Shown here piece by piece: positions 1 through 64,000 of a stretch of 64,000 nucleotides of DNA. Positions within the stretch are counted from its first letter, which is position 1. Each line of letters starts with the position of its first letter. A program made the position numbers and the translations under genes. The DNA lies in contig JAMPAV010000001.1 of assembly GCA_023667055.1 (NCBI GenBank), forward strand, positions 559,836 through 623,835, written 5' to 3'. Source of the DNA: Muribaculum sp. (lineage in GTDB: Bacteria; Bacteroidota; Bacteroidia; Bacteroidales; Muribaculaceae). The notes beneath the pieces are model-generated. The model made no database searches. It was not told the DNA's origin and worked only from the letters and a program-made list of their open reading frames with translations.

Positions 1-1
1 T

Positions 2-820
2 GAGCTCGATGAGGCAAATCTGTTTCAAGTTTATAATGAATACCGCACCCGTCACGCCATACCATTCCCCGATCAGATAATCGGATTGAGAGAGCATTAC
101 AGACTGTCAGCGGCCAAGATGTCGCAGATACTCGGTTTTGGTATAAATCAATATCGAATGTATGAGGATGGTGAAGTGCCAAGTCTCTCAAATGCCCGCA
201 CTCTTCTTGCCGCAGGAGAGAAAGCTCTTTTCAAATCATTTGTTGAAGCTGCCAAATCAGATATGTCAGACTCAGAGTTTGTCCGGGTCATGAAGAAAGT
301 GGAAGAGACTGACGGTGATTATAAAATGGATGCCTCACCGACTGTATTTACGGGCTATCGCACCGTTTCTGCTGAAAAAATTTCGGCTGCCATAAAAAGA
401 CTTGTGGCAGAAATGGGGCCAATCTTTGTCACCAAGATGAATAAACTCCTTTTTTATGCAGACTTTCTACACTACAAGCAGCACGGATATGGTATCACCG
501 GTCTGACGTACCGTGCCATGCAATATGGTCCGGTTCCTGAGGGCTGGGGCAGAATCTATAGTTCCCTCCCCGGAATAGTGATGGAAGAATTTGTATATCC
601 AAGCGGACAAAGTGGGATACAACTGAAAAGCGACTCACCATCGGATATGAGTGTGCTTTCCGAGTCGGAGCGGGAAACCCTCAGCCTGGTATGCGAGCTG
701 TTTAAAGACATGAGCGCAGGAGATATTTCAAATGTCAGTCATAAGGAGAAGGCTTGGTCAGACAATATCTCGACAAAATCCGAAATCTCATATCAGGAGG
801 CATTCGCTCTCAACTATTGA
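2..820 (+). CDS. HTH + Panacea (SocA/DUF4065) antitoxin-like protein, 5' truncated
   Basis: The open frame runs in from the left edge without a start, so the gene is cut; 272 residues are visible. The TTG at 86 could be read as a start, but the codons before it continue a helix-turn-helix region (RTRHAIPFPDQIIGLREHYR, then SQILGF and YRMYEDGEVPS), like the XRE-type half of MqsA/YgiT antitoxins. The second half is a Panacea domain: ITKMNK-like helix (VTKMNKLLFYADF), then YRAMQYGPVPEG. Panacea (SocA-like) proteins act as antitoxins or toxin-degradation adaptors, and this HTH-Panacea arrangement suggests a DNA-binding antitoxin that represses its own operon. The toxin partner would lie upstream, outside the window. 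The gene ends at TGA 818-820; nothing downstream looks like a partner. Confidence 0.8.
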   Translation, partial: ELDEANLFQVYNEYRTRHAIPFPDQIIGLREHYRLSAAKMSQILGFGINQYRMYEDGEVPSLSNARTLLAAGEKALFKSFVEAAKSDMSDSEFVRVMKKVEETDGDYKMDASPTVFTGYRTVSAEKISAAIKRLVAEMGPIFVTKMNKLLFYADFLHYKQHGYGITGLTYRAMQYGPVPEGWGRIYSSLPGIVMEEFVYPSGQSGIQLKSDSPSDMSVLSESERETLSLVCELFKDMSAGDISNVSHKEKAWSDNISTKSEISYQEAFALNY

Positions 821-877
821 GAAATTTGTCTTACACTTTTTAACACTCCGGATAGTGTGTACATCGCCAAAAATTAG

Positions 878-1080
878 TAACTTTGCACCATCGGATGAAA
901 AATGCCGCAGAACATTGAAATTCTGTCGTGTGCATGACGTGTACATCGCAGTAAAGGCAATGCTAAAAGACTGATAATAAGTGTAAGACATAAACCACGT
1001 GAAACCCGCCGGGGTCACGAGGATTAACCTCAAAAATCGGAGAATCGCTGAAAATCAATCATTTTAAGCGATTTTTCTTT
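878..1080 (+). ncRNA. candidate small RNA between a promoter-like site and a terminator
   Basis: A Bacteroidetes -7 type element (TAACTTTG, 878-885) is followed after about 160 bases by an intrinsic terminator (1043-1080), with no coding frame of note between. The interval can form local hairpins: CAGAA/TTCTG (908-925), a CGTGA..CCC/GGG..TCACG stem at about 999-1020, and GAGG/CCTC at about 1019-1032. The length of about 190 nt would suit a 6S-like or other regulatory RNA, but I do not recognise a family and no clear -33 element is present. Purely a candidate. Confidence 0.3.
1043..1080 (+). terminator. intrinsic terminator
   Basis: Perfect 7-bp outer stem AATCGCT (1043-1049) / AGCGATT (1066-1072) with inner AAAAT/ATTTT pairing, followed by TTTCTTTTT. 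It reads on the plus strand and could end the antitoxin mRNA or the small-RNA candidate upstream. Confidence 0.75.
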
Positions 1081-1915
1081 TTGCATAATCGCCCAAATAT
1101 AGCAAATCTAAGCAGTCTGCGGTGTAAGAATCGGGAATGATTTCTGAAAATTCAAAATTTACACCTGATATGTCAATATTTCGTTGATTTTCAATTTTCT
1201 GCGCCATAAGAGCATGACACGTGAGTATTATCTTTGTGTCAAATTTAATAGTGACTCTTATGCATCAGCCAAATTATTACACGCTGACTTTTATGATTCG
1301 GAAAGCTCAGCAGAAGAAGTCGGGAGAAACCCCCATCTTCGCCAGAGGGCGGCAATCGAGTCTTCATGCTTGTCTGCTGTCCTTTGCCATGCTGAAACTG
1401 TCGAAGACACGAAAAAAGGTTCTCCAACTTTGGCGGAGAACTTCACCCTCGGAGAGCAAGGGTTAGGAGGCACTGACTCAATTTTGAGTGCCTTCCAACA
1501 TACCTTGCTCATCCCTATGGATGCCTGTGATTCTATAATATAATGTGTGCTTATAGCTATTTGAAAGCACCCACTTTCCCCCAATAATGACATCCGTACG
1601 CTCAACATTATGTCTGTAGGAACAGTTGCGTGAAAGTCATTCTTGCCAGTCTTCCAGACTTCAATCTGAATGCAAGTCAAGCCGGTTGTCTGTCCTCGCT
1701 TATGAGCCGACGTGCATACGCAAGCACATACATTCACGCAGATAGCCGTCTGTCAGTAGCGATGTAGCGACAAGGATATGCCGCCATGCAGTCGCACTGA
1801 ATCCTACTCCCAATTGTAATCCTAATTACATTCTTTCGAAAAAACCTTCGAAAAAACCTTACATACAAATCGCATATTCTTTGTCGAGGATAGACGAAAT
1901 ATCAGAAAAATTTAC

Positions 1916-1923
1916 TAACTTTG
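1916..1923 (+). promoter_or_regulatory. promoter-like -7 element TAACTTTG
   Basis: TAACTTTG followed by CAAAC fits the Bacteroidetes TAnnTTTG -7 consensus. It lies about 70 bases before the GH43 remnant and may be the leftover promoter of a lost gene. No clear -33 TTTG at the right spacing. Confidence 0.4.
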
Positions 1924-1993
1924 CAAACTAAATGAGACTCTTCGCTGACAAATAGACCAATATATGTAAGTATACTTATAAACAACATAATGA

Positions 1994-2167
1994 GGAACTT
2001 TCGGATGCGACACAAGCCATGGCTCGGTGGTGAAATACAAAGGGAAATGGTGGGCTTTCTACCACAACCAGGATCTTTCCGACCGCGGCAACCTCCGCTC
2101 AATCTGTGTCGATGAACTTAAGTTCAATCCCGACGGCTCAATCCAAAAGGTAATCCAAACCAGATGA
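1994..2167 (+). pseudogene. remnant of a glycoside hydrolase family 43 gene (C-terminal fragment)
   Basis: The frame from 1994 to the TGA at 2165-2167 encodes about 57 residues and is preceded by an in-frame stop at 1991. It contains HGSVVKYKGKWWAFYHNQDL and then LRSICVDELKFNPDGSI, which is the characteristic end of GH43 beta-xylosidase/arabinosidase-like domains (the family pattern is HGSvveykGkWYlfYH, then RSvcvDeLyfn.DGtI.kv). The whole five-bladed catalytic part, including the acid residues, is absent, so this is a decayed remnant and not a working enzyme. It suggests a polysaccharide-utilisation gene was lost here. No database search was possible; the call rests on motif recall. Confidence 0.75.
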
Positions 2168-2222
2168 AACGAATTTAACCATCTATTTTTAAGATGAATA
2201 AATTCATCTTACATGTAATTGC

Positions 2223-2257
2223 AACGGTGGCCATTCTGATGGTCACCGTTTCTTTTT
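2223..2257 (+). terminator. intrinsic terminator after the GH43 remnant
   Basis: AACGGTGgCCA (2223-2233) pairs with TGGtCACCGTT (2240-2250) around a short loop, followed by TCTTTTT. It lies 55 bases after the remnant's stop and is probably its original terminator, preserved while the gene body was lost. Confidence 0.75.
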
Positions 2258-2287
2258 ATGCCGCCAGCCTAAAGCAAATTTTATTTA

Positions 2288-2372
2288 TTACCTTGGATTT
2301 TTTCAATTTTTGACAAATTATTTCCTTGGATTTTTTCAATTTTCGTCAAATTATTTCCTTGGATAATTTTTC
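2288..2372. repeat. 33-bp tandem repeat, about 2.5 copies
   Basis: The word CCTTGGA recurs at 2291, 2324 and 2357, an exact 33-bp period. The first two units (CCTTGGATTTTTTCAATTTT, then TGACAAATTATT or CGTCAAATTATT) differ at about two positions; the third is partial. No coding role is evident. Confidence 0.85.
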
Positions 2373-2634
2373 TTGATTAACTTTCTTGATTAATATTCAA
2401 AGGTATATGTTATCACGAAGGAGCATCCCATGGGTGAGGAGCGGAAAATTGCAATCTGCCCTCTTTATTCCCTGTCTAACCTTCACAAGGTCATAGCTTC
2501 CCTTTAAGCCCTATCTCATAAGGATGGAATGATTACTCACCTACTTCCACAAAAGACACCTTCCGTTGAGTTATATGGGTTAATATGCCGTGTATCAATG
2601 ATTATAAAATTGCGAGCTGTACTAAAAGTGTACT

Positions 2635-3180
2635 TTATGGGGAATTTGAGGCAAATGGATAGTGGATTTTGATATTTTTGGCATTTATCTTGCGTCCGGT
2701 CCATCCTTGTCGGCGCAGGAACTCATCAAGCTGCAATTCGCGGATAGCCTGAAGACATACATTCTCCGCTCCAATCTCACGTGCATCGGTGTGTTTGATG
2801 GTGTTGACATCCACCAGCCGGCGGGCCTTGCGCCCCGCCTCATTATAACTGTCCCGGGCTGCGTCAATCTTGCCGTTGTCCTTCATCTGCTGCCAGAATT
2901 TCTCAACATAGTCACGCACCTTCTGACTGCATTCTGCGCATGGGTCAATGTTAAACAGCTTCTGCTGTCCCGGCAGACTTCCGCTTTGCTCCATTTTGTA
3001 TGTCAGCCCACGTCGTATCTGTGGAATGTCATCGCCCGACAGATCCGGAAGATATCCCGGAGTCAGCATAAGACGGGTATGCACCCGCCCGACCGCATCA
3101 CGGAAAGACTCCTTTATTTTGAAATAAGGGAGTTCCTTGCCGTGTTTTGGACTGAACCGTATGACCGATGTGAAATACAT
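2635..3180 (-). pseudogene. truncated transposase, IS1634-like N-terminal fragment
   Basis: The 181-residue product begins MYFTSVIRFSPKHGK and continues with YFKIKESFRDAVGRVHTR, a start typical of IS1634-type (DDE, DUF4277/IS4-related) transposases, and near its end has REIGAENVCLQAIRELQ and a GWT segment, as these proteins do before their catalytic core. Full-length members are usually above 500 residues, so the catalytic DDE region is missing. The last 20 residues drift from the family pattern, suggesting the break lies near 2690. No terminal inverted repeats were found on either side. This is a dead remnant; family assignment is from memory of the pattern. Confidence 0.65.
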
Positions 3181-3570
3181 GCTGCAAAATTACAACATTT
3201 TTTCGACAGTCGTGGGTATTACAAAATGTTTTTGCAAGATGCTGAAATTGGAAATCAATCACATACCCTAATAATGGACATTAAAATTCGCTGAAAAAAT
3301 TTTTTGGCGTTAAAGTTGGGTTAGATGCCGAATATTATAGTACACGCACAAAGTAATTGTGCATTTTGAATCATAATCAAAAGGGCGTGAGTTCAAAGAA
3401 TTTTTCGAAAGTTGAATTGGAAATGCAAAAAGACCGTGCCGGAAGGCACGGTCGAGGTTGTAAAGATATACGTGTACTTTCATAGTACCCGTTCGGACCG
3501 CGAATCACTTCGAAGCCCGGACCACCATTTGAATCAATAAATGTCGTTGTATTTCGTTAACATTGTTATC
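3181..3570. other. spacer upstream of transposase fragment and downstream of fimbrial operon
   Basis: No gene seen. It holds the terminator of the minus-strand operon (3426-3453), about 115 bases of that operon's 3' UTR, and one copy (3404-3420) of the dispersed word TTCGAAAGTTGAATTGG that recurs at other gene borders. Confidence 0.5.
3426..3453 (-). terminator. terminator of the fimbrial operon
   Basis: GACCGTGCC / GGCACGGTC perfect 9-bp stem (3432-3453) with a 4-base loop; on the minus strand it is followed by six T residues (3431-3426). It sits about 120 bases past the stop of the 961-residue fimbrillin-like gene. Confidence 0.85.
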
Positions 3571-6456
3571 TTATTTAACATCCTTAATGGGACGAACAGG
3601 ATAAACTTCGCAGTGTGCACTTGTCCCCTCAGGCTCAATCTTGACTTCGCCATCTTTCCCTAATTTAAAGATACAGGAATAATTAGAATCAGTGGAATTC
3701 TTGTTGCCATCTGCCGTCCATAAAAAGAAATTATTAAAATCTGTAGTTGTACCACTCAACGGACGTCTTCCTGTCGAAGTCAGTTCAATTTTCTTCCCGG
3801 TCTTATTCTTTCCCGTATAAAATACATAATTATTATAGAAAGAATCTGGTCCTGTTCGTATGCCATTCAACCAGCCATCAAACATATTCAATCTATTAGT
3901 CGCTTTGTTTTTATCAGCAATTTCTTTGGCATAATTATTGGCATCACTGTTAAGCTTGTTAGTATCACTATATTCATGTTTGTGTTCAGATTTATATTCT
4001 TCAGTATATTTATTAATATCTTCCGAATGTAGTTTATCTAATTCTTCAGTCTCCTTTTTATTTGGATGGTTCTCGCCTCCAACACTAAATATCTTGAATA
4101 CCTCGTGTCCGGGCATCCTAAATCCTACGGGAGATGGATCAAATATAGTTTTATCAAGAGAATTCCATGCATTATTATCTATCTCGCTCATCCAACTGGT
4201 TCCTGTAGATCCAAAAGCAATTTCATTCGGCTTTTCGATAGACTGTTTAATTGAAAATGTCCCATGACCCAACATATTCGGAGATTGTTCCGAAACTAAA
4301 TATTCGCTGCTTTTCGGATACAAAGGTTTATATTTTTTACCATACGGATTCGTAACACACTCTGAGATATTATCCACACCCATAAATGGATCCTTACGTC
4401 CCCACTGATACGTGGCGGAATTATGATCCTGAGTTGTGACCTTAAACTCTTTAAGTGTCAAAGGAAGAGTAACAGTGTTTCCACTTATTGCTTGAGTAAA
4501 TGTAACATTTCCGTTTCGTTCGGCGTATGTAACGGTTTTGCTGTTGCAGAAACCCAAGTTGTTATTCATCAAGACATATTTTGTACTCGAGTTATCATAA
4601 TCGTCAATCTCAGTGCAATCTTCATAAATACCTTTGTCATAACTGTAATCATATACCCATATATGCCAACTCCACAAGATGTTGTTCTTACCATCTCTAA
4701 CTCCTATGGTGGCATTGCCTTGCTGAATATGATCCGTGTCAATGCTGAAAATAACACGTTTATTGACTTTGTCATACTTTACATCCGAAATAAGGCCAAG
4801 GCCATCCATCCAAAGAATGGTAGCATTATCAATATTCTCAATTTCAGGCTTTGTGGTAATATATTTAGCGTATTTATACGAGTCCGAATTTATTATTCCA
4901 TTAGTATAACTATTGCCATAAACGGTTGGGAAACAATATGTACCGGCGCTATTCACCACATAACAATTGGCTGTTGACCTTGGAACAACACCTCCAACAT
5001 AATCATGAGTTGAAAGATCCCATGGATTATCTGTCGTCCCCCTTGGTCCTTTTTCCTTTAGTTTAGTGTCGCCCGGATAACTCGAGGATAACAGACGATT
5101 GGGACTTACTGTTACATTCCAGGTTTCCCCGGTAACACTTCCTTTGCCTTCCGACATCAAACTTTCAATCCAGTTTTCAGGATCGCGTACTACATTAAAT
5201 CCGTCATCAAATCCCTTATCCGTTGCTGTGCCGGCAACGACATACCAACCTATCGGTTCCTTTACTGTTGGATTTCCGGTTCGTTGGCGATATGATTTCA
5301 CCACGCAGTTCCCACTCTGTTCGCCTTCTACAAATGACAGTTCGTTTTTGTCAATCTCAAAGAGATATGTCCAATTGATTGACGAACTTGACAGCGTGTA
5401 TGTGTAATGTTTTCCAGCTTCCCATTGTGATATGTTACCGGCGCTATAGGCTGAAGCCACAAGACGTTTGGTCACAGTATTGTTATTTTCCTCACATTCG
5501 AGTTCCACCTCAAATTCCACATTATCCGACTCTATGTCTTGCGGAAGAAGCATGAATGTAGCAGAAGGCTTTTGTGAAGTTATTTCTGTCGGTTTGCCGT
5601 CTTCAACATCTATGTCGAAAGTCTGCGTGAAGTTGGTAAGGCCTTCATCAAGCGTCCAGTTCATCACTGGAGTGGATTTTTCAACGTTTTCAATTTCTGA
5701 ATATGTAAGAGCACCGCTTTTGCGAGCGTTGCGAATTGTTATCGTCTTAATTTTACCTTTCCTGAAATCGCCGACATTGAAACTGACAGCAGCCAATGCA
5801 TGACGTAATTTCAAGGGTACGTTTCCTTCATGTTTAGCAGCCACATCATTATAGCTGCATTTTGAATATCCCAGCAGGATATCCGGCTGTGCCTCTGCAT
5901 CAGTATTGGAATTTTCACTGTGTGGCACTGAATAAGATGTTGTGATAGATCCGTTGGTACAGGTCAGATTCATGTTATCCGGAATCATTGCGGATGCATA
6001 GAATTCGATTTGTTCGGACTTATCGCTGGGCCAATATCTTGTGTCGGAACCCGACCAGATATTACCATTTTTTGATATTGGGTATTTCACCATATATGGA
6101 GTGTTGCCTTTGACAAAAGCATCAACTAAAATATTTTTTGCCACCTTGTCAATATTGGTGGAGTTGATTACTACTCCACGTGTTTCCATATAATTGCTTA
6201 ATGTCTGATAATTTGAAACATCAGTGTGGAAATACAATGAATCTTTTCCTGTCACCGACATTCCATACATGGGATATATGACATCCTCGGCAGCACTTCT
6301 GGTCATGCCTGATTCAGCAACATCATCCACGAGAAATGAAATGTGCCCTTCACCATGTTGATGATTGAAGATAGCCTCATCTGAGCATGCTGACAAAGAC
6401 AATGTCAAAAGTATTGTATAAAAGACCTTTGTTAAAATGTTCTTTTGTAGGTTCAT
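3571..6456 (-). CDS. large fimbrillin-like surface lipoprotein
   Basis: 961 residues. A lipoprotein signal ends at LSAC (Cys24), so the precursor is probably lipidated before surface assembly, as in Mfa1/FimA-type pili of Bacteroidales. The first third (about 35-360) looks like a Mfa-like fimbrillin domain: after a TRSAA segment there are GMSVTG, DTRYWPSD and later LKLRHALAAVSFNV, the conserved RHAL.. strand. The middle (about 370-620) is less familiar. The last third (YQWGRKDPF, DPSPVGFRMP, TGRRPLSG, FLWTADG, YPVRPIKD) resembles the FISUMP-type repeats found at the ends of Bacteroidetes surface proteins. Size and a second domain suggest a tip or accessory subunit, not the shaft. It is the last gene of the operon, 147 bases after the smaller fimbrillin gene. 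Confidence 0.8.
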   Translation of the reverse strand: MNLQKNILTKVFYTILLTLSLSACSDEAIFNHQHGEGHISFLVDDVAESGMTRSAAEDVIYPMYGMSVTGKDSLYFHTDVSNYQTLSNYMETRGVVINSTNIDKVAKNILVDAFVKGNTPYMVKYPISKNGNIWSGSDTRYWPSDKSEQIEFYASAMIPDNMNLTCTNGSITTSYSVPHSENSNTDAEAQPDILLGYSKCSYNDVAAKHEGNVPLKLRHALAAVSFNVGDFRKGKIKTITIRNARKSGALTYSEIENVEKSTPVMNWTLDEGLTNFTQTFDIDVEDGKPTEITSQKPSATFMLLPQDIESDNVEFEVELECEENNNTVTKRLVASAYSAGNISQWEAGKHYTYTLSSSSINWTYLFEIDKNELSFVEGEQSGNCVVKSYRQRTGNPTVKEPIGWYVVAGTATDKGFDDGFNVVRDPENWIESLMSEGKGSVTGETWNVTVSPNRLLSSSYPGDTKLKEKGPRGTTDNPWDLSTHDYVGGVVPRSTANCYVVNSAGTYCFPTVYGNSYTNGIINSDSYKYAKYITTKPEIENIDNATILWMDGLGLISDVKYDKVNKRVIFSIDTDHIQQGNATIGVRDGKNNILWSWHIWVYDYSYDKGIYEDCTEIDDYDNSSTKYVLMNNNLGFCNSKTVTYAERNGNVTFTQAISGNTVTLPLTLKEFKVTTQDHNSATYQWGRKDPFMGVDNISECVTNPYGKKYKPLYPKSSEYLVSEQSPNMLGHGTFSIKQSIEKPNEIAFGSTGTSWMSEIDNNAWNSLDKTIFDPSPVGFRMPGHEVFKIFSVGGENHPNKKETEELDKLHSEDINKYTEEYKSEHKHEYSDTNKLNSDANNYAKEIADKNKATNRLNMFDGWLNGIRTGPDSFYNNYVFYTGKNKTGKKIELTSTGRRPLSGTTTDFNNFFLWTADGNKNSTDSNYSCIFKLGKDGEVKIEPEGTSAHCEVYPVRPIKDVK

Positions 6457-6493
6457 CGGTGAGTTTAATTAATTTTTTTGAGAAGAAATATCC

Positions 6494-6518
6494 GGGGAGA
6501 GGAGATTTCCCTCTCCCC
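6494..6518 (-). terminator. hairpin between the two fimbrillin genes
   Basis: GGGGAGA (6494-6500) pairs with TCTCCCC (6512-6518). On the minus strand it follows the stop of the 429-residue fimbrillin gene and is followed by GGATATTTCTTCTC, a weak T-rich tail. It could be a partial terminator or mRNA stabiliser that makes the downstream large subunit less abundant. Confidence 0.5.
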
Positions 6519-6603
6519 AGTTCATTGTGGTTGCTTTGGCCGTTTAAATATTTGGAAATTAGATTAGTGTAGATCTAACTATCTCTTTTTGGCTTATTGT
6601 TGA

Positions 6604-7893
6604 TTATTTTGTATTCACTTCTTTATCTTGATCTTCGGCTTTAATGAACTCGTCAATATCTACACTCCATTTGATGTCGAAAAGAACAGGCTTTTCTGTT
6701 TCAGGATCATATCCTCCATTGCCTTGGCCAAATATGAATGTGTATGTATATTTATGGCCTTCAACCCAATTCGGATCAAAAGGAATTAAGACATCTTTTG
6801 CCTCAACTGTACCGTCATCTTTAGTATCACCCCAGTGAACATAATTATCAGATAAATCATTGGCATTACCATCACTTAAATTATAGATACGACATTTTAC
6901 AAGAAAATGTGGAGCAGTTGTCAAGGTTAAATTTGGCGGATAGTCACTAATTACATTAGAGGTTTCACCCGTAGAAGTCTTCACATCCTTTTTAGAAGGA
7001 ATCAAGAGCATTGCTTTGCTGAAGTCTCCATGTTTGGTTCCTACGGTTTCCCCATTTTCATCAGTTACAGGAGTGTCTGTGTGTGTGGTGAGATCGACCA
7101 AATCCCCATCGCCAACAATCTTGGCGTAATTCTTATCTGGAACATTGCTCCTAACGCCTACACGATATTCGGTGTCGTTGGTATTAGATGAGAGTACCCA
7201 TGAACCGCAATTATAACCGGTTGCGTTTCCAAAACTGCTAGGATGATCGAAATGTGAATCGGTATCTCCTGTTGGGAAAGTGTAAGTGCCTTCACCAAAT
7301 ACATTTTTTACGGCGACCTCCTCTATTTCAACGTAAAAATTCTTGTTGGTATTCTTAGCATTGAAAACAATCTGAGAAAGAGCATGTCGGAAATTTAACT
7401 TTACGGATTCTCCTGTAGTCTTACTCTGGCTTTTAACTGCATACATTAGATCCACTTGCCCTGGAGTAGTTACTTCATTATCCTCTTCATCTTTACTCAC
7501 AACGTTTGCAACGTTAGAATTTACAGTGAATTTCACAAATTTAGGCGCGTTTTTTGCGTCATCCCATTCGAAGGTTTTATTATCATTGTGAAATCCATAG
7601 AATGTAACTGTGTTATTGTCTGGCCAAAAACGCTTACCTGTCACGTTCTCCCATCCACCATTCTTATTCTCAATTTTATCACCCTTAATGTAGAATTTAT
7701 CATCCACTTTAGCATATACGGTGAAGTCCTTGAATACGTTATAGCTGCAGTAGATATCGGCGGCACGGGTGCCGTTCTCGGTTGTCACGCCAAACTTGAT
7801 GGCGTTGGACTCGTTGTTGACGGGAACAACTTCGTCGTTGGAGCATGCGGCCAACATTGAGACCGCGATGCCTGCGAAAAGTAATTTTTTCAT
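6604..7893 (-). CDS. fimbrillin family lipoprotein (probable major or minor pilin)
   Basis: 429 residues with a lipobox LAAC (Cys17) after MKKLLFAGIAVSM. Mature start SNDEVVPVN is followed by NAIKFGVTTENGTRA, the conserved beginning of Mfa-like fimbrillins (an arginine near this point is where gingipain-type processing occurs in Porphyromonas; whether that happens here is unknown). GKRFWPDNNTVTFYGFHND and VKLNFRHALSQIVFNAKN are further family signatures. The end (HKYTYTFIFGQGNGGYDPE..LFDIKWSVDIDEF) fits the second transthyretin-like domain. Third gene of the operon after DUF3575 and DUF5119 genes. Its 3' neighbour may be the tip partner. A 60-bp tandem repeat lies just upstream, between this gene and the DUF5119 gene. 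Confidence 0.85.
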   Translation of the reverse strand: MKKLLFAGIAVSMLAACSNDEVVPVNNESNAIKFGVTTENGTRAADIYCSYNVFKDFTVYAKVDDKFYIKGDKIENKNGGWENVTGKRFWPDNNTVTFYGFHNDNKTFEWDDAKNAPKFVKFTVNSNVANVVSKDEEDNEVTTPGQVDLMYAVKSQSKTTGESVKLNFRHALSQIVFNAKNTNKNFYVEIEEVAVKNVFGEGTYTFPTGDTDSHFDHPSSFGNATGYNCGSWVLSSNTNDTEYRVGVRSNVPDKNYAKIVGDGDLVDLTTHTDTPVTDENGETVGTKHGDFSKAMLLIPSKKDVKTSTGETSNVISDYPPNLTLTTAPHFLVKCRIYNLSDGNANDLSDNYVHWGDTKDDGTVEAKDVLIPFDPNWVEGHKYTYTFIFGQGNGGYDPETEKPVLFDIKWSVDIDEFIKAEDQDKEVNTK

Positions 7894-7969
7894 CTTTTTT
7901 TTGTTGGTTAATTAATTAGTTTATTTTTATTTATGTATTATGTTTTTTTATTATTTCCTTTGTCAATCC

Positions 7970-8122
7970 GAATTCAAAATTCCCAATTCAAAATTCCCGA
8001 ATCTTCTTCTCCTCAGTCAAACGAATTCAAAATTCAAAATTCCCAATTCAAAATTCCCAAATCTTCTTCTCCTCAGTCAAACGAATTCAAAATTCAAAAT
8101 TCCCAATTCAAAATTCCCAATT
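7970..8122. repeat. 60-bp tandem repeat between fimbrial genes
   Basis: Positions 7981-8040, 8041-8100 and 8101-8120 repeat with an exact 60-bp period. Each unit contains TCCCAATTCAAAATTCCC, then AATCTTCTTCTCCTCAGTCA, then AACGAATTCAAAATTCAAAA, and is itself built from nested AATTCAAA words. The copies differ at one base (CGA/CAA). The array fills the 230-base gap between the DUF5119 gene (ends 8127) and the fimbrillin gene (starts 7893). Confidence 0.9.
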
Positions 8123-8126
8123 AAAC

Positions 8127-9104
8127 CTACAGCTCAATATCCTGCTGCACGTCGTCCCAGTCGTCGAGGTCCGGCACCATGCCGCTTCCTCCCTCGATCG
8201 GGGTCGGTATGCTGAGCCCGTCTATAACCAGATGCACCCTCCTGCGGTCTGGAGCAGAATGCACCTGTCCGGTGACATCGAGGTTGGATCCGCTTGTGAA
8301 ACTGTATTTCGAGCCGTCGATCATCTCCACATAGAATGCCATTCTGTGAGGGGCGGATAATTCCTCATGATGACCGAAGGTGTAAAACTGTCCGCGCACC
8401 GTTGACTCCCCGTCCTTCCACGCCTCCACGGGGAGGGTGACATGGTCGTCGTGGAGTGTTTCCCCGGCCAGGTAGAGGGCCGGCGACATGCCGCTGAGCG
8501 CGCCGGAGATCTTCGCCACCTTGTCAAGGTTATCTACATTGCGCACCTCGTAGCTGTAGAGGCAGAGCATGTCGTGCGGATAGAGGGTGATGGTCTGGTC
8601 CTCCTCCCCGGTCACTACAACCTCAGTCTCGGAGCATCCCCACAGACAGTCGGGGGTGATCACCACCTCCTCGTCGCAGAAATTGCCGTTGCCGCCGCCC
8701 GTGGAGAGCCCGTTGCCATACATCGGCTCCAGAATATGTCCGGTCCTGGTGTAGCCGAAGTGCATGTCGAAGGCGCCGGTGCCGCCAAACTGCACGGCCT
8801 CTGTGTCGTTGTTGTAGGTAAGGGCGAGGTATCTGCCCGGCTTGAGCTGTATCTCGCCGCCCCGGGTGTTGCTGAAGTCGAAACGTGTGGCGTAGGAATC
8901 CACGTCGCGTCCTACCGGGTAGAAGAAGACGCACATGCCGGCGGGGTTCGCATCGGGGGCCTCGCTCCAGTCATACACGAGCTGCAGCCTGACGCCATGC
9001 GGGTGGTCGTAGCAGAACTCCTTGTGCTCGCACGATGACATCAGCAGGAGCAGTGTCACCACAGCCATCAGCGGAAGTATGGACAGGAGCATATTCCAAA
9101 GCAT
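8127..9104 (-). CDS. DUF5119 lipoprotein of the fimbrial operon
   Basis: 325 residues from the ATG at 9104. The frame is open back to an ATG at 9176 that overlaps the previous gene, but the extra 24 residues (NAQCILRNALCTMRNAQ) are the translation of a simple GCACAATG-type spacer repeat, so the later start is preferred; the upstream one would give ATGA-type coupling and cannot be excluded. A long hydrophobic leader ends in a lipobox LMSSC (Cys25), followed by EHKEFCYDHPHGVRLQLVYD, WSEAPDANPAGM and PGRYLALTYNNDTE, the pattern of DUF5119. Such proteins accompany fimbrillins in Bacteroidales pili and are inferred to be minor or anchor subunits. The gene is unusually GC-rich compared with the fimbrillin genes after it. 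Confidence 0.8.
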   Translation of the reverse strand: MLWNMLLSILPLMAVVTLLLLMSSCEHKEFCYDHPHGVRLQLVYDWSEAPDANPAGMCVFFYPVGRDVDSYATRFDFSNTRGGEIQLKPGRYLALTYNNDTEAVQFGGTGAFDMHFGYTRTGHILEPMYGNGLSTGGGNGNFCDEEVVITPDCLWGCSETEVVVTGEEDQTITLYPHDMLCLYSYEVRNVDNLDKVAKISGALSGMSPALYLAGETLHDDHVTLPVEAWKDGESTVRGQFYTFGHHEELSAPHRMAFYVEMIDGSKYSFTSGSNLDVTGQVHSAPDRRRVHLVIDGLSIPTPIEGGSGMVPDLDDWDDVQQDIEL

Positions 9105-9106
9105 TG

Positions 9107-9166
9107 ATTGTGCATTGCGCATTGTGCATAGCGCATTGCGCAATATGCACTGTGCATTGACATTAT
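9107..9166. repeat. GCACAATG-type degenerate spacer repeat
   Basis: Runs of TGCATTGCGCAT, TGTGCAT, AGCGCAT, TGCGCAATATGCAC, TGTGCATTGAC. The same kind of word recurs at 15211-15240 and 21485-21540. Here it fills the junction between the DUF3575 and DUF5119 genes and confuses start choice for the latter. Confidence 0.75.
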
Positions 9167-10554
9167 TGCTCATCACGCACCTCCTTTCTCTTGTTGACGT
9201 TGCCGTGGCCGATCAGCCACACCAGCGCCACCTCCGCCTTCGTCGGGCCGAGATAGTGACGGCGGTGGGTGGATTGCCACACGTAGTGGCCGTCCTTTGG
9301 CTCGTATTTCTCGTATAGTCCCGTTGTGTAGCCCACTCCGAGCGAGAAGTCTATGTTGAGGTGCTTGCCGATTGGGAGCGAGTAGCCGTACTCGAGGCCG
9401 AGCCCCCACATGCACCTGTCCCAGAGTGTGCCGCCCGGCTTGCCACCGATCTCGCCGGTGCCGCCCAACTCGAAGTCGTAGGTATAGACCTGCGCGTATG
9501 CGCCGAGGTGGTGTCCGGTGAGCGGTTTGCGGTGTGCCTTCTTGCCAAACCACCAGCGGCCGAACAGCTCGCCGCCGTAGGCACGCCAGTAGAAACTGCT
9601 GCTGTCTTTCTTCCACCATGCGTAGAGCCAGTTGCCCCCGAGCGATATGTCCTTGCCCAGGTATATCTCCACCCCGATGTTGGGCAGGGCGAGGGCGTCG
9701 TAGAGCATGTTGGTCCTTATGTCCATGTAGAAGGGCTTACGGGGTTCCTCCTCGATTTCCGGTTGCAAAGGTGGCAACTCCACAATGCTGATGGAGTCGA
9801 GGGCCGGCAACGCCGCCTCTGTCATGAGCTCTGTCTCAAACGGCACATAGATAGGGTTGGGGCGTTTCTCATACCACACCACAAGCTGTGAGGCGCGGAG
9901 CTCTGGGAAAAGATTGGCATACATATATCTGTATGGCACGCCTTTCCTTATCCGCTTCAGGTCGGCCACACTGTTTTCCCTCGGCACGGGGTTGTTGCGT
10001 ATGTCCATGATTATTTCGTCGATGGCCGCGAGTGTCTCGTCGCGGTAGGGCATGTTGTCATCCGCTGCCACCATTCTCCGCAGACCTTCCCAGTCCCGAC
10101 CGAGAAACCTGAAAATCTTCAGGGAGTCCGGGATGTCTGTGTATTTGGAAAGATAACTGAAGAGTGTGTTGGCGCGACGTTCCGACAGTCCCTGGTTGAA
10201 TGCCACCGAACCTTCGGGTGAGGCAGCTCCGAGCACCTCGATCCTGGTGATTTTATATAGGGTGTCGGCGAGCAGACTCTTGAATTTGTCTTCTATGCGG
10301 TTGAGTTCATGGCGGTTGTTGTGGAGATCAAGCTGCAGGTCGTGTTTGCTCTGCCTGAAGTAGATCCTCACGGAGTCAACGGCCATATCATCAGAATCGA
10401 CGGCAACCATGGGGTGTTCGTCTGAAGGAATCCCCGGCGCTGCTGCATTCTGTGCAAACGCATTGAAACCCAACAAGGCCAATAGCATCAGGATTACTGA
10501 CACTCCTGTCCTCTTGAATTTTAGATTAATTATATGCATCTTTACACGCTCCAT
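9163..10554 (-). CDS. DUF3575 outer-membrane protein with OmpA-like segment, first gene of the fimbrial operon
   Basis: 463 residues. ATGs at 10554 and 10539 both precede a signal peptide (about residues 17-35, ending AFAQ). Residues 60-150 carry an OmpA-like motif: IEVLGAASPEGSVAFNQGLS then ERRANTLFSYL. The C-terminal half (PFYMDIRTNMLYDALALPNI, VEIYLGKDISLGGNWLYAWW, ending in aromatic beta-strand segments) fits DUF3575, a predicted outer-membrane beta-barrel. In Bacteroidales this family heads fimbrial operons and is presumed to help anchor or assemble the pilus at the outer membrane. The next gene's possible early ATG overlaps its stop. It is the first gene downstream of the invertible promoter region, with a leader of roughly 240 nt. 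Confidence 0.8.
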   Translation of the reverse strand: MERVKMHIINLKFKRTGVSVILMLLALLGFNAFAQNAAAPGIPSDEHPMVAVDSDDMAVDSVRIYFRQSKHDLQLDLHNNRHELNRIEDKFKSLLADTLYKITRIEVLGAASPEGSVAFNQGLSERRANTLFSYLSKYTDIPDSLKIFRFLGRDWEGLRRMVAADDNMPYRDETLAAIDEIIMDIRNNPVPRENSVADLKRIRKGVPYRYMYANLFPELRASQLVVWYEKRPNPIYVPFETELMTEAALPALDSISIVELPPLQPEIEEEPRKPFYMDIRTNMLYDALALPNIGVEIYLGKDISLGGNWLYAWWKKDSSSFYWRAYGGELFGRWWFGKKAHRKPLTGHHLGAYAQVYTYDFELGGTGEIGGKPGGTLWDRCMWGLGLEYGYSLPIGKHLNIDFSLGVGYTTGLYEKYEPKDGHYVWQSTHRRHYLGPTKAEVALVWLIGHGNVNKRKEVRDEQ

Positions 10555-10770
10555 ATTTGCTATTACATCAATCCGATAGTAATCGTCTGTCGTATATCCT
10601 TGTTAATAATTTGTACTATGTTGTGATTGCGTCCCCAAATGGTGAAAGGGTCGGCATAATTTGTATTGTTTCTTTATTGCGTTGTCAATCAATCTGATTG
10701 GCAGTATCTTTACATCAAAACTCGATTGTCTTCTCAAGTAAGTGATACCAGTCTTGACTATCATTTTTAG

Positions 10771-10791
10771 GTATCTCTATCCAAGAGATAC
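10771..10791 (+). repeat. left inverted repeat of the invertible promoter
   Basis: GTATCTCT-ATCCA-AGAGATAC: two 8-bp palindromic arms around an asymmetric 5-base core, the design of a tyrosine-recombinase crossover site. Its reverse complement recurs at 10958-10976. Confidence 0.8.
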
Positions 10792-10804
10792 TTGATTCAT
10801 GGCG

Positions 10805-10836
10805 CAAAGTTATACAATTTATTAGATATGTGCAAG
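10805..10836 (-). promoter_or_regulatory. fimbrial operon promoter inside the invertible segment
   Basis: On the minus strand CTTG (10836-10833), 20 bases, then TAACTTTG (10812-10805), followed by CG: a good match to the Bacteroidetes TTTG-N20-TAnnTTTG promoter. It points to the DUF3575 gene, whose start is about 240 bases downstream. Because it lies between the inverted repeats, inversion of the segment would turn it toward ung. The present orientation is therefore predicted to be ON. Confidence 0.7.
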
Positions 10837-10889
10837 TTTTGCGCGTCTTTTTTTTGTTAAAAATTTCAAATTTTTAAAACATCCTTGCC

Positions 10890-10997
10890 GATTGTTTAGC
10901 AAACGACAAAATCTGGATTGTTTAAAATTCGCATTGCCAATTAATTACAAAATTTCAGTATCTCTTGGATAGAGATTTTACGATTTGCTAAACAATC
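10890..10997. repeat. 14-bp inverted pair overlapping the invertible segment
   Basis: GATTGTTTAGCAAA at 10890-10903 and its exact complement TTTGCTAAACAATC at 10984-10997. One arm is inside and one just outside the main inverted repeats, so inversion would change their relation from inverted to direct. A third partial copy (GGATTGTTTA) lies at 10915-10924. Confidence 0.7.
10958..10976 (-). repeat. right inverted repeat of the invertible promoter
   Basis: GTATCTCT-TGGAT-AGAGAT, 19 bases matching the reverse complement of the left copy exactly; only the outermost two bases of the 21-base site differ. The two sites enclose 166 bases. Confidence 0.8.
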
Positions 10998-11043
10998 TAA
11001 CTCAAATTTCGGTTTTAAATCTATTCACGTAATGGATAGAAAA

Positions 11044-11366
11044 GATTCGACCTCAAACGCAGATCCGGCTTCGCCGGGTTTCGCGCGGAGGAACGCGGAT
11101 CTCTTTTTAATTCAACGTCATCTCAGGCAATGCAGATTAATTTTGCCGTGCAAAATTTCGGATAGGGACCGATAGCTGCGGAATCTGCCACGGAAATTTT
11201 TTCAGAAGTCGGCGATCCGTATCTATCGGCTTTCATCGGCAATTTTGCGTAAGCAAAATGATCGGCGTTGCCATGCCTAAAAAACTTCAAATATTTGAAA
11301 TTTAATAAAATCCGCATCTATCCGCGCACAAACCGGCCTTCGCCGGATCCGCGTTGGGGTCAAATC
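11044..11366. mobile_element. MITE-like element with 57-bp imperfect terminal inverted repeats
   Basis: The left end (11044-11100: GATTCGACCTCAAACGCAGA then TCCGGC..) and the reverse complement of the right end (11310-11366: GATTTGACCCCAACGCGGAT then CCGGC..) match at about three quarters of positions with one or two single-base gaps. Each end carries its own GCCGG-type hairpin. The interior has two small hairpins, ATTTTGC/GCAAAAT at 11139-11157 and again at 11242-11259, and no coding frame. The structure fits a non-autonomous, foldback or MITE-type repeat; no target-site duplication was clearly identified. Confidence 0.6.
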
Positions 11367-11528
11367 ACTCCCATCCAATACAGAAGAAAAAGAACATTTT
11401 CTTTATGCATTATCCTAAAACCGAAACTTAAGTAAAATAAGCATCCCCCAATCATCGTTTATATAAAAGATTCAACTTTAGCTCGGTGAGCTTGCGAAAC
11501 TTAAGTTGGTTAAAGACACAGATTAAAC

Positions 11529-12197
11529 ATGGATGTGCGCATTGAAAGGGGATGGAAGGAGCAACTGAAAGATGAGTTTGACAAGGAGTATTTCGCCAGA
11601 CTCACAGATATGGTACGTCGCGAATATGCCGATCCGCAGGTGACGGTATATCCTCCTGCCTCAAGAATTTTCTCTGCTTTCGACCTTGTGCCCTTCAATG
11701 ATGTGAAGGTCGTGATCATAGGTCAGGATCCATATCACGGTCCGGGACAGGCCAACGGGCTATGTTTTTCAGTGAACCCCGGCATCGATATTCCCCCTTC
11801 TCTACGAAATATCTTCAAGGAAATATCCTCAGACACGGGTGCTCCAATTCCGGACAATGGCGACCTTACCCGTTGGGCACAGCAGGGCGTGCTTATGCTC
11901 AACGCAACTCTGACAGTGAGGGCTCACCAGCCCAAATCACATGCAGGACTCGGTTGGGAACGGTTTACTGATGCGGCAGTCGCGGCGCTCAACGAACATC
12001 GCGACAACTTGGTATTCCTTCTATGGGGGTCTGACGCAATCCGCAAGGGAGCGCTCATCGACCGCAACCGGCACTTGGTGCTGACCGCAGCTCACCCGTC
12101 GCCACTTTCGGCCTACCGTGGATTCTTCGGTTGCCGCCACTTCTCACAGGCCAACGCCTATCTCTACTCCCGCGGTGTTTCTCCCATTCTTTGGTAA
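11529..12197 (+). CDS. ung: uracil-DNA glycosylase, family 1
   Basis: 222 residues, the usual size for Ung. It removes uracil from DNA, the first step of base-excision repair of deaminated cytosine or misincorporated dUMP. Motif A is GQDPYHGPGQANGL with the catalytic water-activating Asp at 67; SVNPG and PPSLRNIFKEI follow as in the family; LLWGSDA and HPSPLSAYRGFFGCRHFS (about 189-206) form the uracil- and DNA-intercalation loop with its catalytic His. The ATG at 11529 has the purine-rich context ACAGATTAAAC before it. It stands alone, 119 bases before the DUF389 gene. If the fimbrial promoter inverted, its transcript would run toward this gene. Confidence 0.97.
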   Translation: MDVRIERGWKEQLKDEFDKEYFARLTDMVRREYADPQVTVYPPASRIFSAFDLVPFNDVKVVIIGQDPYHGPGQANGLCFSVNPGIDIPPSLRNIFKEISSDTGAPIPDNGDLTRWAQQGVLMLNATLTVRAHQPKSHAGLGWERFTDAAVAALNEHRDNLVFLLWGSDAIRKGALIDRNRHLVLTAAHPSPLSAYRGFFGCRHFSQANAYLYSRGVSPILW

Positions 12198-12315
12198 TCA
12201 GGATGACCATACGATACCCATAAGCACATAAGCTGGCTTACGAAAGTTGAATGGGTAAAAATCGAAAGTCCATGCTCGTTTGTTATAGATAAAATCACCT
12301 TTCAACTATTATACT

Positions 12316-13701
12316 ATGGATAACTCTAACCCCACAAATAATTTCTGGAACAGACTCAGGAATTTCTCTGAGGAATACTTCACATTCAATGGTTTCCTAA
12401 TCCCACAGGCAGATGCAGAACAGGCTATCCGTGAAGAAGTGACATTCAGAGGCACAAACATAGTCATTCTTGTGCTTGCTATCTTCATAGCTTCCCTTGG
12501 ACTTAACACCAATTCCACAGCCGTCATCATAGGCGCCATGCTTATATCCCCTCTAATGGGTCCCATCATAGGTATAGGATTGGGAATAGGAATCACAGAC
12601 TTTGACCTGCTGAAACGCTCCTTGCGCAATCTGCTGATTGCCGCAGCGTTCTCAATGCTTACCTCTACAATTTATTTCCTTATTTCACCGGTGGCTGAAG
12701 GTCACAGCGAATTGCTTGCCAGGACTACCCCTACGATATATGATGTGCTGATAGGGTTTTTAGGTGGCGGTGCCGGTATTGTGGCCATTTGCTCGAGAAG
12801 CAAGGGGAATGTAATACCCGGTGTGGCTATAGCCACAGCACTTATGCCCCCGCTTTGCACGGCAGGATATGGCCTTGCCACCCTGCAAATGCACTACTTC
12901 CTCGGGGCTTCATATCTTTTCATCATAAACTCCATTTTTATTGGTCTCGCCACCTTCTTGGGTGTCAAATTGTTCAAGTTCAAGCCCGTTGCCACATCAG
13001 ATCCCGTAAGGGCTAAAAAGGTGCGTAGAATGGTATATACCGTGTCCATCCTTGCACTTATCCCTTCAATATATCTGACTTACACCATGTTGCGCCAAAG
13101 TCGCTTTGAAATTGATGCCTCGCGATTTATCAGCAGCGAATGTCAGTGGCCCGACACGCATGTGTTGTCATCAGACATTAAATGGAAAAAGGACCAGAGA
13201 GAGATTGACATCACTCTGATAGGAAAGACTTTGCCTCAGGATTCCCTGCAACTCGCTCTTTCGTCGCAGATGCGGTTTTACGGACTTGCCGGTACCCGGC
13301 TTAAGATCATACAGGGCGACCAGCAGTTAAACTCCAAGTCAATGGGCGACGCAACCCTGAAAGACATCTATCAGATAAGTCAGGCCACAATCCAGGAAAA
13401 ACAACAGAAGATTGACTCCCTCACTCATCTCTTGAAGGAATATCACAAGGAGTTGTCGGGCGCGGCAACCGTGAGTCCGGAGTTAAAGGTGGTATTTCCA
13501 TGGATTCGTGAAATCGCCATAACCCGTTCGGTGGTGGCATCTCCGCAGACAGAGCATAAAGACACGCTCAATCTCGCCCTCGTCTCAACCCTGAATCACA
13601 GAATCACTCCGGCCGAGGATGCGAAACTGACAGAGTATCTGAAGGCCCGTCTGAAATTAAAGCAGTTGAGGACCGTGAATCTCCCCGGCAATATCAATTG
13701 A
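12316..13701 (+). CDS. DUF389 family membrane protein
   Basis: 461 residues. A short cytoplasmic start leads to about six membrane segments between residues 48 and 255, including NIVILVLAIFIASLGLNTNS, TAVIIGAMLISPLMGPIIGI and later GVAIATALMPPLCTAGYGLA, the highly conserved core of DUF389 (TIGR00341) proteins. The C-terminal part (about 270-461) is soluble and probably periplasmic; it contains a coiled-coil-like stretch (IQEKQQKIDSLTHLLKEYHK). The biochemical role of the family is not established. The gene's last 8 bases overlap, tail to tail, with the flippase-like gene on the other strand. Confidence 0.85.
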   Translation: MDNSNPTNNFWNRLRNFSEEYFTFNGFLIPQADAEQAIREEVTFRGTNIVILVLAIFIASLGLNTNSTAVIIGAMLISPLMGPIIGIGLGIGITDFDLLKRSLRNLLIAAAFSMLTSTIYFLISPVAEGHSELLARTTPTIYDVLIGFLGGGAGIVAICSRSKGNVIPGVAIATALMPPLCTAGYGLATLQMHYFLGASYLFIINSIFIGLATFLGVKLFKFKPVATSDPVRAKKVRRMVYTVSILALIPSIYLTYTMLRQSRFEIDASRFISSECQWPDTHVLSSDIKWKKDQREIDITLIGKTLPQDSLQLALSSQMRFYGLAGTRLKIIQGDQQLNSKSMGDATLKDIYQISQATIQEKQQKIDSLTHLLKEYHKELSGAATVSPELKVVFPWIREIAITRSVVASPQTEHKDTLNLALVSTLNHRITPAEDAKLTEYLKARLKLKQLRTVNLPGNIN

Positions 13702-15202
13702 CGATGCGCCGCAGACGTGCGGAGAGGAAAGGAATGTTTTCGAAATATACCACCACGAAAAGATAGACTGCAAGCAAGAGAATGCGGACCGGATATGTAA
13801 TCCACGGCGATGACTGAAGGTCGCACACCGCCCCGAGCCCCCAGAGGACTGCGGCAAAAAGTGCATATAGCGAGATTCTCTTCACCTGATATGGAATGGG
13901 ATAATATTTCCTGCCGAGCAAATAACTCACCACCATTATAGAGGCGTATGATATCAGCGCGGCCCATGCACTGCCGATGTATCCGTTGGGAATACCTATT
14001 GCGGGCACAAGTGTCAGGTTGCCGGCAAGCATAAGCACAAAACCGAGAAGCGAGAGATACATTCCCCAGATGGTGCGGTCGGTCAGTTTATACCAAAGTG
14101 AAAGATTGAAGTATATTCCGAAGCATAAATCGGCTATCATCATGATCGGCACAACCCCGAGACCGGCCCAATATGAAGGAGATATAAAATACTTTATGAC
14201 CGGAAGGAAATACATCACGCCGAGGAAAATGGCAAGTCCGAAGATGACGAAATATTTCATGGCATCACAATAGGCCTGCGTCTTATCCTCGCCCTGTCGG
14301 GCAGCCTGTGAGAAAATGAAGGGTTCGTAGGCATAGCGGAATGCCTGGGTGAACATCATCATGACCACGGCAATCTTGATGTTGGCTCCGAAAAGCCCCA
14401 CCATCGTGCGGGCTGCCTCCGTATCGCCGGGAAAGAGATAGGGGATGATAAGCTGTCCCATGCCCTGACTCAGATTGCCCGCCACCCCAAGCACGAGCAG
14501 AGGCCAGGAGTATTTCAGCATGGCCTTCAGCAATGTCAGGTCGCATACCAATTTAGGCACCTTCATCCAAGGAAGAAGACACATAAGAACCACAACCGAA
14601 CTGATTACGTTCGCAAGGAAGATCCAACCCACACCAAACGATGCCCCGCCGAGTGGGTCATAAAACCATGAGATGAGCTGCGGCAAATTCCGGTATATTG
14701 CCGGACAGGCAAGCAAAAAGAACAGATTAAGTCCGATGTTGACACCGATGTTGACCAACTTTATCCCTGCAAACACCCATGCCTTGCGCCGGAACCTGAG
14801 GTAGGCAAACGGGAGATTCGCCACAGCATCAATGGCCACGGTAAATGCCATCATCCATACATATTCCGGATGATGCGGCAGTTTGATTGCCACGGAAATT
14901 GGCGTGAGGAATATAGAGACCAGAAGCACAAACAAAGCGGATGTCGTGATAAGCGACACCATCGAAGTGCTATATACTCGCGAAGGGTCCTCCTCGCGGT
15001 TGGCATACCGGAAAAAACCGGTTTCCATGCCATAGTTGAGTATCACGATAAGCACAGCGACCATGGCGTAGAGATAACTCACCACGCCATATTCAGCCTC
15101 GGCAAATATATAGGTATATAGAGGGACAAGTCCCCAGTTGAGGAATCGTCCGATGATGCTGCTGAGTCCATATACAGCAGTGTCCTTTACAAGTGAATTC
15201 AT
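13694..15202 (-). CDS. Wzx/MATE-like polysaccharide flippase
   Basis: 502 residues from the ATG at 15202 (MNSLVKDTAVYGLSSIIGRF). An ATG at 15232 lies within a GCACAATG-type spacer repeat and is rejected. The start, GLVPLYTYIFAEAEYGVVSY and the run of about 12-14 hydrophobic segments fit the polysaccharide-transport family of the MOP superfamily, which flips lipid-linked sugar units across the inner membrane. It is not next to glycosyltransferases; it is the last gene of the run lysS to ruvB, 107 bases after ruvB. Its substrate is unknown, and a lipid II or exopolysaccharide precursor is possible. Its stop overlaps the convergent DUF389 gene by 8 bases. Confidence 0.8.
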   Translation of the reverse strand: MNSLVKDTAVYGLSSIIGRFLNWGLVPLYTYIFAEAEYGVVSYLYAMVAVLIVILNYGMETGFFRYANREEDPSRVYSTSMVSLITTSALFVLLVSIFLTPISVAIKLPHHPEYVWMMAFTVAIDAVANLPFAYLRFRRKAWVFAGIKLVNIGVNIGLNLFFLLACPAIYRNLPQLISWFYDPLGGASFGVGWIFLANVISSVVVLMCLLPWMKVPKLVCDLTLLKAMLKYSWPLLVLGVAGNLSQGMGQLIIPYLFPGDTEAARTMVGLFGANIKIAVVMMMFTQAFRYAYEPFIFSQAARQGEDKTQAYCDAMKYFVIFGLAIFLGVMYFLPVIKYFISPSYWAGLGVVPIMMIADLCFGIYFNLSLWYKLTDRTIWGMYLSLLGFVLMLAGNLTLVPAIGIPNGYIGSAWAALISYASIMVVSYLLGRKYYPIPYQVKRISLYALFAAVLWGLGAVCDLQSSPWITYPVRILLLAVYLFVVVYFENIPFLSARLRRIVN

Positions 15203-15210
15203 TTTAATTA

Positions 15211-15240
15211 ATGCACGATGCACAATGCACAATGCACAAT
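15211..15240. repeat. GCACAATG spacer repeat
   Basis: ATGCACGATGCACAATGCAC then AATGCACAAT: four tandem near-copies of an 8-9 base word between ruvB and the flippase-like gene; a related GTGAATTGTGCATTGG lies at 15292-15307. Confidence 0.8.
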
Positions 15241-15309
15241 TTTTATGAGATTGGGTCTTAGTCTAAAAATTCGCACGCATCGTCAGACAATTGTGAATTG
15301 TGCATTGGA

Positions 15310-16338
15310 TTAATCGAAGAGGGAGGGTTCGGAGGCCTTGGGATAGCGGCCGAGGTGGCGGAAGGCGAGTTCCGTAACCTCACGTCCGCGTGGAGTACGC
15401 TTCAAAAACCCCTCCTTTATCAGGAACGGCTCATACACCTCCTCTATCGTGCCGCTGTCTTCACCAAGTGCCGTGGCAATCGTGGTCAGTCCCACAGGAC
15501 CACCGCCAAACTTGTCGATGATAGTGACGAGGATACGGTTGTCGATTTCATCCAGACCATGCGTGTCTATGTTGAGAGCCTCAAGCGACATCTTGGCCGT
15601 AGGGAGGTCGATGGTACCGTTGCCTCTGACCATAGCGAAGTCGCGCACCCTTCGGAGAAGGGCGTTGGCAATACGCGGAGTGCCACGGCTGCGGACCGCT
15701 ATCTCAAGAGCTGCGTCTTCGTTGATGGTGGTCTTCAGCAGACTGGCCGAACGCTTGACGATTCCCTTGAGGGTGTCGTGGTCATAATATTCAAGATGGC
15801 AGTTTATTCCGAAACGCGCACGCAAGGGGGCTGTGAGCAGACCGCTTCTTGTGGTGGCGCCTACGAGAGTGAACGGCGAGATGGTCAGTTGCACGGATTT
15901 TGCACCAGGACCCTTGTCGAGCATGATGTCGATACGATAGTCCTCCATCGCGGAGTAAAGATATTCCTCCACAATGGGATGCAGACGATGGATTTCGTCG
16001 ATGAAAAGCACGTCGTGAGGTTCGAGGCTCATCAGGATGCCGGCGAGGTCGCCCGGTTTGTCGAGCACAGGACCACTTGTCACCTTGAAGCCCACGTTGA
16101 GCTCATTAGCCACTATGTTGCTGAGGGTGGTCTTGCCAAGCCCCGGCGGTCCATGGAGCAGAGTGTGGTCGAGAGCCTCGCCGCGCATACGGGCGGCCTG
16201 CACGAAGACGCGCAGGTTGGAGACAATCTTCTCCTGACCGCTGAAGTCGTCGAAACTCAGCGGCCGGAGAGCCTTTTCTATGTCGCGGTCGCTTCCGCGC
16301 GGAGTGGAGTCGGATGCGTGAATATCAAATTCGGGCAT
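15310..16338 (-). CDS. ruvB: Holliday junction branch migration helicase RuvB
   Basis: 342 residues, normal RuvB length. It is the ATPase motor that with RuvA moves Holliday junctions during recombinational repair. Walker A GPPGLGKT at 63-70, Walker B LFIDEIHR (DEIH 114-117), sensor-type GATTRSG near 160, and a C-terminal winged helix (FLKRTPRGREVTELAFRHLG). The first 25 residues (SDRDIEKALRPLSFDDFSGQ) are the family start. Its ATG shares one base with the tyrS stop (TAATG-type junction), so the two are probably translationally coupled. ruvA and ruvC are not in the window. Confidence 0.98.
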   Translation of the reverse strand: MPEFDIHASDSTPRGSDRDIEKALRPLSFDDFSGQEKIVSNLRVFVQAARMRGEALDHTLLHGPPGLGKTTLSNIVANELNVGFKVTSGPVLDKPGDLAGILMSLEPHDVLFIDEIHRLHPIVEEYLYSAMEDYRIDIMLDKGPGAKSVQLTISPFTLVGATTRSGLLTAPLRARFGINCHLEYYDHDTLKGIVKRSASLLKTTINEDAALEIAVRSRGTPRIANALLRRVRDFAMVRGNGTIDLPTAKMSLEALNIDTHGLDEIDNRILVTIIDKFGGGPVGLTTIATALGEDSGTIEEVYEPFLIKEGFLKRTPRGREVTELAFRHLGRYPKASEPSLFD

Positions 16339-17633
16339 TAATCTTTGACTACGATGAGATAATAGTTCTTTTTGCCACGCTGGGCGAGTATATATTTGTC
16401 GCCGAGGAGATGTTCCTTGCCTATTACGGAAGTCGGGTCGGTGAGCTTCACCTTATTGATGCTCACGCCATTGCCCTGTATCATTTTGCGGGCCTCACCC
16501 TTGGAGGGAAATACAGATGTCTTTTCAGCAAGGAAGTCGAGTGCCGGCACACCGGCCTCGATGTCGGCACGCGACACCTCAAAACGGGGTACACCTTCGA
16601 AGACATCAAGAAGTGTCTGTTCGTCAAGATTGTGCAGCTCTTCCACGGCACTGTTGCTGAATAGAATCTTGCTGGCAGCCACAGCGGCGTCGTAAGCCTC
16701 GCGGCCATGCACCATCACGGTGACTTCCTCGGCAAGTTTCTTCTGAAGCGGACGTAGTCCGGGGTCCTTGGCATGTTCTGCGGCGAGGTCCTCGATCTCC
16801 TCCTTGGTGAGGAATGTGAAGATCTTGAGGTATTTCTCAGCCTCAGCATCGCCCACGTTGAGCCAGAACTGATAGAATTTGTAGGGAGAGGTGTATCTTG
16901 CGTCAAGCCATACGTTGCCACTCTCCGTCTTGCCAAATTTGCCGCCGTCGGGTTTTGTGATGAGCGGACAGGTAAGAGCATAGACCTCACCGCCAAGCTT
17001 ACGGCGGATAAGTTCACCGCCTGTAGTGATGTTGCCCCATTGGTCGCTGCCACCGAGTTGGAGCTTGCACCCCTTTGTCTCATACAAGTGAAGGAAGTCA
17101 TAGCCCTGCAGCAGCTGGTATGTAAACTCCGTGAAACTCAGACCGTCGCGGGCTTCGCCGTTGAGACGTTTCTGCACTGATTCTTTGGCCATCATGTAGT
17201 TGACTGTGATATGCTTGCCAATCTCGCGCGCAAAGTCAAGGAATGAGAAGTCTTTCATCCAGTCGTAGTTGTTGACCATCTCTGCCTTGTTGGGAGCGTC
17301 ACTCTCGAAGTCAAGGAATTTGGAAAGCTGTGCCTTGATGGCCTCCTGGTTGTGGCGAAGTGTGGCCTCATCGAGAAGATTGCGTTCAGCACTCTTGCCG
17401 GATGGGTCGCCTATCATGCCTGTGGCACCGCCTACCAGGGCGATTGGCTTATGGCCGCAACGTTGGAAGTGGCGGAGCATCATCACGCCGCAAAGGTGTC
17501 CGATATGAAGAGAATCCGCTGTCGGGTCTATGCCGAGGTATGCGGTGGTCATCTCCTTGTTAAGTTGTTCTTCAGTACCCGGCATGACGGTGTGGATCAT
17601 GCCGCGCCATGTAAGTTCTTCTATGAAGTTCAT
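16338..17633 (-). CDS. tyrS: tyrosyl-tRNA synthetase
   Basis: 431 residues, a class I aminoacyl-tRNA synthetase charging tRNA-Tyr in the cytoplasm. The HIGH motif appears as LHIGHL (43-46), preceded by [28 protein letters not shown] is the tyrosine-binding part, GGSDQWGNI follows, and the KMSKS equivalent is KFGKT in [12 protein letters not shown]. The C-terminal 60 residues are an S4 RNA-binding domain ([17 protein letters not shown]). One-base overlap with downstream ruvB; a short simple AATTTTGAA spacer repeat separates it from the upstream M28 peptidase gene by 56 bases. Confidence 0.98.
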
Positions 17634-17645
17634 CGGTTTTGTATT

Positions 17646-17677
17646 ATTTTGAATTTTGAATTTTTGAATTTTGAATC
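17646..17677. repeat. ATTTTGAA spacer repeat
   Basis: ATTTTGAATTTTGAATTTTT then GAATTTTGAATC between the M28 peptidase gene and tyrS. The word is the reverse complement of the AATTCAAAATTC units in the 60-bp array at 7970-8122. Confidence 0.75.
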
Positions 17678-17689
17678 AAGTTGCAGTGC

Positions 17690-18670
17690 TTAGCGACGTA
17701 TGAAGGTCTCGAGCACTTCACCTACCGCGCCGAGGGTCGTTGGGGATATGGCCTCCATGTTGTCGCCGGTGGTGTGCCAGCCGGAGAAGAAGCCCTGACC
17801 TTCGCGGTAGTCGATTATATCGATTGCGGGTATTCCGGCCTTTATGAGTTCCACATGGTCATCATTTACCGCCGATCCTATTTTGTTGACAAACATTTCA
17901 CCATGGCCAAGCTGATTGCCTATGGTCCAAATTGCATCTGCAAGGTCGGGGTTTGCTTGCTGTGAGAAATATTCACGCATAAATGTGGCATCGGGAGCTC
18001 CTACCATGTCAACAAGTATGGCAGCTGTGGGCATATAGCGTTCCGATGGAAGATTCTGCGCAAAATATCTTGCTCCCATGGCCCAGCTCTCGTCATTGTT
18101 TTCTGTGCCCCAGTCTTCTGCGTCACATAGAAGTATGTCGATTCCTTTGGCAATGGAGTCCTGGTTTATTACTCTTGCAAGTTCAAGAAGCACACCTGCA
18201 CCGCTTGCGCCGTCATTGGCTCCGTCGATTGGGGCTTTGTGCATTGCGGGGTCGGGATCATTGTCGGCCCAAGGGCGTGTGTCCCAGTGTGCCAAAAGCA
18301 GGATGCGGTCTTCTTCTCCCGGGTTGAACCGGGCGAAAATATTGCGCATAGGAATCTTGACACCATCGAAAGTGGTCAGGGTTGTTTTCTGTTCGGACAC
18401 ATCAGCTCCCGTATCCCGCAGTTTGCCGACAAGCCAATCGCCGCATTGTGCGTGTGCATCCGAACCGGGCACACGGGGGCCGAACGCCACTTGCTTTGAC
18501 ACGTAGGCATACGCGCTGTCGGCAGAAAATTTTGTGGAAACAGATGATTGAGCTTCCTGCTGAACCGGCATTGTGTCTGAGGATTGCTTTTTGCTTGCAC
18601 CACATGCCATCAGAAGCGTGATTCCGAGTATTGACACCACAATATAACTTATAATATTTGATATACGCAT
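17690..18670 (-). CDS. M28 family peptidase / glutaminyl cyclase-like lipoprotein
   Basis: 326 residues. Lipobox LLMAC with Cys23 predicts a lipoprotein in the cell envelope. The zinc-enzyme core is present: LLLAHWDTRPW (His128, Asp130), DGANDGASGAGVLLE (Asp153), and LLCDAEDWG (Glu185, Asp186), then later NDDHVELIKAGIPAIDIIDY with the last His. This arrangement is shared by M28 aminopeptidases and bacterial/animal-type glutaminyl-peptide cyclotransferases; the HWDTRPWAD and DAEDWG strings favour the cyclase-like subgroup, which forms N-terminal pyroglutamate on secreted proteins in Bacteroidetes. Which activity it has cannot be settled from reading. A good promoter lies about 50 bases upstream. 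Confidence 0.85.
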   Translation of the reverse strand: MRISNIISYIVVSILGITLLMACGASKKQSSDTMPVQQEAQSSVSTKFSADSAYAYVSKQVAFGPRVPGSDAHAQCGDWLVGKLRDTGADVSEQKTTLTTFDGVKIPMRNIFARFNPGEEDRILLLAHWDTRPWADNDPDPAMHKAPIDGANDGASGAGVLLELARVINQDSIAKGIDILLCDAEDWGTENNDESWAMGARYFAQNLPSERYMPTAAILVDMVGAPDATFMREYFSQQANPDLADAIWTIGNQLGHGEMFVNKIGSAVNDDHVELIKAGIPAIDIIDYREGQGFFSGWHTTGDNMEAISPTTLGAVGEVLETFIRR

Positions 18671-18721
18671 AAGTTGATAATCTTATGAGGATTCATATTT
18701 TTAAGGAGTGATTTGAAACCA

Positions 18722-18752
18722 CAAAATTACAAAAAAAAATACAGATTTCAAA
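18722..18752 (-). promoter_or_regulatory. promoter of the M28 peptidase gene
   Basis: Minus strand TTTG (18752-18749), 19 bases, TAATTTTG (18729-18722), fully matching the Bacteroidetes consensus; the ATG follows after about 50 bases. Confidence 0.75.
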
Positions 18753-18762
18753 ATAAAGAAAA

Positions 18763-18784
18763 TAGGCCGATTCACATCGGCCTA
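18763..18784 (-). terminator. hairpin terminator upstream of the M28 promoter
   Basis: TAGGCCGA / TCGGCCTA perfect 8-bp stem around 6 bases; on the minus strand it is followed by TTTTCTTTATTTT. It is the second terminator after pgi, so it may end a separate short transcript coming from 18785-18980. Confidence 0.7.
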
Positions 18785-18870
18785 AATTTCGCTAATTCAA
18801 ACAACAATAACAACTTTTTCAGAACGCTTATAGCAATAACTAATCAATCTAATCTAATCAATCTTTGGTT

Positions 18871-18930
18871 GTAACTCTCGGGTTGCTCCGTCTCTTTCAG
18901 ACTTGCAACCCGATTGTCTTTCCGAGTTAC
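18871..18930. ncRNA. candidate structured RNA element between pgi and M28 peptidase genes
   Basis: GTAACTC (18871-18877) pairs exactly with GAGTTAC (18924-18930); directly inside, TCGGGTTGC (18878-18886) pairs exactly with GCAACCCGA (18905-18913); and the apical part can pair GTCT/AGAC. A 10-base one-sided bulge separates the two long stems. The region lies between two terminators on the minus strand, so a short RNA of about 180-200 nt is possible. The strand is not determined, and no known riboswitch or RNA family was recognised. Confidence 0.4.
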
Positions 18931-18984
18931 GATAATTAAACGCGCGAGTCATATCTAAGGTTCACTTTTTTAATGAAAAAAATC

Positions 18985-19023
18985 AAAAAAAATTCCTCAA
19001 AGTTTTTTAAAACTTTGAGGAAT
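18985..19023 (-). terminator. terminator of pgi
   Basis: ATTCCTCAAAGTTTT / AAAACTTTGAGGAAT, a 15-bp perfect stem, followed on the minus strand by seven or more T residues. It starts 23 bases past the pgi stop. Confidence 0.9.
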
Positions 19024-19046
19024 ATTGATTATCAGATGTTTGAATA

Positions 19047-20393
19047 TTATTTTTTTAGACGGGCACGGATTGCTTCAGTCTCTTTTTCATAGCCCGGTTT
19101 GCCAAGCAGAGCAAACATATTTTTCTTGTAAGCCTCCACGCCCGGCTGGTTGAATGGATTCACGCCAAGCATATATCCTGAAATGCCGCATGCTTTCTCG
19201 AAGAAGTAGATGAGGGCACCGAGAGTGTATTCCTCCAGGCGGTTGATCTCAATCTTGATGTTGGGCACGCCGCCATCCACATGGGCAAGCATGGTGCCGA
19301 GTTCAGCATTTTTATTGACCTCATCCACTCTCTTGCCGGCAAGGAAGTTGAGTCCGTCGAGGTTCTGGTCGTCGGTGGGGATGATTTTCTCGCGGGTCGG
19401 TTCCTTGACGGAAATCACGGTCTCGAAGATAGTGCGCTCACCATCCTGAATCCACTGGCCCATGGAGTGAAGGTCGGTGGTGAAATCAACACTTGCCGGG
19501 AAAATGCCCTTGCCATCCTTGCCTTCGCTCTCGCCATAAAGCTGTTTCCACCATTCTGCAAAGTAGTGTAGTTTCGGATTGAAATTGGCAAGAATCTCGA
19601 TTTTCTTTCCGCTTGCATAGAGGGCGTTGCGCATACGTGCGTATGTTTCCGAAATATTGTCGGGACCGGCCTCTTTTGTGTCTTTTTCCATATCAGCAGC
19701 ACCGGCCACAAGTTTGCAGATATCGAAACCGGCTACTGCAATGGGGAGAAGTCCTACGGGAGTGAGCACAGAGAAGCGGCCTCCAACATTGTCGGGAATT
19801 ATGTATGTCTCATAACCTTCCTGAGTGGCGAGAGTGCGGAGAGCACCCTTCTTTGCGTCGGTGACGGCCACGATGAGGTCTTTGGCGGCTGCTTTGCCAA
19901 TCTGAGCCTCGAGCTGTTCCTTGAGTAGGCGGAAGGCTATGGCGGGTTCGGTGGTGGTACCGGATTTGGATATGACCACGATACCGAATTTCTTATCCTT
20001 CAGGAAATCCTGAAGTTCAGCCATGTATTCCTCACCTATGTTTTGGCCAGCATACAGCACTTTTGCATGTTTGGGCGAGGGCTCATTTATGAAGTCGGCG
20101 AAGTTGTTGCTGAGTGCTGAGATGACAGCCTTTGCTCCGAGATAGCTGCCACCAATGCCGATGCAGACCACATAGTCGCAGTTGGCTTTCAGACGGTCGG
20201 CCGTCTTGTTGATGCTCTCAAGAAGAGCCGGGTCCATTGTGGAGGGGAGGTTGACCCAACCCAGGAAGTCGTTGCCGGCTGCACGGCCGGTGTTTACGTC
20301 TGTGATGGCCTCCACGGCTGCATTCTCATTGTCGGCCAATTGTTTTTCGGCAAAAAACTTGGCGTTGGTGATGTCTAAAGTGATATTTTTCAT
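19047..20393 (-). CDS. pgi: glucose-6-phosphate isomerase
   Basis: 448 residues, the shorter bacterial form (Bacillus-like) as is usual in Bacteroidales. It interconverts glucose-6-phosphate and fructose-6-phosphate in the cytoplasm. Visible features: [16 protein letters not shown] (about 79-94), [14 protein letters not shown] (sugar-phosphate loop), [14 protein letters not shown] (PGI signature 1 type), [21 protein letters not shown] with the catalytic His, and the final [19 protein letters not shown] with the conserved Lys. It is followed by a strong terminator. It lies 76 bases after gpsA in the same direction; the gap contains a short AATGACAT repeat. Confidence 0.98.
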
Positions 20394-20415
20394 GTTATTT
20401 CTAAATTATTAAATT

Positions 20416-20462
20416 TCTATTTGTCATTATGTCAAAATGACATATTGTCAAAATGACATGAT
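20416..20462. repeat. TGTCATTTTGACAT spacer repeat
   Basis: TTTGTCATTATGTCAAAATG then ACATATTGTCAAAATGACAT between gpsA and pgi: short inverted ATGTCA/TGACAT words. A similar TTTGTCATTTCGTCATTTTA lies at 50218-50270 between the MFS and C1 peptidase genes. Confidence 0.7.
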
Positions 20463-20469
20463 TTGATTG

Positions 20470-21474
20470 TCAGGCGAATGTCTCGGCAAGGGCTTTCATG
20501 GCTCTGCGGGCATTGACACCTCCATATAGCACACTGTGCACCATATTGAGAATCGGCATCTGCACATGAAGACCTTCCCGGCTGTTGATCTCATATATAC
20601 ACTTAGTGCCATAATATCCCTCTGCCACCATGCTCATTTCCATCATTGCCACCTTCACACTGTAGCCCTTGCCAATCATTGAGCCGAAGTTGTGGTTGCG
20701 CGAAAAACGGCTGTAGGCAGTGACAAGCAGGTCGCCAAGATAAGCCGAAAGGTCAATGTCGCGGGGCATCGGAGCGATCGTATCTACAAATTTGCGCATC
20801 TCGCGGATGGAGTTGCTGACAAGCATTGCCATGAAGTTGTCGCCCGATTTCATACCGTTGACCATTCCGGCAGCAATGGCATATACATTTTTCAGCACGG
20901 CTGCATACTCAATGCCATCCACATCGTCGGAGATTATGGTCTTCATGCGTGCCGAGGCAAGAAGTGCCGCAAAAGCACGTGCCTTATCCACATCGCGGCA
21001 ACCAATTGTGAGATAACTCAGACGCTCAAGAGCCACCTCCTCGGCATGACACGGTCCGCCGATGACAAGCATATTGTTGCGGTCAACACCCCTGTCCTGT
21101 TCCAGATAGTCTGTAATAATCATATTCCGGTCAGGCACAATGCCCTTCACCGCAGAAACCATATTCTTGCCCGAAAGATCGACTGTCAGCTTACTGAACT
21201 CAGGCAGGAAGTAAGGTGACGGCATTGCCACGACAAGAGTGTCGGCGGCAGATGCCACCTCATTGATATCTGCAGAGAAATCTATGCGGTCGATCTCAAA
21301 ACTGACATCGGTAAGGTAAGAAGGATTGTGTCCCGTCTTGCGAAACTCATCTATCTTGTCCTCGCTGCGCATATACCACCCGATACGGTCGCAGTTTTTA
21401 AGCAGCAGTTTGGCGAGGGCGGTAGCCCAGCTGCCCCCTCCCAATACTGCAACTTTTCCTAAGTCGTAGTTCAT
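20470..21474 (-). CDS. gpsA: NAD(P)-dependent glycerol-3-phosphate dehydrogenase
   Basis: 334 residues. It reduces dihydroxyacetone phosphate to sn-glycerol-3-phosphate, the backbone of phospholipids. The Rossmann motif is VAVLGGGSWATALAKLLL at 8-25; AVKGIVPD and IGGPCHAEEVALERLSYLTI are the substrate-binding region; YAAVLKNVYAIAAGMVNGMK contains the catalytic Lys; LGDLLVTAYSRFSRNHNFGS is the conserved DlxxTc-like helix of the C-terminal domain, here somewhat divergent. It sits between lysS (75-base gap with a GCACAATG repeat) and pgi in a same-strand run. Confidence 0.96.
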   Translation of the reverse strand: MNYDLGKVAVLGGGSWATALAKLLLKNCDRIGWYMRSEDKIDEFRKTGHNPSYLTDVSFEIDRIDFSADINEVASAADTLVVAMPSPYFLPEFSKLTVDLSGKNMVSAVKGIVPDRNMIITDYLEQDRGVDRNNMLVIGGPCHAEEVALERLSYLTIGCRDVDKARAFAALLASARMKTIISDDVDGIEYAAVLKNVYAIAAGMVNGMKSGDNFMAMLVSNSIREMRKFVDTIAPMPRDIDLSAYLGDLLVTAYSRFSRNHNFGSMIGKGYSVKVAMMEMSMVAEGYYGTKCIYEINSREGLHVQMPILNMVHSVLYGGVNARRAMKALAETFA

Positions 21475-21483
21475 TTCAAAAAT

Positions 21484-21545
21484 TCACAATGCACAATGCA
21501 CAATGCGCAATCAAATTTTGACGAGCTGTGCACAATGCTGAATCA
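21484..21545. repeat. GCACAATG spacer repeat between lysS and gpsA
   Basis: CACAATGCACAATGCACAAT then GCGCAAT, and further GTGCACAATGCTGAATCAAC: the same word family as at 9107-9166 and 15211-15240. Confidence 0.8.
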
Positions 21546-21549
21546 ACAA

Positions 21550-23103
21550 TTAGTTCTTTTCTTCAGAAGAATCTTCCTCTTCCGCCTTCACCTGCTTCTT
21601 TTCAGGACGCATCTGAGGGAAGAACAATACTTCCTGGATTGCGGTCTGACCGGTCATCAGCATTGTAAGCCGGTCCATGCCAATGCCGAGACCCGATGTG
21701 GGGGGCATACCATATTCAAGAGCCCTTACGAAATCATGGTCGATGATCATGGCTTCGTCATCACCCTTGTCGGCGAGGTTCATCTGATCCACAAAACGCT
21801 CATATTGGTCGATGGGGTCGTTGAGCTCCGAATAGGCGTTGCACAGTTCCTTTCCATTGACCATAAGCTCGAATCGTTCGGTGAGCTCCGGATTGTCGCG
21901 GTGCTTCTTGGTGAGAGGCGACATCTCGATGGGATAGTCTGTGATGAACGTAGGCTGGATATATGTGCCCTCGCACTTCTCGCCAAATATCTCATCGATG
22001 AGCTTGCCCTTGCCCCAGCTTTTATCGACCTCGATTTTTGCTTCCTTGCAGAATGCACGGAGTTCCTCCTCGCTCTTGCCGGTGATATCGAAACCGGTGT
22101 GTTCCTTTATGGCTTCGGTCATGCTCACCCGGCGGAAAGGAGCCTTGAACGACACCACATTGTCGCCAATCTGCACATCGGTGGTGCCATTGACATCCAT
22201 GCAAATCTTCTCGAGCATGTTCTCCACGAATTTCATCATCCAGTTGTAGTCTTTGTAGGCCACATATACCTCCATGCAGGTAAACTCCGGATTATGGTTG
22301 CGGTCCATGCCTTCATTGCGGAAGTCTTTGGCAAACTCATAGACGCCGTCGAAACCGCCTACAATGAGACGTTTCAGATAAAGCTCATTCGCAATGCGAA
22401 GATAAAGGGGTATGTCGAGGGCATTGTGGTGAGTGATGAATGGACGCGCTGCTGCTCCACCCGGAATTGCCTGTAGTATAGGGGTCTCCACTTCCATGAG
22501 TCCGTGGTCGTTGAAATACTGGCGCATGGAGTTGAAAATCTTGTTGCGCTTGATGAATATTTCCTTCACTTTGGGGTTTACCACAAGGTCAACATAACGC
22601 TGACGATAGCGCTGCTCGGGATCGGTGAACGCATCGTAGGCTTTGCCGTCTTTCATCTTCACCATCGGGAGAGGGCGCAAGCTCTTGCTGAGCACCGTGA
22701 TTTCCCGGGCGTGGATTGTGATTTCCCCCATCTGTGTGCGGAATACAAACCCCTTTACGCCTATGAAGTCGCCGATGTCAAGGAGTTTTTTGAAAACCAC
22801 ATTATACATGTCCTTGTCCTCACCCGGACAAAGATCGTCGCGGCTTACATACACCTGGATGCGTCCATCGGCATCCTGAAGTTCCATAAAGGAGGCTTTG
22901 CCCATGATGCGGCGGCTCATGATGCGGCCCGCCACGCTGACCTCGCGCTGCGGCTCGTCGTCCTTGAAATTCTCCTTGATTTCTTTGCTGTGCCCGGTGA
23001 CAACGTATTCAGCTGCCGGATAGGGTTCGATACCACGGTTGCGGAGGGCCTGCATACTGTTGCGGCGTACCACTTCCTGTTCGCTCAATTCCTGATTTGC
23101 CAT
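21550..23103 (-). CDS. lysS: lysyl-tRNA synthetase, class II
   Basis: 517 residues as read; an OB-fold anticodon domain (about 55-160, with [20 protein letters not shown]) leads to the class II catalytic core: RYVDLV, motif 1 region [20 protein letters not shown], motif 2 [20 protein letters not shown] and motif 3 [15 protein letters not shown]. It charges tRNA-Lys in the cytoplasm. The last 15 residues ([12 protein letters not shown]) are an acidic tail. A promoter-like TATATTTG lies about 76 bases upstream. First gene of the lysS-gpsA-pgi run. Confidence 0.98.
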
Positions 23104-23178
23104 TTCTATTTGGGTATATTGGTTTTTTTATTTGTAGTTGTTATTAATGATGTGCATCATGAAATGCTCATCAATTTG

Positions 23179-23186
23179 CAAATATA
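23179..23186 (-). promoter_or_regulatory. lysS promoter -7 element
   Basis: TATATTTG on the minus strand (23186-23179) fits TAnnTTTG. A -33 TTG lies about 22 bases further (23211-23209). Between it and the ATG is a palindrome ATGATGTGCATCAT (23147-23160) that could form a leader hairpin. Confidence 0.55.
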
Positions 23187-23270
23187 GCGAAAATTTTTGA
23201 ATCCACATCAAGAATATCGTTATTTATGAATTTTTTTGAGAAAACCACTCTTTTTTAATTGGATTTTGAC

Positions 23271-23278
23271 TAAATTTG
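23271..23278 (+). promoter_or_regulatory. tsaE promoter -7 element
   Basis: TAAATTTG followed by CA, 22 bases before the tsaE ATG, so the leader would be only about 15 nt. No clear -33 element at the expected distance. Confidence 0.5.
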
Positions 23279-23300
23279 CACTTCAAAACCAAATATACCA

Positions 23301-23723
23301 ATGACACAAATACAGATTAACAGTATTGACGATATCGATAAGGCAGCGGTGCGTTTGCTTGATGTGATAGGAGAGAGGAAGATAATAGCCCTGTGTGGCA
23401 AGATGGGAGTCGGGAAAACAACTCTCACGGCGGCATTGATGCGGGCGTTGCAAATGGATGATGAGGCATCGTCGCCGACATTTGCCATAGTCAATGAATA
23501 CCATTCCGAAAAGACGGGACAGACTGTGTATCATTTCGATTTCTATAGATTGGAGTCGGCGGCGGAGGCATTGGAAATAGGGGTGGAGGATTACTGGGAC
23601 AGCGGCAACCTTTGCCTTATGGAGTGGACTGAAAATATCGAGGATATTCTCCCCGGGGATACATTGTTTGTCGATATAACAGAATCGGATTCCGGTGTGC
23701 GCGAGTTGACAATACATGATTGA
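23301..23723 (+). CDS. tsaE: tRNA threonylcarbamoyladenosine biosynthesis ATPase TsaE
   Basis: 140 residues, normal for TsaE. It is the P-loop ATPase that works with TsaD and TsaB to make t6A37 in ANN-decoding tRNAs. Walker A is GKMGVGKTT at 33-41, then SSPTFAIVNEY (switch-type loop), YHFDFYRLES and the LCLMEWTENIEDILP segment with the conserved W/E. The ATG at 23301 is 22 bases after a -7 element. The next gene birA follows after 38 bases, so they are likely one operon. tcdA, which modifies t6A further, is also in this window at 59152-59886. Confidence 0.95.
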   Translation: MTQIQINSIDDIDKAAVRLLDVIGERKIIALCGKMGVGKTTLTAALMRALQMDDEASSPTFAIVNEYHSEKTGQTVYHFDFYRLESAAEALEIGVEDYWDSGNLCLMEWTENIEDILPGDTLFVDITESDSGVRELTIHD

Positions 23724-23761
23724 AATTGTCGGTCATTACTGATAGGTAACTGTTTGAACTT

Positions 23762-24499
23762 ATGAAAATCATAAAGTTGGAGGAAGTGGATTCCACAAAC
23801 TCCTATCTGCAGAGGGAAGCTTCAAGTATCAAAGAGAATGTTATGGTGCTGGCCCGTTGTCAGACGGCCGGCCGAGGACAACGGGGCAATGGCTGGGAGT
23901 CGGCACCGGGTGAAAACCTGACATTCTCAGTGTTGTATCATCCCGGTTCTTTTCGGGCGATCGACCAATTCTCCATTTCGGAGGCTACCTCTCTTGCTGT
24001 CGTGGATTTGCTGTCGATCCATGGTGTAAATGCTAAGGTGAAATGGCCTAATGACATATATGTTGGCGACAAAAAGATTTGCGGTATATTGATTCATAAT
24101 ACTCTGATGGGTAGTGATATATCGTATTCCATATTAGGGGTTGGCATAAATATAAACCAGACAGAGTTTGTCAGCGATGCGCCAAATCCGGTGTCGTTGA
24201 AACAACTGACGGGCTATACCTACGATCTCGAAGTGTTGACGACAGAGATGGTGTCAAAACTTGAATGCCGGCTTGAGATGATCTGCGGATTGCGTAATCG
24301 ATCGCTTCTTCACGATGAATATGTTTGCAATCTTTGGCGGGGAGACGCATCTTTCCATCCTTTTTGCGATGCGTCAACCGGAGCAATGTTTGAGGCATGC
24401 ATTGATAATATTGATTCCGAGGGGGTGTTGACTTTGAAACTCCGTGACGGATCCACACGCTGTTATAGGTTTAAAGAAGTGTCATTTGTGCTTGAATAA
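23762..24499 (+). CDS. birA: biotin-[acetyl-CoA-carboxylase] ligase
   Basis: 245 residues with only the catalytic and C-terminal domains: no N-terminal HTH, so a monofunctional ligase and not a repressor. It activates biotin to biotinyl-AMP and attaches it to a lysine of carboxylase carrier domains. DSTNSYL (10-16) and GRGQRGNGW (37-45, adenylate-binding loop) are clear, followed by KWPNDIYVGDKKICGILI with the catalytic Lys and YSILGVGININQTEF. The C-terminal SH3-like part (about 195-245) is weakly conserved. It lies 38 bases after tsaE. Confidence 0.95.
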   Translation: MKIIKLEEVDSTNSYLQREASSIKENVMVLARCQTAGRGQRGNGWESAPGENLTFSVLYHPGSFRAIDQFSISEATSLAVVDLLSIHGVNAKVKWPNDIYVGDKKICGILIHNTLMGSDISYSILGVGININQTEFVSDAPNPVSLKQLTGYTYDLEVLTTEMVSKLECRLEMICGLRNRSLLHDEYVCNLWRGDASFHPFCDASTGAMFEACIDNIDSEGVLTLKLRDGSTRCYRFKEVSFVLE

Positions 24500-24561
24500 A
24501 GGCAGGTGGGCTATAAAATCTATTAATATTTCCTTTTTTTAGATAAATTTGTCGGATTTGA

Positions 24562-24593
24562 TTTGTCTAAATGCTAAATTTTATGTAATTTTG
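24562..24593 (+). promoter_or_regulatory. pckA promoter
   Basis: TTTG (24562-24565), 20 bases, TAATTTTG (24586-24593): full match to the Bacteroidetes promoter. The leader to the ATG is about 90 nt. Confidence 0.8.
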
Positions 24594-24687
24594 TTGCGAA
24601 AAACGCACTGTGGTTGTTATATCATTGGCAACTATCAGTCCAAGAAATAAATAATTAAGTACAACCCAATAATATCTTACTGACAAT

Positions 24688-26289
24688 ATGGCAGAGTTAG
24701 ATTTGTCCCGCTATGGGATCACAGGGGTGAAAAAAATCATTCACAACCCCAGCTACGATCAGCTTTTTATCGAAGAAACCAAACCGGGTCTTGAAGGCTA
24801 CGAAAAGGGTATCCCTACAAGCCTTGGCGCAATCGACGTATTCACCGGCGTATATACCGGCCGTTCACCTAAAGACAAATATCTCGTGAAGGATGCCACC
24901 ACAGAAAACACTGTATGGTGGAACACTCCCGAATACCCTAACGACAACAAGCCTATCACCACTGAAGTTTGGAAAGAGCTTAAGAAGATTGCAATCGACG
25001 AGCTCAACAACAAAGACCTTTTCGTTGTTGACCTCTTCTGCGGCGCAAACCCCGCAACTCGCCTTAAAGTGCGTTTCATCGTTGAGGTGGCATGGCAGGC
25101 TCACTTCGTGACCAACATGTTCATCCGTCCTACCGAGGAAGAACTCAAGGACTTCGAACCTGATTTCGTGGTTTACAATGCTTCCAAGGCAAAAGTTGAA
25201 AACTACAAGGAACTCGGCATCAACTCCGAAACTTGCATCGCTTTCAACATCACCGACAAGGAACAGGTGATCATCAACACATGGTATGGCGGCGAAATGA
25301 AGAAGGGTATGTTCTCTATGATGAACTACTTCAACCCTCTCCGTGGCATCGCTTCAATGCACTGCTCCGCAAACACCAACATGGAAGAGACCAGCACAGC
25401 CATCTTCTTCGGTCTTTCCGGCACAGGCAAAACCACACTTTCCACCGACCCGAAGCGTAAACTCATCGGCGACGACGAGCACGGCTGGGACGACAACGGT
25501 GTCTTCAACTATGAGGGCGGTTGCTACGCAAAGGTTATCAACCTTGACAAGGAAAGCGAACCCGATATCTACAACGCAATCAAGCGTGACGCACTTCTTG
25601 AGAACGTGACAGTTCACGACGGCGTTTGCGACTTCGCTGACAAGAGCGTGACAGAAAACACACGTGTTTCCTATCCTATCTATCACATCAAGAACATCGT
25701 TCGCCCCGTTTCCAAGGGTCCGGCTGCTGACCAGGTCATCTTCCTGAGCGCAGACGCATTCGGAGTGCTTCCTCCGGTATCTATCCTTAACGACGAGCAG
25801 ACCAAGTATTACTTCCTCAGCGGCTTCACCGCTAAACTCGCCGGCACAGAACGTGGCATCACAGAGCCGACTCCGACATTCTCCGCTTGCTTCGGTGCAG
25901 CATTCCTAAGCCTGCACCCGACCAAATATGGAGAAGAACTCGTGAAGCGTATGAACCAGAGCGGTGCTAAGGCATATCTCGTAAACACCGGCTGGAACGG
26001 CACAGGCAAGCGTATCTCAATCCGCGACACACGTGGCATCATCGACGCTATCCTCGACGGCAGTATCCTGAAGGCTCCTACAAAGACTATCCCTTACTTC
26101 GATTTCGTAGTTCCTACAGAACTTCCCGGTGTTGACCCGAAGATCCTTGATCCGCGCGACACATACGCCGATCCCGCAGAATGGAACAAGAAGGCCGAAG
26201 ACCTCGCAGCTCGCTTCATCAAGAACTTCAAGAAGTTCGAGCACAACGAAGCAGGCAAGGCTCTCGTAGCAGCTGGCCCGAAGCTCTAA
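24688..26289 (+). CDS. pckA: phosphoenolpyruvate carboxykinase (ATP)
   Basis: 533 residues. Interconverts oxaloacetate and PEP with ATP/ADP; in Bacteroidales it often runs toward oxaloacetate as the carbon-fixing step of the succinate pathway. Key features: [13 protein letters not shown] near the start (Arg for substrate binding), [13 protein letters not shown] kinase-1a P-loop around 245-257, the metal-binding region [20 protein letters not shown], and RVSYPIYHI plus the adenine-binding [11 protein letters not shown] later. Codon choice is strongly biased to C-ending codons (AAC, GAC, TTC), unlike neighbours, typical of a highly expressed gene. It has its own promoter and a strong terminator. 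Confidence 0.98.
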
Positions 26290-26317
26290 TAGACGTAAAT
26301 TTACCGACATATATACG

Positions 26318-26355
26318 AATCCCGGCCTCTTTGAGACCGGGATTCTAATTTTTTT
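26318..26355 (+). terminator. terminator of pckA
   Basis: AATCCCGG / CCGGGATT stem with TCTTTGAGA-type loop, followed by CTAATTTTTTT. Confidence 0.85.
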
Positions 26356-26374
26356 GATTATTATGCTTTTATAT

Positions 26375-26405
26375 TTTGCGTGGTTTATTTTTTTTTATAT
26401 CTTTG
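26375..26405 (+). promoter_or_regulatory. promoter of the 542-residue secreted protein gene
   Basis: TTTG (26375-26378), 19 bases, TATCTTTG (26398-26405) followed by CATTC. The leader to the ATG at 26600 would be long, near 190 nt. Confidence 0.7.
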
Positions 26406-26599
26406 CATTCAATAATCAATGGCATGATATATTTTTGAGAGATGAGGACTTAATCGAGTTCAGTTTGCGATATAACTCAATTTAGAAACATCTTCCAAAT
26501 TAGACATCATTCAATCATAAATGCGTCATCATTTTTAGCATATATCCGAACTTGTGTCAGGTGCAAAATACATTACGCTAACATTTAGATATTACACTT

Positions 26600-28228
26600 A
26601 TGAAAAAACTCTTATTTTTATCAACACTCGTATTGACAATGTCAGTTAATGCAGGGGCACAAGTAATTGTCAACAACATTAATCCTGATTTCAATGAGGT
26701 ATTGAATGCACAACCTACAACCAATGGCAACGATTATATTATCCAACCCATTCTGGAAACCGGCAAAAGATGGGTCTTCAAAAACTATTACCGCAGCGAC
26801 CCGAATCTTCCCCATCCGGTGCCTTATCATGAATTGTTAATAGGCGAGAAAATCCAGGAAAACGGACGGGATATGTATGTGACATATATCCGAAATGCAG
26901 GAGAAACTGAATTTTCGCGTTCAGGCAACAGGTATGAAGAAAACGGCATTTTATATGTATTTGACCCTGACAAAGGTATATATGTTCCGATGATTGATAT
27001 GACTCTACCAGTAGGCTATGTATTACCGAACACATACACTTCAATAGCCAAGAAAAAACGGACAACAATAGAAGGGACGGAACGCCTCGTTGTGGAGTTG
27101 GTCGATGACTATGTCAACAAGCCATATTATTGGATTGAAGGAATCGGATCATTGCCCAATTTATACATATCAGATTTTGAAGTTATTATAAGCGAAACCT
27201 CCGAAATGATTGCCTGCTATATGGGAGAAGAATGTATATTCGATTCGGGAACTTTCATGGCTGAAGTGTCCGCGCCCATAGATATCAAACCGATAACAAG
27301 GACTGACAGGATATGGGAATGCATATCAAACGATGGTGAGTATCTGACAGTAAAATACATGAAATTTGACGGGACTGAGGAATTTGACAACAAACAGTTT
27401 CATCGAATAGTCACTTGTGCCAAAGGCATAACACGAAGTCAATCTGATTTAAAAAACGCTGAATTTAAGTATTCTGAATACTTGAATGAACCGGAAGGAT
27501 ATATGCGCGAAGAAGACGGGAAAGTATATACATGGCTTATGGGCGACTACTCCGACAATTGTTTCTATGGTTCAATCTACATTCCTGGTGTAAGTTATCC
27601 AAACAATTATGCTTATTCGGAGAAACTTATATATGACTTCAAGAGCGACCCCGGGGATTGTTTCGGGGCCTTTTCCGGCATCTCTGACTTTGGAGCATTC
27701 ACGGGGTTCGACATCATCTCGAAAAGCACTGTAACCGTCGGCAATGAAGAATGCTCTTTAATAGAACTGTGTCCCACAGAAGCCCGCGCAGACTACCCTT
27801 CATATACCATTGTGGAAGGAATTGGACCCATTGATTCTGGATGTCTTGCCTACAGCGAATATCTCAAGCCATCAGCAAATACAGTTTATCGTAATCATTT
27901 CAATCGACTATTTGACATTAACGGCAATGTGCTGTATGAGAATCCTTCCGGTTGTATCGACTTCAAGTTGCCGGAAAATCTTTTCAGTTCTGTAGTGACA
28001 ATAAAAGAGAACAACGATATACAGATATCGGATTACACCATTAGTTTTGGCGAAAACGGCAACCATAATGAGGTGTTTATATATGACACGAGCGGAAGAA
28101 TAGTGAAGTCGGTTCAAGCTGACACCCAACTGACAATTTCCACTGCAAACATAACACCTGGAGTTTACATCAGCACCGGATATTGTAATGGAAATCAAAT
28201 AGCGCGTTGTAAATTCACTGTAAAGTAG
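26600..28228 (+). CDS. secreted protein of unknown function with T9SS-like C-terminal domain
   Basis: 542 residues. A signal peptide (MKKLLFLSTLVLTMSVNAGA) precedes a body I do not recognise, which has two halves of similar flavour: RWVFKNYYRSD..YHELLIGEKI..GRDMYVTYIR and RIWECISNDGEYLTVKYMKF, each followed by Tyr/Gly/Glu-rich strands and a VEGIGPIDSGC or IEGIGSLPNLY phrase, suggesting an internal duplication. The last 75 residues (NEVFIYDTSGRIVKS, then ISTANITPGVYISTGY and CKFTVK) fit the type IX secretion/sorting domain or a close relative (vyiYdtsGrlv..lpaGvYi). So the product is probably exported to the surface. It is 89 bases before the CE7 esterase gene and may be co-transcribed. Confidence 0.7.
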   Translation: MKKLLFLSTLVLTMSVNAGAQVIVNNINPDFNEVLNAQPTTNGNDYIIQPILETGKRWVFKNYYRSDPNLPHPVPYHELLIGEKIQENGRDMYVTYIRNAGETEFSRSGNRYEENGILYVFDPDKGIYVPMIDMTLPVGYVLPNTYTSIAKKKRTTIEGTERLVVELVDDYVNKPYYWIEGIGSLPNLYISDFEVIISETSEMIACYMGEECIFDSGTFMAEVSAPIDIKPITRTDRIWECISNDGEYLTVKYMKFDGTEEFDNKQFHRIVTCAKGITRSQSDLKNAEFKYSEYLNEPEGYMREEDGKVYTWLMGDYSDNCFYGSIYIPGVSYPNNYAYSEKLIYDFKSDPGDCFGAFSGISDFGAFTGFDIISKSTVTVGNEECSLIELCPTEARADYPSYTIVEGIGPIDSGCLAYSEYLKPSANTVYRNHFNRLFDINGNVLYENPSGCIDFKLPENLFSSVVTIKENNDIQISDYTISFGENGNHNEVFIYDTSGRIVKSVQADTQLTISTANITPGVYISTGYCNGNQIARCKFTVK

Positions 28229-28317
28229 AAAAGAGTCTGTTTGCCGAGTGAAGTTTATTTTATATATTAAAGCCGGAGAATATTAACAAAACATAGTAAT
28301 TTGACAACAAAAAAATC

Positions 28318-29637
28318 ATGAAACTACGTAATTTCCTCATGGCCGTCATGGCGGTGATTTTCGCCATGACGTTCTCAGTCTCAGCTGAGAATTATCCGTA
28401 TCGGAGCGATGTGCTTTGGGTGACAGTCCCCGACCATGCCGATTGGCTATACAAGACAGGAGAAAATGCCACTGTTGACGTGCAATTATATAAGTATGGT
28501 GTGCAGGTCGATGATGTCACATTGGAATATGCCATAGGTGGCGACATGATGCCGGCCGACACAAATGGCAAGACATCAATAAAAAATGGTAAGGCAACGG
28601 TCAAACTCGGCACTATGAAAACACCCGGATTCCGCGATTGCGTACTCAACGCCACAGTGGATGGAGTGAAATACACGCATCATGTGAAAGTGGGATTTTC
28701 GCCGGAAAAAATAGAGCCTTATACAAAGATGCCGGCCGACTTTGATCAGTTCTGGGCCAAAAACCTCGAGGATTTGAAGAAAGTCCCGTTGAAATACACC
28801 ATGACTCCGTCGCCACAATACACCACTGACAAGATGGATTGCTGGCTTGTGAACCTGATCACTACGTCGCAGGGGCAATCCGTGTATGGCTACCTGTTTA
28901 TTCCAAAGGACGCGAAGCCCGGATCATGTCCGATCGTGGTGTGTCCTCCGGGAGCCGGCATAAAGACCATCAAGGAACCGCTACGCCACAGATATTACGG
29001 AGAGAACGGATGTATCCGATTCGAAATGGAAATACACGGATTGAATCCGGAAATGACAGATGAACAATTCAAGGAGATAAGCAAGGCCTTCAGCGGAAAA
29101 GAAAACGGGTATCTGCAGAATGGTCTTGACAATAAGGACAATTACTACATGAAGCGAGTATATCTTGCACTGGTTCGCTCCATAGATTTCCTGACGACAT
29201 TGCCTGAATGGGACGGGAAAAACATTGCTCTCCAGGGGGGCAGCCAGGGAGGTGCCTTGGCAATTGTTGCAGCGGGACTCGACCCTCGTGTGACCGCCTG
29301 TGTGGCCAATCACCCCGCACTCAGCGATATGGCCGGATATAAAGCCAACCGTGCCGGAGGATATCCCCATTTCTTCAGAGTGGATGGCATGGATACACCT
29401 GAAAAACTCAATACCATGGCCTATTATGATGTGGTGAACTTTGCAAGGAAAGTGAAGTGTCCGGTGTATATGACCTGGGGATACAACGACAACACGTGTC
29501 CTCCCACCACAAGCTATGCCGTATATAACGTGATAACCGCACCTAAGGAGGCCTTGATCACGCCCATCAACGAACACTGGACTTCGGAGGCTACGGAAAG
29601 AGGGCATCTGACTTGGATCCAGAATCATCTGAAGTGA
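28318..29637 (+). CDS. acetylxylan esterase / cephalosporin-C deacetylase-like (CE7) secreted esterase
   Basis: 439 residues with a signal peptide (about 1-23, ending SVSA). Residues 25-130 are an all-beta N-terminal domain; the rest is an alpha/beta hydrolase of the AXE1 family. The nucleophile elbow is QGGSQGGA with Ser309, the acid is Asp391 in GYNDNTCPPT, and the base is His430 in ERGHLTW. VYGYLFIPKDAKPGSCPIVV and PPGAGIKT mark the family. Such enzymes remove acetyl groups from xylo-oligosaccharides or other sugars in the periplasm. Together with the GH43 remnant it hints at plant-glycan use, but the substrate is inference. Confidence 0.88.
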   Translation: MKLRNFLMAVMAVIFAMTFSVSAENYPYRSDVLWVTVPDHADWLYKTGENATVDVQLYKYGVQVDDVTLEYAIGGDMMPADTNGKTSIKNGKATVKLGTMKTPGFRDCVLNATVDGVKYTHHVKVGFSPEKIEPYTKMPADFDQFWAKNLEDLKKVPLKYTMTPSPQYTTDKMDCWLVNLITTSQGQSVYGYLFIPKDAKPGSCPIVVCPPGAGIKTIKEPLRHRYYGENGCIRFEMEIHGLNPEMTDEQFKEISKAFSGKENGYLQNGLDNKDNYYMKRVYLALVRSIDFLTTLPEWDGKNIALQGGSQGGALAIVAAGLDPRVTACVANHPALSDMAGYKANRAGGYPHFFRVDGMDTPEKLNTMAYYDVVNFARKVKCPVYMTWGYNDNTCPPTTSYAVYNVITAPKEALITPINEHWTSEATERGHLTWIQNHLK

Positions 29638-29644
29638 CAAAACA

Positions 29645-29744
29645 CTTAAGTTTCGCAAGGTTGGCTTGGGAGTTTTAGGTTTAGGGACTCTGAAATTTTA
29701 TGATATGGGCCCTAAACCTTAGTTTTGCTTGCGAAAGTTGAATT
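29645..29744. repeat. nested inverted repeat / bidirectional terminator
   Basis: Inner perfect 10-bp stem AGGTTTAGGG (29677-29686) / CCCTAAACCT (29710-29719); outer imperfect stem CTTAAGTTTCGCAAG (29645-29659) / CTTGCGAAAGTTGAA (29728-29742). It fills the gap between the convergent esterase and sulfatase-fold genes, reaching the stop codons on both sides, and can serve as terminator in both directions. The outer arms are the dispersed CTTGCGAAA border word. Confidence 0.75.
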
Positions 29745-31425
29745 ATTCGGAATTGCTTTCATACGGCCAGGGTTCGTTTCCCACATATCGAACCCCGGCT
29801 TTGTATTCCGGCGACAGGAAGTCGGATGTTGGAGAGTATTCCGGTGCATCAGTGCCGGTGAGTGACAAAACGGCGTGCGGAAGATCAGCGCTCGTGGCTT
29901 TTCTTGACAAAGATTTCTCCACATTTCTCATTACTCCGGGATTCAGATGCCGATAAGCATCGTTTGCATAAAGCACAAAGGGAATCCTCACATGCTTAAG
30001 GTCCCGTCCGTTGTAATCTCTGTCGTCAAACACATTCTCGCCATGATCTGAAAGATAAATCACAACGGATGGCTGTTTTTGATGAGCCACTATATCAAAT
30101 ATTCTGCCAACAACAGAGTCTGTATATCTTATCGAGTTGTCGTAGTCAGCAGCTGTTTCGTATTTGCTTCGGTTCATCCATTCTCTCGGACGACGTTGCA
30201 TGATGTCGGTTGATGAGAAGTGTTGTCTGTCTTCAGGATACCGGTTCCGGTAGGCGAAATGCGAGCCCATGAGGTGAAGACCTATCCATTTCGGATTCAC
30301 TGTGTCGGAAAGTGCTTTTTCCAATTCAGGGATTAGGTCCGCATCATATTTCTGAAGCAGATGGTCTTCCGAACTTGTCTTCCCGATATATTTTACTGAG
30401 CCGGCTCTTGAGGACATGACGGCAGTGGCATTGCTCCAAATACCCGTGCGTTCTTGATTGGAAAGCCAGAATGTCTGATAACCGGCCGCATTCATTATGT
30501 CAATGAGCATTGGGTGCCTCCACCATCCGTCGGAGTCTGAATCTTTTTTGAGAGTGAGCATCCGCTCCATATTGTCGGATGTGAACTTGGAGGAGGCCAA
30601 CACATCTCTGAAGACATAAAGACTGTCGGACATGGTATCGAGACAGGGAGTCGTGGGAAGAGGATACCCATAAAGCGACAGGTGGCTTTGGTCGGCTGAC
30701 TCTCCGAAAATAACTATCATGTTGAATGCCTTGTGTTCAGACTGCACTTTGTCGTAATTCACGTATGTCTGCATCTTCTGCATCATGGAATTTATCTGGC
30801 GGTTCTCACGATACACCTCCACGACGTTTTTTGCAGTACGCAGCAGCATGGAAAGACTGTTTCTTCCGTAGGAAGCGCTTGCTGCAAAAAAAATAAAAAA
30901 ACAAGCGCCTATGATTGTCATGACCGAGGTGGCAATCATGAAAACTTTGCCCGGAAGCATGCGTATCATAACATACATCACGCAAATACCGGCAATACAG
31001 ACGAGAGTGCCCGCCGACAAAAAATCGCATGTTTTTTCGAAGAAAGTGTCAAAGAAATCCATTGTCTCAGACGGATTTGTCTCCGACATGAGCATAAGCA
31101 TCTTATGGGAGATGCCGAAATCATAGAAGGCAAACGACACAAAATTAATGAGACATAGGAGAATATATATGCCTATTGCGATGCTTGCCAACAGACGCAA
31201 CCATCTTTTCCCCCGGCATAGAAACAGGACGCCAATGAGCAGGGTGGCTTTCATAGCAGAGCAAAATATGAAGCCGCTCCATCTGATCCATAATGGAATT
31301 GCATATTTGAAAATGTTGGCAGACACAATGTCGGCCATGCCCATCACGGATGCAATGAACAGCACATACCAGATGAGTCGGCTCTTTGCGGAAGAGCACC
31401 ACGTTGCGATGTCTTGAATTTTCAT
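29743..31425 (-). CDS. phosphoethanolamine transferase-like inner-membrane enzyme (sulfatase fold)
   Basis: 560 residues from the ATG at 31425; the frame is open to 31512 but those codons overlap the promoter region and look non-coding. About five membrane segments (20-230) precede a periplasmic sulfatase-fold domain of the EptA/CptA type: NMIVIFGESADQSHLSLYGY (metal-binding Glu and nucleophile position, here Ser), FTSDNMERMLTL, TFWLSNQERTG, IGLHLMGSHFAYRNRYP and VIYLSDHGENVFD with metal-binding Asp-His. Such enzymes move phosphoethanolamine from lipid to lipid A, core sugar or glycans, often reducing sensitivity to cationic peptides. The exact acceptor cannot be told. A -7 element ends only 9 bases before the ATG. 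Confidence 0.8.
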   Translation of the reverse strand: MKIQDIATWCSSAKSRLIWYVLFIASVMGMADIVSANIFKYAIPLWIRWSGFIFCSAMKATLLIGVLFLCRGKRWLRLLASIAIGIYILLCLINFVSFAFYDFGISHKMLMLMSETNPSETMDFFDTFFEKTCDFLSAGTLVCIAGICVMYVMIRMLPGKVFMIATSVMTIIGACFFIFFAASASYGRNSLSMLLRTAKNVVEVYRENRQINSMMQKMQTYVNYDKVQSEHKAFNMIVIFGESADQSHLSLYGYPLPTTPCLDTMSDSLYVFRDVLASSKFTSDNMERMLTLKKDSDSDGWWRHPMLIDIMNAAGYQTFWLSNQERTGIWSNATAVMSSRAGSVKYIGKTSSEDHLLQKYDADLIPELEKALSDTVNPKWIGLHLMGSHFAYRNRYPEDRQHFSSTDIMQRRPREWMNRSKYETAADYDNSIRYTDSVVGRIFDIVAHQKQPSVVIYLSDHGENVFDDRDYNGRDLKHVRIPFVLYANDAYRHLNPGVMRNVEKSLSRKATSADLPHAVLSLTGTDAPEYSPTSDFLSPEYKAGVRYVGNEPWPYESNSE

Positions 31426-31433
31426 ATATATCG

Positions 31434-31441
31434 CAAAATTA
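31434..31441 (-). promoter_or_regulatory. promoter -7 element of the phosphoethanolamine-transferase-like gene
   Basis: TAATTTTG on the minus strand, 8 bases before the ATG at 31425. With the usual spacing of start site to -7 the leader would be almost absent, so the mRNA could be leaderless. The -33 element is weak. Confidence 0.5.
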
Positions 31442-31459
31442 GCAAAAAAATTACAATTG

Positions 31460-31492
31460 TTTGGGATATTAGCGGAAAAATTAGTATCTTTG
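31460..31492 (+). promoter_or_regulatory. secDF promoter
   Basis: TTTG (31460-31463), 21 bases, TATCTTTG (31485-31492) followed by CG. It is about 110 bases before the ATG and overlaps the start region of the divergent gene. Confidence 0.75.
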
Positions 31493-31600
31493 CGAGTTGA
31501 AAATTGAGGCAAGAAGACTCCGAGGGGTGTCTTCGCGCCCTAATTGTCGATATATATATCAGAAAATTAATAAAATAACAATAAAACTCAGAACAACAAA

Positions 31601-34576
31601 ATGCAGAACAAAGGCTTTATCAGTACGATTGCTGTGCTACTTGTCCTCATTTGCGGATTCTACATCTCTTTCTCGTTTGTGACTTCACACTATGAGAAAC
31701 TGGCGAATGAATACGCTGTAAAGGCCGCAGGCACATCAGACGTAACCAATGATGTCTACAAACAGAGTCTGAAACAGTACAATGACTCTATCGACAAGGA
31801 AAAGGTTTACCTCGGTTACACATACAACCAGGTGCGCCAGATGGAAATCGGCCTCGGCCTTGACCTAAAGGGTGGCATGAACGTGGTGCTTGAAATCTCA
31901 GTGCCCGACATTCTCCGTCAGTATGCGGCCGGCGAGCCACAGCTTAAAGAAATCAACGCAGCCATAGATAAGGCTAAGGCTGCCGGAGCAAAAACTTCTG
32001 ATAAAGACTTCGTCAACAAAGTCGCATCATATTTCCAGCCCGGCACAATGGCTTCCCTCTTCACACGCGAAGGTGAGTTCATGGGTAAAATCAAGAATGG
32101 TTCCTCCAACGGTGAGGTGACAGCCGCCCTAAACGACCAAATCGACAGCCAGGTGGATGCGGCCTTCAATATTTTCCGTACACGTATCGACCAGTTTGGT
32201 GTGGTAGCACCAAATATACAGAAACTTCAGGATAAGAAGGGTCAGATTCTTCTCGAACTTCCGGGTGTAAAGGAACCTGAACGTGTCACTGAACTACTCA
32301 AGTCAAGTGCAAACCTTGAATTCTTTGAGGTGTATAAATATGAGGAAATTGCTGCTGACCTGAACAACTTCGCAATGAATTATGCAGCACAGGACACAGT
32401 GAACCACCTCAACCTCATCCAGCTTCTTGGCGGTGCTCAGCGCAACGGCAGCCCGGTGATAGGTTTTGTGGCTCCTGCCAACCGTGCTTTGGTTGACTCT
32501 ATCCTCAATAGTCCACTTGCAAAACAGAAACTCCCCAGCGATTTCCACGCTGTATGGGAAGTGAAGGCTATGGAAGTCCCCGTGGCTGATGCCCAGGGCA
32601 ATCCGGTGATGAAGGGCAATGGAGAATACAAGACAACTCCTTATTGGCAACTTATTGCTCTTAAGGGTGAGGCTGCTCTTGAAGGTGACGCTGTGACAAG
32701 TGCATCTTCTGAGTTTGACAATATGCGCGGCAACACTGTCAACATGCGCATGAACGACCGCGGCGCACGTGAGTGGGCTACAATCACACGCAACAACATC
32801 GGTCGTCCTATTGCAATTGTACTTGACGAACATGTCTATTCATTCCCGAATGTAAACAACGAAATCACGGGCGGTAGCTCTGAAATCACCGGCAACTTCA
32901 CACCTGAAGAGGCCAATGACCTTGCAAACGTATTGAAATCCGGTAAGATGAGTGCTAAGGTTGATGTTGTCAGCAACAACGTGATTGGTCCGAGCCTCGG
33001 TGCCGAGGCCATCCAGCAGGGCTTCATCTCCTTCATAGTGGCTCTCGTGCTCCTTATGATTTTCATGATTGCCATCTATGGTATAATACCTGGTCTTGTG
33101 GCAAACGTCGGCTTGATGCTCAACCTATATTTCACACTTGGTATCCTTGCATCGCTTCAGGCAGTGCTTACGCTTTCCGGTATCGCCGGTATCGTGCTTG
33201 CCCTTGGTATGGCAGTCGATGCCAATGTGCTTATTTTCGAGCGTACCAAGGAGGAACTGAAGGCAGGCAAGAAACTGCGTCAGGCGATTGCCGAAGGCTA
33301 CAGCAACGCATTCTCGGCAATATTTGACTCCAACCTTACTTCGGTCATCACCGGTGTCATTCTTCTTATCTTTGGCAGCGGTCCGATCAAGGGTTTTGCA
33401 ACAACTCTTATCATCGGTCTTGTATGTTCATTCTTCACTGCAGTGTTCCTGACCCGCATAGCGTTTGAACTTATTACAGCCAACGGACGTTGCGCCAACA
33501 TGACTTTCACCACAAGCCTTAGCCGCAATCTTTTCACCAATACGAAGTTCAATTTCCTCGGCAGTGCAAAGAAAGCATCGTTTGTATGGGGATTCCTGAT
33601 TCTTATATCTGTCATTTCCCTTGTGGTTCGCGGCATGAACCAGGGTATCGACTTCTCAGGTGGTCGCAACTACGTGGTTCAGTTTGATAAGGACGTGAAT
33701 CCTAATGAAATTCAGGATAGACTGCTCGGTCAGTTGCAGGAGGCTGCCAACGACAAGACTGTCAGCGTAGGTGTAATCACAATCGACGACAACACCAAGG
33801 TGCGTGTCTCCACTAACTATAAGATCAACGATGAGACAGAGGGCGTAGAGAATGAAATCACCGGTCTCCTTTACAAAGGACTTATTCCAGAACTTACAGA
33901 TGCACAGGGAAAGGTGATGGATCAGAACGCATTCTCCGTGTCAGACGAAAGCCGTGGTATTATCTCAATCCAGAAGGTTGGTCCTTCGGTGGCAGATGAC
34001 ATGAAGCGTGATGCATACTGGGCTGTCAGCATCGCTGTGGTCTGCATGTTCCTTTACATCTTGCTCCGATTCCGCAACATCGCATTCTCAGTAGGCGCTG
34101 TATGTGCTGTTGCGCTCACAGCATTCCTCATCATCGGATTCTACTCTCTATGCTGGGGCTTCCTGCCATTCTCAATGGAAATAGACCAGGCATTTATCGC
34201 GGCTGTCTTAACAATTATCGGTTATCAGATCAACGACACCGTGGTGGTATTCGACCGTATCCGCGAGATGATGAAGATTTATCCCAAGGAAGACAGATTC
34301 CTCACCTTCAACAAGTCACTCAACCAGACCTTGACACGTACGGTGATGACATCAGTGTCAACTCTTCTTGTGCTTCTTTGCATCTTCTTCCTTGGAGGCG
34401 ACACAATCCGCTCCTTTACATTTGCCATGATCTATGGTGTGATTGTAGGCACATTCTGCTCACTCTTCTGTGCTGCTCCTATTGCCTACAATATCCTCAA
34501 GAGATCATTGGCTAAGAAAGCAATGAAAGAGTCTGCTGCCGGAGTCGTGCAGCAGGGCAACCGTCGCTTCAACTAA
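31601..34576 (+). CDS. secDF: protein translocase subunit SecDF (fused)
   Basis: 991 residues, SecD and SecF fused in one chain as in most Bacteroidetes. It uses the proton-motive force to help SecYEG complete export. Features in order: N-terminal membrane anchor, first periplasmic region with GLGLDLKGGMNVVLE, RIDQFGV and the long P1 domain; SecD membrane core (NVGLMLNLYFTLG, LALGMAVDANVLIFERTKEE); then the SecF half starting near residue 650 with NFLGSAKKASFVWG, GMNQGIDFSGGRNYVVQF and the core IGYQINDTVVVFDRIRE. It is transcribed alone from its own promoter and ends with a terminator at 34603-34630. Confidence 0.97.
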   Translation: MQNKGFISTIAVLLVLICGFYISFSFVTSHYEKLANEYAVKAAGTSDVTNDVYKQSLKQYNDSIDKEKVYLGYTYNQVRQMEIGLGLDLKGGMNVVLEISVPDILRQYAAGEPQLKEINAAIDKAKAAGAKTSDKDFVNKVASYFQPGTMASLFTREGEFMGKIKNGSSNGEVTAALNDQIDSQVDAAFNIFRTRIDQFGVVAPNIQKLQDKKGQILLELPGVKEPERVTELLKSSANLEFFEVYKYEEIAADLNNFAMNYAAQDTVNHLNLIQLLGGAQRNGSPVIGFVAPANRALVDSILNSPLAKQKLPSDFHAVWEVKAMEVPVADAQGNPVMKGNGEYKTTPYWQLIALKGEAALEGDAVTSASSEFDNMRGNTVNMRMNDRGAREWATITRNNIGRPIAIVLDEHVYSFPNVNNEITGGSSEITGNFTPEEANDLANVLKSGKMSAKVDVVSNNVIGPSLGAEAIQQGFISFIVALVLLMIFMIAIYGIIPGLVANVGLMLNLYFTLGILASLQAVLTLSGIAGIVLALGMAVDANVLIFERTKEELKAGKKLRQAIAEGYSNAFSAIFDSNLTSVITGVILLIFGSGPIKGFATTLIIGLVCSFFTAVFLTRIAFELITANGRCANMTFTTSLSRNLFTNTKFNFLGSAKKASFVWGFLILISVISLVVRGMNQGIDFSGGRNYVVQFDKDVNPNEIQDRLLGQLQEAANDKTVSVGVITIDDNTKVRVSTNYKINDETEGVENEITGLLYKGLIPELTDAQGKVMDQNAFSVSDESRGIISIQKVGPSVADDMKRDAYWAVSIAVVCMFLYILLRFRNIAFSVGAVCAVALTAFLIIGFYSLCWGFLPFSMEIDQAFIAAVLTIIGYQINDTVVVFDRIREMMKIYPKEDRFLTFNKSLNQTLTRTVMTSVSTLLVLLCIFFLGGDTIRSFTFAMIYGVIVGTFCSLFCAAPIAYNILKRSLAKKAMKESAAGVVQQGNRRFN

Positions 34577-34602
34577 GTCAAATTTAAAGCTTGCCAATTA
34601 TA

Positions 34603-34630
34603 AAGCCCTCCGGCACCCGTCGGGGGGCTT
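34603..34630 (+). terminator. terminator of secDF
   Basis: AAGCCCTCCG / CGGGGGGCTT (one mismatch) with an 8-base loop and TTTC after. A possible upstream start of the next gene at 34591 would overlap it and is therefore rejected. Confidence 0.8.
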
Positions 34631-34653
34631 TCATTGATATAAGGTTTCCGATT

Positions 34654-35217
34654 ATGAAACGTCAGATTTTATTGATGGTGTTGTTCACCCCACTTTATCT
34701 TTTCTTTATTCTACAAGGGAAGAAGATAATGCGCAAGGAAGTGGATGCCTGGATGAAAGTCCTGATATTGCCCGACAGGGGAAGCACCTATATGAACGCC
34801 ATTCAATTGCTGGGAATGCTTTCTGAATTTAGATTTCTGCTCTATTACCGCTATGGAATAAGCGACTTCAATCCTGTCAGATTGATTTATCCGCCCCAAC
34901 GGATGACCATGAGTTGTCCGCAGGTGGGGGAGGGGCTGGTGATTCAGCATGGCTTTGGCACTCGCATTGGATGTAGTCGCATGGGAAAGGATTGTCAGGT
35001 GTGGCAAGGTGTCACCATTGGCAAAAAAAGAAGTGGAATTAATGAACCTCGTCCCGTGATAGGCAATAATGTGAAAATATGTGCAAACGCTCTTGTGCTT
35101 GGTGGTATCACGATAGGCGACAATGTGACAATTGGAGCCGGCTCTGTCGTGATTAAGTCTGTCCCTGATGGTTGTGTCGTGGCCGGTAATCCTGCAAGAA
35201 TAATTAGGCAAGGTTGA
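34654..35217 (+). CDS. serine acetyltransferase-like hexapeptide-repeat acyltransferase
   Basis: 187 residues from the ATG at 34654. The frame opens at 34591, but those codons cover the secDF terminator. The start is hydrophobic (LLMVLFTPLYLFFILQG), followed by an alpha-helical part and a left-handed beta-helix (about 95-185): GLVIQHGFGTRIGCSRMGKD, WQGVTIGKKR, IGNNVKICANALVLGGITIG, ending [11 protein letters not shown]. This resembles CysE/NeuD-type acetyltransferases; in this place it more likely O-acetylates a polysaccharide than serine. It opens the polysaccharide cluster, 13 bases before the flippase gene. Confidence 0.75.
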   Translation: MKRQILLMVLFTPLYLFFILQGKKIMRKEVDAWMKVLILPDRGSTYMNAIQLLGMLSEFRFLLYYRYGISDFNPVRLIYPPQRMTMSCPQVGEGLVIQHGFGTRIGCSRMGKDCQVWQGVTIGKKRSGINEPRPVIGNNVKICANALVLGGITIGDNVTIGAGSVVIKSVPDGCVVAGNPARIIRQG

Positions 35218-35230
35218 AAATCGAATTAAG

Positions 35231-36772
35231 ATGGATTCCAACAACGCTCGAATTGCCAAAAATACCGGACTCCTTTATTTCCGGATGATATTTATCACCT
35301 TGATAAATTTCTATGCCGTGCGTGTCACACTTGATGCACTCGGAGAAGTTGATTATGGTGTGTTTAATGTCGTCTCCAGTGTGGTGGCATCCTTGTCTCT
35401 GCTGTCGGGAGCCATGACATCTGCATCGCAGAGGTTTTTGTCGTTTCATCTCGGCCGAAACGACTATCACAATTATAGTCATACGTTTACCCTTCTGTTG
35501 TTGGCATTTATTGTTATTTCTCTGATATTGATTCTTATAGGGGAATCCATGGGGTATTTCTTCGTGGAGAAATGGCTTGACATTCCGAAAGATAGAGTTG
35601 GGTCTGCATATTGGGTGTATCAGGCGTCGTTGGTTGCCTTCCTGTTTAGCTTTGTCACCATTCCCTACACTTCATCGATTATTGCAAATGAAAGGATGGA
35701 TGCCTTTGCCGTGTTCAGTCTCGTGGAAGGTGTCCTTAAATTGGGCATAGCCTTATGGCTGAGTGTATATGGAGGAGACCGGCTTGAGCTCTATGGAAGT
35801 CTGACGGCTCTTAGCAGTATTGTGGTATTTTTTATGTCAATGCAATATTGCCATGCCAAGTTCAAATATTGTAAATATATTTGGGTCTGGAATAAGGATA
35901 TCTTCAGACAATTGTCGGCATATACAGGGTGGAATCTTTTCGGTTCGATTTCTGGCATTCTGTCCAATCAGGGACAGGCTGTGCTTCTCAACATTTATTT
36001 CGGTCCGATAGTTAACACTGCCAAAGCGATTGCAGACAGGATTCAGCATGTAATTCAGGGATTCTCCATAAATTTGTATATGGCGGTCAGTCCGCAGATT
36101 ATAAAATCCTATGCTGCAGAAGATCATCAGCGGGCGCATAGCCTTGTGCTCAAGACCTCAAAACTCGCATTCTTGCTGATTTTTATAATGTCATTTCCCT
36201 TGATGTGTACCATTGAGGGTGTGCTGGATCTTTGGCTGGGTTCAGGGAAAGTTACGGCGACCATGATTGGATTTTCAAAGCTGATGCTTCTTTATTGCAT
36301 GGTCATCACACTCGAGCAGCCTGTCACTCGAATCGTTCAGGCTTCAGGCGAAATAAAACGGTATCAATTGTCGGTAGGGGTTATTACATTGATGTATATT
36401 CCTGTTGCGCTTTTGGTTTTGCTCTCTGGCGGAAGTGCTTTGACCACGATGATTGTGCAGATTGCTATTCTTATTGTGGCTCAGGTAGTAAGGGTAGTGG
36501 TGGCTCATCGTCAGGTGGGAATAGACTATGGGAAATATCTGTCGGTGGCAATATATCCGATAATTAAAGTTATGTTGGTTTCACTGCCCGTATATTTGGT
36601 ACTGAACATTCAGCTTGAGAATTATAATTGGTCTTTGGTCTTGCTTCGTCTTGTTGTGTCGGGGCTGATGGGGGCATTCGTTGCATTATTTGTCGGAATG
36701 ACCGGCGATGAGCGAAAACTGATTGCTGATATGGTCAGAAAAGTGGCGCGAAGAGGCAAATCTACATCTTAG
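35231..36772 (+). CDS. Wzx-like polysaccharide flippase
   Basis: 513 residues, about 12-14 membrane segments, start NNARIAKNTGLLYFRMIFIT then INFYAVRVTLDALGEVDYGV, typical of the oligosaccharide flippases of Bacteroidales capsule/O-antigen loci. It would move the undecaprenyl-linked repeat unit to the periplasmic face of the inner membrane. Charged loops FLGRNDYHNYSH and QASGEIKRYQLS separate segments. It sits between the acetyltransferase and the Wzy candidate, so the cluster fits a Wzx/Wzy-type assembly pathway. Distinct in sequence from the lone flippase at 13694-15202. Confidence 0.85.
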   Translation: MDSNNARIAKNTGLLYFRMIFITLINFYAVRVTLDALGEVDYGVFNVVSSVVASLSLLSGAMTSASQRFLSFHLGRNDYHNYSHTFTLLLLAFIVISLILILIGESMGYFFVEKWLDIPKDRVGSAYWVYQASLVAFLFSFVTIPYTSSIIANERMDAFAVFSLVEGVLKLGIALWLSVYGGDRLELYGSLTALSSIVVFFMSMQYCHAKFKYCKYIWVWNKDIFRQLSAYTGWNLFGSISGILSNQGQAVLLNIYFGPIVNTAKAIADRIQHVIQGFSINLYMAVSPQIIKSYAAEDHQRAHSLVLKTSKLAFLLIFIMSFPLMCTIEGVLDLWLGSGKVTATMIGFSKLMLLYCMVITLEQPVTRIVQASGEIKRYQLSVGVITLMYIPVALLVLLSGGSALTTMIVQIAILIVAQVVRVVVAHRQVGIDYGKYLSVAIYPIIKVMLVSLPVYLVLNIQLENYNWSLVLLRLVVSGLMGAFVALFVGMTGDERKLIADMVRKVARRGKSTS

Positions 36773-36840
36773 GCATCAATATGTGGCAGGTATCACAATA
36801 ATCACCAACGTTAAACGTTAAAAATAAGAGAAAAACTTAT

Positions 36841-37998
36841 ATGTGGACGTTTTTTAAGATTATCAATTTTATCTGGCTGTTGTCTTCCACACGAATGTGG
36901 GCAACTACATATCTACCCATATTGCCATTGATGATGGTGATAAATGTGCTTATGATTTTGTGCCTAAGTATGTTGCCGATTAAGATAGAATTTACCAAAA
37001 AGAAAGGTTGGGTATTTCTTGTTTTCGTGTTGATAGCTGTGTGGAATACATGGTGTGCGGGTTACAAGATAAGCATATTCACATTGCTTGGCTATTTCCC
37101 GGCGATAATATTGATAATGCTTCCGGTGTCCTACCTGAAAGATTTGCTTAATTTCACCACAAAATGGTATGCTATACTTTTGATACCGGGACTTTTGCTT
37201 TACTGGGTAATTCTTTTTGTGGACCTTCCATCTTTCGGACAGTTTATACATCCTGTGTATAAGCCATTTGACAATTATATTTTTTACATAAAAAATACAT
37301 TTGACCATGGCACTATCGCCAGGTTTAATGCCTTTTTCCTTGAACCTGGGCATCAGGCTCTGCTGAGTACTTTTATGCTTATTGCCAATAGATTCAGGAT
37401 AAAGGAGTGTAAATGGTCGATCATATTGCTTCTGAGCGTAATTTTTTCTTTCTCTCTGGCAGGCTATTTGTTGCTTTTCTTGGGATTTGTATTGCTTAAG
37501 ATAAATTCCATCGGAAAGGCAATTGCTGTAGCTACTGTCACGGCGTTGCTTATCATTGGCGGCCGTACGTATCTTGGAGAAGACAACTCGTTAAATGTGT
37601 TGATTCTGGAACGATTGGAGAAGGATGATAGTCAAGGTATCAAAGGTAACAACAGATTTGCAGGAGATACTGATTTCGTGTTCGAGCGATCTCTGGAAAG
37701 TGGCGAAGCATGGTTCGGAATAAGCGATAAGGTCAATATGGACTTGATATTGGGTGCCGGATATAAGATATACGTTATACAATATGGCATTATAGGAGCG
37801 CTCCTTGCACTCTTCTTCTACATATCCCTGATTCCGCCAAATCCTGACTACCGATACACATTAGCTTTCCTTATAGTTTTGACTACATGCTTCTTGCAAC
37901 GCGCTTATCCAGATTGGTATTCATGGTTATTTCCATATATAACGGGTATATACACTGCAAAGGCAAGTGATAATAATGAATTTGAAACTCCTGAATGA
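36841..37998 (+). CDS. candidate Wzy-type O-antigen/capsule polymerase
   Basis: 385 residues, a polytopic membrane protein with about 9-10 segments (e.g. YLPILPLMMVINVLMILCLS, ILLLSVIFSFSLAGYLLLFL) and one larger loop around residues 250-305 (LEKDDSQGIKGNNRF, ESGEAWFGI). A second loop has ARFNAFFLEPGHQALLSTFM, where the F.EPGH pattern is like that of several O-antigen polymerases. Wzy proteins share little sequence; the call rests on topology, the large loop and position directly after the flippase. The following glycosyltransferase starts one base after its stop. Confidence 0.6.
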   Translation: MWTFFKIINFIWLLSSTRMWATTYLPILPLMMVINVLMILCLSMLPIKIEFTKKKGWVFLVFVLIAVWNTWCAGYKISIFTLLGYFPAIILIMLPVSYLKDLLNFTTKWYAILLIPGLLLYWVILFVDLPSFGQFIHPVYKPFDNYIFYIKNTFDHGTIARFNAFFLEPGHQALLSTFMLIANRFRIKECKWSIILLLSVIFSFSLAGYLLLFLGFVLLKINSIGKAIAVATVTALLIIGGRTYLGEDNSLNVLILERLEKDDSQGIKGNNRFAGDTDFVFERSLESGEAWFGISDKVNMDLILGAGYKIYVIQYGIIGALLALFFYISLIPPNPDYRYTLAFLIVLTTCFLQRAYPDWYSWLFPYITGIYTAKASDNNEFETPE

Positions 37999-37999
37999 T

Positions 38000-39190
38000 A
38001 TGAAGATAATATATATTCTAAGTGGAACATATATTGCGGGAGGTGCCACAAAGTCATTTCTCACAATGCTTCGTGCTGCTGTTGATGCCGGTCATGAAGT
38101 CGCTGTCGTATGCTGCGATGAAAATGGAGTGGCGCAATATCTGAAATCTATCGGAGTGACGACTTTGGTGTTTCCATATAGATTTGCTTCCTTGCCTCCT
38201 GTCAGCGCAACAGCACGGGATGTAGTGCGTTTCATCCCCAGGTTTTTCAGAGACAGAGTGGAAAATTACAAGGCTGCAAAATCGGTGTTGGGGTTTGCTA
38301 AAGTGTTCAAGCCAGACATCATACACGAAAATACATCGGTGACCGGTATAGGTGGGTACGTTGCAAAAAGACTTGACATCCCACACATAATCCACATCAG
38401 GGAATATGCCGACAAGGATTTCAGAATATATCTTCTCAATTATAGAAGACGTCTTCGATACGGGAAGGTATATCCGGTGGCCATAACAAGAGACTTGGCA
38501 TCCTACCGATGCGACAGTCTCGGAATATCCCGGAAAGCCATGGTTATATACAATGGCATAATTGAAGGGTCATCAATTTGTTATAATCCGGAAAAAAGTC
38601 CCTATTTTTTGTATGCCGGTAGAGTGGAACCTACAAAAGGCATAGAGGATCTGATTGATGCGTATATACAATACAGGAAGGAGACAATCGATCCTCGGGA
38701 AAAAATTGGGTTGAAAGTAGCCGGAACGTGCAATAACAAAACGTTTCACGACATGCTGAAAAGAAAACTTTCGGCGGCCGGATATGCGGATGACATCGAA
38801 TGGCTTGGTGAATGCACCGATATGAACAATTTATATTCCAAGGCAGCCGCAACTGTAATACCCTCAAAATTTGAGGGATTCGGTAGAATCGCTCCCGAAG
38901 CAATGGCAAACGGATCATTGTGTGTGATGCGCAATACCGGAGGCCTTAAAGAACAAATGGATAATGGCGTTGATGCTACCGGCGGTGAAATAGCACTCCG
39001 CTTTGACACAATTGAAGAATTGGCACTTCTGCTGAAGAAGATTGCCGAAGATTTTGCAATAAGGGGAGGAAGCGGTTATACTGAGATGATTCAACGTTCA
39101 CAATCGACTGTAAGGAAATTATATACCAAGAAAGTATATTGTGAGAATATTCTGAAATTATACAACGATATATATTGTCAACAAGGATAA
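38000..39190 (+). CDS. glycosyltransferase family 4
   Basis: 396 residues from the ATG at 38000, one base after the previous stop; an open extension to 37967 overlaps the polymerase gene. GT-B fold: N-terminal GTYIAGGATKSFLTML (glycine-rich acceptor loop), HENTSVTGIGGYVAKRL, and C-terminal FLYAGRVEPTKGIEDLIDAY with PSKFEGFGRIAPEAMANGS, the E-x7-E motif that binds the nucleotide-sugar donor (first Glu in EGFGR, second in APEAM). It adds one sugar to the repeat unit in the cytoplasm; donor and linkage unknown. Downstream gene starts overlap its end. Confidence 0.85.
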   Translation: MKIIYILSGTYIAGGATKSFLTMLRAAVDAGHEVAVVCCDENGVAQYLKSIGVTTLVFPYRFASLPPVSATARDVVRFIPRFFRDRVENYKAAKSVLGFAKVFKPDIIHENTSVTGIGGYVAKRLDIPHIIHIREYADKDFRIYLLNYRRRLRYGKVYPVAITRDLASYRCDSLGISRKAMVIYNGIIEGSSICYNPEKSPYFLYAGRVEPTKGIEDLIDAYIQYRKETIDPREKIGLKVAGTCNNKTFHDMLKRKLSAAGYADDIEWLGECTDMNNLYSKAAATVIPSKFEGFGRIAPEAMANGSLCVMRNTGGLKEQMDNGVDATGGEIALRFDTIEELALLLKKIAEDFAIRGGSGYTEMIQRSQSTVRKLYTKKVYCENILKLYNDIYCQQG

Positions 39191-39195
39191 GCGTA

Positions 39196-40290
39196 ATGAC
39201 ACCAAAAGTTATAGCATTTTATCTTCCACAATATCATCCCACACCCGACAATGACAAGTGGTGGGGTCCCGGCTTCACGGAATGGACAAATGTGGCAAAA
39301 GCCAGACCTTTGTTCAAAGGGCATATTCAGCCCAAAATTCCGGCTGACCTGGGTTTTTATGATCTCCGGTTGCCGGAAACCAGAGAGGCTCAGGCTAAAA
39401 TGGCACGAAAGTATGGTATTGACGGATTTTGCTATTACCATTATTGGTTTGGAAACGGCAAGCAGGAGTTAGAGCGTCCTTTTGAGGAGGTTTTGCAAAG
39501 CGGCAAACCGGATTTTCCCTTCATGCTGTGTTGGGCCAACGAAACCTGGTCGGCAAGATTTTGGAACAAAGACGGATCGAAAGAGAATCGCAAGACACTT
39601 GTGGAGCAGACTTATCCATCAGGCGACATAGAGAGGCATCTCGCTTATCTGCTTCCGGCATTCAAAGACGAGAGATACATAAAAATAGATGGCAAGCCTG
39701 TGCTCATGGTGTATAATCCATTTGATCTCCCGAAATTGAAGGAATATTTGGAAAAGTGGCAGACTGAGGCAAAAAAGAACGGACTGAAGGGAATTTTTCT
39801 TATCGGACAGTTGCAGCGTGACATAACTTCAGAGAAGATAGATTTTCTTCTCAACAATGGCTTTGACGCCGTCAATACGAGCCGTTTGTTTGATGTGTGG
39901 TTCAAGGACAGGACTCCGCTTCAGCGAATGAAGAGAATATTCAACCGTATTGTCAGAGATGTGCCTGGGATGATGGATTATTCCAAGTTGACATCCAAAT
40001 TCATACAGGAAGATGAGTCAGACGACCGGGTGTTTCCCACGATGGTGCCCAATTGGGACCACACGCCGCGAAGCGGAGCCACCGGCACAGTGCTCGTCGG
40101 GGCCACCCCCGCTGCGTTCAGAAGACATGCAGAGGAAATAATGAAATGTGCATCAAAGAAGACACATCCCATTGCATTCCTGAAATCATGGAATGAATGG
40201 GGAGAGGGAAATTATATGGAACCGGACCAGGAATACGGACATAAGTATCTTGAGGCCTTCCTTGAGGCAAAAAAATCTGTCGGCCTATGA
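39196..40290 (+). CDS. WbsX-like glycosyltransferase/glycan protein
   Basis: 364 residues from MTPKVIAFYLPQYHPTPDND (ATG 39196); an upstream ATG at 39175 overlaps the previous gene. The sequence KWWGPGFTEWTNVAKARPLF then PADLGFYDLRLPETREAQA, YGIDGFCYYHYWF and FMLCWANETWS is diagnostic of the WbsX family (Glyco_transf WbsX, distantly like GH99 barrels). These appear in O-antigen and capsule clusters; whether they transfer or hydrolyse sugars is not fully settled. The stop overlaps the next start by 4 bases (ATGA). Confidence 0.85.
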   Translation: MTPKVIAFYLPQYHPTPDNDKWWGPGFTEWTNVAKARPLFKGHIQPKIPADLGFYDLRLPETREAQAKMARKYGIDGFCYYHYWFGNGKQELERPFEEVLQSGKPDFPFMLCWANETWSARFWNKDGSKENRKTLVEQTYPSGDIERHLAYLLPAFKDERYIKIDGKPVLMVYNPFDLPKLKEYLEKWQTEAKKNGLKGIFLIGQLQRDITSEKIDFLLNNGFDAVNTSRLFDVWFKDRTPLQRMKRIFNRIVRDVPGMMDYSKLTSKFIQEDESDDRVFPTMVPNWDHTPRSGATGTVLVGATPAAFRRHAEEIMKCASKKTHPIAFLKSWNEWGEGNYMEPDQEYGHKYLEAFLEAKKSVGL

Positions 40291-41393
40291 AGTTTTTACT
40301 CATTTCTAACATGTACCCCTCTGTGGACAATCCCGGGTATGGAATATTCGTAAAAAATGTTGCTGATGGGTTGGCTGAAAATGGCGTCATTGCGATGTTT
40401 AAGGCGGTCATAAAGGGGAGTGGTAAAAGTAGAGGTGATAAAATTCGTAAATATATAAAATTCTTTACAGATATAGTAAAAGGATTCTTTGGCAAATACG
40501 ATTTTATCTACATTCATTTCCCCAATCAGGCTATACCTTTGCTGAAACTTCTTTATAAGTTCAGACAGCCTAAAATTGTGATTAATTTCCATGGGGAGGA
40601 TTTGCTGTATGCCGATTCCGGTCTGCACAAAAAACTTGGACAGGCTACAGAATCATTTTGTAAAAAATATGCTGCAGCCATTGTCGTTCCTTCTCCATAT
40701 TTTGCGAAAATTGTTGCCGACAAACACTTGATTGAATCTGACAAAATAATAGTATCAGCATCTGGAGGCATAAGTAAGGACAAATTTACTCCTAAAGACA
40801 TGAGTCTTATAGGAGAAAATTCAGACAAAAGATTGCATTTGGGATATGTAGGCAGGTTAGACCGGGGTAAAGGAGTCTTGGAATTTCTGGCAGTTGTAAA
40901 AAAACTTTCAGAGAGAGGATTCAATTATCATGCAAGTATCATTGGCTATGGCGAATTTTTGAACCTCACCAAATCATTTATTTCTGAAAATAAACTGGAT
41001 AATCATGTGACGTTGATACCTGGTGTGCCACAGTCGGAATTGGCAGAGCATTATCAGAAATTTGACCTTTTAGTGTTTTTAAGCAGTCGTCCGCAGGAAA
41101 GTCTTGGTCTTACGGGAATCGAATCCATGGCGTGTGGCACTCCGGTGGTAGGTTCTAATGTGGGCGGAATTGCCTCTTATCTGTGCGATGGAGAAAATGG
41201 CTTCATGATTCACGATATTTTCGATGCTGACAATATTGTTGGTGTGATAGAGAAGTATGTCGCAATTTCAAAGAGTGAGAAGTTAGAAATGTATGATTTT
41301 TCTGTGGCTACAGGTGCAAGATATCATTCCGATAAAGTCTGTAAAGAATTGGCATCTGATTTAAAGGAAATATTGTCAAATGGAAAAAACTAA
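40287..41393 (+). CDS. glycosyltransferase family 4
   Basis: 368 residues, start overlapping the WbsX stop by 4 bases. GT-B fold: [20 protein letters not shown] at the N-terminus, INFHGEDLL (acceptor side), [20 protein letters not shown], and [20 protein letters not shown] with the E-x7-E pattern, then [14 protein letters not shown]. It adds a sugar to the polysaccharide repeat unit. The gene is lower in GC and richer in A-ending codons than the rfb genes after it, consistent with a variable-cluster origin. Confidence 0.85.
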
Positions 41394-42015
41394 GAGTGTT
41401 AAGACGCTATTGACTATGAAAGCAATCGGGCTTTTCAATCGCTTCCTTGCTTTGTTTGATCCATTGGCGCCGAATTTTGAACTGATTCGTCATAATATCT
41501 ATTCCGACAGGTATTGCCAAAAGTTCAGATGCAAAGGTTGTGGATTCACCCGACCGGTTAGCAAAGTGTTGGGAGAAAAATACTTTAAAATAGGGGATTA
41601 CACACTGTTTGGAAAATACGCTGTGCTGACAGCGTGGGATACCTATCGCGGGGAAATGTTCCATCCCGAGGTAAGCATAGGCGAGTATTGCAACTTTGGG
41701 GATTATCTGCACCTTACATGTATCAACAAGATAACAATAGGCCGAGGGGTATTGACCGGAAAATGGGTCACAATCACCGACAACAGCCATGGCACAAGCA
41801 TGGAGATATCCGAGGGAAAACCTCCCTGCGAAAGGAAACTTTACTCCAAGGGAGAGGTTGTCATCGAGGATAATGTCTGGATTGGAGACAAGGCAACAAT
41901 ATTGCCGGGGGTGACGATAGGACGCAACAGCATAGTCGGTGCAAATTCCGTGGTGACAAAGCCGGTACCCCCCAATTCAGTGGTGGCCGGCAATCCTGCC
42001 AGAGTTATTTCTTAG
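41380..42015 (+). CDS. hexapeptide-repeat acyltransferase (LbetaH)
   Basis: 211 residues; overlaps the previous gene by 14 bases. A second ATG at 41416 would avoid the overlap. The body is a left-handed beta-helix with [58 protein letters not shown] and [11 protein letters not shown]. Similar to maltose/galactoside-type O-acetyltransferases (DNSHG with the catalytic His). Likely O-acetylates a sugar of the surface polysaccharide. A CxGC-like stretch (FRCKGCGF, about 47-54) is unusual for the family. Confidence 0.8.
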
Positions 42016-42183
42016 AAATTTAGTGATTTAATATTTCACCCGGAGGTTGCAGTGAATTTAACATTAGGGAAATACAATAAAACCTTATGTCAACTCGTTT
42101 TTTTCTTAAAAAGTGTTTAACAGTATGGAGGCTTTTTTCAGAAACGGTTGACTTACCCTGATGCTTCCTTACAATAACCCGAC

Positions 42184-43257
42184 ATGATAAAAGTAGCAAT
42201 CGTGGGCACTCAAGGTGTCCCTGCAAAATATGGAGGTTTTGAAAGCCTCGCCGAGAATCTTTTAGGCAATAATTGTCCCGACGATGTGCAATACACCGTC
42301 TTTTGTTCGAGTATTGACATGCCCGAACGGCTAAAAGAATATAAGGGTGCCCTGCTTAGGTATGTTCCGTTTAAGGCCAACGGAATCCAGTCGGTGCCAT
42401 ACGATATCGTATCAATGTGGAAATGCCTTAGAGGTTATGATGTCATATTGGTGCTTGGCATATCAGGGGGTCTTTTCCTGCCGATTTTTCACATGTTCAA
42501 TAAGAGGAAACTAATCATCAATATTGATGGGCAGGAGTATAAAAGGGAGAAATGGGGCCGCTTTGCAAAGTTCGTCCTTAGGGTTTCGGAAGCATTGGCC
42601 GTGAAATATGCTGATGTCGTGATAGCCGACAATAAGGGCATACAAGACTATGTGAGTGAGGTGTACCACCGTCCATCCACGCTGATTAGCTATGGCGGCG
42701 ATCATGCGAAGCGGGAAATCACAGAAGAGTTTGCGCAGACGGTGCTTGAAAAGTATGGTGTCAAGGAAAATGACTATGCAATCACGGTATGCCGTATCGA
42801 GCCGGAAAACAACAGTGAGATTGTGCTGGATGCCTTTTCCCGTACGGACAAGACGCTTGTCTATATCGGCAACTGGGACCACAGCGATTTCTCAAGGACT
42901 CTCAGAGAGAAGTTCTCAAAATACGGCAACATAAAGATGCTCGATGCAATCTATGACCTTGACGTCCTGTATGCCCTCAGGAGCAAGGCAAGAATATATG
43001 TGCATGGCCACAGTGCCGGAGGCACGAACCCGTCGCTTGTGGAGGCAATGTTTTTTGGCATACCAATAGCATCATACGATGTGGTTTATAATCGGGAGAC
43101 CACTGAGCGCAAAGCGTATTATTTCAAAGATGCCGATGAACTGCTTGATATTGTGAACGCCGAACATCTTTCAGGTTCACAAATGAAAAAGATTGCAGAA
43201 AGAAGATATAAGTGGAGGATCATATCCAGACAGTACTCTGAATTATATCAAAAATAA
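42184..43257 (+). CDS. DUF1972-type glycosyltransferase (rhamnosyltransferase-like)
   Basis: 357 residues. N-terminal DUF1972: VAIVGTQGVPAKYGGFESLA then DVQYTVFCSS and KANGIQSVPYDIVSMWKCL. Middle INIDGQEYKREKWGRFAKFV and IADNKGIQDYV; C-terminal family 1 domain with EPENNSEIVLDAF and HGHSAGGTNPSLVEAMFFGI. Proteins of this layout are often rhamnosyl or related transferases; it lies directly before the dTDP-rhamnose genes, which makes a rhamnosyl role plausible but unproven. 168 bases of spacer precede it, the largest gap within the cluster, without a clear promoter. Confidence 0.8.
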   Translation: MIKVAIVGTQGVPAKYGGFESLAENLLGNNCPDDVQYTVFCSSIDMPERLKEYKGALLRYVPFKANGIQSVPYDIVSMWKCLRGYDVILVLGISGGLFLPIFHMFNKRKLIINIDGQEYKREKWGRFAKFVLRVSEALAVKYADVVIADNKGIQDYVSEVYHRPSTLISYGGDHAKREITEEFAQTVLEKYGVKENDYAITVCRIEPENNSEIVLDAFSRTDKTLVYIGNWDHSDFSRTLREKFSKYGNIKMLDAIYDLDVLYALRSKARIYVHGHSAGGTNPSLVEAMFFGIPIASYDVVYNRETTERKAYYFKDADELLDIVNAEHLSGSQMKKIAERRYKWRIISRQYSELYQK

Positions 43258-43266
43258 ACATAAAAT

Positions 43267-44172
43267 ATGAAAGGAATAGTTCTCGCCGGAGGTTCCGGCA
43301 CAAGATTGTATCCAATCACCAAAGGTGTCAGTAAGCAGATGCTGCCGATTTTCGACAAGCCGATGGTGTATTATCCAATATCCACCCTTATGCTGGCCGG
43401 AATAAGAGACATACTGATAATTTCTACTCCGACCGATCTGCCTGGCTTCAAGCGTCTTCTTGGCGACGGCTCCGACTTCGGCGTAAGGTTTTCATACGCG
43501 GAGCAGCCCTCACCGGATGGATTGGCACAGGCCTTTATCATTGGAAAGGAATTTATCGGCGATGACTCCGCTTGTCTTGTGCTTGGCGACAACATATTCC
43601 ATGGAGCAAACTTCTCACAGGTGTTGAAAGAGGCTGTATCCACAGCGGAAAATGACAACAAGGCCACCGTGTTCGGTTATTGGGTAAATGACCCGGAACG
43701 CTATGGTGTGGCTGAGTTTGACAAAGAAGGCAACTGTCTCTCCATTGAGGAGAAACCCGTGAAGCCTAAATCAAATTATGCAGTGGTGGGCCTTTATTTC
43801 TATCCAAACAAGGTGGTGGATGTGGCGGCAAACATTAAACCGTCGGCTCGTGGCGAGCTGGAAATCACCACTGTCAATCAGGAGTTTCTCAAAGACGGAC
43901 AGCTGAAGGTGCAGACACTTCCAAGAGGGTTTGCTTGGCTCGACACTGGAACTCACGACTCTCTCGCCGAAGCATCCATATATGTGGAGGTATTGGAAAA
44001 ACGCCAGGGCCTGAAAATTGCCTGTCTGGAGGGCATTGCATACCGTCAGGGATGGATATCAAAGGAAAAGATGACTGAGATTGCAAAGCCAATGCTTAAG
44101 AACCAATACGGACAATATCTCATGAAGGTTATCGATGAAGTCGAAAGAACCGGAGACAGCAATATGGATTGA
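43267..44172 (+). CDS. rfbA: glucose-1-phosphate thymidylyltransferase
   Basis: 301 residues, normal RmlA length. It makes dTDP-glucose from glucose-1-phosphate and dTTP. Nucleotide-binding [20 protein letters not shown] (7-26) with [20 protein letters not shown], then [25 protein letters not shown] and the sugar-binding [20 protein letters not shown], and [12 protein letters not shown]. First of four ordered dTDP-L-rhamnose genes; the next follows after 3 bases. Confidence 0.98.
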
Positions 44173-44175
44173 GAC

Positions 44176-44742
44176 ATGAATGTGATAAAGACTCATATAG
44201 AGGGTCCTTTGGTTATCGAGCCAAAGGTGTTTGAAGATTCACGTGGCTATTTCTTTGAATCATATTCAAAGAGATTGTTTGATGAGAAAGTGGGTGAAAT
44301 CTGTTTCGTGCAAGACAATGAGTCTTGCTCAAGTTATGGTGTCATTCGTGGCCTTCACTTTCAGCGTCCCCCTTTCTGTCAGGCTAAGCTTGTGAGGTGT
44401 GTAAGAGGAAGGGTTTTGGACGTGGCGGTTGACATCCGCAAGGGCTCACCCACCTACGGACAGCACGTAGCTGTGGAACTGTCTGAGGAGAATCATCGCC
44501 AATTCTTTATTCCCCACGGATTCGCGCATGGCTTTTCCGTATTGAGTGATGTGGCCGTTTTTCAATACAAGTGCGACAACTATTATCATCCTGAGGCTGA
44601 TGGCGGTATTTCCATATTGGACTCATCTCTTGGCATTGATTGGAAAATTGACTTGGCAAGTGCCAATCTTTCAGACAAGGATAAGAGACATCCCTTGCTT
44701 TCAGAATTTGATTCCCCTTTCAACTATAACGAATTGATATGA
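44176..44742 (+). CDS. rfbC: dTDP-4-dehydrorhamnose 3,5-epimerase
   Basis: 188 residues. Epimerises dTDP-4-keto-6-deoxy-glucose at C3 and C5. Cupin-type enzyme: EDSRGYFFESYSKRLF, FVQDNESCSSYGVIRGLHFQ with catalytic His, RCVRGRVLDVAVDIRKGSPT, and IPHGFAHGFSVLSD. Its stop overlaps the rfbD start by 4 bases. Confidence 0.97.
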   Translation: MNVIKTHIEGPLVIEPKVFEDSRGYFFESYSKRLFDEKVGEICFVQDNESCSSYGVIRGLHFQRPPFCQAKLVRCVRGRVLDVAVDIRKGSPTYGQHVAVELSEENHRQFFIPHGFAHGFSVLSDVAVFQYKCDNYYHPEADGGISILDSSLGIDWKIDLASANLSDKDKRHPLLSEFDSPFNYNELI

Positions 44743-45602
44743 ACATATTAGTGACCGGAGCCAATGGACAGCTTGGCAACTGTATGCGCAATGCCTCTGC
44801 CGGCAGCAATGACAATTACATATTCACTGATGTGTCGGAACTTGATATCACCAATTGTGAGGCTGTTGCCAAAATGGTAAAGGATAATGACGTGAATGTC
44901 ATTGTCAATTGTGCCGCCTACACAAATGTGGATAAGGCTGAGACTGATGCCGAATTTGCAGAGATACTCAACTCAAGGGCCGTAAGAAATCTTGCTGATG
45001 CCCTTAAAGAGAATGATGGCACTCTTATTCATGTATCCACAGATTATGTATTTGGCGGATCGCTTGGCAATACTCCACGCAATGAGAATGAACCGACCAA
45101 CCCCACCGGGGTGTATGGCTTGACTAAACTTCACGGCGAACAGCAGATTGCGGAGTCGGGTGTGAAATCGCTCATATTCCGTACGGCATGGCTATATTCG
45201 GAATACGGCAAAAACTTCGTAAAGACGATGCTTGCCTTGACCGCCACAAAACCCCAGCTGAAGGTGGTGTTTGACCAAGTGGGAACCCCAACCTATGCAC
45301 AGGATCTTGCAGATGCGATTTTCGATATTATTGAGAATCGCAAGATGGATGGCAACGAGGGTTTATACCATTATTCAAACGAGGGGGTTTGCTCCTGGTA
45401 CGATTTCACCAAGGCTATAGCGGAGATATCGGGGAATATTGAGTGTGAGGTCTTGCCATGTCATAGCGACGAGTTCCCATCCCCTGTAGTCCGGCCGGCC
45501 TATTCCGTGCTTGACAAGACTAAATTCAAATCCACATTCAATCTGAAAGTCCCCTATTGGGTGGATTCCCTCAGAACATGCGTGGCAGGTCTGGCAGAAT
45601 AA
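44739..45602 (+). CDS. rfbD: dTDP-4-dehydrorhamnose reductase
   Basis: 287 residues, short-chain dehydrogenase fold. Completes dTDP-L-rhamnose with NAD(P)H. Rossmann ILVTGANGQLGNCMR (3-17), NCAAYTNVDKAE, STDYVFGG, and the catalytic YGLTKLHGE (Tyr and Lys of YxxxK), then FRTAWLYSEYGKNFV. Four-base overlap with rfbC; rfbB follows after 20 bases. Confidence 0.97.
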   Translation: MNILVTGANGQLGNCMRNASAGSNDNYIFTDVSELDITNCEAVAKMVKDNDVNVIVNCAAYTNVDKAETDAEFAEILNSRAVRNLADALKENDGTLIHVSTDYVFGGSLGNTPRNENEPTNPTGVYGLTKLHGEQQIAESGVKSLIFRTAWLYSEYGKNFVKTMLALTATKPQLKVVFDQVGTPTYAQDLADAIFDIIENRKMDGNEGLYHYSNEGVCSWYDFTKAIAEISGNIECEVLPCHSDEFPSPVVRPAYSVLDKTKFKSTFNLKVPYWVDSLRTCVAGLAE

Positions 45603-45622
45603 TTAATGAAAGAATTTAAATA

Positions 45623-46753
45623 ATGAAGAATATACTCATCACCGGCGGTGCCGGATTCATCGGGTCCCATGTCGTGCGCCTTTTCGTCAACAAATACCCG
45701 GAATATAATATAGTCAATCTCGACAAACTCACATACGCCGGTAATCTGGCAAACTTAAAGGATATCGAGGATAAGCCAAACTATACATTCGTAAAGGCCG
45801 ACATAGCCGACCTTGACGAGATGCGTCGTGTGATCAGGAATCACAATATCGACGGCATAATTCATTTGGCTGCTGAAAGCCATGTGGACCGTTCCATCAA
45901 GGATCCTTTCACCTTCGCCCGTACAAATGTCGTGGGTACTCTCGCGCTGCTTCAGGCCGCGAAAGAATTCTGGGATGAACTGCCTGAAAAATACGAAGGA
46001 AAAAGATTTTATCATATATCCACCGATGAGGTCTATGGTGCCCTTGAACTGACACATCCGGAGGGTGTGCCTGCACCTTTCACCACCAAGGCATCAAGCA
46101 AGGATGACATGGCCTACGGAACTGAATTTTTCCTCGAGACCACCAAATACAATCCCCACTCGCCCTATTCGGCTTCAAAGGCCTCAAGCGATCATTTCGT
46201 GCGTGCATACCATGACACTTACGGTATGCCGACTATCGTGACAAACTGCTCAAATAATTATGGGCCATATCAGTTTCCCGAGAAATTGATTCCGCTATTC
46301 ATCAACAATATCCGCCACGGCAAGCCTCTGCCGGTGTATGGCAAAGGGGAGAATGTACGCGACTGGCTTTTTGTTGAGGATCACGCCCGTGCCATCGACC
46401 TTATTTTCCACAAGGGCAAGATTGCTGATACCTACAATATCGGAGGATTCAACGAGTGGAAGAATATCGACCTGATTAAGGTTATCATAAAGACCGTTGA
46501 CAGGCTTCTCGGCAATCCTGAGGGAACATCTGAACATCTTATCACATACGTGACCGATCGCCTTGGCCACGACATGCGCTATGCAATCGACAGCCGCAAA
46601 CTTCAGGCTGAACTCGGTTGGGAGCCGTCGTTGCAGTTTGAGGAAGGCATAGAGAAGACAGTACGCTGGTATCTCGACCATCAGGACTGGATGGACAACA
46701 TCACATCCGGCGAGTATGAGAAATATTACGATGACATGTATAAAAACAGATAA
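45623..46753 (+). CDS. rfbB: dTDP-glucose 4,6-dehydratase
   Basis: 376 residues, slightly longer than many RmlB. Removes water from dTDP-glucose to give the 4-keto-6-deoxy sugar, an NAD-dependent extended SDR. LITGGAGFIGSHVVRLF (5-21), HLAAESHVDRSIKDPFTF, the catalytic STDEVYGAL (Asp-Glu pair), YSASKASSDHFVRAYHDTYG (YxxxK), NNYGPYQFPEKLIPLF and VRDWLFVEDHARAIDL. An insert at about 150-175 (APFTTKASSKDDMAYGTEFF) is seen in Bacteroidales forms. Last of the four rhamnose genes. Confidence 0.97.
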   Translation: MKNILITGGAGFIGSHVVRLFVNKYPEYNIVNLDKLTYAGNLANLKDIEDKPNYTFVKADIADLDEMRRVIRNHNIDGIIHLAAESHVDRSIKDPFTFARTNVVGTLALLQAAKEFWDELPEKYEGKRFYHISTDEVYGALELTHPEGVPAPFTTKASSKDDMAYGTEFFLETTKYNPHSPYSASKASSDHFVRAYHDTYGMPTIVTNCSNNYGPYQFPEKLIPLFINNIRHGKPLPVYGKGENVRDWLFVEDHARAIDLIFHKGKIADTYNIGGFNEWKNIDLIKVIIKTVDRLLGNPEGTSEHLITYVTDRLGHDMRYAIDSRKLQAELGWEPSLQFEEGIEKTVRWYLDHQDWMDNITSGEYEKYYDDMYKNR

Positions 46754-46812
46754 ACCGCTAAAATCCCCCATTTCTCAATTTTCAGAAATGGGGGAGGACA
46801 GACAAATATAAA

Positions 46813-48102
46813 ATGAAACACATACTCGTTTTTGCTTATCAGATTTCTCCATTTGCCGGCTCGGAATTTGCCGTCGCGTGGGATTATGTGAAAAACATGA
46901 GTCAGTCTAACAAACTGACTGTCTTGTATGGTGTTTCCGAGGGTTGGCTGGAACTCGGAGATGTCAAGTTGATGCAGGAGTATCTGAGCAATCATGAAGT
47001 AAAGAATGTGGAGTTTGTCCCTGTCTTGCCTGATGAAAAGATCATTAATAAACTTGATAAAATTAAAAAAAGCAAAAACGCGTATTATAAGTTTTATTTT
47101 GCCTATAACCTCTATCATAAACTTGTTGCAAAAGCTGCCAAAGATATAATTGCAAAAGAAAAAATAGACATCATTCATTTCCTTGGACCTATAGGTTACC
47201 ATGAACCCGGTTATTTACAAGAGTTGGGACTTCCTTATATATGGGGCCCTATAGGGGGACTGGCTGTGGCATCCTTCAATCTGCTTCCCGGTTTTTACAC
47301 GATGTCAAGCAAATTGGTGCTGATTGCCAAGGAATTTATCAATGTCTTTCGATATACTTTCAATAAAAGAATACGAAAGGCATTTAAAGACACTGATTTG
47401 CTGATCACATGTCATAGAAAAAATGCTGAGATTTTAGGTCGGATCACCGGAAGAACGGATATTCAGGTTTTCCCCGAAAATGGTATAAGTGAGCTTTTCC
47501 CTCTCAACGACGATAAGTTCTCTTCTCAGGCAATTGAGTGCATTTGGGTAGGAGCCATGTCCAATCACAAATCTCTATACACACTTCTTAGAGCATTAAA
47601 ACTTGTTGATAGAGATGCTCATTTGATTATAAATGTTGTTGGACAGGGCGAATTGCTTGAGACGTTGAAGCGTTTTGCTGAAGACAATGGTATCAGTCAT
47701 TTCTTGCGATGGCACGGATCTATCCCTCGAAGCGATGTTTATGAACTGTTCGACAGATCTCATCTTCATATCATTACCTCAATCAAAGAAGCCAACACCA
47801 CTGTGATATGGGAGGCCATGTCGAAAGGTGTGCCCACTATGTCTCTTCAGCATTCCGGTATGGCTGACACGATCAATGAAAAGAACGGCATACTTATTCC
47901 GGTCAGATCATATAAAGAAGTTTATCACGAGATGGCCCGACAATTATCAGATCTTGTTAAGAATCCGGATAGGTTGAGGACTTTGGCCAATGGCGTTTTG
48001 GAGACGAGAGGGCAATATACATGGGATGAAAGGCGTCGCCGTTGGAATGAGTTCTACGACATGGCCATAGAAGCCCACACCAGGAAACAACACAAGAAAT
48101 AG
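46813..48102 (+). CDS. glycosyltransferase family 4
   Basis: 429 residues. GT-B fold: AYQISPFAGSEFAVAWDYVK at the N-terminus, IDIIHFLGPIGYHEPGYLQ, then PYIWGPIGGLAVA; the C-terminal half has CIWVGAMSNHKSLYTLLRAL and ITSIKEANTTVIWEAMSKGV, where EANTTVIWEAM is an E-x7-E variant. It adds a sugar to the polysaccharide. Last gene of the cluster, ended by a terminator that also serves the convergent rsmA gene. Confidence 0.85.
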   Translation: MKHILVFAYQISPFAGSEFAVAWDYVKNMSQSNKLTVLYGVSEGWLELGDVKLMQEYLSNHEVKNVEFVPVLPDEKIINKLDKIKKSKNAYYKFYFAYNLYHKLVAKAAKDIIAKEKIDIIHFLGPIGYHEPGYLQELGLPYIWGPIGGLAVASFNLLPGFYTMSSKLVLIAKEFINVFRYTFNKRIRKAFKDTDLLITCHRKNAEILGRITGRTDIQVFPENGISELFPLNDDKFSSQAIECIWVGAMSNHKSLYTLLRALKLVDRDAHLIINVVGQGELLETLKRFAEDNGISHFLRWHGSIPRSDVYELFDRSHLHIITSIKEANTTVIWEAMSKGVPTMSLQHSGMADTINEKNGILIPVRSYKEVYHEMARQLSDLVKNPDRLRTLANGVLETRGQYTWDERRRRWNEFYDMAIEAHTRKQHKK

Positions 48103-48135
48103 ACAGCAATACGCTGTGTGGATGATGAATGAAAA

Positions 48136-48165
48136 GACGGTGCATGTGTATGCACCGTCTTTTTT
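48136..48165. terminator. bidirectional terminator between polysaccharide cluster and rsmA
   Basis: GACGGTGCA / TGCACCGTC perfect 9-bp stem with a 6-base loop, TTTTTT on the plus side and TTTTC on the minus side. Confidence 0.9.
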
Positions 48166-48167
48166 CA

Positions 48168-48968
48168 TTATATATGCTGTGTCAGATAGATAAATTGCTC
48201 TACCGACAGCTGTTCCGGTCTTTCCTTAAGAATCGGATCCTCAAGTAGTGGAGAACTGGGTGTAATCATACCCGATAAGGAGTTTCTTAAGGTCTTTCGT
48301 CGTTGCCCGAAGGCTGTCTTTACCACTGTCTTGAACTTCTTTTCATCCACGCCTAAAGTGGTGCGGCTGTTGCGCACGAGCCGAAGCACTCCGCTTCTAA
48401 CCTTTGGAGGAGGTGAAAACACTCCCGGTTCCACCGTGAATATATATTCGCAGTCATACCATGCCTGTAGAAGTACCGATAGAATACCATATACCTTGGA
48501 GCCGGGAGCCGAACAGATACGCTCCGCTACCTCCTTTTGCAACATACCGGCTACGACGGGAATTTTTTCCTTGTAATCGAGAGCCTTGAAGAAAATCTGC
48601 GATGATATGTTGTAGGGATAGTTGCCTATGAGCACAAATTCCCCATCCATTATCTCACTGAGATTTAATTTCAGGAAATCACCCTCCAATACCTTCAGAC
48701 CCGGCTTGCGACGGTGTAGATACTCCACGCTTTCGGTGTCAATCTCAATGGCAGTTACATCGCGTCCGGAGGCTACAAGATAATCTGTCAGCACTCCCAT
48801 GCCCGGCCCGATTTCGAGAACCGGCAGGTTGCCGTAAGCTTCAGCTGCAGTCTCTCCATATTTGGAGGCGAGTTCCTCAGGAGAAATTGTATCAACGATT
48901 TTCTCGGCTGTGTGAAGGTCGGTCAGAAAGTGCTGGCCCAAGGCCTTTTTTGCCTTTACCTCTTTCAT
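48168..48968 (-). CDS. rsmA: 16S rRNA (adenine1518/1519-N6)-dimethyltransferase
   Basis: 266 residues. Dimethylates the two adenines of the 16S helix-45 loop late in small-subunit assembly. [20 protein letters not shown] at the start, SAM-binding [28 protein letters not shown], and catalytic loop [14 protein letters not shown] (NYPYN in place of the common NLPYN). [16 protein letters not shown] is also typical. Its ATG overlaps the stop of the C1 peptidase gene by 4 bases (ATGA). Confidence 0.97.
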
Positions 48969-50200
48969 TTCAGACCCACTTTCTTGGCTATTGCAGAGGG
49001 GACTGCTGACTTGTTGACCATGATGTCAAGAGTCTTTTCAAGGAAATAGGGTTCGGATACGTAGATATAGCCGTTGTAGAGCTGATTTGTATCCCATGAA
49101 TTCTTAACCTTGTAGTAGCGGTTGCCTTCCTGGTCGGTGGCGTATCCTACGATTGTCATTCCATGGTCGTCGGTGGTTTCTTTGTTCTCGAAAGTGCGCT
49201 GGCGGTCTTCCTGTGTCACTTTGCGTTCTTTCACCGGACCCTTTATGTCGTATTGCATGGCATCACGGTCGGAATCTGAGAGCTGAGTCCAGCGGGCCAC
49301 TTCTGCATTATCCATGTCTTCCATTGGCTTTTTTTCCGGAAGCACGGCATATCCCTTGCGCCATTTGAAACCCTTTTCACTCACGTCGGCTGCCCAACCA
49401 ATTGTGTAGCCGTTGTCGAGAGCATCATCCACTATCTGCTTCATTTCCTCCATAGGCACATTGATGCACTCCGACCAAAGCCAATTGTCGGCAATTTCCA
49501 TTGCGAATGGTTTGTAGAATGGATGATGGGTGTAGCTTGTGAATGAAACGTATTCCTCCGGCACTATCTTCATCTCCTTGGCAAAGGATTGAGGAGTATA
49601 GGTCTTGCCATTGTAGGTGAATGACTCCACTGCCGGTCCGAGATAGGCGTCAAGAATGCCTATGAAGCCTGGAAGCCATGCTGTGCTAAGTTTCTTGTTG
49701 GGGTTGCTCTTTATGGCGTTTAGATAACCCTCAAGGGCTGTTGCCATTTCATAATGCGAATGTTTGTCCTCGCCGTAGTTGAGTCCGGCATAAACCTCCT
49801 CCGGCACCACTCCATAATTGTCCATTGCATATATCACGTCGGCAAAGGAGCCTCCCTGGGCAAAGTTGATTTTGCCGTCGGTCATGATATATTTCTTGGC
49901 CTTGTCAATATAGCAGTTTCTCACGGTCCACATCTCAGATATGTCAAGTTCCGGTCCCCCCTTGCGCATCACGTCATCCTCCACCATGGAAGTCCCGGAG
50001 AATGCCCAGCATGTGCCGGATTTGTTCTGGTCCTTTACGGATGTGGTTTTGTTGACTTTTACATCTGTGAATTTGAAACCCGTTGAGTCGGGAATCTCAA
50101 TTTTTGGATCCGCCTGGCTCGCACGATACATGTCCATGTCGGTGGCATTTGCACATAACGTTGCGGCGGCAAGGGCCAAAAGTGTCATTGAAGTTTTCAT
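48965..50200 (-). CDS. secreted papain-like (C1B, PepC-type) cysteine peptidase
   Basis: 411 residues with a signal peptide ([19 protein letters not shown]). Active site: Gln58, Cys64 in [14 protein letters not shown], then His in [15 protein letters not shown] and Asn in YKVKNSWDT near the end. The layout fits the bleomycin hydrolase/PepC group, but with an export signal, as in Bacteroidales homologues. It would digest peptides in the periplasm. It lies between the MFS transporter and rsmA in a minus-strand run; overlap of 4 bases with rsmA suggests coupling. A TGTCATTT spacer repeat precedes it. Confidence 0.88.
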
Positions 50201-50274
50201 TATATTTATTCTTTTAATTTGTCATTTCGTCATTTTATCATTTTGTCATTTGACATCATGACAATTTGCAATTT

Positions 50275-51588
50275 TCAAGTGTTGATTTTTAATTCCGTCA
50301 AGGATGACTTTATGGCGCGACAAGCGATGAATGTGATCACACAGCATCCCATCACAAACCAGAAATATATTTCAAATGGATTGCCGACGCTGAATCCTGC
50401 AAAACCTATTTCCTGGATTTTCTCGAAAATCCAGCCTGCGGCCATACCGGGAATCATTATTCCGGCCATTGAGAAAGCAATACAGAATGCATAGTGTGAA
50501 GTCTCCGACTCTCCCTGTGCAAAATATATCATATACATCATGAGTGCCGTAAGACCGAATCCATATCCAAACTGTTCGATGCCTATGGCCACGCAGACAA
50601 GCCGGAAATCTGTGTCAGGCCAGATGGCAAGAAAGCAATACACCACGCATGGAAGTGCCAAGGCACAGGCCATAGGCCAAAGCCATCTTTTGAGTCCGCC
50701 ATGTCCTATCGCTATTCCTCCAAGCACACCACCGGCCAGCAATGCAATAACACCTACGGTGCCGTTTGCAACCCCTATCTCGGTGAGAGTAAGTCCTAAC
50801 CCACCTTCCGACAAGGGGCTTTTCAGGAAAATTGCCACCATCTTCGCACACATAGCCTCAGGCAAGCGGAAAAGCAGCATAAACGACAAGGCTGCCGCTA
50901 TGTGGCGCTTCTTGAAAAAAGTGGAGAATGTGAGAAAAAAGTTTCTTGCCACTTCGGATGGAGAATCGGCTCCGATAGGCTTGTCGTCGGTAAGTTTGGG
51001 AAGGGTTCTCGTATGCCATAGCCATATAGCAAAAAACACCGCTGTCAGACAATAAAATACCATGGCCCAAGCCCCGGATGGAGCCATTCCTTTTGCCTCT
51101 AAGCATCCGGCAAGCAACGTTAGCCCCCCTTGTCCGATGACAGTGGCCACCTTATAAAATGTAGAGCGGATACCCACGAAGTCAGCCTGCTGTTTTTCGG
51201 AGAGCGCAAGCATATAGAAGCCATCGGCTGCGATATCGTGTGTGGCTGAGAAAAAGGACATGCATGCGAATACGCTCAGTGTGGAAGCAAAGAAAAACGA
51301 AGTGGGCAGCAAAAATGCCACAGCGAGCATGGTCAGAGTCATCATCAGCTGCATACAAAGCGTCCAATTCCTCTTGGTGGAGAATATATCGATGAAAGGA
51401 CTCCAGAAAGGACGTATCATCCATGGGAGCGACAGCAAACCGGTCCAGGCGGTGATCTCCGGTATGGAGATGCCCATCTCACAATAGAAGAGCACGGGAA
51501 GTGTGTTGACAGCACAATAAGGGATTCCCTCGGCTATATATAGCGAGGGAATCCATTTCCAGGGAGTGATGTTTGCAGTCAGATTCAT
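50275..51588 (-). CDS. AmpG-like MFS transporter
   Basis: 437 residues, about 12 membrane segments. Start [20 protein letters not shown] then [20 protein letters not shown] and [20 protein letters not shown] are typical of AmpG/SLC33-like permeases, which import anhydro-muropeptides; [17 protein letters not shown] is the conserved D..A.DG motif of this group. Its substrate could be a muropeptide or other small molecule. The ATG overlaps the fumarase stop by 4 bases. Confidence 0.85.
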
Positions 51589-53222
51589 GCAAGCGGACAG
51601 CGTGGTTTCAGCTGCTTGAAGAAGTCATTACCCTTGTTATCCACAAGGATGAAGGCCGGGAAGTCTTCAACTTCTATTTTCCAGATTGCTTCCATGCCAA
51701 GTTCGGGATATTCGAGAAGTTCCACATTCTTAATGGAATTCTTGGCAAGAATTGCTGCCGGTCCTCCGATTGAGCCGAGATAGAAACCGCCATGTTTCTT
51801 GCAGGCGTCGGTCACCTGTTGTGAACGGTTGCCCTTGGCAATCATTATCATGGATCCGCCGGCGGCCTGGAACTGGTCAACGTATGGATCCATGCGTCCG
51901 GCAGTGGTGGGTCCAAATGAGCCGGAGGCATATCCTTCCGGTTTCTTGGCGGGACCTGCATAATAGATGGGGTGTTCTTTCAGATAGTCGGGCATCGGTT
52001 CGCCGGCATCCAGACGTTCCTTAATCTTGGCGTGTGCAATGTCGCGGCCCACGATTATTGTTCCGTTGAGTGAAAGACGGGTGGATACCGGATATTTGTC
52101 AAGGTCGGCAAGCACTTCGGCCATCGGGCGGTTGAGGTCGATCTTCACCACCTCTCCTTCGCCCGCCTTGCGGAGTTCTTCCGGAATAAGTTCACCTGGG
52201 TTTTCATCAAGTTTCTCAATCCAAAGACCATCTTTGTTGATCTTAGCTTTGACATTGCGGTCGGCGGAGCAGCTCACACCCATTCCGACGGGACATGAAG
52301 CGCCATGACGAGGCAGACGGATCACGCGGATGTCGTGGGCGAAATATTTGCCGCCAAACTGTGCGCCGAGGCCAATGCAATGAGCCGCTTCAAGAAGTTC
52401 CTTTTCAAGTTCCACATCGCGGAATGCACGGCCATATTCGTTGCCGGAAGTCGGAAGATTGTCGAAATATTTCACTGAGGCTTTCTTCACAACCTCAAGA
52501 TTCTTCTCAGCGCTGGTGCCACCAATCACAAAGGCAATGTGGTATGGAGGGCAGGCGGCTGTGCCGAGGGTCTTCATCTTCTCTATAAGGAAGGGCACGA
52601 GAGTCTTCTTGTTGAGAATGGCCTTTGTCTCCTGATAGAGGTATGTTTTGTTGGCGGAGCCTCCACCCTTGGCTACAAAAAGGAATTTGTATTCATTGCC
52701 TTCAGTGGCATGTATGTCGATTTGTGCCGGAAGATTACAGCCGGTGTTGACTTCATCATACATGTTGAGGGGTGCATTCTGCGAATAGCGTAGATTGTTT
52801 TCTGTGTATGTTTTATACACACCGAGAGAAATCTTTTCCTCATCGTCGCATCCGGTCCAGACATTCTGTCCCTTATAGGCGGCGCATATCGAAGTGCCGG
52901 TGTCCTGACAGAAGGGAAGCACACCCTTTGATGCGATGTCGGCATTGCGAAGCATGGTGAGCGCTACGAACTTGTCGTTTTCTGACGCTTCTGGGTCATG
53001 AAGGATTTTGGCCACCATCTCATTGTGCTCTCTGCGGAGCATGAATGAGCAATCGTGGGAAGCCGCATTGGCTATGATTGTTAATGCCTCCGGATCCACC
53101 ACGAGCATCTCGTGGCCGTTCCAGTCTTCGGTCTTTACGTAGTCGCTTGTGATGAGCTTATATTCCGTGGTGTCGGGGCCAAGCTCAAACGGCTTCTGGT
53201 AGTGAAAAGGTTTTGTTGCCAT
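51585..53222 (-). CDS. fumA: fumarate hydratase, class I (Fe-S)
   Basis: 545 residues, the single-chain class I form like FumA/FumB of E. coli. It interconverts malate and fumarate using a [4Fe-4S] cluster; in Bacteroidales it feeds the succinate pathway. Cluster-binding Cys are plausible in [21 protein letters not shown] and [29 protein letters not shown] and [20 protein letters not shown] belong to the C-terminal beta domain. Together with pckA it supplies the reductive branch toward succinate. Overlaps the MFS gene. Confidence 0.95.
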
Positions 53223-53267
53223 TTGTCTATAGTGTATGGTTGAATAATTTATATTGTCTTGTCGCTG

Positions 53268-54341
53268 TTACATCTTCCCAACTTCGACCAATGCTCCTGT
53301 GACAGGGTCGAATGTGGCAAACGATGGTTCTTTTTTGTCGGTAAATAGAGATGGGTCAAGTCCGAATTGAGTGCCGAATTGGGAAAATTGAATTTCCTTG
53401 TCAAACAATTTCTTGCCAAGTAATGAAAGTGTCACTTGAGCGCTTCCGGGAAGGTTGTAAACCACCGCATTTTTTGGAATCTTCTTTTCCTCACCCTTGG
53501 AGTCAACCGGCAACTTTGCCTGATTTAAAATACTTGTCTCCACATATACGGCATCGCCCGACAGATCATCTGAATCTACAAAACCCGCAAAATCAGACAA
53601 TCGGAACAGTATTTCCTTGCCTTCGCTTTCGGGAATGAATGTGAATTTCCGTGTCACGTATTCAGAGGTGACACTCCCTGTAAATGCATTTGTCAGGGCT
53701 GATTCTTGTTGCGCAAGGGAATTGAGCATCAGTTCCAACTGTTTCCCATCTGTCGGCATTGTGTCTGCGGTGCCTCTCGTCAGCGACAGACGGGACTCTC
53801 TTACCTCCATGAGTGATTCCGCAAGAAGTTGAGCTTGTCTGGCAGGACTTTGCGATGCCACAAAGTCTTCATCCACAAATTCAAGATATTCCCGTCCGGT
53901 TGGCCACTTTGTTTGGCTGTCTGATGTATTCTGTCTGCTGTCCGCTGCGGGTCGTGATTGGGTCTCTTTATTTATGGCGAGAAGCATCCCGTCTGCATCT
54001 ACTGCTACAAAAGTCAGCGCGCCCGGTTTCAGCTGCATCAAATATTGTGTTTCCGAATCCGGAACACCGTATGGGGTGACTTTCACTTCGGTGATCTCCC
54101 ATTTTTCAGCATCTTCTCTCACGACATTGTCGTTGCCGATCGACTTTTTTGCATATAGGAAAAACGGACCTTGCTTTGCAACCTGGTGGCGTGCCGTGAT
54201 TTCCACTTCGAGTGCTGTCAGCGGCAGGGAATAGACGATACCGTATTCATTGGATTTTTCGGCTGTCAATATTTTTGTGTTCTGTGCGCCGGCTATTGTG
54301 GCGGATGCAATCATGGCGGCGGTGATAACTTTTTTTATCAT
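53268..54341 (-). CDS. DUF4831 family secreted protein
   Basis: 357 residues from the ATG at 54341, chosen because MIKKVITAAMIASATIAGAQ is a standard signal peptide; an ATG at 54374 only adds MTLLITNTIKA. The body has YSLPLTALEVEITARHQVAK, GPFFLYAKKSIG and TPYGVPDSETQYLMQLKPGA, the pattern of DUF4831, and SRLSLTRGTADTMPTDGKQL later. The role is not known. It follows the nnrDE gene by about 48 bases and precedes fumarase by 45, so it is probably in the same transcript. Confidence 0.85.
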   Translation of the reverse strand: MIKKVITAAMIASATIAGAQNTKILTAEKSNEYGIVYSLPLTALEVEITARHQVAKQGPFFLYAKKSIGNDNVVREDAEKWEITEVKVTPYGVPDSETQYLMQLKPGALTFVAVDADGMLLAINKETQSRPAADSRQNTSDSQTKWPTGREYLEFVDEDFVASQSPARQAQLLAESLMEVRESRLSLTRGTADTMPTDGKQLELMLNSLAQQESALTNAFTGSVTSEYVTRKFTFIPESEGKEILFRLSDFAGFVDSDDLSGDAVYVETSILNQAKLPVDSKGEEKKIPKNAVVYNLPGSAQVTLSLLGKKLFDKEIQFSQFGTQFGLDPSLFTDKKEPSFATFDPVTGALVEVGKM

Positions 54342-54389
54342 GGCTTTTATGGTATTCGTAATTAAGAGTGTCATGCAGAATTGAATGTA

Positions 54390-55913
54390 TCAGACGCTGC
54401 GGTCTATTATGGCTTTGATGGCACGCCCGAGCCTGTCGGAGATATCGGAGGCCACTACTCCGTATTCGCCGATTTCATCAGAGGCAATGTCTCCCGCCAA
54501 CCCGTGCACGAAGACACCGATTGTGGCTGCATGTTCGGGTTGGTATCCCTGGGCCATGAATGATGCAATCACTCCGGTCAGGACATCGCCGGCGCCTGCA
54601 GTGGCCATTCCGGCATTGCCGGTGGAGTTGAAATATACTTTCCCGGTGGGACGCACTATCATGGTGAAGTGGCTTTTGAGCACTATCACAATATTGTAGT
54701 GTCGAGACATTTCCACTGCTTTTTTTAAACGCTGTTCGGAAGATGATTGTTCGCCAAAAAGTCTGTCGAACTCGCCTATGTGAGGTGTTATTACGGTTCG
54801 TGGCGGAAGCATGGAAAGCAATGCGGGGCGCTTCACTATGCAGTTCAATGCATCGGCATCAAGCACAAGTGGCGACTTGCACGTCTTCAGAAGCGATTCG
54901 AGGGCGTTTACGGTGGCCTCACCAGTGCCTATGCCGGGGCCTGCAGCCACGGCCTGATGGGTGTGGTGAAGGATCATGTCGCTTATGATGCGGTCGTTTC
55001 TGTCCGGCTCAAACATTGCCTCAGGCACTGCTGTCTGGAGAATTGTCATCGCTGTGCGCGGGGCATGCACAGTGGCAAGTCCGGCTCCGCATTTTAAGGT
55101 GGATTTGGCGCAGAGCACTGCTGCCCCCATCATGCCGAGACTCCCCGCAAATATCATTGCGGAGCCAAAATCTCTTTTCGCACTGAAGGGATGCCTTGGA
55201 TGAAGCAGTGGCCTGATGGTCCGGCTTTCTATCAGAAGCCAATCGGAAGCCATGCTTTTCATTGCCTTTGAGTCAATGTCAATGTCGAGTATCTTCCACT
55301 CCCCGAGTATATCTGCATGTTCGGCAAAGAAGAAAGAAAGTTTCGGGAATTGGAATGTTAGCGTGAGGTTGGCATGGACCATGTCGCGAAATTTGGAGTC
55401 TGCGTTCCATTCGCCCGCAAGCCCGGAAGGAATGTCAATGCTTATCACGTAGGCACCAGATTCGTTTATCAGGCGGGCTAAAGAGGCAAATCCTCCGCTG
55501 AGAGGTTCTCGCAGCCCTGATCCGAAAAGTCCGTCGATTATCACATCTTCTTCATTCAGGTGCGGGGGATTGAAGGAAGTTGTGATTTCCCTGAACTTGA
55601 TGCCCTGTACTTCTGATAACTTTTTTTTCTGTTGCTCACAGTCGTCGGAGAGTTCTCCTTTCACGTTGAAGAGATACACGTCAATGTTGGAATATCCCTG
55701 TTCGGAAAGGATGCGGCAGATGGCCAAAGCGTCTCCCCCGTTGTTGCCAGGGCCTGCCATGGCTACTATTCTTTGGCTTGGTAGAATCCTGGATGCTATC
55801 TCCTTTGCTGCCGCGTTGGCGGCTCTCTCCATCAGTGTGAGAGAATCAATGCCCTGTGCTTCGCATGTGGCGATATCAAGGTCTTTTATATTTCGGGAAC
55901 TGAAAATTTTCAT
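54390..55913 (-). CDS. nnrD: bifunctional NAD(P)H-hydrate epimerase / ADP-dependent dehydratase
   Basis: 507 residues: N-terminal YjeF_N epimerase (1-215, with MAGPGNNGGDALAICR and DGLFGSGLREPLSGGF) and C-terminal ribokinase-like ADP-dependent dehydratase (about 225-507, with GSLGMMGAAVLCAKSTLKCG, AAGPGIGTG, LVLDADALN, TPHIGEFDRL and NAGMATAGAGDVLTGVIAS). The fused enzyme repairs hydrated NADH and NADPH. First gene of the minus-strand run to rsmA, with a well-formed promoter at 55968-55999. Confidence 0.96.
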   Translation of the reverse strand: MKIFSSRNIKDLDIATCEAQGIDSLTLMERAANAAAKEIASRILPSQRIVAMAGPGNNGGDALAICRILSEQGYSNIDVYLFNVKGELSDDCEQQKKKLSEVQGIKFREITTSFNPPHLNEEDVIIDGLFGSGLREPLSGGFASLARLINESGAYVISIDIPSGLAGEWNADSKFRDMVHANLTLTFQFPKLSFFFAEHADILGEWKILDIDIDSKAMKSMASDWLLIESRTIRPLLHPRHPFSAKRDFGSAMIFAGSLGMMGAAVLCAKSTLKCGAGLATVHAPRTAMTILQTAVPEAMFEPDRNDRIISDMILHHTHQAVAAGPGIGTGEATVNALESLLKTCKSPLVLDADALNCIVKRPALLSMLPPRTVITPHIGEFDRLFGEQSSSEQRLKKAVEMSRHYNIVIVLKSHFTMIVRPTGKVYFNSTGNAGMATAGAGDVLTGVIASFMAQGYQPEHAATIGVFVHGLAGDIASDEIGEYGVVASDISDRLGRAIKAIIDRSV

Positions 55914-55967
55914 GTCTTATTAATCGGACTTATAGGTCCGTTTGTTGTAATTTCGTGTTTCGGACTA

Positions 55968-55999
55968 CAAATTTAGCCAAAAATGCCGATTTTTCCAAA
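55968..55999 (-). promoter_or_regulatory. promoter of the nnrD-rsmA run
   Basis: TTTG (55999-55996), 20 bases, TAAATTTG (55975-55968) on the minus strand: a full match to the consensus; leader about 45 nt. Confidence 0.8.
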
Positions 56000-56029
56000 A
56001 AGGATAGTGTAAGTTTGGAAAATAATCGT

Positions 56030-56037
56030 TAAATTTG
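56030..56037 (+). promoter_or_regulatory. promoter -7 element of the aldolase gene
   Basis: TAAATTTG followed by CATAG, 78 bases before the aldolase ATG. The -33 element is not clear. Confidence 0.55.
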
Positions 56038-56114
56038 CATAGTATTTTAATATATAACCCCCGCATGATGACCTCTGAAGAGAGTTTCATACGCGGATAA
56101 ACGTTTTAGGTAAA

Positions 56115-57116
56115 ATGGTAGATTATAAAAAACTTGGTCTTGTCAACACAAGAGAGATGTTTGCAAAGGCCGTGCACGGTGGCTATGCCATTCCGGCATT
56201 CAACTTCAATAACATGGAGCAGCTTCAGGCAATTATCAAGGCTGCAGCTGAGACAAAGAGCCCTGTGATACTTCAAGTGTCAAAGGGTGCACGCAATTAT
56301 GCCAATCCGATTTTGCTTCGTTTCATGGCTCAGGGAGCTGTGGAATATGCAAAATCCCTCGGTTGGGAACACCCGCAGATCGTGCTTCATCTTGACCACG
56401 GAGACTCCTTCGAACTCTGCAAGGATTGCATTGACAATGGTTTCTCATCAGTTATGATCGATGGTAGCCATCTTCCTTACGATGAAAACGTAGCCTTGAC
56501 CAAGAAAGTAGTTGACTATGCTCATCAATATGATGTGACTGTGGAAGGCGAACTCGGTGTTCTTGCCGGAGTTGAGGATGAGGTTAGCTCCGACCATCAC
56601 ACTTACACCGATCCTGAGGAAGTGATTGATTTTGTGACCAAGACAGGATGCGACAGTCTTGCAATCTCAATCGGCACATCTCATGGTGCTTACAAGTTCA
56701 CCCCCGAACAGTGCACACGCGACCCGAAGACCGGTCTTCTCGTGCCGCCTCCATTGGCATTCAATGTGCTTGAGGCTGTAGAAGAAAAACTTCCCGATTT
56801 CCCGATTGTGCTCCATGGCTCATCTTCCGTGCCTCAGGAATATGTCAAGATGATCGACGAATACGGTGGCAAACTTCCTGATGCAATAGGTATTCCCGAG
56901 GAGGAACTCCGCAAGGCTGCAAAGATGGATGTCTGCAAGATCAACATCGACTCCGACAGCCGTCTTGCAATGACAGCAGCCGTGCGCAAGGTGCTTTGGA
57001 CAAAACCCGCTGAGTTTGACCCCAGAAAATATCTTGGCCCGGCTCGCGATGAAATGGAAAAACTTTACAAGCATAAGATTCTCAACGTGCTTGGCTCTGA
57101 CGGAAAGGCTGAATGA
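56115..57116 (+). CDS. fbaA: fructose-bisphosphate aldolase, class II
   Basis: 333 residues. Zinc-dependent aldolase of glycolysis and gluconeogenesis. YAIPAFNFNNMEQLQAIIKA at the start, VILQVSKGARNY, metal-binding HLDHGDSFELCKD, VEGELGVLAGVEDEVSSDHH, SIGTSHGAYKF with zinc His and VLHGSSSVPQE. Codon use is that of a highly expressed gene. It stands alone with a terminator at 57145-57178. Confidence 0.97.
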   Translation: MVDYKKLGLVNTREMFAKAVHGGYAIPAFNFNNMEQLQAIIKAAAETKSPVILQVSKGARNYANPILLRFMAQGAVEYAKSLGWEHPQIVLHLDHGDSFELCKDCIDNGFSSVMIDGSHLPYDENVALTKKVVDYAHQYDVTVEGELGVLAGVEDEVSSDHHTYTDPEEVIDFVTKTGCDSLAISIGTSHGAYKFTPEQCTRDPKTGLLVPPPLAFNVLEAVEEKLPDFPIVLHGSSSVPQEYVKMIDEYGGKLPDAIGIPEEELRKAAKMDVCKINIDSDSRLAMTAAVRKVLWTKPAEFDPRKYLGPARDEMEKLYKHKILNVLGSDGKAE

Positions 57117-57144
57117 TTCGGCTTGAATTGACCAATAAAATAGG

Positions 57145-57178
57145 AGTCCGGCACTCTTGATGTGTGCCGGACTTTTTT
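57145..57178 (+). terminator. terminator of the aldolase gene
   Basis: AGTCCGGCAC / GTGCCGGACT perfect 10-bp stem with an 8-base loop and TTTTTT. Confidence 0.92.
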
Positions 57179-57207
57179 CAACAGAAACCTTAATTTTCAC
57201 AAGACTG

Positions 57208-58701
57208 ATGCGACGTCTGTTACTGGCCATATACATCATCTGTATTGCGTTATGCTCTTTTGCTCAGGAAGAGCAGACTGATTCTGTGGTTGTTACGGCC
57301 GAGGTCTGTCAGACGTTGCCTGTCGGTTCGCGTACACCTTTCTGGTTGGCTGCCAATCGGCAGGGGCTTTCATCGATTGGTCCCGGATATGGCTATATTA
57401 AGATGGGTGCAGTGAAGAAGATGGACTATGACAGCAAGTTCTCTTGGGGTGCCGGTGTGGATTTTGCCGTCCCATGGGTTTGCACGTCCGATTTTGTGGT
57501 TCAGCAGCTTTATGCCGAGGTGAGGTATCGGAGTTTGTCTTTGTCTGTGGGTAGCCGGAATCAGGATTCCTATCTTGTTGATGAGGAGTTGTCGAGCGGT
57601 GATTTGTTGTTCAGTGGAAATGCGAGACCCGTACCTCAGGTAAGGGCCGGAATCATGGACTTCCAGCCCTTAGGGTTCACTAATGATTGGGTGAGCATAA
57701 AGGGTTATCTGTCTTATGGCAAGTTTACTGATTCTTCTTGGCAAAAACGTTGGGCTGCCCCTAAGAGCCGCTACAGCAAGGGTGCTCTCTTGTGCACGCG
57801 CGGCCTTTGGCTGAAAGGTGGTGATGAAGAGCGCTTCCCCTTGGTGTTTGAAATGGGGCTTGACATGGCAACTCAATTTGCCGGTGAAATATTTAATTAT
57901 GATTTGTATAGTGCTCACAAGGATACAATCGATGTAAAGATGCCTTCCGGTATCGGTGCTTGGATTAAGGCCTTGATCCCGCTTCCCGGAGGAAAGGATA
58001 CCTTGGCGGCCGAACAGACAAATGCGGAAGGAAACACAATAGGTACATATAGTTTCAGCCTTGAATGGATTCCCAATTCTGATTGGGAAATAATGGCTTA
58101 CTGGCAGCGAATGTTTGAGGATCACTCCATGATGTGGATTCAATTCCCATGGAAAGATGGTCTTTGGGGTGTGCAGGCGTGGTTGCCCCCCAATCCCTTT
58201 GTCTCATCTGTAGTGTATGAATATCTATATTCAAAATATCAGTCAGGACCGGTATATAACGATACTTCCTCACTTCTTCCGGAACAGGTTTCAGGAGTGG
58301 ACAGTTATTACAACCATGGTCTTTATCCGGGATGGATGCATTGGGGCATGGGCATAGGCAATCCTTTTTCCATATCCCCGATATATAATAAAGACCATAT
58401 TCTTGAGTTTTATGCCACTCGCAACATTTCCCATCATCTCGGAATAAGAGGAAACCCTTTCGATGGCCTTGAATGGAGAATGCTTGTGTCCAACACCCGA
58501 AGTTGGGGAAGTTATTTCAAACCTTTTCCGGAGGTAAGGAGTATGTGGAATTTCCTGGCGGAAGTGAAATGGCGTCCATCGAAATTGAAATTCCTCGAAT
58601 GTAATGCATCGCTGGCGTTTGACACCGGCGATCTTGTGGGCAAAAATTTTGGGATAATGCTCGGTGTCAGATGTGATGTGCCCTGTTACATGTCAAAATA
58701 A
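57208..58701 (+). CDS. capsule assembly Wzi-like outer-membrane protein
   Basis: 497 residues from the ATG at 57208 (MRRLLLAIYIICIALCSFAQ, signal peptide). An open extension to 57157 covers the aldolase terminator and is rejected. The family pattern is visible: TPFWLAANRQGLSSIGPGYG near the start, LYAEVRYRSLSLSVGSRNQD, GNARPVPQVRAGIMDF and many aromatic alternating strands for an outer-membrane beta-barrel (NDWVSIKGYLSYGKF, WEIMAYWQRMFEDHSMMWIQ). Caps_assemb_Wzi proteins bind and anchor capsular polysaccharide, which would fit the surface polysaccharide genes on both sides. A lipoprotein gene follows after 14 bases. Confidence 0.8.
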   Translation: MRRLLLAIYIICIALCSFAQEEQTDSVVVTAEVCQTLPVGSRTPFWLAANRQGLSSIGPGYGYIKMGAVKKMDYDSKFSWGAGVDFAVPWVCTSDFVVQQLYAEVRYRSLSLSVGSRNQDSYLVDEELSSGDLLFSGNARPVPQVRAGIMDFQPLGFTNDWVSIKGYLSYGKFTDSSWQKRWAAPKSRYSKGALLCTRGLWLKGGDEERFPLVFEMGLDMATQFAGEIFNYDLYSAHKDTIDVKMPSGIGAWIKALIPLPGGKDTLAAEQTNAEGNTIGTYSFSLEWIPNSDWEIMAYWQRMFEDHSMMWIQFPWKDGLWGVQAWLPPNPFVSSVVYEYLYSKYQSGPVYNDTSSLLPEQVSGVDSYYNHGLYPGWMHWGMGIGNPFSISPIYNKDHILEFYATRNISHHLGIRGNPFDGLEWRMLVSNTRSWGSYFKPFPEVRSMWNFLAEVKWRPSKLKFLECNASLAFDTGDLVGKNFGIMLGVRCDVPCYMSK

Positions 58702-58715
58702 AGTGCGGCTTATAT

Positions 58716-59174
58716 ATGAATACAAAGGTAAAAATATTTAGATTCCGGATATGGACATCTGTCTTGATTCTGGTTGCAATCATTTTTCTTTCAGGTTGCA
58801 GAAAGTGGTCGCATAATGGCTATCTTGATGGGATGTGGCAGGTGATGCAAGTGACTTATTCCGATGATGCGGTGTCTTTTCCGGAGGGTACGCGTTACTA
58901 TTATAATTTCTACCTTCACACATTTCAACTTTCTACTGAAGACGACCGTCCGGAGGTTTTGATTGGGAACATGACTTATGAGGAGGATGCCGGAAAATTG
59001 CTTTTGGATTTCCCGTACATAAAAAATGGGCGAATCTCAAAAAAGTGGCGCGACAAATTGGTGTATTGGGGAGTGCCGCAATCAGGTGAAATGGATTTGC
59101 GCATACGTCAGTTGACTTCCTCCCGGCTTGTGATGGAGTATGACAGTGTCGTCATTGTATGTCGGAAGTTCTGA
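58716..59174 (+). CDS. small lipocalin-like lipoprotein
   Basis: 152 residues. N-terminal hydrophobic segment with lipobox FLSGC (Cys28). The rest, with DGMWQVMQVTYSDD and beta-strand segments FYLHTFQLSTED and RLVMEYDSVVIVCRKF, looks like a lipocalin-type domain (as in DUF4847-like proteins). Function unknown; the position next to the Wzi-like gene suggests an envelope accessory. It ends 23 bases into the tcdA 3' end on the opposite strand (tail-to-tail overlap). Confidence 0.65.
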   Translation: MNTKVKIFRFRIWTSVLILVAIIFLSGCRKWSHNGYLDGMWQVMQVTYSDDAVSFPEGTRYYYNFYLHTFQLSTEDDRPEVLIGNMTYEEDAGKLLLDFPYIKNGRISKKWRDKLVYWGVPQSGEMDLRIRQLTSSRLVMEYDSVVIVCRKF

Positions 59175-59886
59175 CTATGTGCTTTATTATTTCAGATGCG
59201 ATGGTAAAACCGAAAATGGCAGTTATGTGAACCAGACTGCCATTGATTGATGCTTTGTAGTCGCAGGTTTCGTCTGTAGATTCCTTGTTGGATAGAAGTT
59301 CATCAGAATATACGCATAAAAATTTCTTTTTGGGAAATTGCTTTGTCTTTTTGAATCTGTTGCGAAGCGCTCTTGCAAGAGGACACCCTTTTACGTCCCA
59401 AAATTCAGCAGTCCGTATTTTTGACGAATCCATTTTTAGGGCAGCGCCCATACTGCTGAAAAGGCATTTCCCGCTCTTGGTGGCATTAAGTATGAGGAGT
59501 GCCTTGTCTTTCAATGAGTCTATCGCATCCACAATATAATCATAATCGGACAGTTCAATCGAATCTGCCGTTTCTTCGCTGTAGAACATGTCGATGGCGG
59601 TTATGTCGGCATTCGGATTGATGTCCAAGAGACGGTTGCGTGCGGCGTCCGTCTTTTTCATTCCCATGGTGGAAGTCGTGGCCGGCATCTGGCGGTTGAC
59701 ATTTGTCACATCCACCTTGTCGCAATCCACTATGGTGATGTGTGTCACTCCGGTACGTACAAGGCTTTCTGCCACCCAGCTGCCTACTCCTCCCATTCCG
59801 AATATTATCACCCTGACTTCATTAAGGCGTTTCATTACATCTTCGCCTAAAAGAAGCCTTGTGCGGTCGAATATGCCTTTTTTCAT
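59152..59886 (-). CDS. tcdA: tRNA threonylcarbamoyladenosine dehydratase
   Basis: 244 residues from the ATG at 59886, directly overlapping the aminotransferase stop (TGATG). The frame is open further to 60009 but overlaps that gene. E1-like fold: VIIFGMGGVGSWVAESLVRT (ATP-binding), DCDKVDVTNVNRQM, VDAIDSLKDK and GCPLARALRNRF. It cyclises t6A37 of tRNA to ct6A. A functional partner of tsaE (23301). Its coupling to the polysaccharide genes upstream appears to be by location only. Confidence 0.95.
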   Translation of the reverse strand: MKKGIFDRTRLLLGEDVMKRLNEVRVIIFGMGGVGSWVAESLVRTGVTHITIVDCDKVDVTNVNRQMPATTSTMGMKKTDAARNRLLDINPNADITAIDMFYSEETADSIELSDYDYIVDAIDSLKDKALLILNATKSGKCLFSSMGAALKMDSSKIRTAEFWDVKGCPLARALRNRFKKTKQFPKKKFLCVYSDELLSNKESTDETCDYKASINGSLVHITAIFGFTIASEIIKHIVRTSDIQ

Positions 59887-61139
59887 CAGTGTATCATCGA
59901 TTTTATTGCTCCTATCACTATGTCGGCATCGGCATCTGTCACGTATGGTCCGGATGGCAAACATAGCCCGCGACGGAATAAACTTTCTGCCACGCCGTTG
60001 GTGTAGCAAGGGAATTGCCGGAATACGGGTTGCTTATGCATGGGTTTCCATAGAGGACGGCTTTCTATGCCGCGAGCTGCAAGTCCGAGTCTCATTGCTT
60101 CCACATTTGCATTGGGTTCGCAGTCAGTATGTATGTTGTCGGCTTTCCCGGTTACGCCTCCCGCTCCGCCGATTGTGGAGTTGATGGCTTCTGAATAAGC
60201 ATTTTCCTGGCCATCGACATACAGGTCTTCATCCAATATGATGGTGCATAGCCAAAAATTGCTGTCGTATTTCTCACCGGGATTTTCATGTAGTGTCAAC
60301 CCCTTTATTCCCCCGAGGTGTTCACTGTAGTATGCCTGTCGGTGTCTGTGGTGTGCTATGTATTCGTCGGCCACCTTGAGCTGCCCGCGGCCTATGCCGG
60401 CACAGATGTTGCTCATTCGGTAATTATACCCTACATCTACATGTTGGTAATAAGCATATCCGAGTCTGGATTGTGTGGCAAAATACATCGCTTTCTCAGC
60501 AGAAGCCTTGTCCGGACACACCAGCGCACCTCCTCCGGATGTGGTGATCATCTTGTTGCCATTAAAGGATAAAGCACCGAATCGGCCGAAGGTGCCGCAT
60601 TTTTGTCCGGCATAGCTTGATCCAAATGCTTCTGCGGCATCCTCAAGCACGGGAATATTCCATTTGTTGGCTACTGCCATAAGCTTGTCATAGTCGGCCG
60701 GCATACCATAGAGACATACCACGACAATTGCTTTGGGAAGTTTACCGGTTTTTGCCAGTCGGTCAGCAATGGCATGATCCAGCAAATCCGGATCAATATT
60801 CCATGACATTGGCTCTGAATCCACCATCACCGGAATGGCCCCTACATATCTCACCGGATTCACCGATGCACTGAAAGTCATTGATTGCACCATGACTTCA
60901 TCTCCAGGCTGCACTCCAAGACCGATAAGTCCAAGATGCAATGCGGCAGTGCCGGAAGAGAGGGCCACTATCTGCTTGTCGTCGCCTAAGAAGTCGGCAA
61001 GTTCCTTTTCAAAACCTGATACATTTGGCCCGAGCGGCACTACCCACTCTCCTTCAAATGCTTCGTTGATGTATTGCATTTCGTATCCGGACATCTTGCA
61101 CATCCGGAGCAATATTTTGTTGGTAGGGTTCTTAGCCAT
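59886..61139 (-). CDS. DegT/DnrJ/EryC1/StrS-type sugar aminotransferase
   Basis: 417 residues from the ATG at 61139, one base after the upstream stop. PLP-dependent: ALSSGTAALHLGLIGLGVQP, MTFSASVNPVRYVGAIPVMV, EDAAEAFGSSYAGQKCGTFG and SFNGNKMITTSGGGALV with the PLP-lysine (NK). Such enzymes make amino sugars for capsule or O-antigen from 4-keto or 3-keto nucleotide sugars, e.g. from UDP-linked sugars (PglE-like). The late part (YSEAINSTIGGAGGVTGKAD) lies in the region that recognises the sugar. In line with the export genes upstream; no dehydratase for its substrate is in the window on this strand. Confidence 0.88.
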   Translation of the reverse strand: MAKNPTNKILLRMCKMSGYEMQYINEAFEGEWVVPLGPNVSGFEKELADFLGDDKQIVALSSGTAALHLGLIGLGVQPGDEVMVQSMTFSASVNPVRYVGAIPVMVDSEPMSWNIDPDLLDHAIADRLAKTGKLPKAIVVVCLYGMPADYDKLMAVANKWNIPVLEDAAEAFGSSYAGQKCGTFGRFGALSFNGNKMITTSGGGALVCPDKASAEKAMYFATQSRLGYAYYQHVDVGYNYRMSNICAGIGRGQLKVADEYIAHHRHRQAYYSEHLGGIKGLTLHENPGEKYDSNFWLCTIILDEDLYVDGQENAYSEAINSTIGGAGGVTGKADNIHTDCEPNANVEAMRLGLAARGIESRPLWKPMHKQPVFRQFPCYTNGVAESLFRRGLCLPSGPYVTDADADIVIGAIKSMIH

Positions 61140-61140
61140 C

Positions 61141-61869
61141 TTAGATTGTATTTTTATTGCCGACCAAGGACTTGAGCATTTCAAGATGCTCCTTTTTATC
61201 CGGACTTTTATCGATTAAGGATATGTTTGATTCAAGCCGGTGCACATCGCTTCCAATCACGTCGATGCATCCATTCTGCAGAAGCCATATAGCCTTTTTT
61301 CTTGATGTCTCGCCATAACCTCCCACGAGAGATACATAGTTGAGTTGCATCTTGACACCCCTTTCTCTAAGTCGGGTGTAGTCTTTCTCATTCATGTATG
61401 TGTATCTTTCCGGGTGGGCGAGCAGCGGATAGTAGCCTGCCGACATGATGGAGTCTATTGTTTTGTCAAAGCCCATTGGTGCGGAAAAATAAGATGTCTC
61501 CACGAGCAGATGGTCGGCATTCTTTCCTATTGGCAGAAGGTCGCGTGCCCGGAGCCTTTCTTCAAAGAGGGAATCAAGCATGTTTTCCGAGGCAAGACGG
61601 AGTTTTACATTTCCGTCCCACGCTTTTTTAAGTTCTTCAAATTTTTTCCTGAGATTTTCCGTGGTGTTGGGGAAATCCTCCATTATGTGCGGCGTTAGCC
61701 ATAATGTGTCGATACCAAGTGCGTCGAAATGCCTGAGCAATTCGATGGATTGCTCTGTCGTCTTTATGCCGTCGTCAACGCCGGGCAATACGTGGGAATG
61801 CCAGTCGGTTATTCCGGTTAGTATGCCGCTTTCTTTGAGAGAATCAACTTTTTGCTTGAAAGGCCACAT
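61141..61869 (-). CDS. CpsB/CapC-type PHP tyrosine phosphatase
   Basis: 242 residues. PHP fold: DWHSHVLPGVDDGIKTTEQS (metal-binding H-x-H), LWLTPHIMED, LRLASENMLD, ADHLLVETSYFSAPMG, AHPERYTYM and IGSDVHRLE. The family dephosphorylates capsular tyrosine kinases (Wzc/CpsD-type). The kinase itself is not visible in this window. Followed one base later by the aminotransferase gene. A TTAAGAG tandem repeat lies just upstream. Confidence 0.88.
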   Translation of the reverse strand: MWPFKQKVDSLKESGILTGITDWHSHVLPGVDDGIKTTEQSIELLRHFDALGIDTLWLTPHIMEDFPNTTENLRKKFEELKKAWDGNVKLRLASENMLDSLFEERLRARDLLPIGKNADHLLVETSYFSAPMGFDKTIDSIMSAGYYPLLAHPERYTYMNEKDYTRLRERGVKMQLNYVSLVGGYGETSRKKAIWLLQNGCIDVIGSDVHRLESNISLIDKSPDKKEHLEMLKSLVGNKNTI

Positions 61870-61886
61870 TGTCTTGGTGTTAAGTA

Positions 61887-61914
61887 TTAAGAGTTAAGAG
61901 TTAAGAGTTAAGAG
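61887..61914. repeat. TTAAGAG tandem repeat
   Basis: Four exact 7-bp units (61887-61914) and a near copy TTGAGGAG after it, between the export lipoprotein and phosphatase genes on the minus strand. Length change here could alter spacing upstream of the phosphatase start (ATG at 61869, 17 bases away). Confidence 0.9.
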
Positions 61915-61928
61915 TTGAGGAGTGGGGG

Positions 61929-62771
61929 TTATTTAAGGAGGACAGCGGCTGTGGTGAGTAGGGACGCTACAGAGATCCAGAAACTTACGTTCATGAGATT
62001 GTTGCCGTTGTTGGTCGTCTGTCGTTTCCGGATGTTGTTTGGTTCCACATATATCACATCGCCTTGTTTCAGATAGAATGCCGGTGAATTCAAGAGTTCC
62101 TTCGAGTCTGTGAGGTCCGCTCTGTAGGATTCTATTTTGTTGCCTTCGCGGCGCATCACTATTATGTTTTCTCTCTGTCCTTGGATTGTGAGGTCTCCGG
62201 CAAGGGCAAGTGCTTCAGGGAGTGTGATGACATCGGTGTTGAGATCGTATCTTCCCGGTTTCACCACTTCACCGAGCACGGAGATTCCGGTATTGAGGAA
62301 TTCCACTGTCACTATGGGATCCTTTATTAGATTTCTTCCCATTATTTCTCCCTTGATGAAGGCTGCCAGTTCGTTGCGGGTCATGCCCTCCACTTTCAGT
62401 ATTCCAAGCAGTGGATAGTCGATGGTGCCTTCAGCGGAGACCGTGAATGCTCCGTATCCCTCATTGCTCGTGACTCCGAATTCTCGTATCTCAGCGCCGC
62501 TACCGTTGTAGCTTTTGTCGCGGTTGGTGCGACTTGACATCACGTTCAGATTGAACAGTTGCGACAATCCCGGATCCTTTGAATCGACGATAATCGACAA
62601 CTTGTCGAATGGTTGCACTTTGATTGTGTGCTCTTTCGATGCAATCTCTATTACCTGTGCATCCTGTATGTCTTGGAAGTATGCTACGTTTTTGGGGGTG
62701 CTGCAGCTGCAGACGGAAACAATCAAGGTCAGCGACATGACCATTGGCTTCAGGAGACTCTTTATATTCAT
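61929..62771 (-). CDS. Wza-type polysaccharide export lipoprotein
   Basis: 280 residues. Leader MNIKSLLKPMVMSLTLIVSV ends in CSC (Cys21 or Cys23 lipidated), then NVAYFQDIQD. The polysaccharide-export domain has HTIKVQPFDKLSIIVDSKDP, AFTVSAEGTIDYPLLGILKV, EGMTRNELAAFI, then SLBB-like VLGEVVKPGRYDLNTDVITL and YLKQGDVIYVEPNN. The last 20 residues (NVSFWISVASLLTTAAVLL) are a C-terminal membrane helix, as in Wza. It would form the outer-membrane exit channel. Normally followed by a Wzc kinase; here the next gene is a phosphatase. Confidence 0.88.
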   Translation of the reverse strand: MNIKSLLKPMVMSLTLIVSVCSCSTPKNVAYFQDIQDAQVIEIASKEHTIKVQPFDKLSIIVDSKDPGLSQLFNLNVMSSRTNRDKSYNGSGAEIREFGVTSNEGYGAFTVSAEGTIDYPLLGILKVEGMTRNELAAFIKGEIMGRNLIKDPIVTVEFLNTGISVLGEVVKPGRYDLNTDVITLPEALALAGDLTIQGQRENIIVMRREGNKIESYRADLTDSKELLNSPAFYLKQGDVIYVEPNNIRKRQTTNNGNNLMNVSFWISVASLLTTAAVLLK

Positions 62772-62801
62772 TGGAAAACTATGTTACGTCTTAATATTAT
62801 G

Positions 62802-62831
62802 ATAGAGTATTCTTCAAGAAGGATACTCTAT
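62802..62831. promoter_or_regulatory. hairpin in the spacer upstream of the export gene
   Basis: ATAGAGTAT / ATACTCTAT perfect 9-bp stem around 12 bases, between the WecA-like and export genes. No T run follows on either strand, so it is more likely an mRNA element or operator than a terminator. Confidence 0.45.
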
Positions 62832-62873
62832 ACATATTAACTATAAATAAGCATATTTATTGCCTTGGAGAAA

Positions 62874-64000
62874 TCAATCGTAAAGTTTGATGTGTTGGTT
62901 GAGTTCTTTTCTCCTTATGGCACGTGTCATGAGCAGATTGCCCGTGATCCATATCGCAACGTCTGCTATGAGAAGCAATGTGGCTGATATATAGGGAGAG
63001 AGAAGTATGTTGACAAGCATGAACACGACTGCTGCCAATAAAATCACACACAATGAGGCTCTCTGGTTAAGTCCCAGGGCGAGAAGCTTGTGGTGGATGT
63101 GGCATTTGTCGGGGAGGAAAGGATTGCGGTGGTGCCTTACCCTGTGGAAATATACCCTCACCACGTCAAAGGCCGGAATTATGAGAGGAGAGAATGCCAG
63201 CACAAGCTTGTTGTAGTTGTGGGGTATTTCGGCTGAATTGATATTTGTGATGCTAAGTGCTATGAACGACATGAGCACGCCAACGGTAAGGGCTCCCGTG
63301 TCGCCCATAAAGATTTTCTTCTGTTTCTTCTGGTTGCCAAATACATTATAGTAGAAGAATGGGACAAGTGTGCCAAGCTGTGCCCACGCAAGCAGGGCAA
63401 GTATCCATTGCTGCGATATGGTTAGTACTATTCCATAGAAAATCAAGGCGATTCCGCTCAGTCCTGATGCCAGTCCGTCGATGCCGTCGATAAGGTTGAT
63501 CGCATTTACCAGATATACCACTATAAATCCGGAGATGCACCATCCAAGCCAGTCCGGTATCTCATCTATCCAGAGTATCCCTCCGAGGTTGCTGATATAG
63601 GCACCTGCCGCGCAAATAAACACTGCGCATATTATTTGTGCGATGAATTTTGCTTTATATCTAACTCCTATGAGGTCGTCGGCAATGCCGACAAGGAAAA
63701 TCAGCATCTCGGCACATAGGAGATACAATATGGACTGTACGGATCCGCCGAAGACGTATTCTGTCTGTATGAATCCGAGTGTGGTGCTTACTGCAATCAC
63801 CAGGCATATTGAAAAGATAATGGCCGGAAGAAATGCTATCCCGCCAAGCCTCGGGACAACTCCTTTATGTATCTTGCGTTCATCGACTTCATCAAATAGT
63901 TTCCGTCTGAAGGCAATCAGCAGAATCTGGGGTATGATTATTCCGGTAAGCAGCAAGGCTATGCCAAAGGCTGCCAGATCAGTATATATCCAAAATGCTG
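62874..64000 (-). CDS. WecA/MraY-like undecaprenyl-phosphate sugar-phosphate transferase, 5' truncated
   Basis: 374 residues are visible; the frame runs in from the right edge with no start (a TTG at 63956 could be read as one, but AFWIYTDLAAFGIALLLTGI continues the membrane helix). About 10-11 membrane segments. Motifs: VDERKIHKGVVPRLGGIAFL, GIADDLIGVRYKAKFIAQI (Asp pair), NAINLIDGIDGLASGLSG and FMGDTGALTVGVL, then the loop HRVRHHRNPFLPDKCHIHHK. It would transfer a sugar-1-phosphate (probably GlcNAc-like) to undecaprenyl phosphate, starting surface polysaccharide synthesis. Confidence 0.9.
   Translation of the reverse strand, partial: AFWIYTDLAAFGIALLLTGIIIPQILLIAFRRKLFDEVDERKIHKGVVPRLGGIAFLPAIIFSICLVIAVSTTLGFIQTEYVFGGSVQSILYLLCAEMLIFLVGIADDLIGVRYKAKFIAQIICAVFICAAGAYISNLGGILWIDEIPDWLGWCISGFIVVYLVNAINLIDGIDGLASGLSGIALIFYGIVLTISQQWILALLAWAQLGTLVPFFYYNVFGNQKKQKKIFMGDTGALTVGVLMSFIALSITNINSAEIPHNYNKLVLAFSPLIIPAFDVVRVYFHRVRHHRNPFLPDKCHIHHKLLALGLNQRASLCVILLAAVVFMLVNILLSPYISATLLLIADVAIWITGNLLMTRAIRRKELNQHIKLYD

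Follow-up and report, generated by a model that had tools for sequence, protein, structure and literature searches.

The fimbrial operon and its promoter segment

The window analysed here is a 64-kb stretch of DNA (contig C11, positions 559836-623835) from a Muribaculum genome that is available as a metagenome-type assembly of 85 contigs with a completeness of 94%. It carries a minus-strand operon of surface genes, which opens with the gene of a 463-aa DUF3575 protein (9163-10554) that has a paralogue on contig C69 (L018:4835-6226). This gene is followed by a DUF5119 lipoprotein-like gene (8127-9176) and a fimbrillin gene (Mfa_like_1, 6604-7893), both recognized by their domain matches. A 961-aa, adhesin-like surface protein with no Pfam match is encoded on the same strand (3571-6456), and we infer that its gene is probably the last of the operon. 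On the other side of the promoter region lies ung. A terminator-like hairpin is found between ung and the nearer of the two sites described below (11080-11099, plus strand); it is weak, as the region has two such hairpins where shuffled sequences would be expected to give 0.9. An intergenic repeat family is also represented on this side (window 10998-11277), with copies at C11:891225, 159037 and 687307 and on contigs C70, C72 and C46 that are 77-96% identical.

Upstream of the DUF3575 gene, two recombination sites in inverted orientation delimit the invertible segment (10773-10976). The left site (10771-10791) reads GTATCTCT-ATCCA-AGAGATAC, with palindromic arms around the core ATCCA, and the right site (10958-10978) reads GTATCTCT-TGGAT-AGAGATTT, with a core that is reverse-complementary to the left one. 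Each site by itself is a near-perfect palindrome. Common to both is an exact inverted repeat of 20/20 bp (10773-10792 and 10957-10976, arms 164 bp apart), and a direct count over the whole 64-kb window gave no other exact inverted repeat of at least 18 bp within 300 bp. An earlier note on this DNA had described two inverted sites with arms around an asymmetric ATCCA/TGGAT core. Sites and core were found as described, with the exception that the outer arm of the right site (AGAGATTT) is imperfect. The core of the recombination sites is 5 bp long, and a degenerate site pattern with a 7-bp spacer accordingly gave no matches. One near-match to the site, at C3:40638, lies within a coding sequence without a partner site and was dismissed as chance.

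Between the sites is a Bacteroidota-type promoter on the minus strand (10805-10836), in which CTTG (10836-10833) is separated by N20 from TAACTTTG (10812-10805). It fits the Bacteroides promoter consensus TAnnTTTG (cited in PMC3090145), and transcription would be expected to start near 10798. The CTTG-N20-TAACTTTG promoter directed towards a DUF3575-DUF5119-fimbrillin operon, as proposed in the earlier note, is present, and the genes of the operon were confirmed by their domains. Inverted sites on either side of a promoter that precedes surface genes are the arrangement of a Bacteroidales invertible promoter. The -7 element is located 24 bp from the centre of the left core, and this position is conserved: nearly all scorable elements of the family described below have it at a distance of 21-24 bp. 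Because of this short distance, the predicted transcript starts with the left site itself, which folds into an 8-bp hairpin at its 5' end. In B. fragilis, expression is reported to be inversely correlated with how many repeats separate promoter and gene (PMC4747536); by analogy, the 5' hairpin derived from the left site could therefore matter for expression.

Orientation of the segment and the wider family of switches

The exact site occurs four times in the genome, as the pair in the window and as a second pair at equal spacing on contig C69 (L018), where a paralogous operon encodes DUF3575, DUF5119 and three fimbrillins. On the left flank, C69 and the window are collinear through the left site, with 96.5% identity over 1.78 kb and 98.7% over the nearest 1508 bp. 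The right side is collinear as well, over the first 48 bp counted outwards from the right site (window 10954-11001, 87.5%). The intervening 204 bp match C69 (L018:6445-6648) only on the opposite strand, with 90.2% identity. Since the flanks are collinear while the segment matches only in reverse, the window represents ON and C69 represents OFF: judged from this alignment, the promoter faces DUF3575 in the former and points away from it in the latter, and if C69 stems from a sister strain, as is possible, the reversal is one between strains and not within one. Within the segment, the promoter is preserved best, with 1/37 positions changed between the two copies, as compared with 8/52 and 9/51 in the stretches neighbouring it (17/103 together).

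The switch and the DUF3575 gene are 96-99% identical in the two copies (window 3571-10795 against L018:1-6467), and the DUF5119 and fimbrillin genes are strongly diverged. On sequence, this divergence behind a near-identical switch looks as if cassettes had been exchanged behind a shared switch.

Reversals were also found among the relatives. Both flanks are collinear and the segment is reversed between L108 and L166 (94.9%) and between L108 and L111 (88.9%), and the segment also appears reversed between L106 and L107, which belong to the genome of one relative. Sequence comparison thus gave both orientations between the same flanks in paralogue as well as orthologue pairs, in line with the phase-variable, invertible promoter layout that the earlier note had put forward. 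Several contigs end at switch elements. Such ends are expected if the two orientations confuse the assembly, and repeats have the same effect.

A DNA similarity search with the switch region against 60 relatives gave matches in its own genome only, and other elements were therefore located through the site pattern. The pattern was present in 23 of the 61 genus genomes, with approximately zero matches for a reversed control pattern, and in an order-wide scan the full site was no more than sporadic outside Muribaculaceae (6/198 genomes). Muribaculaceae Isolate-037, Muribaculum caecicola, Phocaeicola sartorii and Barnesiella WM24 are among the cultured relatives with such elements. In the loci that were read, all 35 true pairs, with sites 100-400 bp apart, have reverse-complementary cores, and direct (equal-core) pairs were not encountered (0). 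Sixteen different cores are found among these pairs, the core differing between loci, and the sole three mismatching core combinations all include a third site close to a matched pair. Strand exchange requires homology in the overlap. The cores are free between loci and matched within each locus, as is seen in recombination sites. The earlier note had named a lack of conserved paired sites in relatives as part of the evidence against a switch; the pairs and the matching of their cores are conserved across the genus.

Being a near-perfect palindrome, each site would fold into a hairpin at the start of the RNA, and the inverted repeats could also be read as operators of a regulator, or as a hairpin or terminator, with no recombination involved. 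We consider this highly improbable. The operator reading is contradicted by the paralogue and by other pairs of loci, in which the sites enclose a reversed segment, and pair-specific cores would be unexpected for operators.

The genes targeted by the elements vary, and include NusG/UpxY, EcoRI-type methylase, SrfB-like and fimbrial genes. Within the genome under study, an element on C4 (cores TAACA/TGTTA) lies before a NusG/UpxY-type gene, and one on C70 (cores TGCTA/TAGCA) before a gene with a C-terminal UpxY domain. The product of the latter gene (L019:1455-2861, 468 aa) joins an unknown domain to UpxY: the 160 aa at its C-terminus fit the model of the UpxY antiterminator, and its N-terminal 275 aa have no match in Pfam or PDB. 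A recombinase-like origin of this N-terminal part was unsupported when examined. At L101:5874-6088 and 7581-7794, two tandem switches with different cores are situated beside one recombinase gene. At L155:1688-2913, a gene for an EcoRI-type adenine methylase is immediately preceded by a switch whose core is that of the window element (ATCCA/TGGAT), an arrangement which suggests phase-variable restriction-modification. Pairs with variant arms were found beside a recombinase gene in some genomes that had been scored as site-negative (L136, L146, L155).

Tyrosine recombinases linked to the sites

The genome has six matches to tyrosine recombinases (Phage_integrase), none of them within the 64-kb window. 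The earlier note, having seen no recombinase there, had assumed a trans-acting one, and two intact tyrosine recombinases are indeed encoded elsewhere, on C78 and C2. A further tyrosine recombinase gene, on C55 (L092:4520-5718), is interrupted by a stop or frameshift, leaving parts of 278 and 115 aa, and is apparently broken. Relatives of the C78 and C2 proteins, 56-75% identical to them, directly adjoin sites in other genomes. In approximately 20 loci (about 45 homologues), a site was found 27-97 bp past the stop codon of the gene of a 400-aa tyrosine recombinase. With around four sites per 3-Mb genome, almost no such case would be expected by chance, and the occurrence of this adjacency in many relatives is a further argument against operators or hairpins. 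Of the 23 site-bearing genomes, 21 have the C78/C2 family, as compared with 14 of the 38 others (Fisher p=3.6e-5, a value that is optimistic with related genomes). No site was found alongside the C78 and C2 genes themselves in the own-genome sequence.

Both proteins keep the catalytic residues R, K, R, H and Y and have arm-binding, core-binding and catalytic domains (Pfam PF17293, PF13102 and PF00589, over cut-off), the combination of three domains and catalytic residues that characterizes IntCTnDOT-type recombinases at the sequence level. The N-terminus of the predicted model of a relative consists of three strands plus a helix. The top Foldseek match of this model was full-length lambda integrase, for which a second look with VIA-align covers mainly residues 105-394. 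In the recombinase tree, C78 and C2 are placed within the site-linked family; the tree is poorly resolved and has no single site-linked clade. The linkage in relatives, together with the intact homologues in the genome, points to a recombinase dedicated to the sites, and we infer that the C78 and/or C2 protein acts on the element in the window.

The switch could also be real and served by a different recombinase, be it the host XerC/XerD, the integrase of prophage type that C1 encodes, or a serine invertase resembling Mpi that the assembly lacks. XerC/D-like proteins are present in the genome, and an assembly that is 94% complete may lack a gene. A serine recombinase, the hallmark of an Mpi-type regulon, was not found: the Resolvase domain (PF00239) gave no match in the genome, and control genomes were positive. 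The linkage to sites in relatives, moreover, concerns the C78/C2 family and not Xer or C1-type proteins, and we regard the involvement of another recombinase as improbable.

The reading that we prefer, with a probability of roughly 0.93, is an ON/OFF phase switch in which a tyrosine recombinase encoded elsewhere inverts a 200-bp promoter segment before the fimbriae operon. The recombinase (C78 and/or C2 protein) would join the two inverted sites, and recombination within the 5-bp matching core would turn the segment around. In the ON state, transcription would run leftwards from the promoter, across the left site and into DUF3575-DUF5119-fimbrillin. With the segment reversed (OFF), the promoter would face the terminator-like hairpin and the operon would be silent, so that transcription of the operon would follow the orientation of the segment. 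Sequence comparison supports this reading through both orientations between matching flanks, through the conserved pairs with their pair-specific cores, and through a recombinase family linked to such sites in relatives.

An accessory motif at the switches and comparison with known systems

The follow-up analysis added a feature that is absent from the earlier note, namely a pair of accessory motifs, TTTGCTAAACAAT, which are candidate arm-type sites. The internal motif (10891-10903, minus strand) lies in the segment end opposite the promoter, at +65 relative to the centre of the right core, and the external motif (10984-10996, plus strand) lies 16-28 bp from the right core centre, away from the operon. 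Genome-wide, ATTTGCTAAACAAT has three exact occurrences, every one at a switch element. Oriented alignments of 70 sites revealed that TTTGCTAAACAAA peaks at +65 inside and, reversed, at -28 outside. With a threshold of at most 3 mismatches of 13, the inner motif was present at +62 to +67 in 31/35 elements, as compared with 0-4/35 for windows of equal width at other offsets. It was never observed at both ends, and it lay opposite the promoter in all 25 scorable elements. A second set, obtained with a different pattern and consisting of named records, demonstrated the inner motif in 19/23 elements, opposite the promoter in 16/16. The outer motif was found in 17/35 elements, and 21/22 scorable elements have it on the side facing away from their target.

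At the locus studied here, the outer motif is on the ung side. The OFF-state promoter would face ung, which is 550 bp off and beyond the terminator-like hairpin, an orientation that the earlier note had mentioned. Hairpin and outer motif leave it unsupported that the reversed promoter serves this gene; since the outer motif lies away from the target in 21/22 scorable elements, ung is probably not a target of the switch.

Because the target genes of the elements differ, the motif seems to belong to the recombination machinery and not to target-specific regulation, and TTTGCTAAACAAA would be a candidate for binding by the N-terminal arm-binding domain of the recombinase. A host factor or transcription regulator might bind there instead, which would affect the arm-site part of the interpretation only. 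The motif is a loose palindrome, TTTG-N5-CAAA, of a kind common among dimeric regulators, but it keeps a fixed distance to the core in 31/35 and 19/23 elements that drive unrelated genes, and the recombinase possesses an arm-binding domain; we hold binding by such a factor to be possible, if somewhat short of even odds. As for the arm-site interpretation, both motifs are at the far site in the ON state, with none at the near site, and the OFF state has one motif at each site. By analogy with integrases, ON resembles attP/attB and OFF resembles attL/attR, a scheme that is not fitted by the 5/35 elements with an outer motif on both sides. Tentatively, and somewhat short of an even chance, the element may be a domesticated integrase system, in which the motifs are arm-type sites, ON to OFF corresponds to integration and OFF to ON to excision, with different helpers. 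If this is true, the switch would be directional and controllable, not a coin toss.

Invertible promoters decide the surface structures of gut Bacteroidota. The arm-like motif set, common to fimbriae, UpxY-type antiterminator and methyltransferase loci, is a concrete and mutable candidate for the basis of their ON/OFF bias. The site pattern also allows phase-variable loci, and the likely invertase, to be listed from sequence alone.

To our knowledge, FimB of E. coli is without an arm-binding domain. The E. coli fimS/FimB system is alike in having an invertible promoter before fimbrial genes and a tyrosine recombinase, and differs in its unrelated fimbriae and in a bias set by host nucleoid proteins (PMC9993118). 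The IntCTnDOT subgroup consists of arm-binding tyrosine recombinases of Bacteroidota with arm-binding, SAM-like core-binding and catalytic domains, as in C78 and C2; its members in PMC8138268 integrate and excise mobile elements, whereas the C78/C2 family would flip promoters. The Mpi regulon of B. fragilis, as outlined in PMC4747536 and PMC3090145, is similar in its many promoters, common inverted repeat, UpxY antiterminator targets and global trans-acting invertase. It differs in that this invertase is a serine recombinase, which the Muribaculum genome was found to be without.

Tsr19 (BF2766) of B. fragilis is a tyrosine recombinase acting on the invertible promoters IVp-I/IVp-II, local and distant (PMC4747536). 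As described there, it inverts one promoter immediately behind its own gene and a second one in trans, and these control surface genes, similar to the C78/C2 family; the likeness is one of description. Tsr19 differs in that it controls exopolysaccharide and outer-membrane genes, and a fixed-position accessory motif is unmentioned in the description of this system in PMC4747536.

A literature search for the repeat sequence gave no match, and a limited search did not find a link between arm-type sites and invertible promoters. A fixed-position motif together with an arm-binding recombinase at invertible promoters was not found described in this limited search and appears to be new. Already known from PMC11892184, as far as its main text describes them, are invertible promoters of gut Bacteroidota before fimbrillin/UpxY genes with a neighbouring integrase. 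The inverton groups reported in that text, where promoter motifs are described and an accessory motif at fixed spacing is not, include group 137, with UpxY, fimbrillin and site-specific integrase as neighbours. This group shares its gene neighbourhood and layout with the Muribaculum switches and, compared by these two features, may belong to the same repeat family (PMC11892184).
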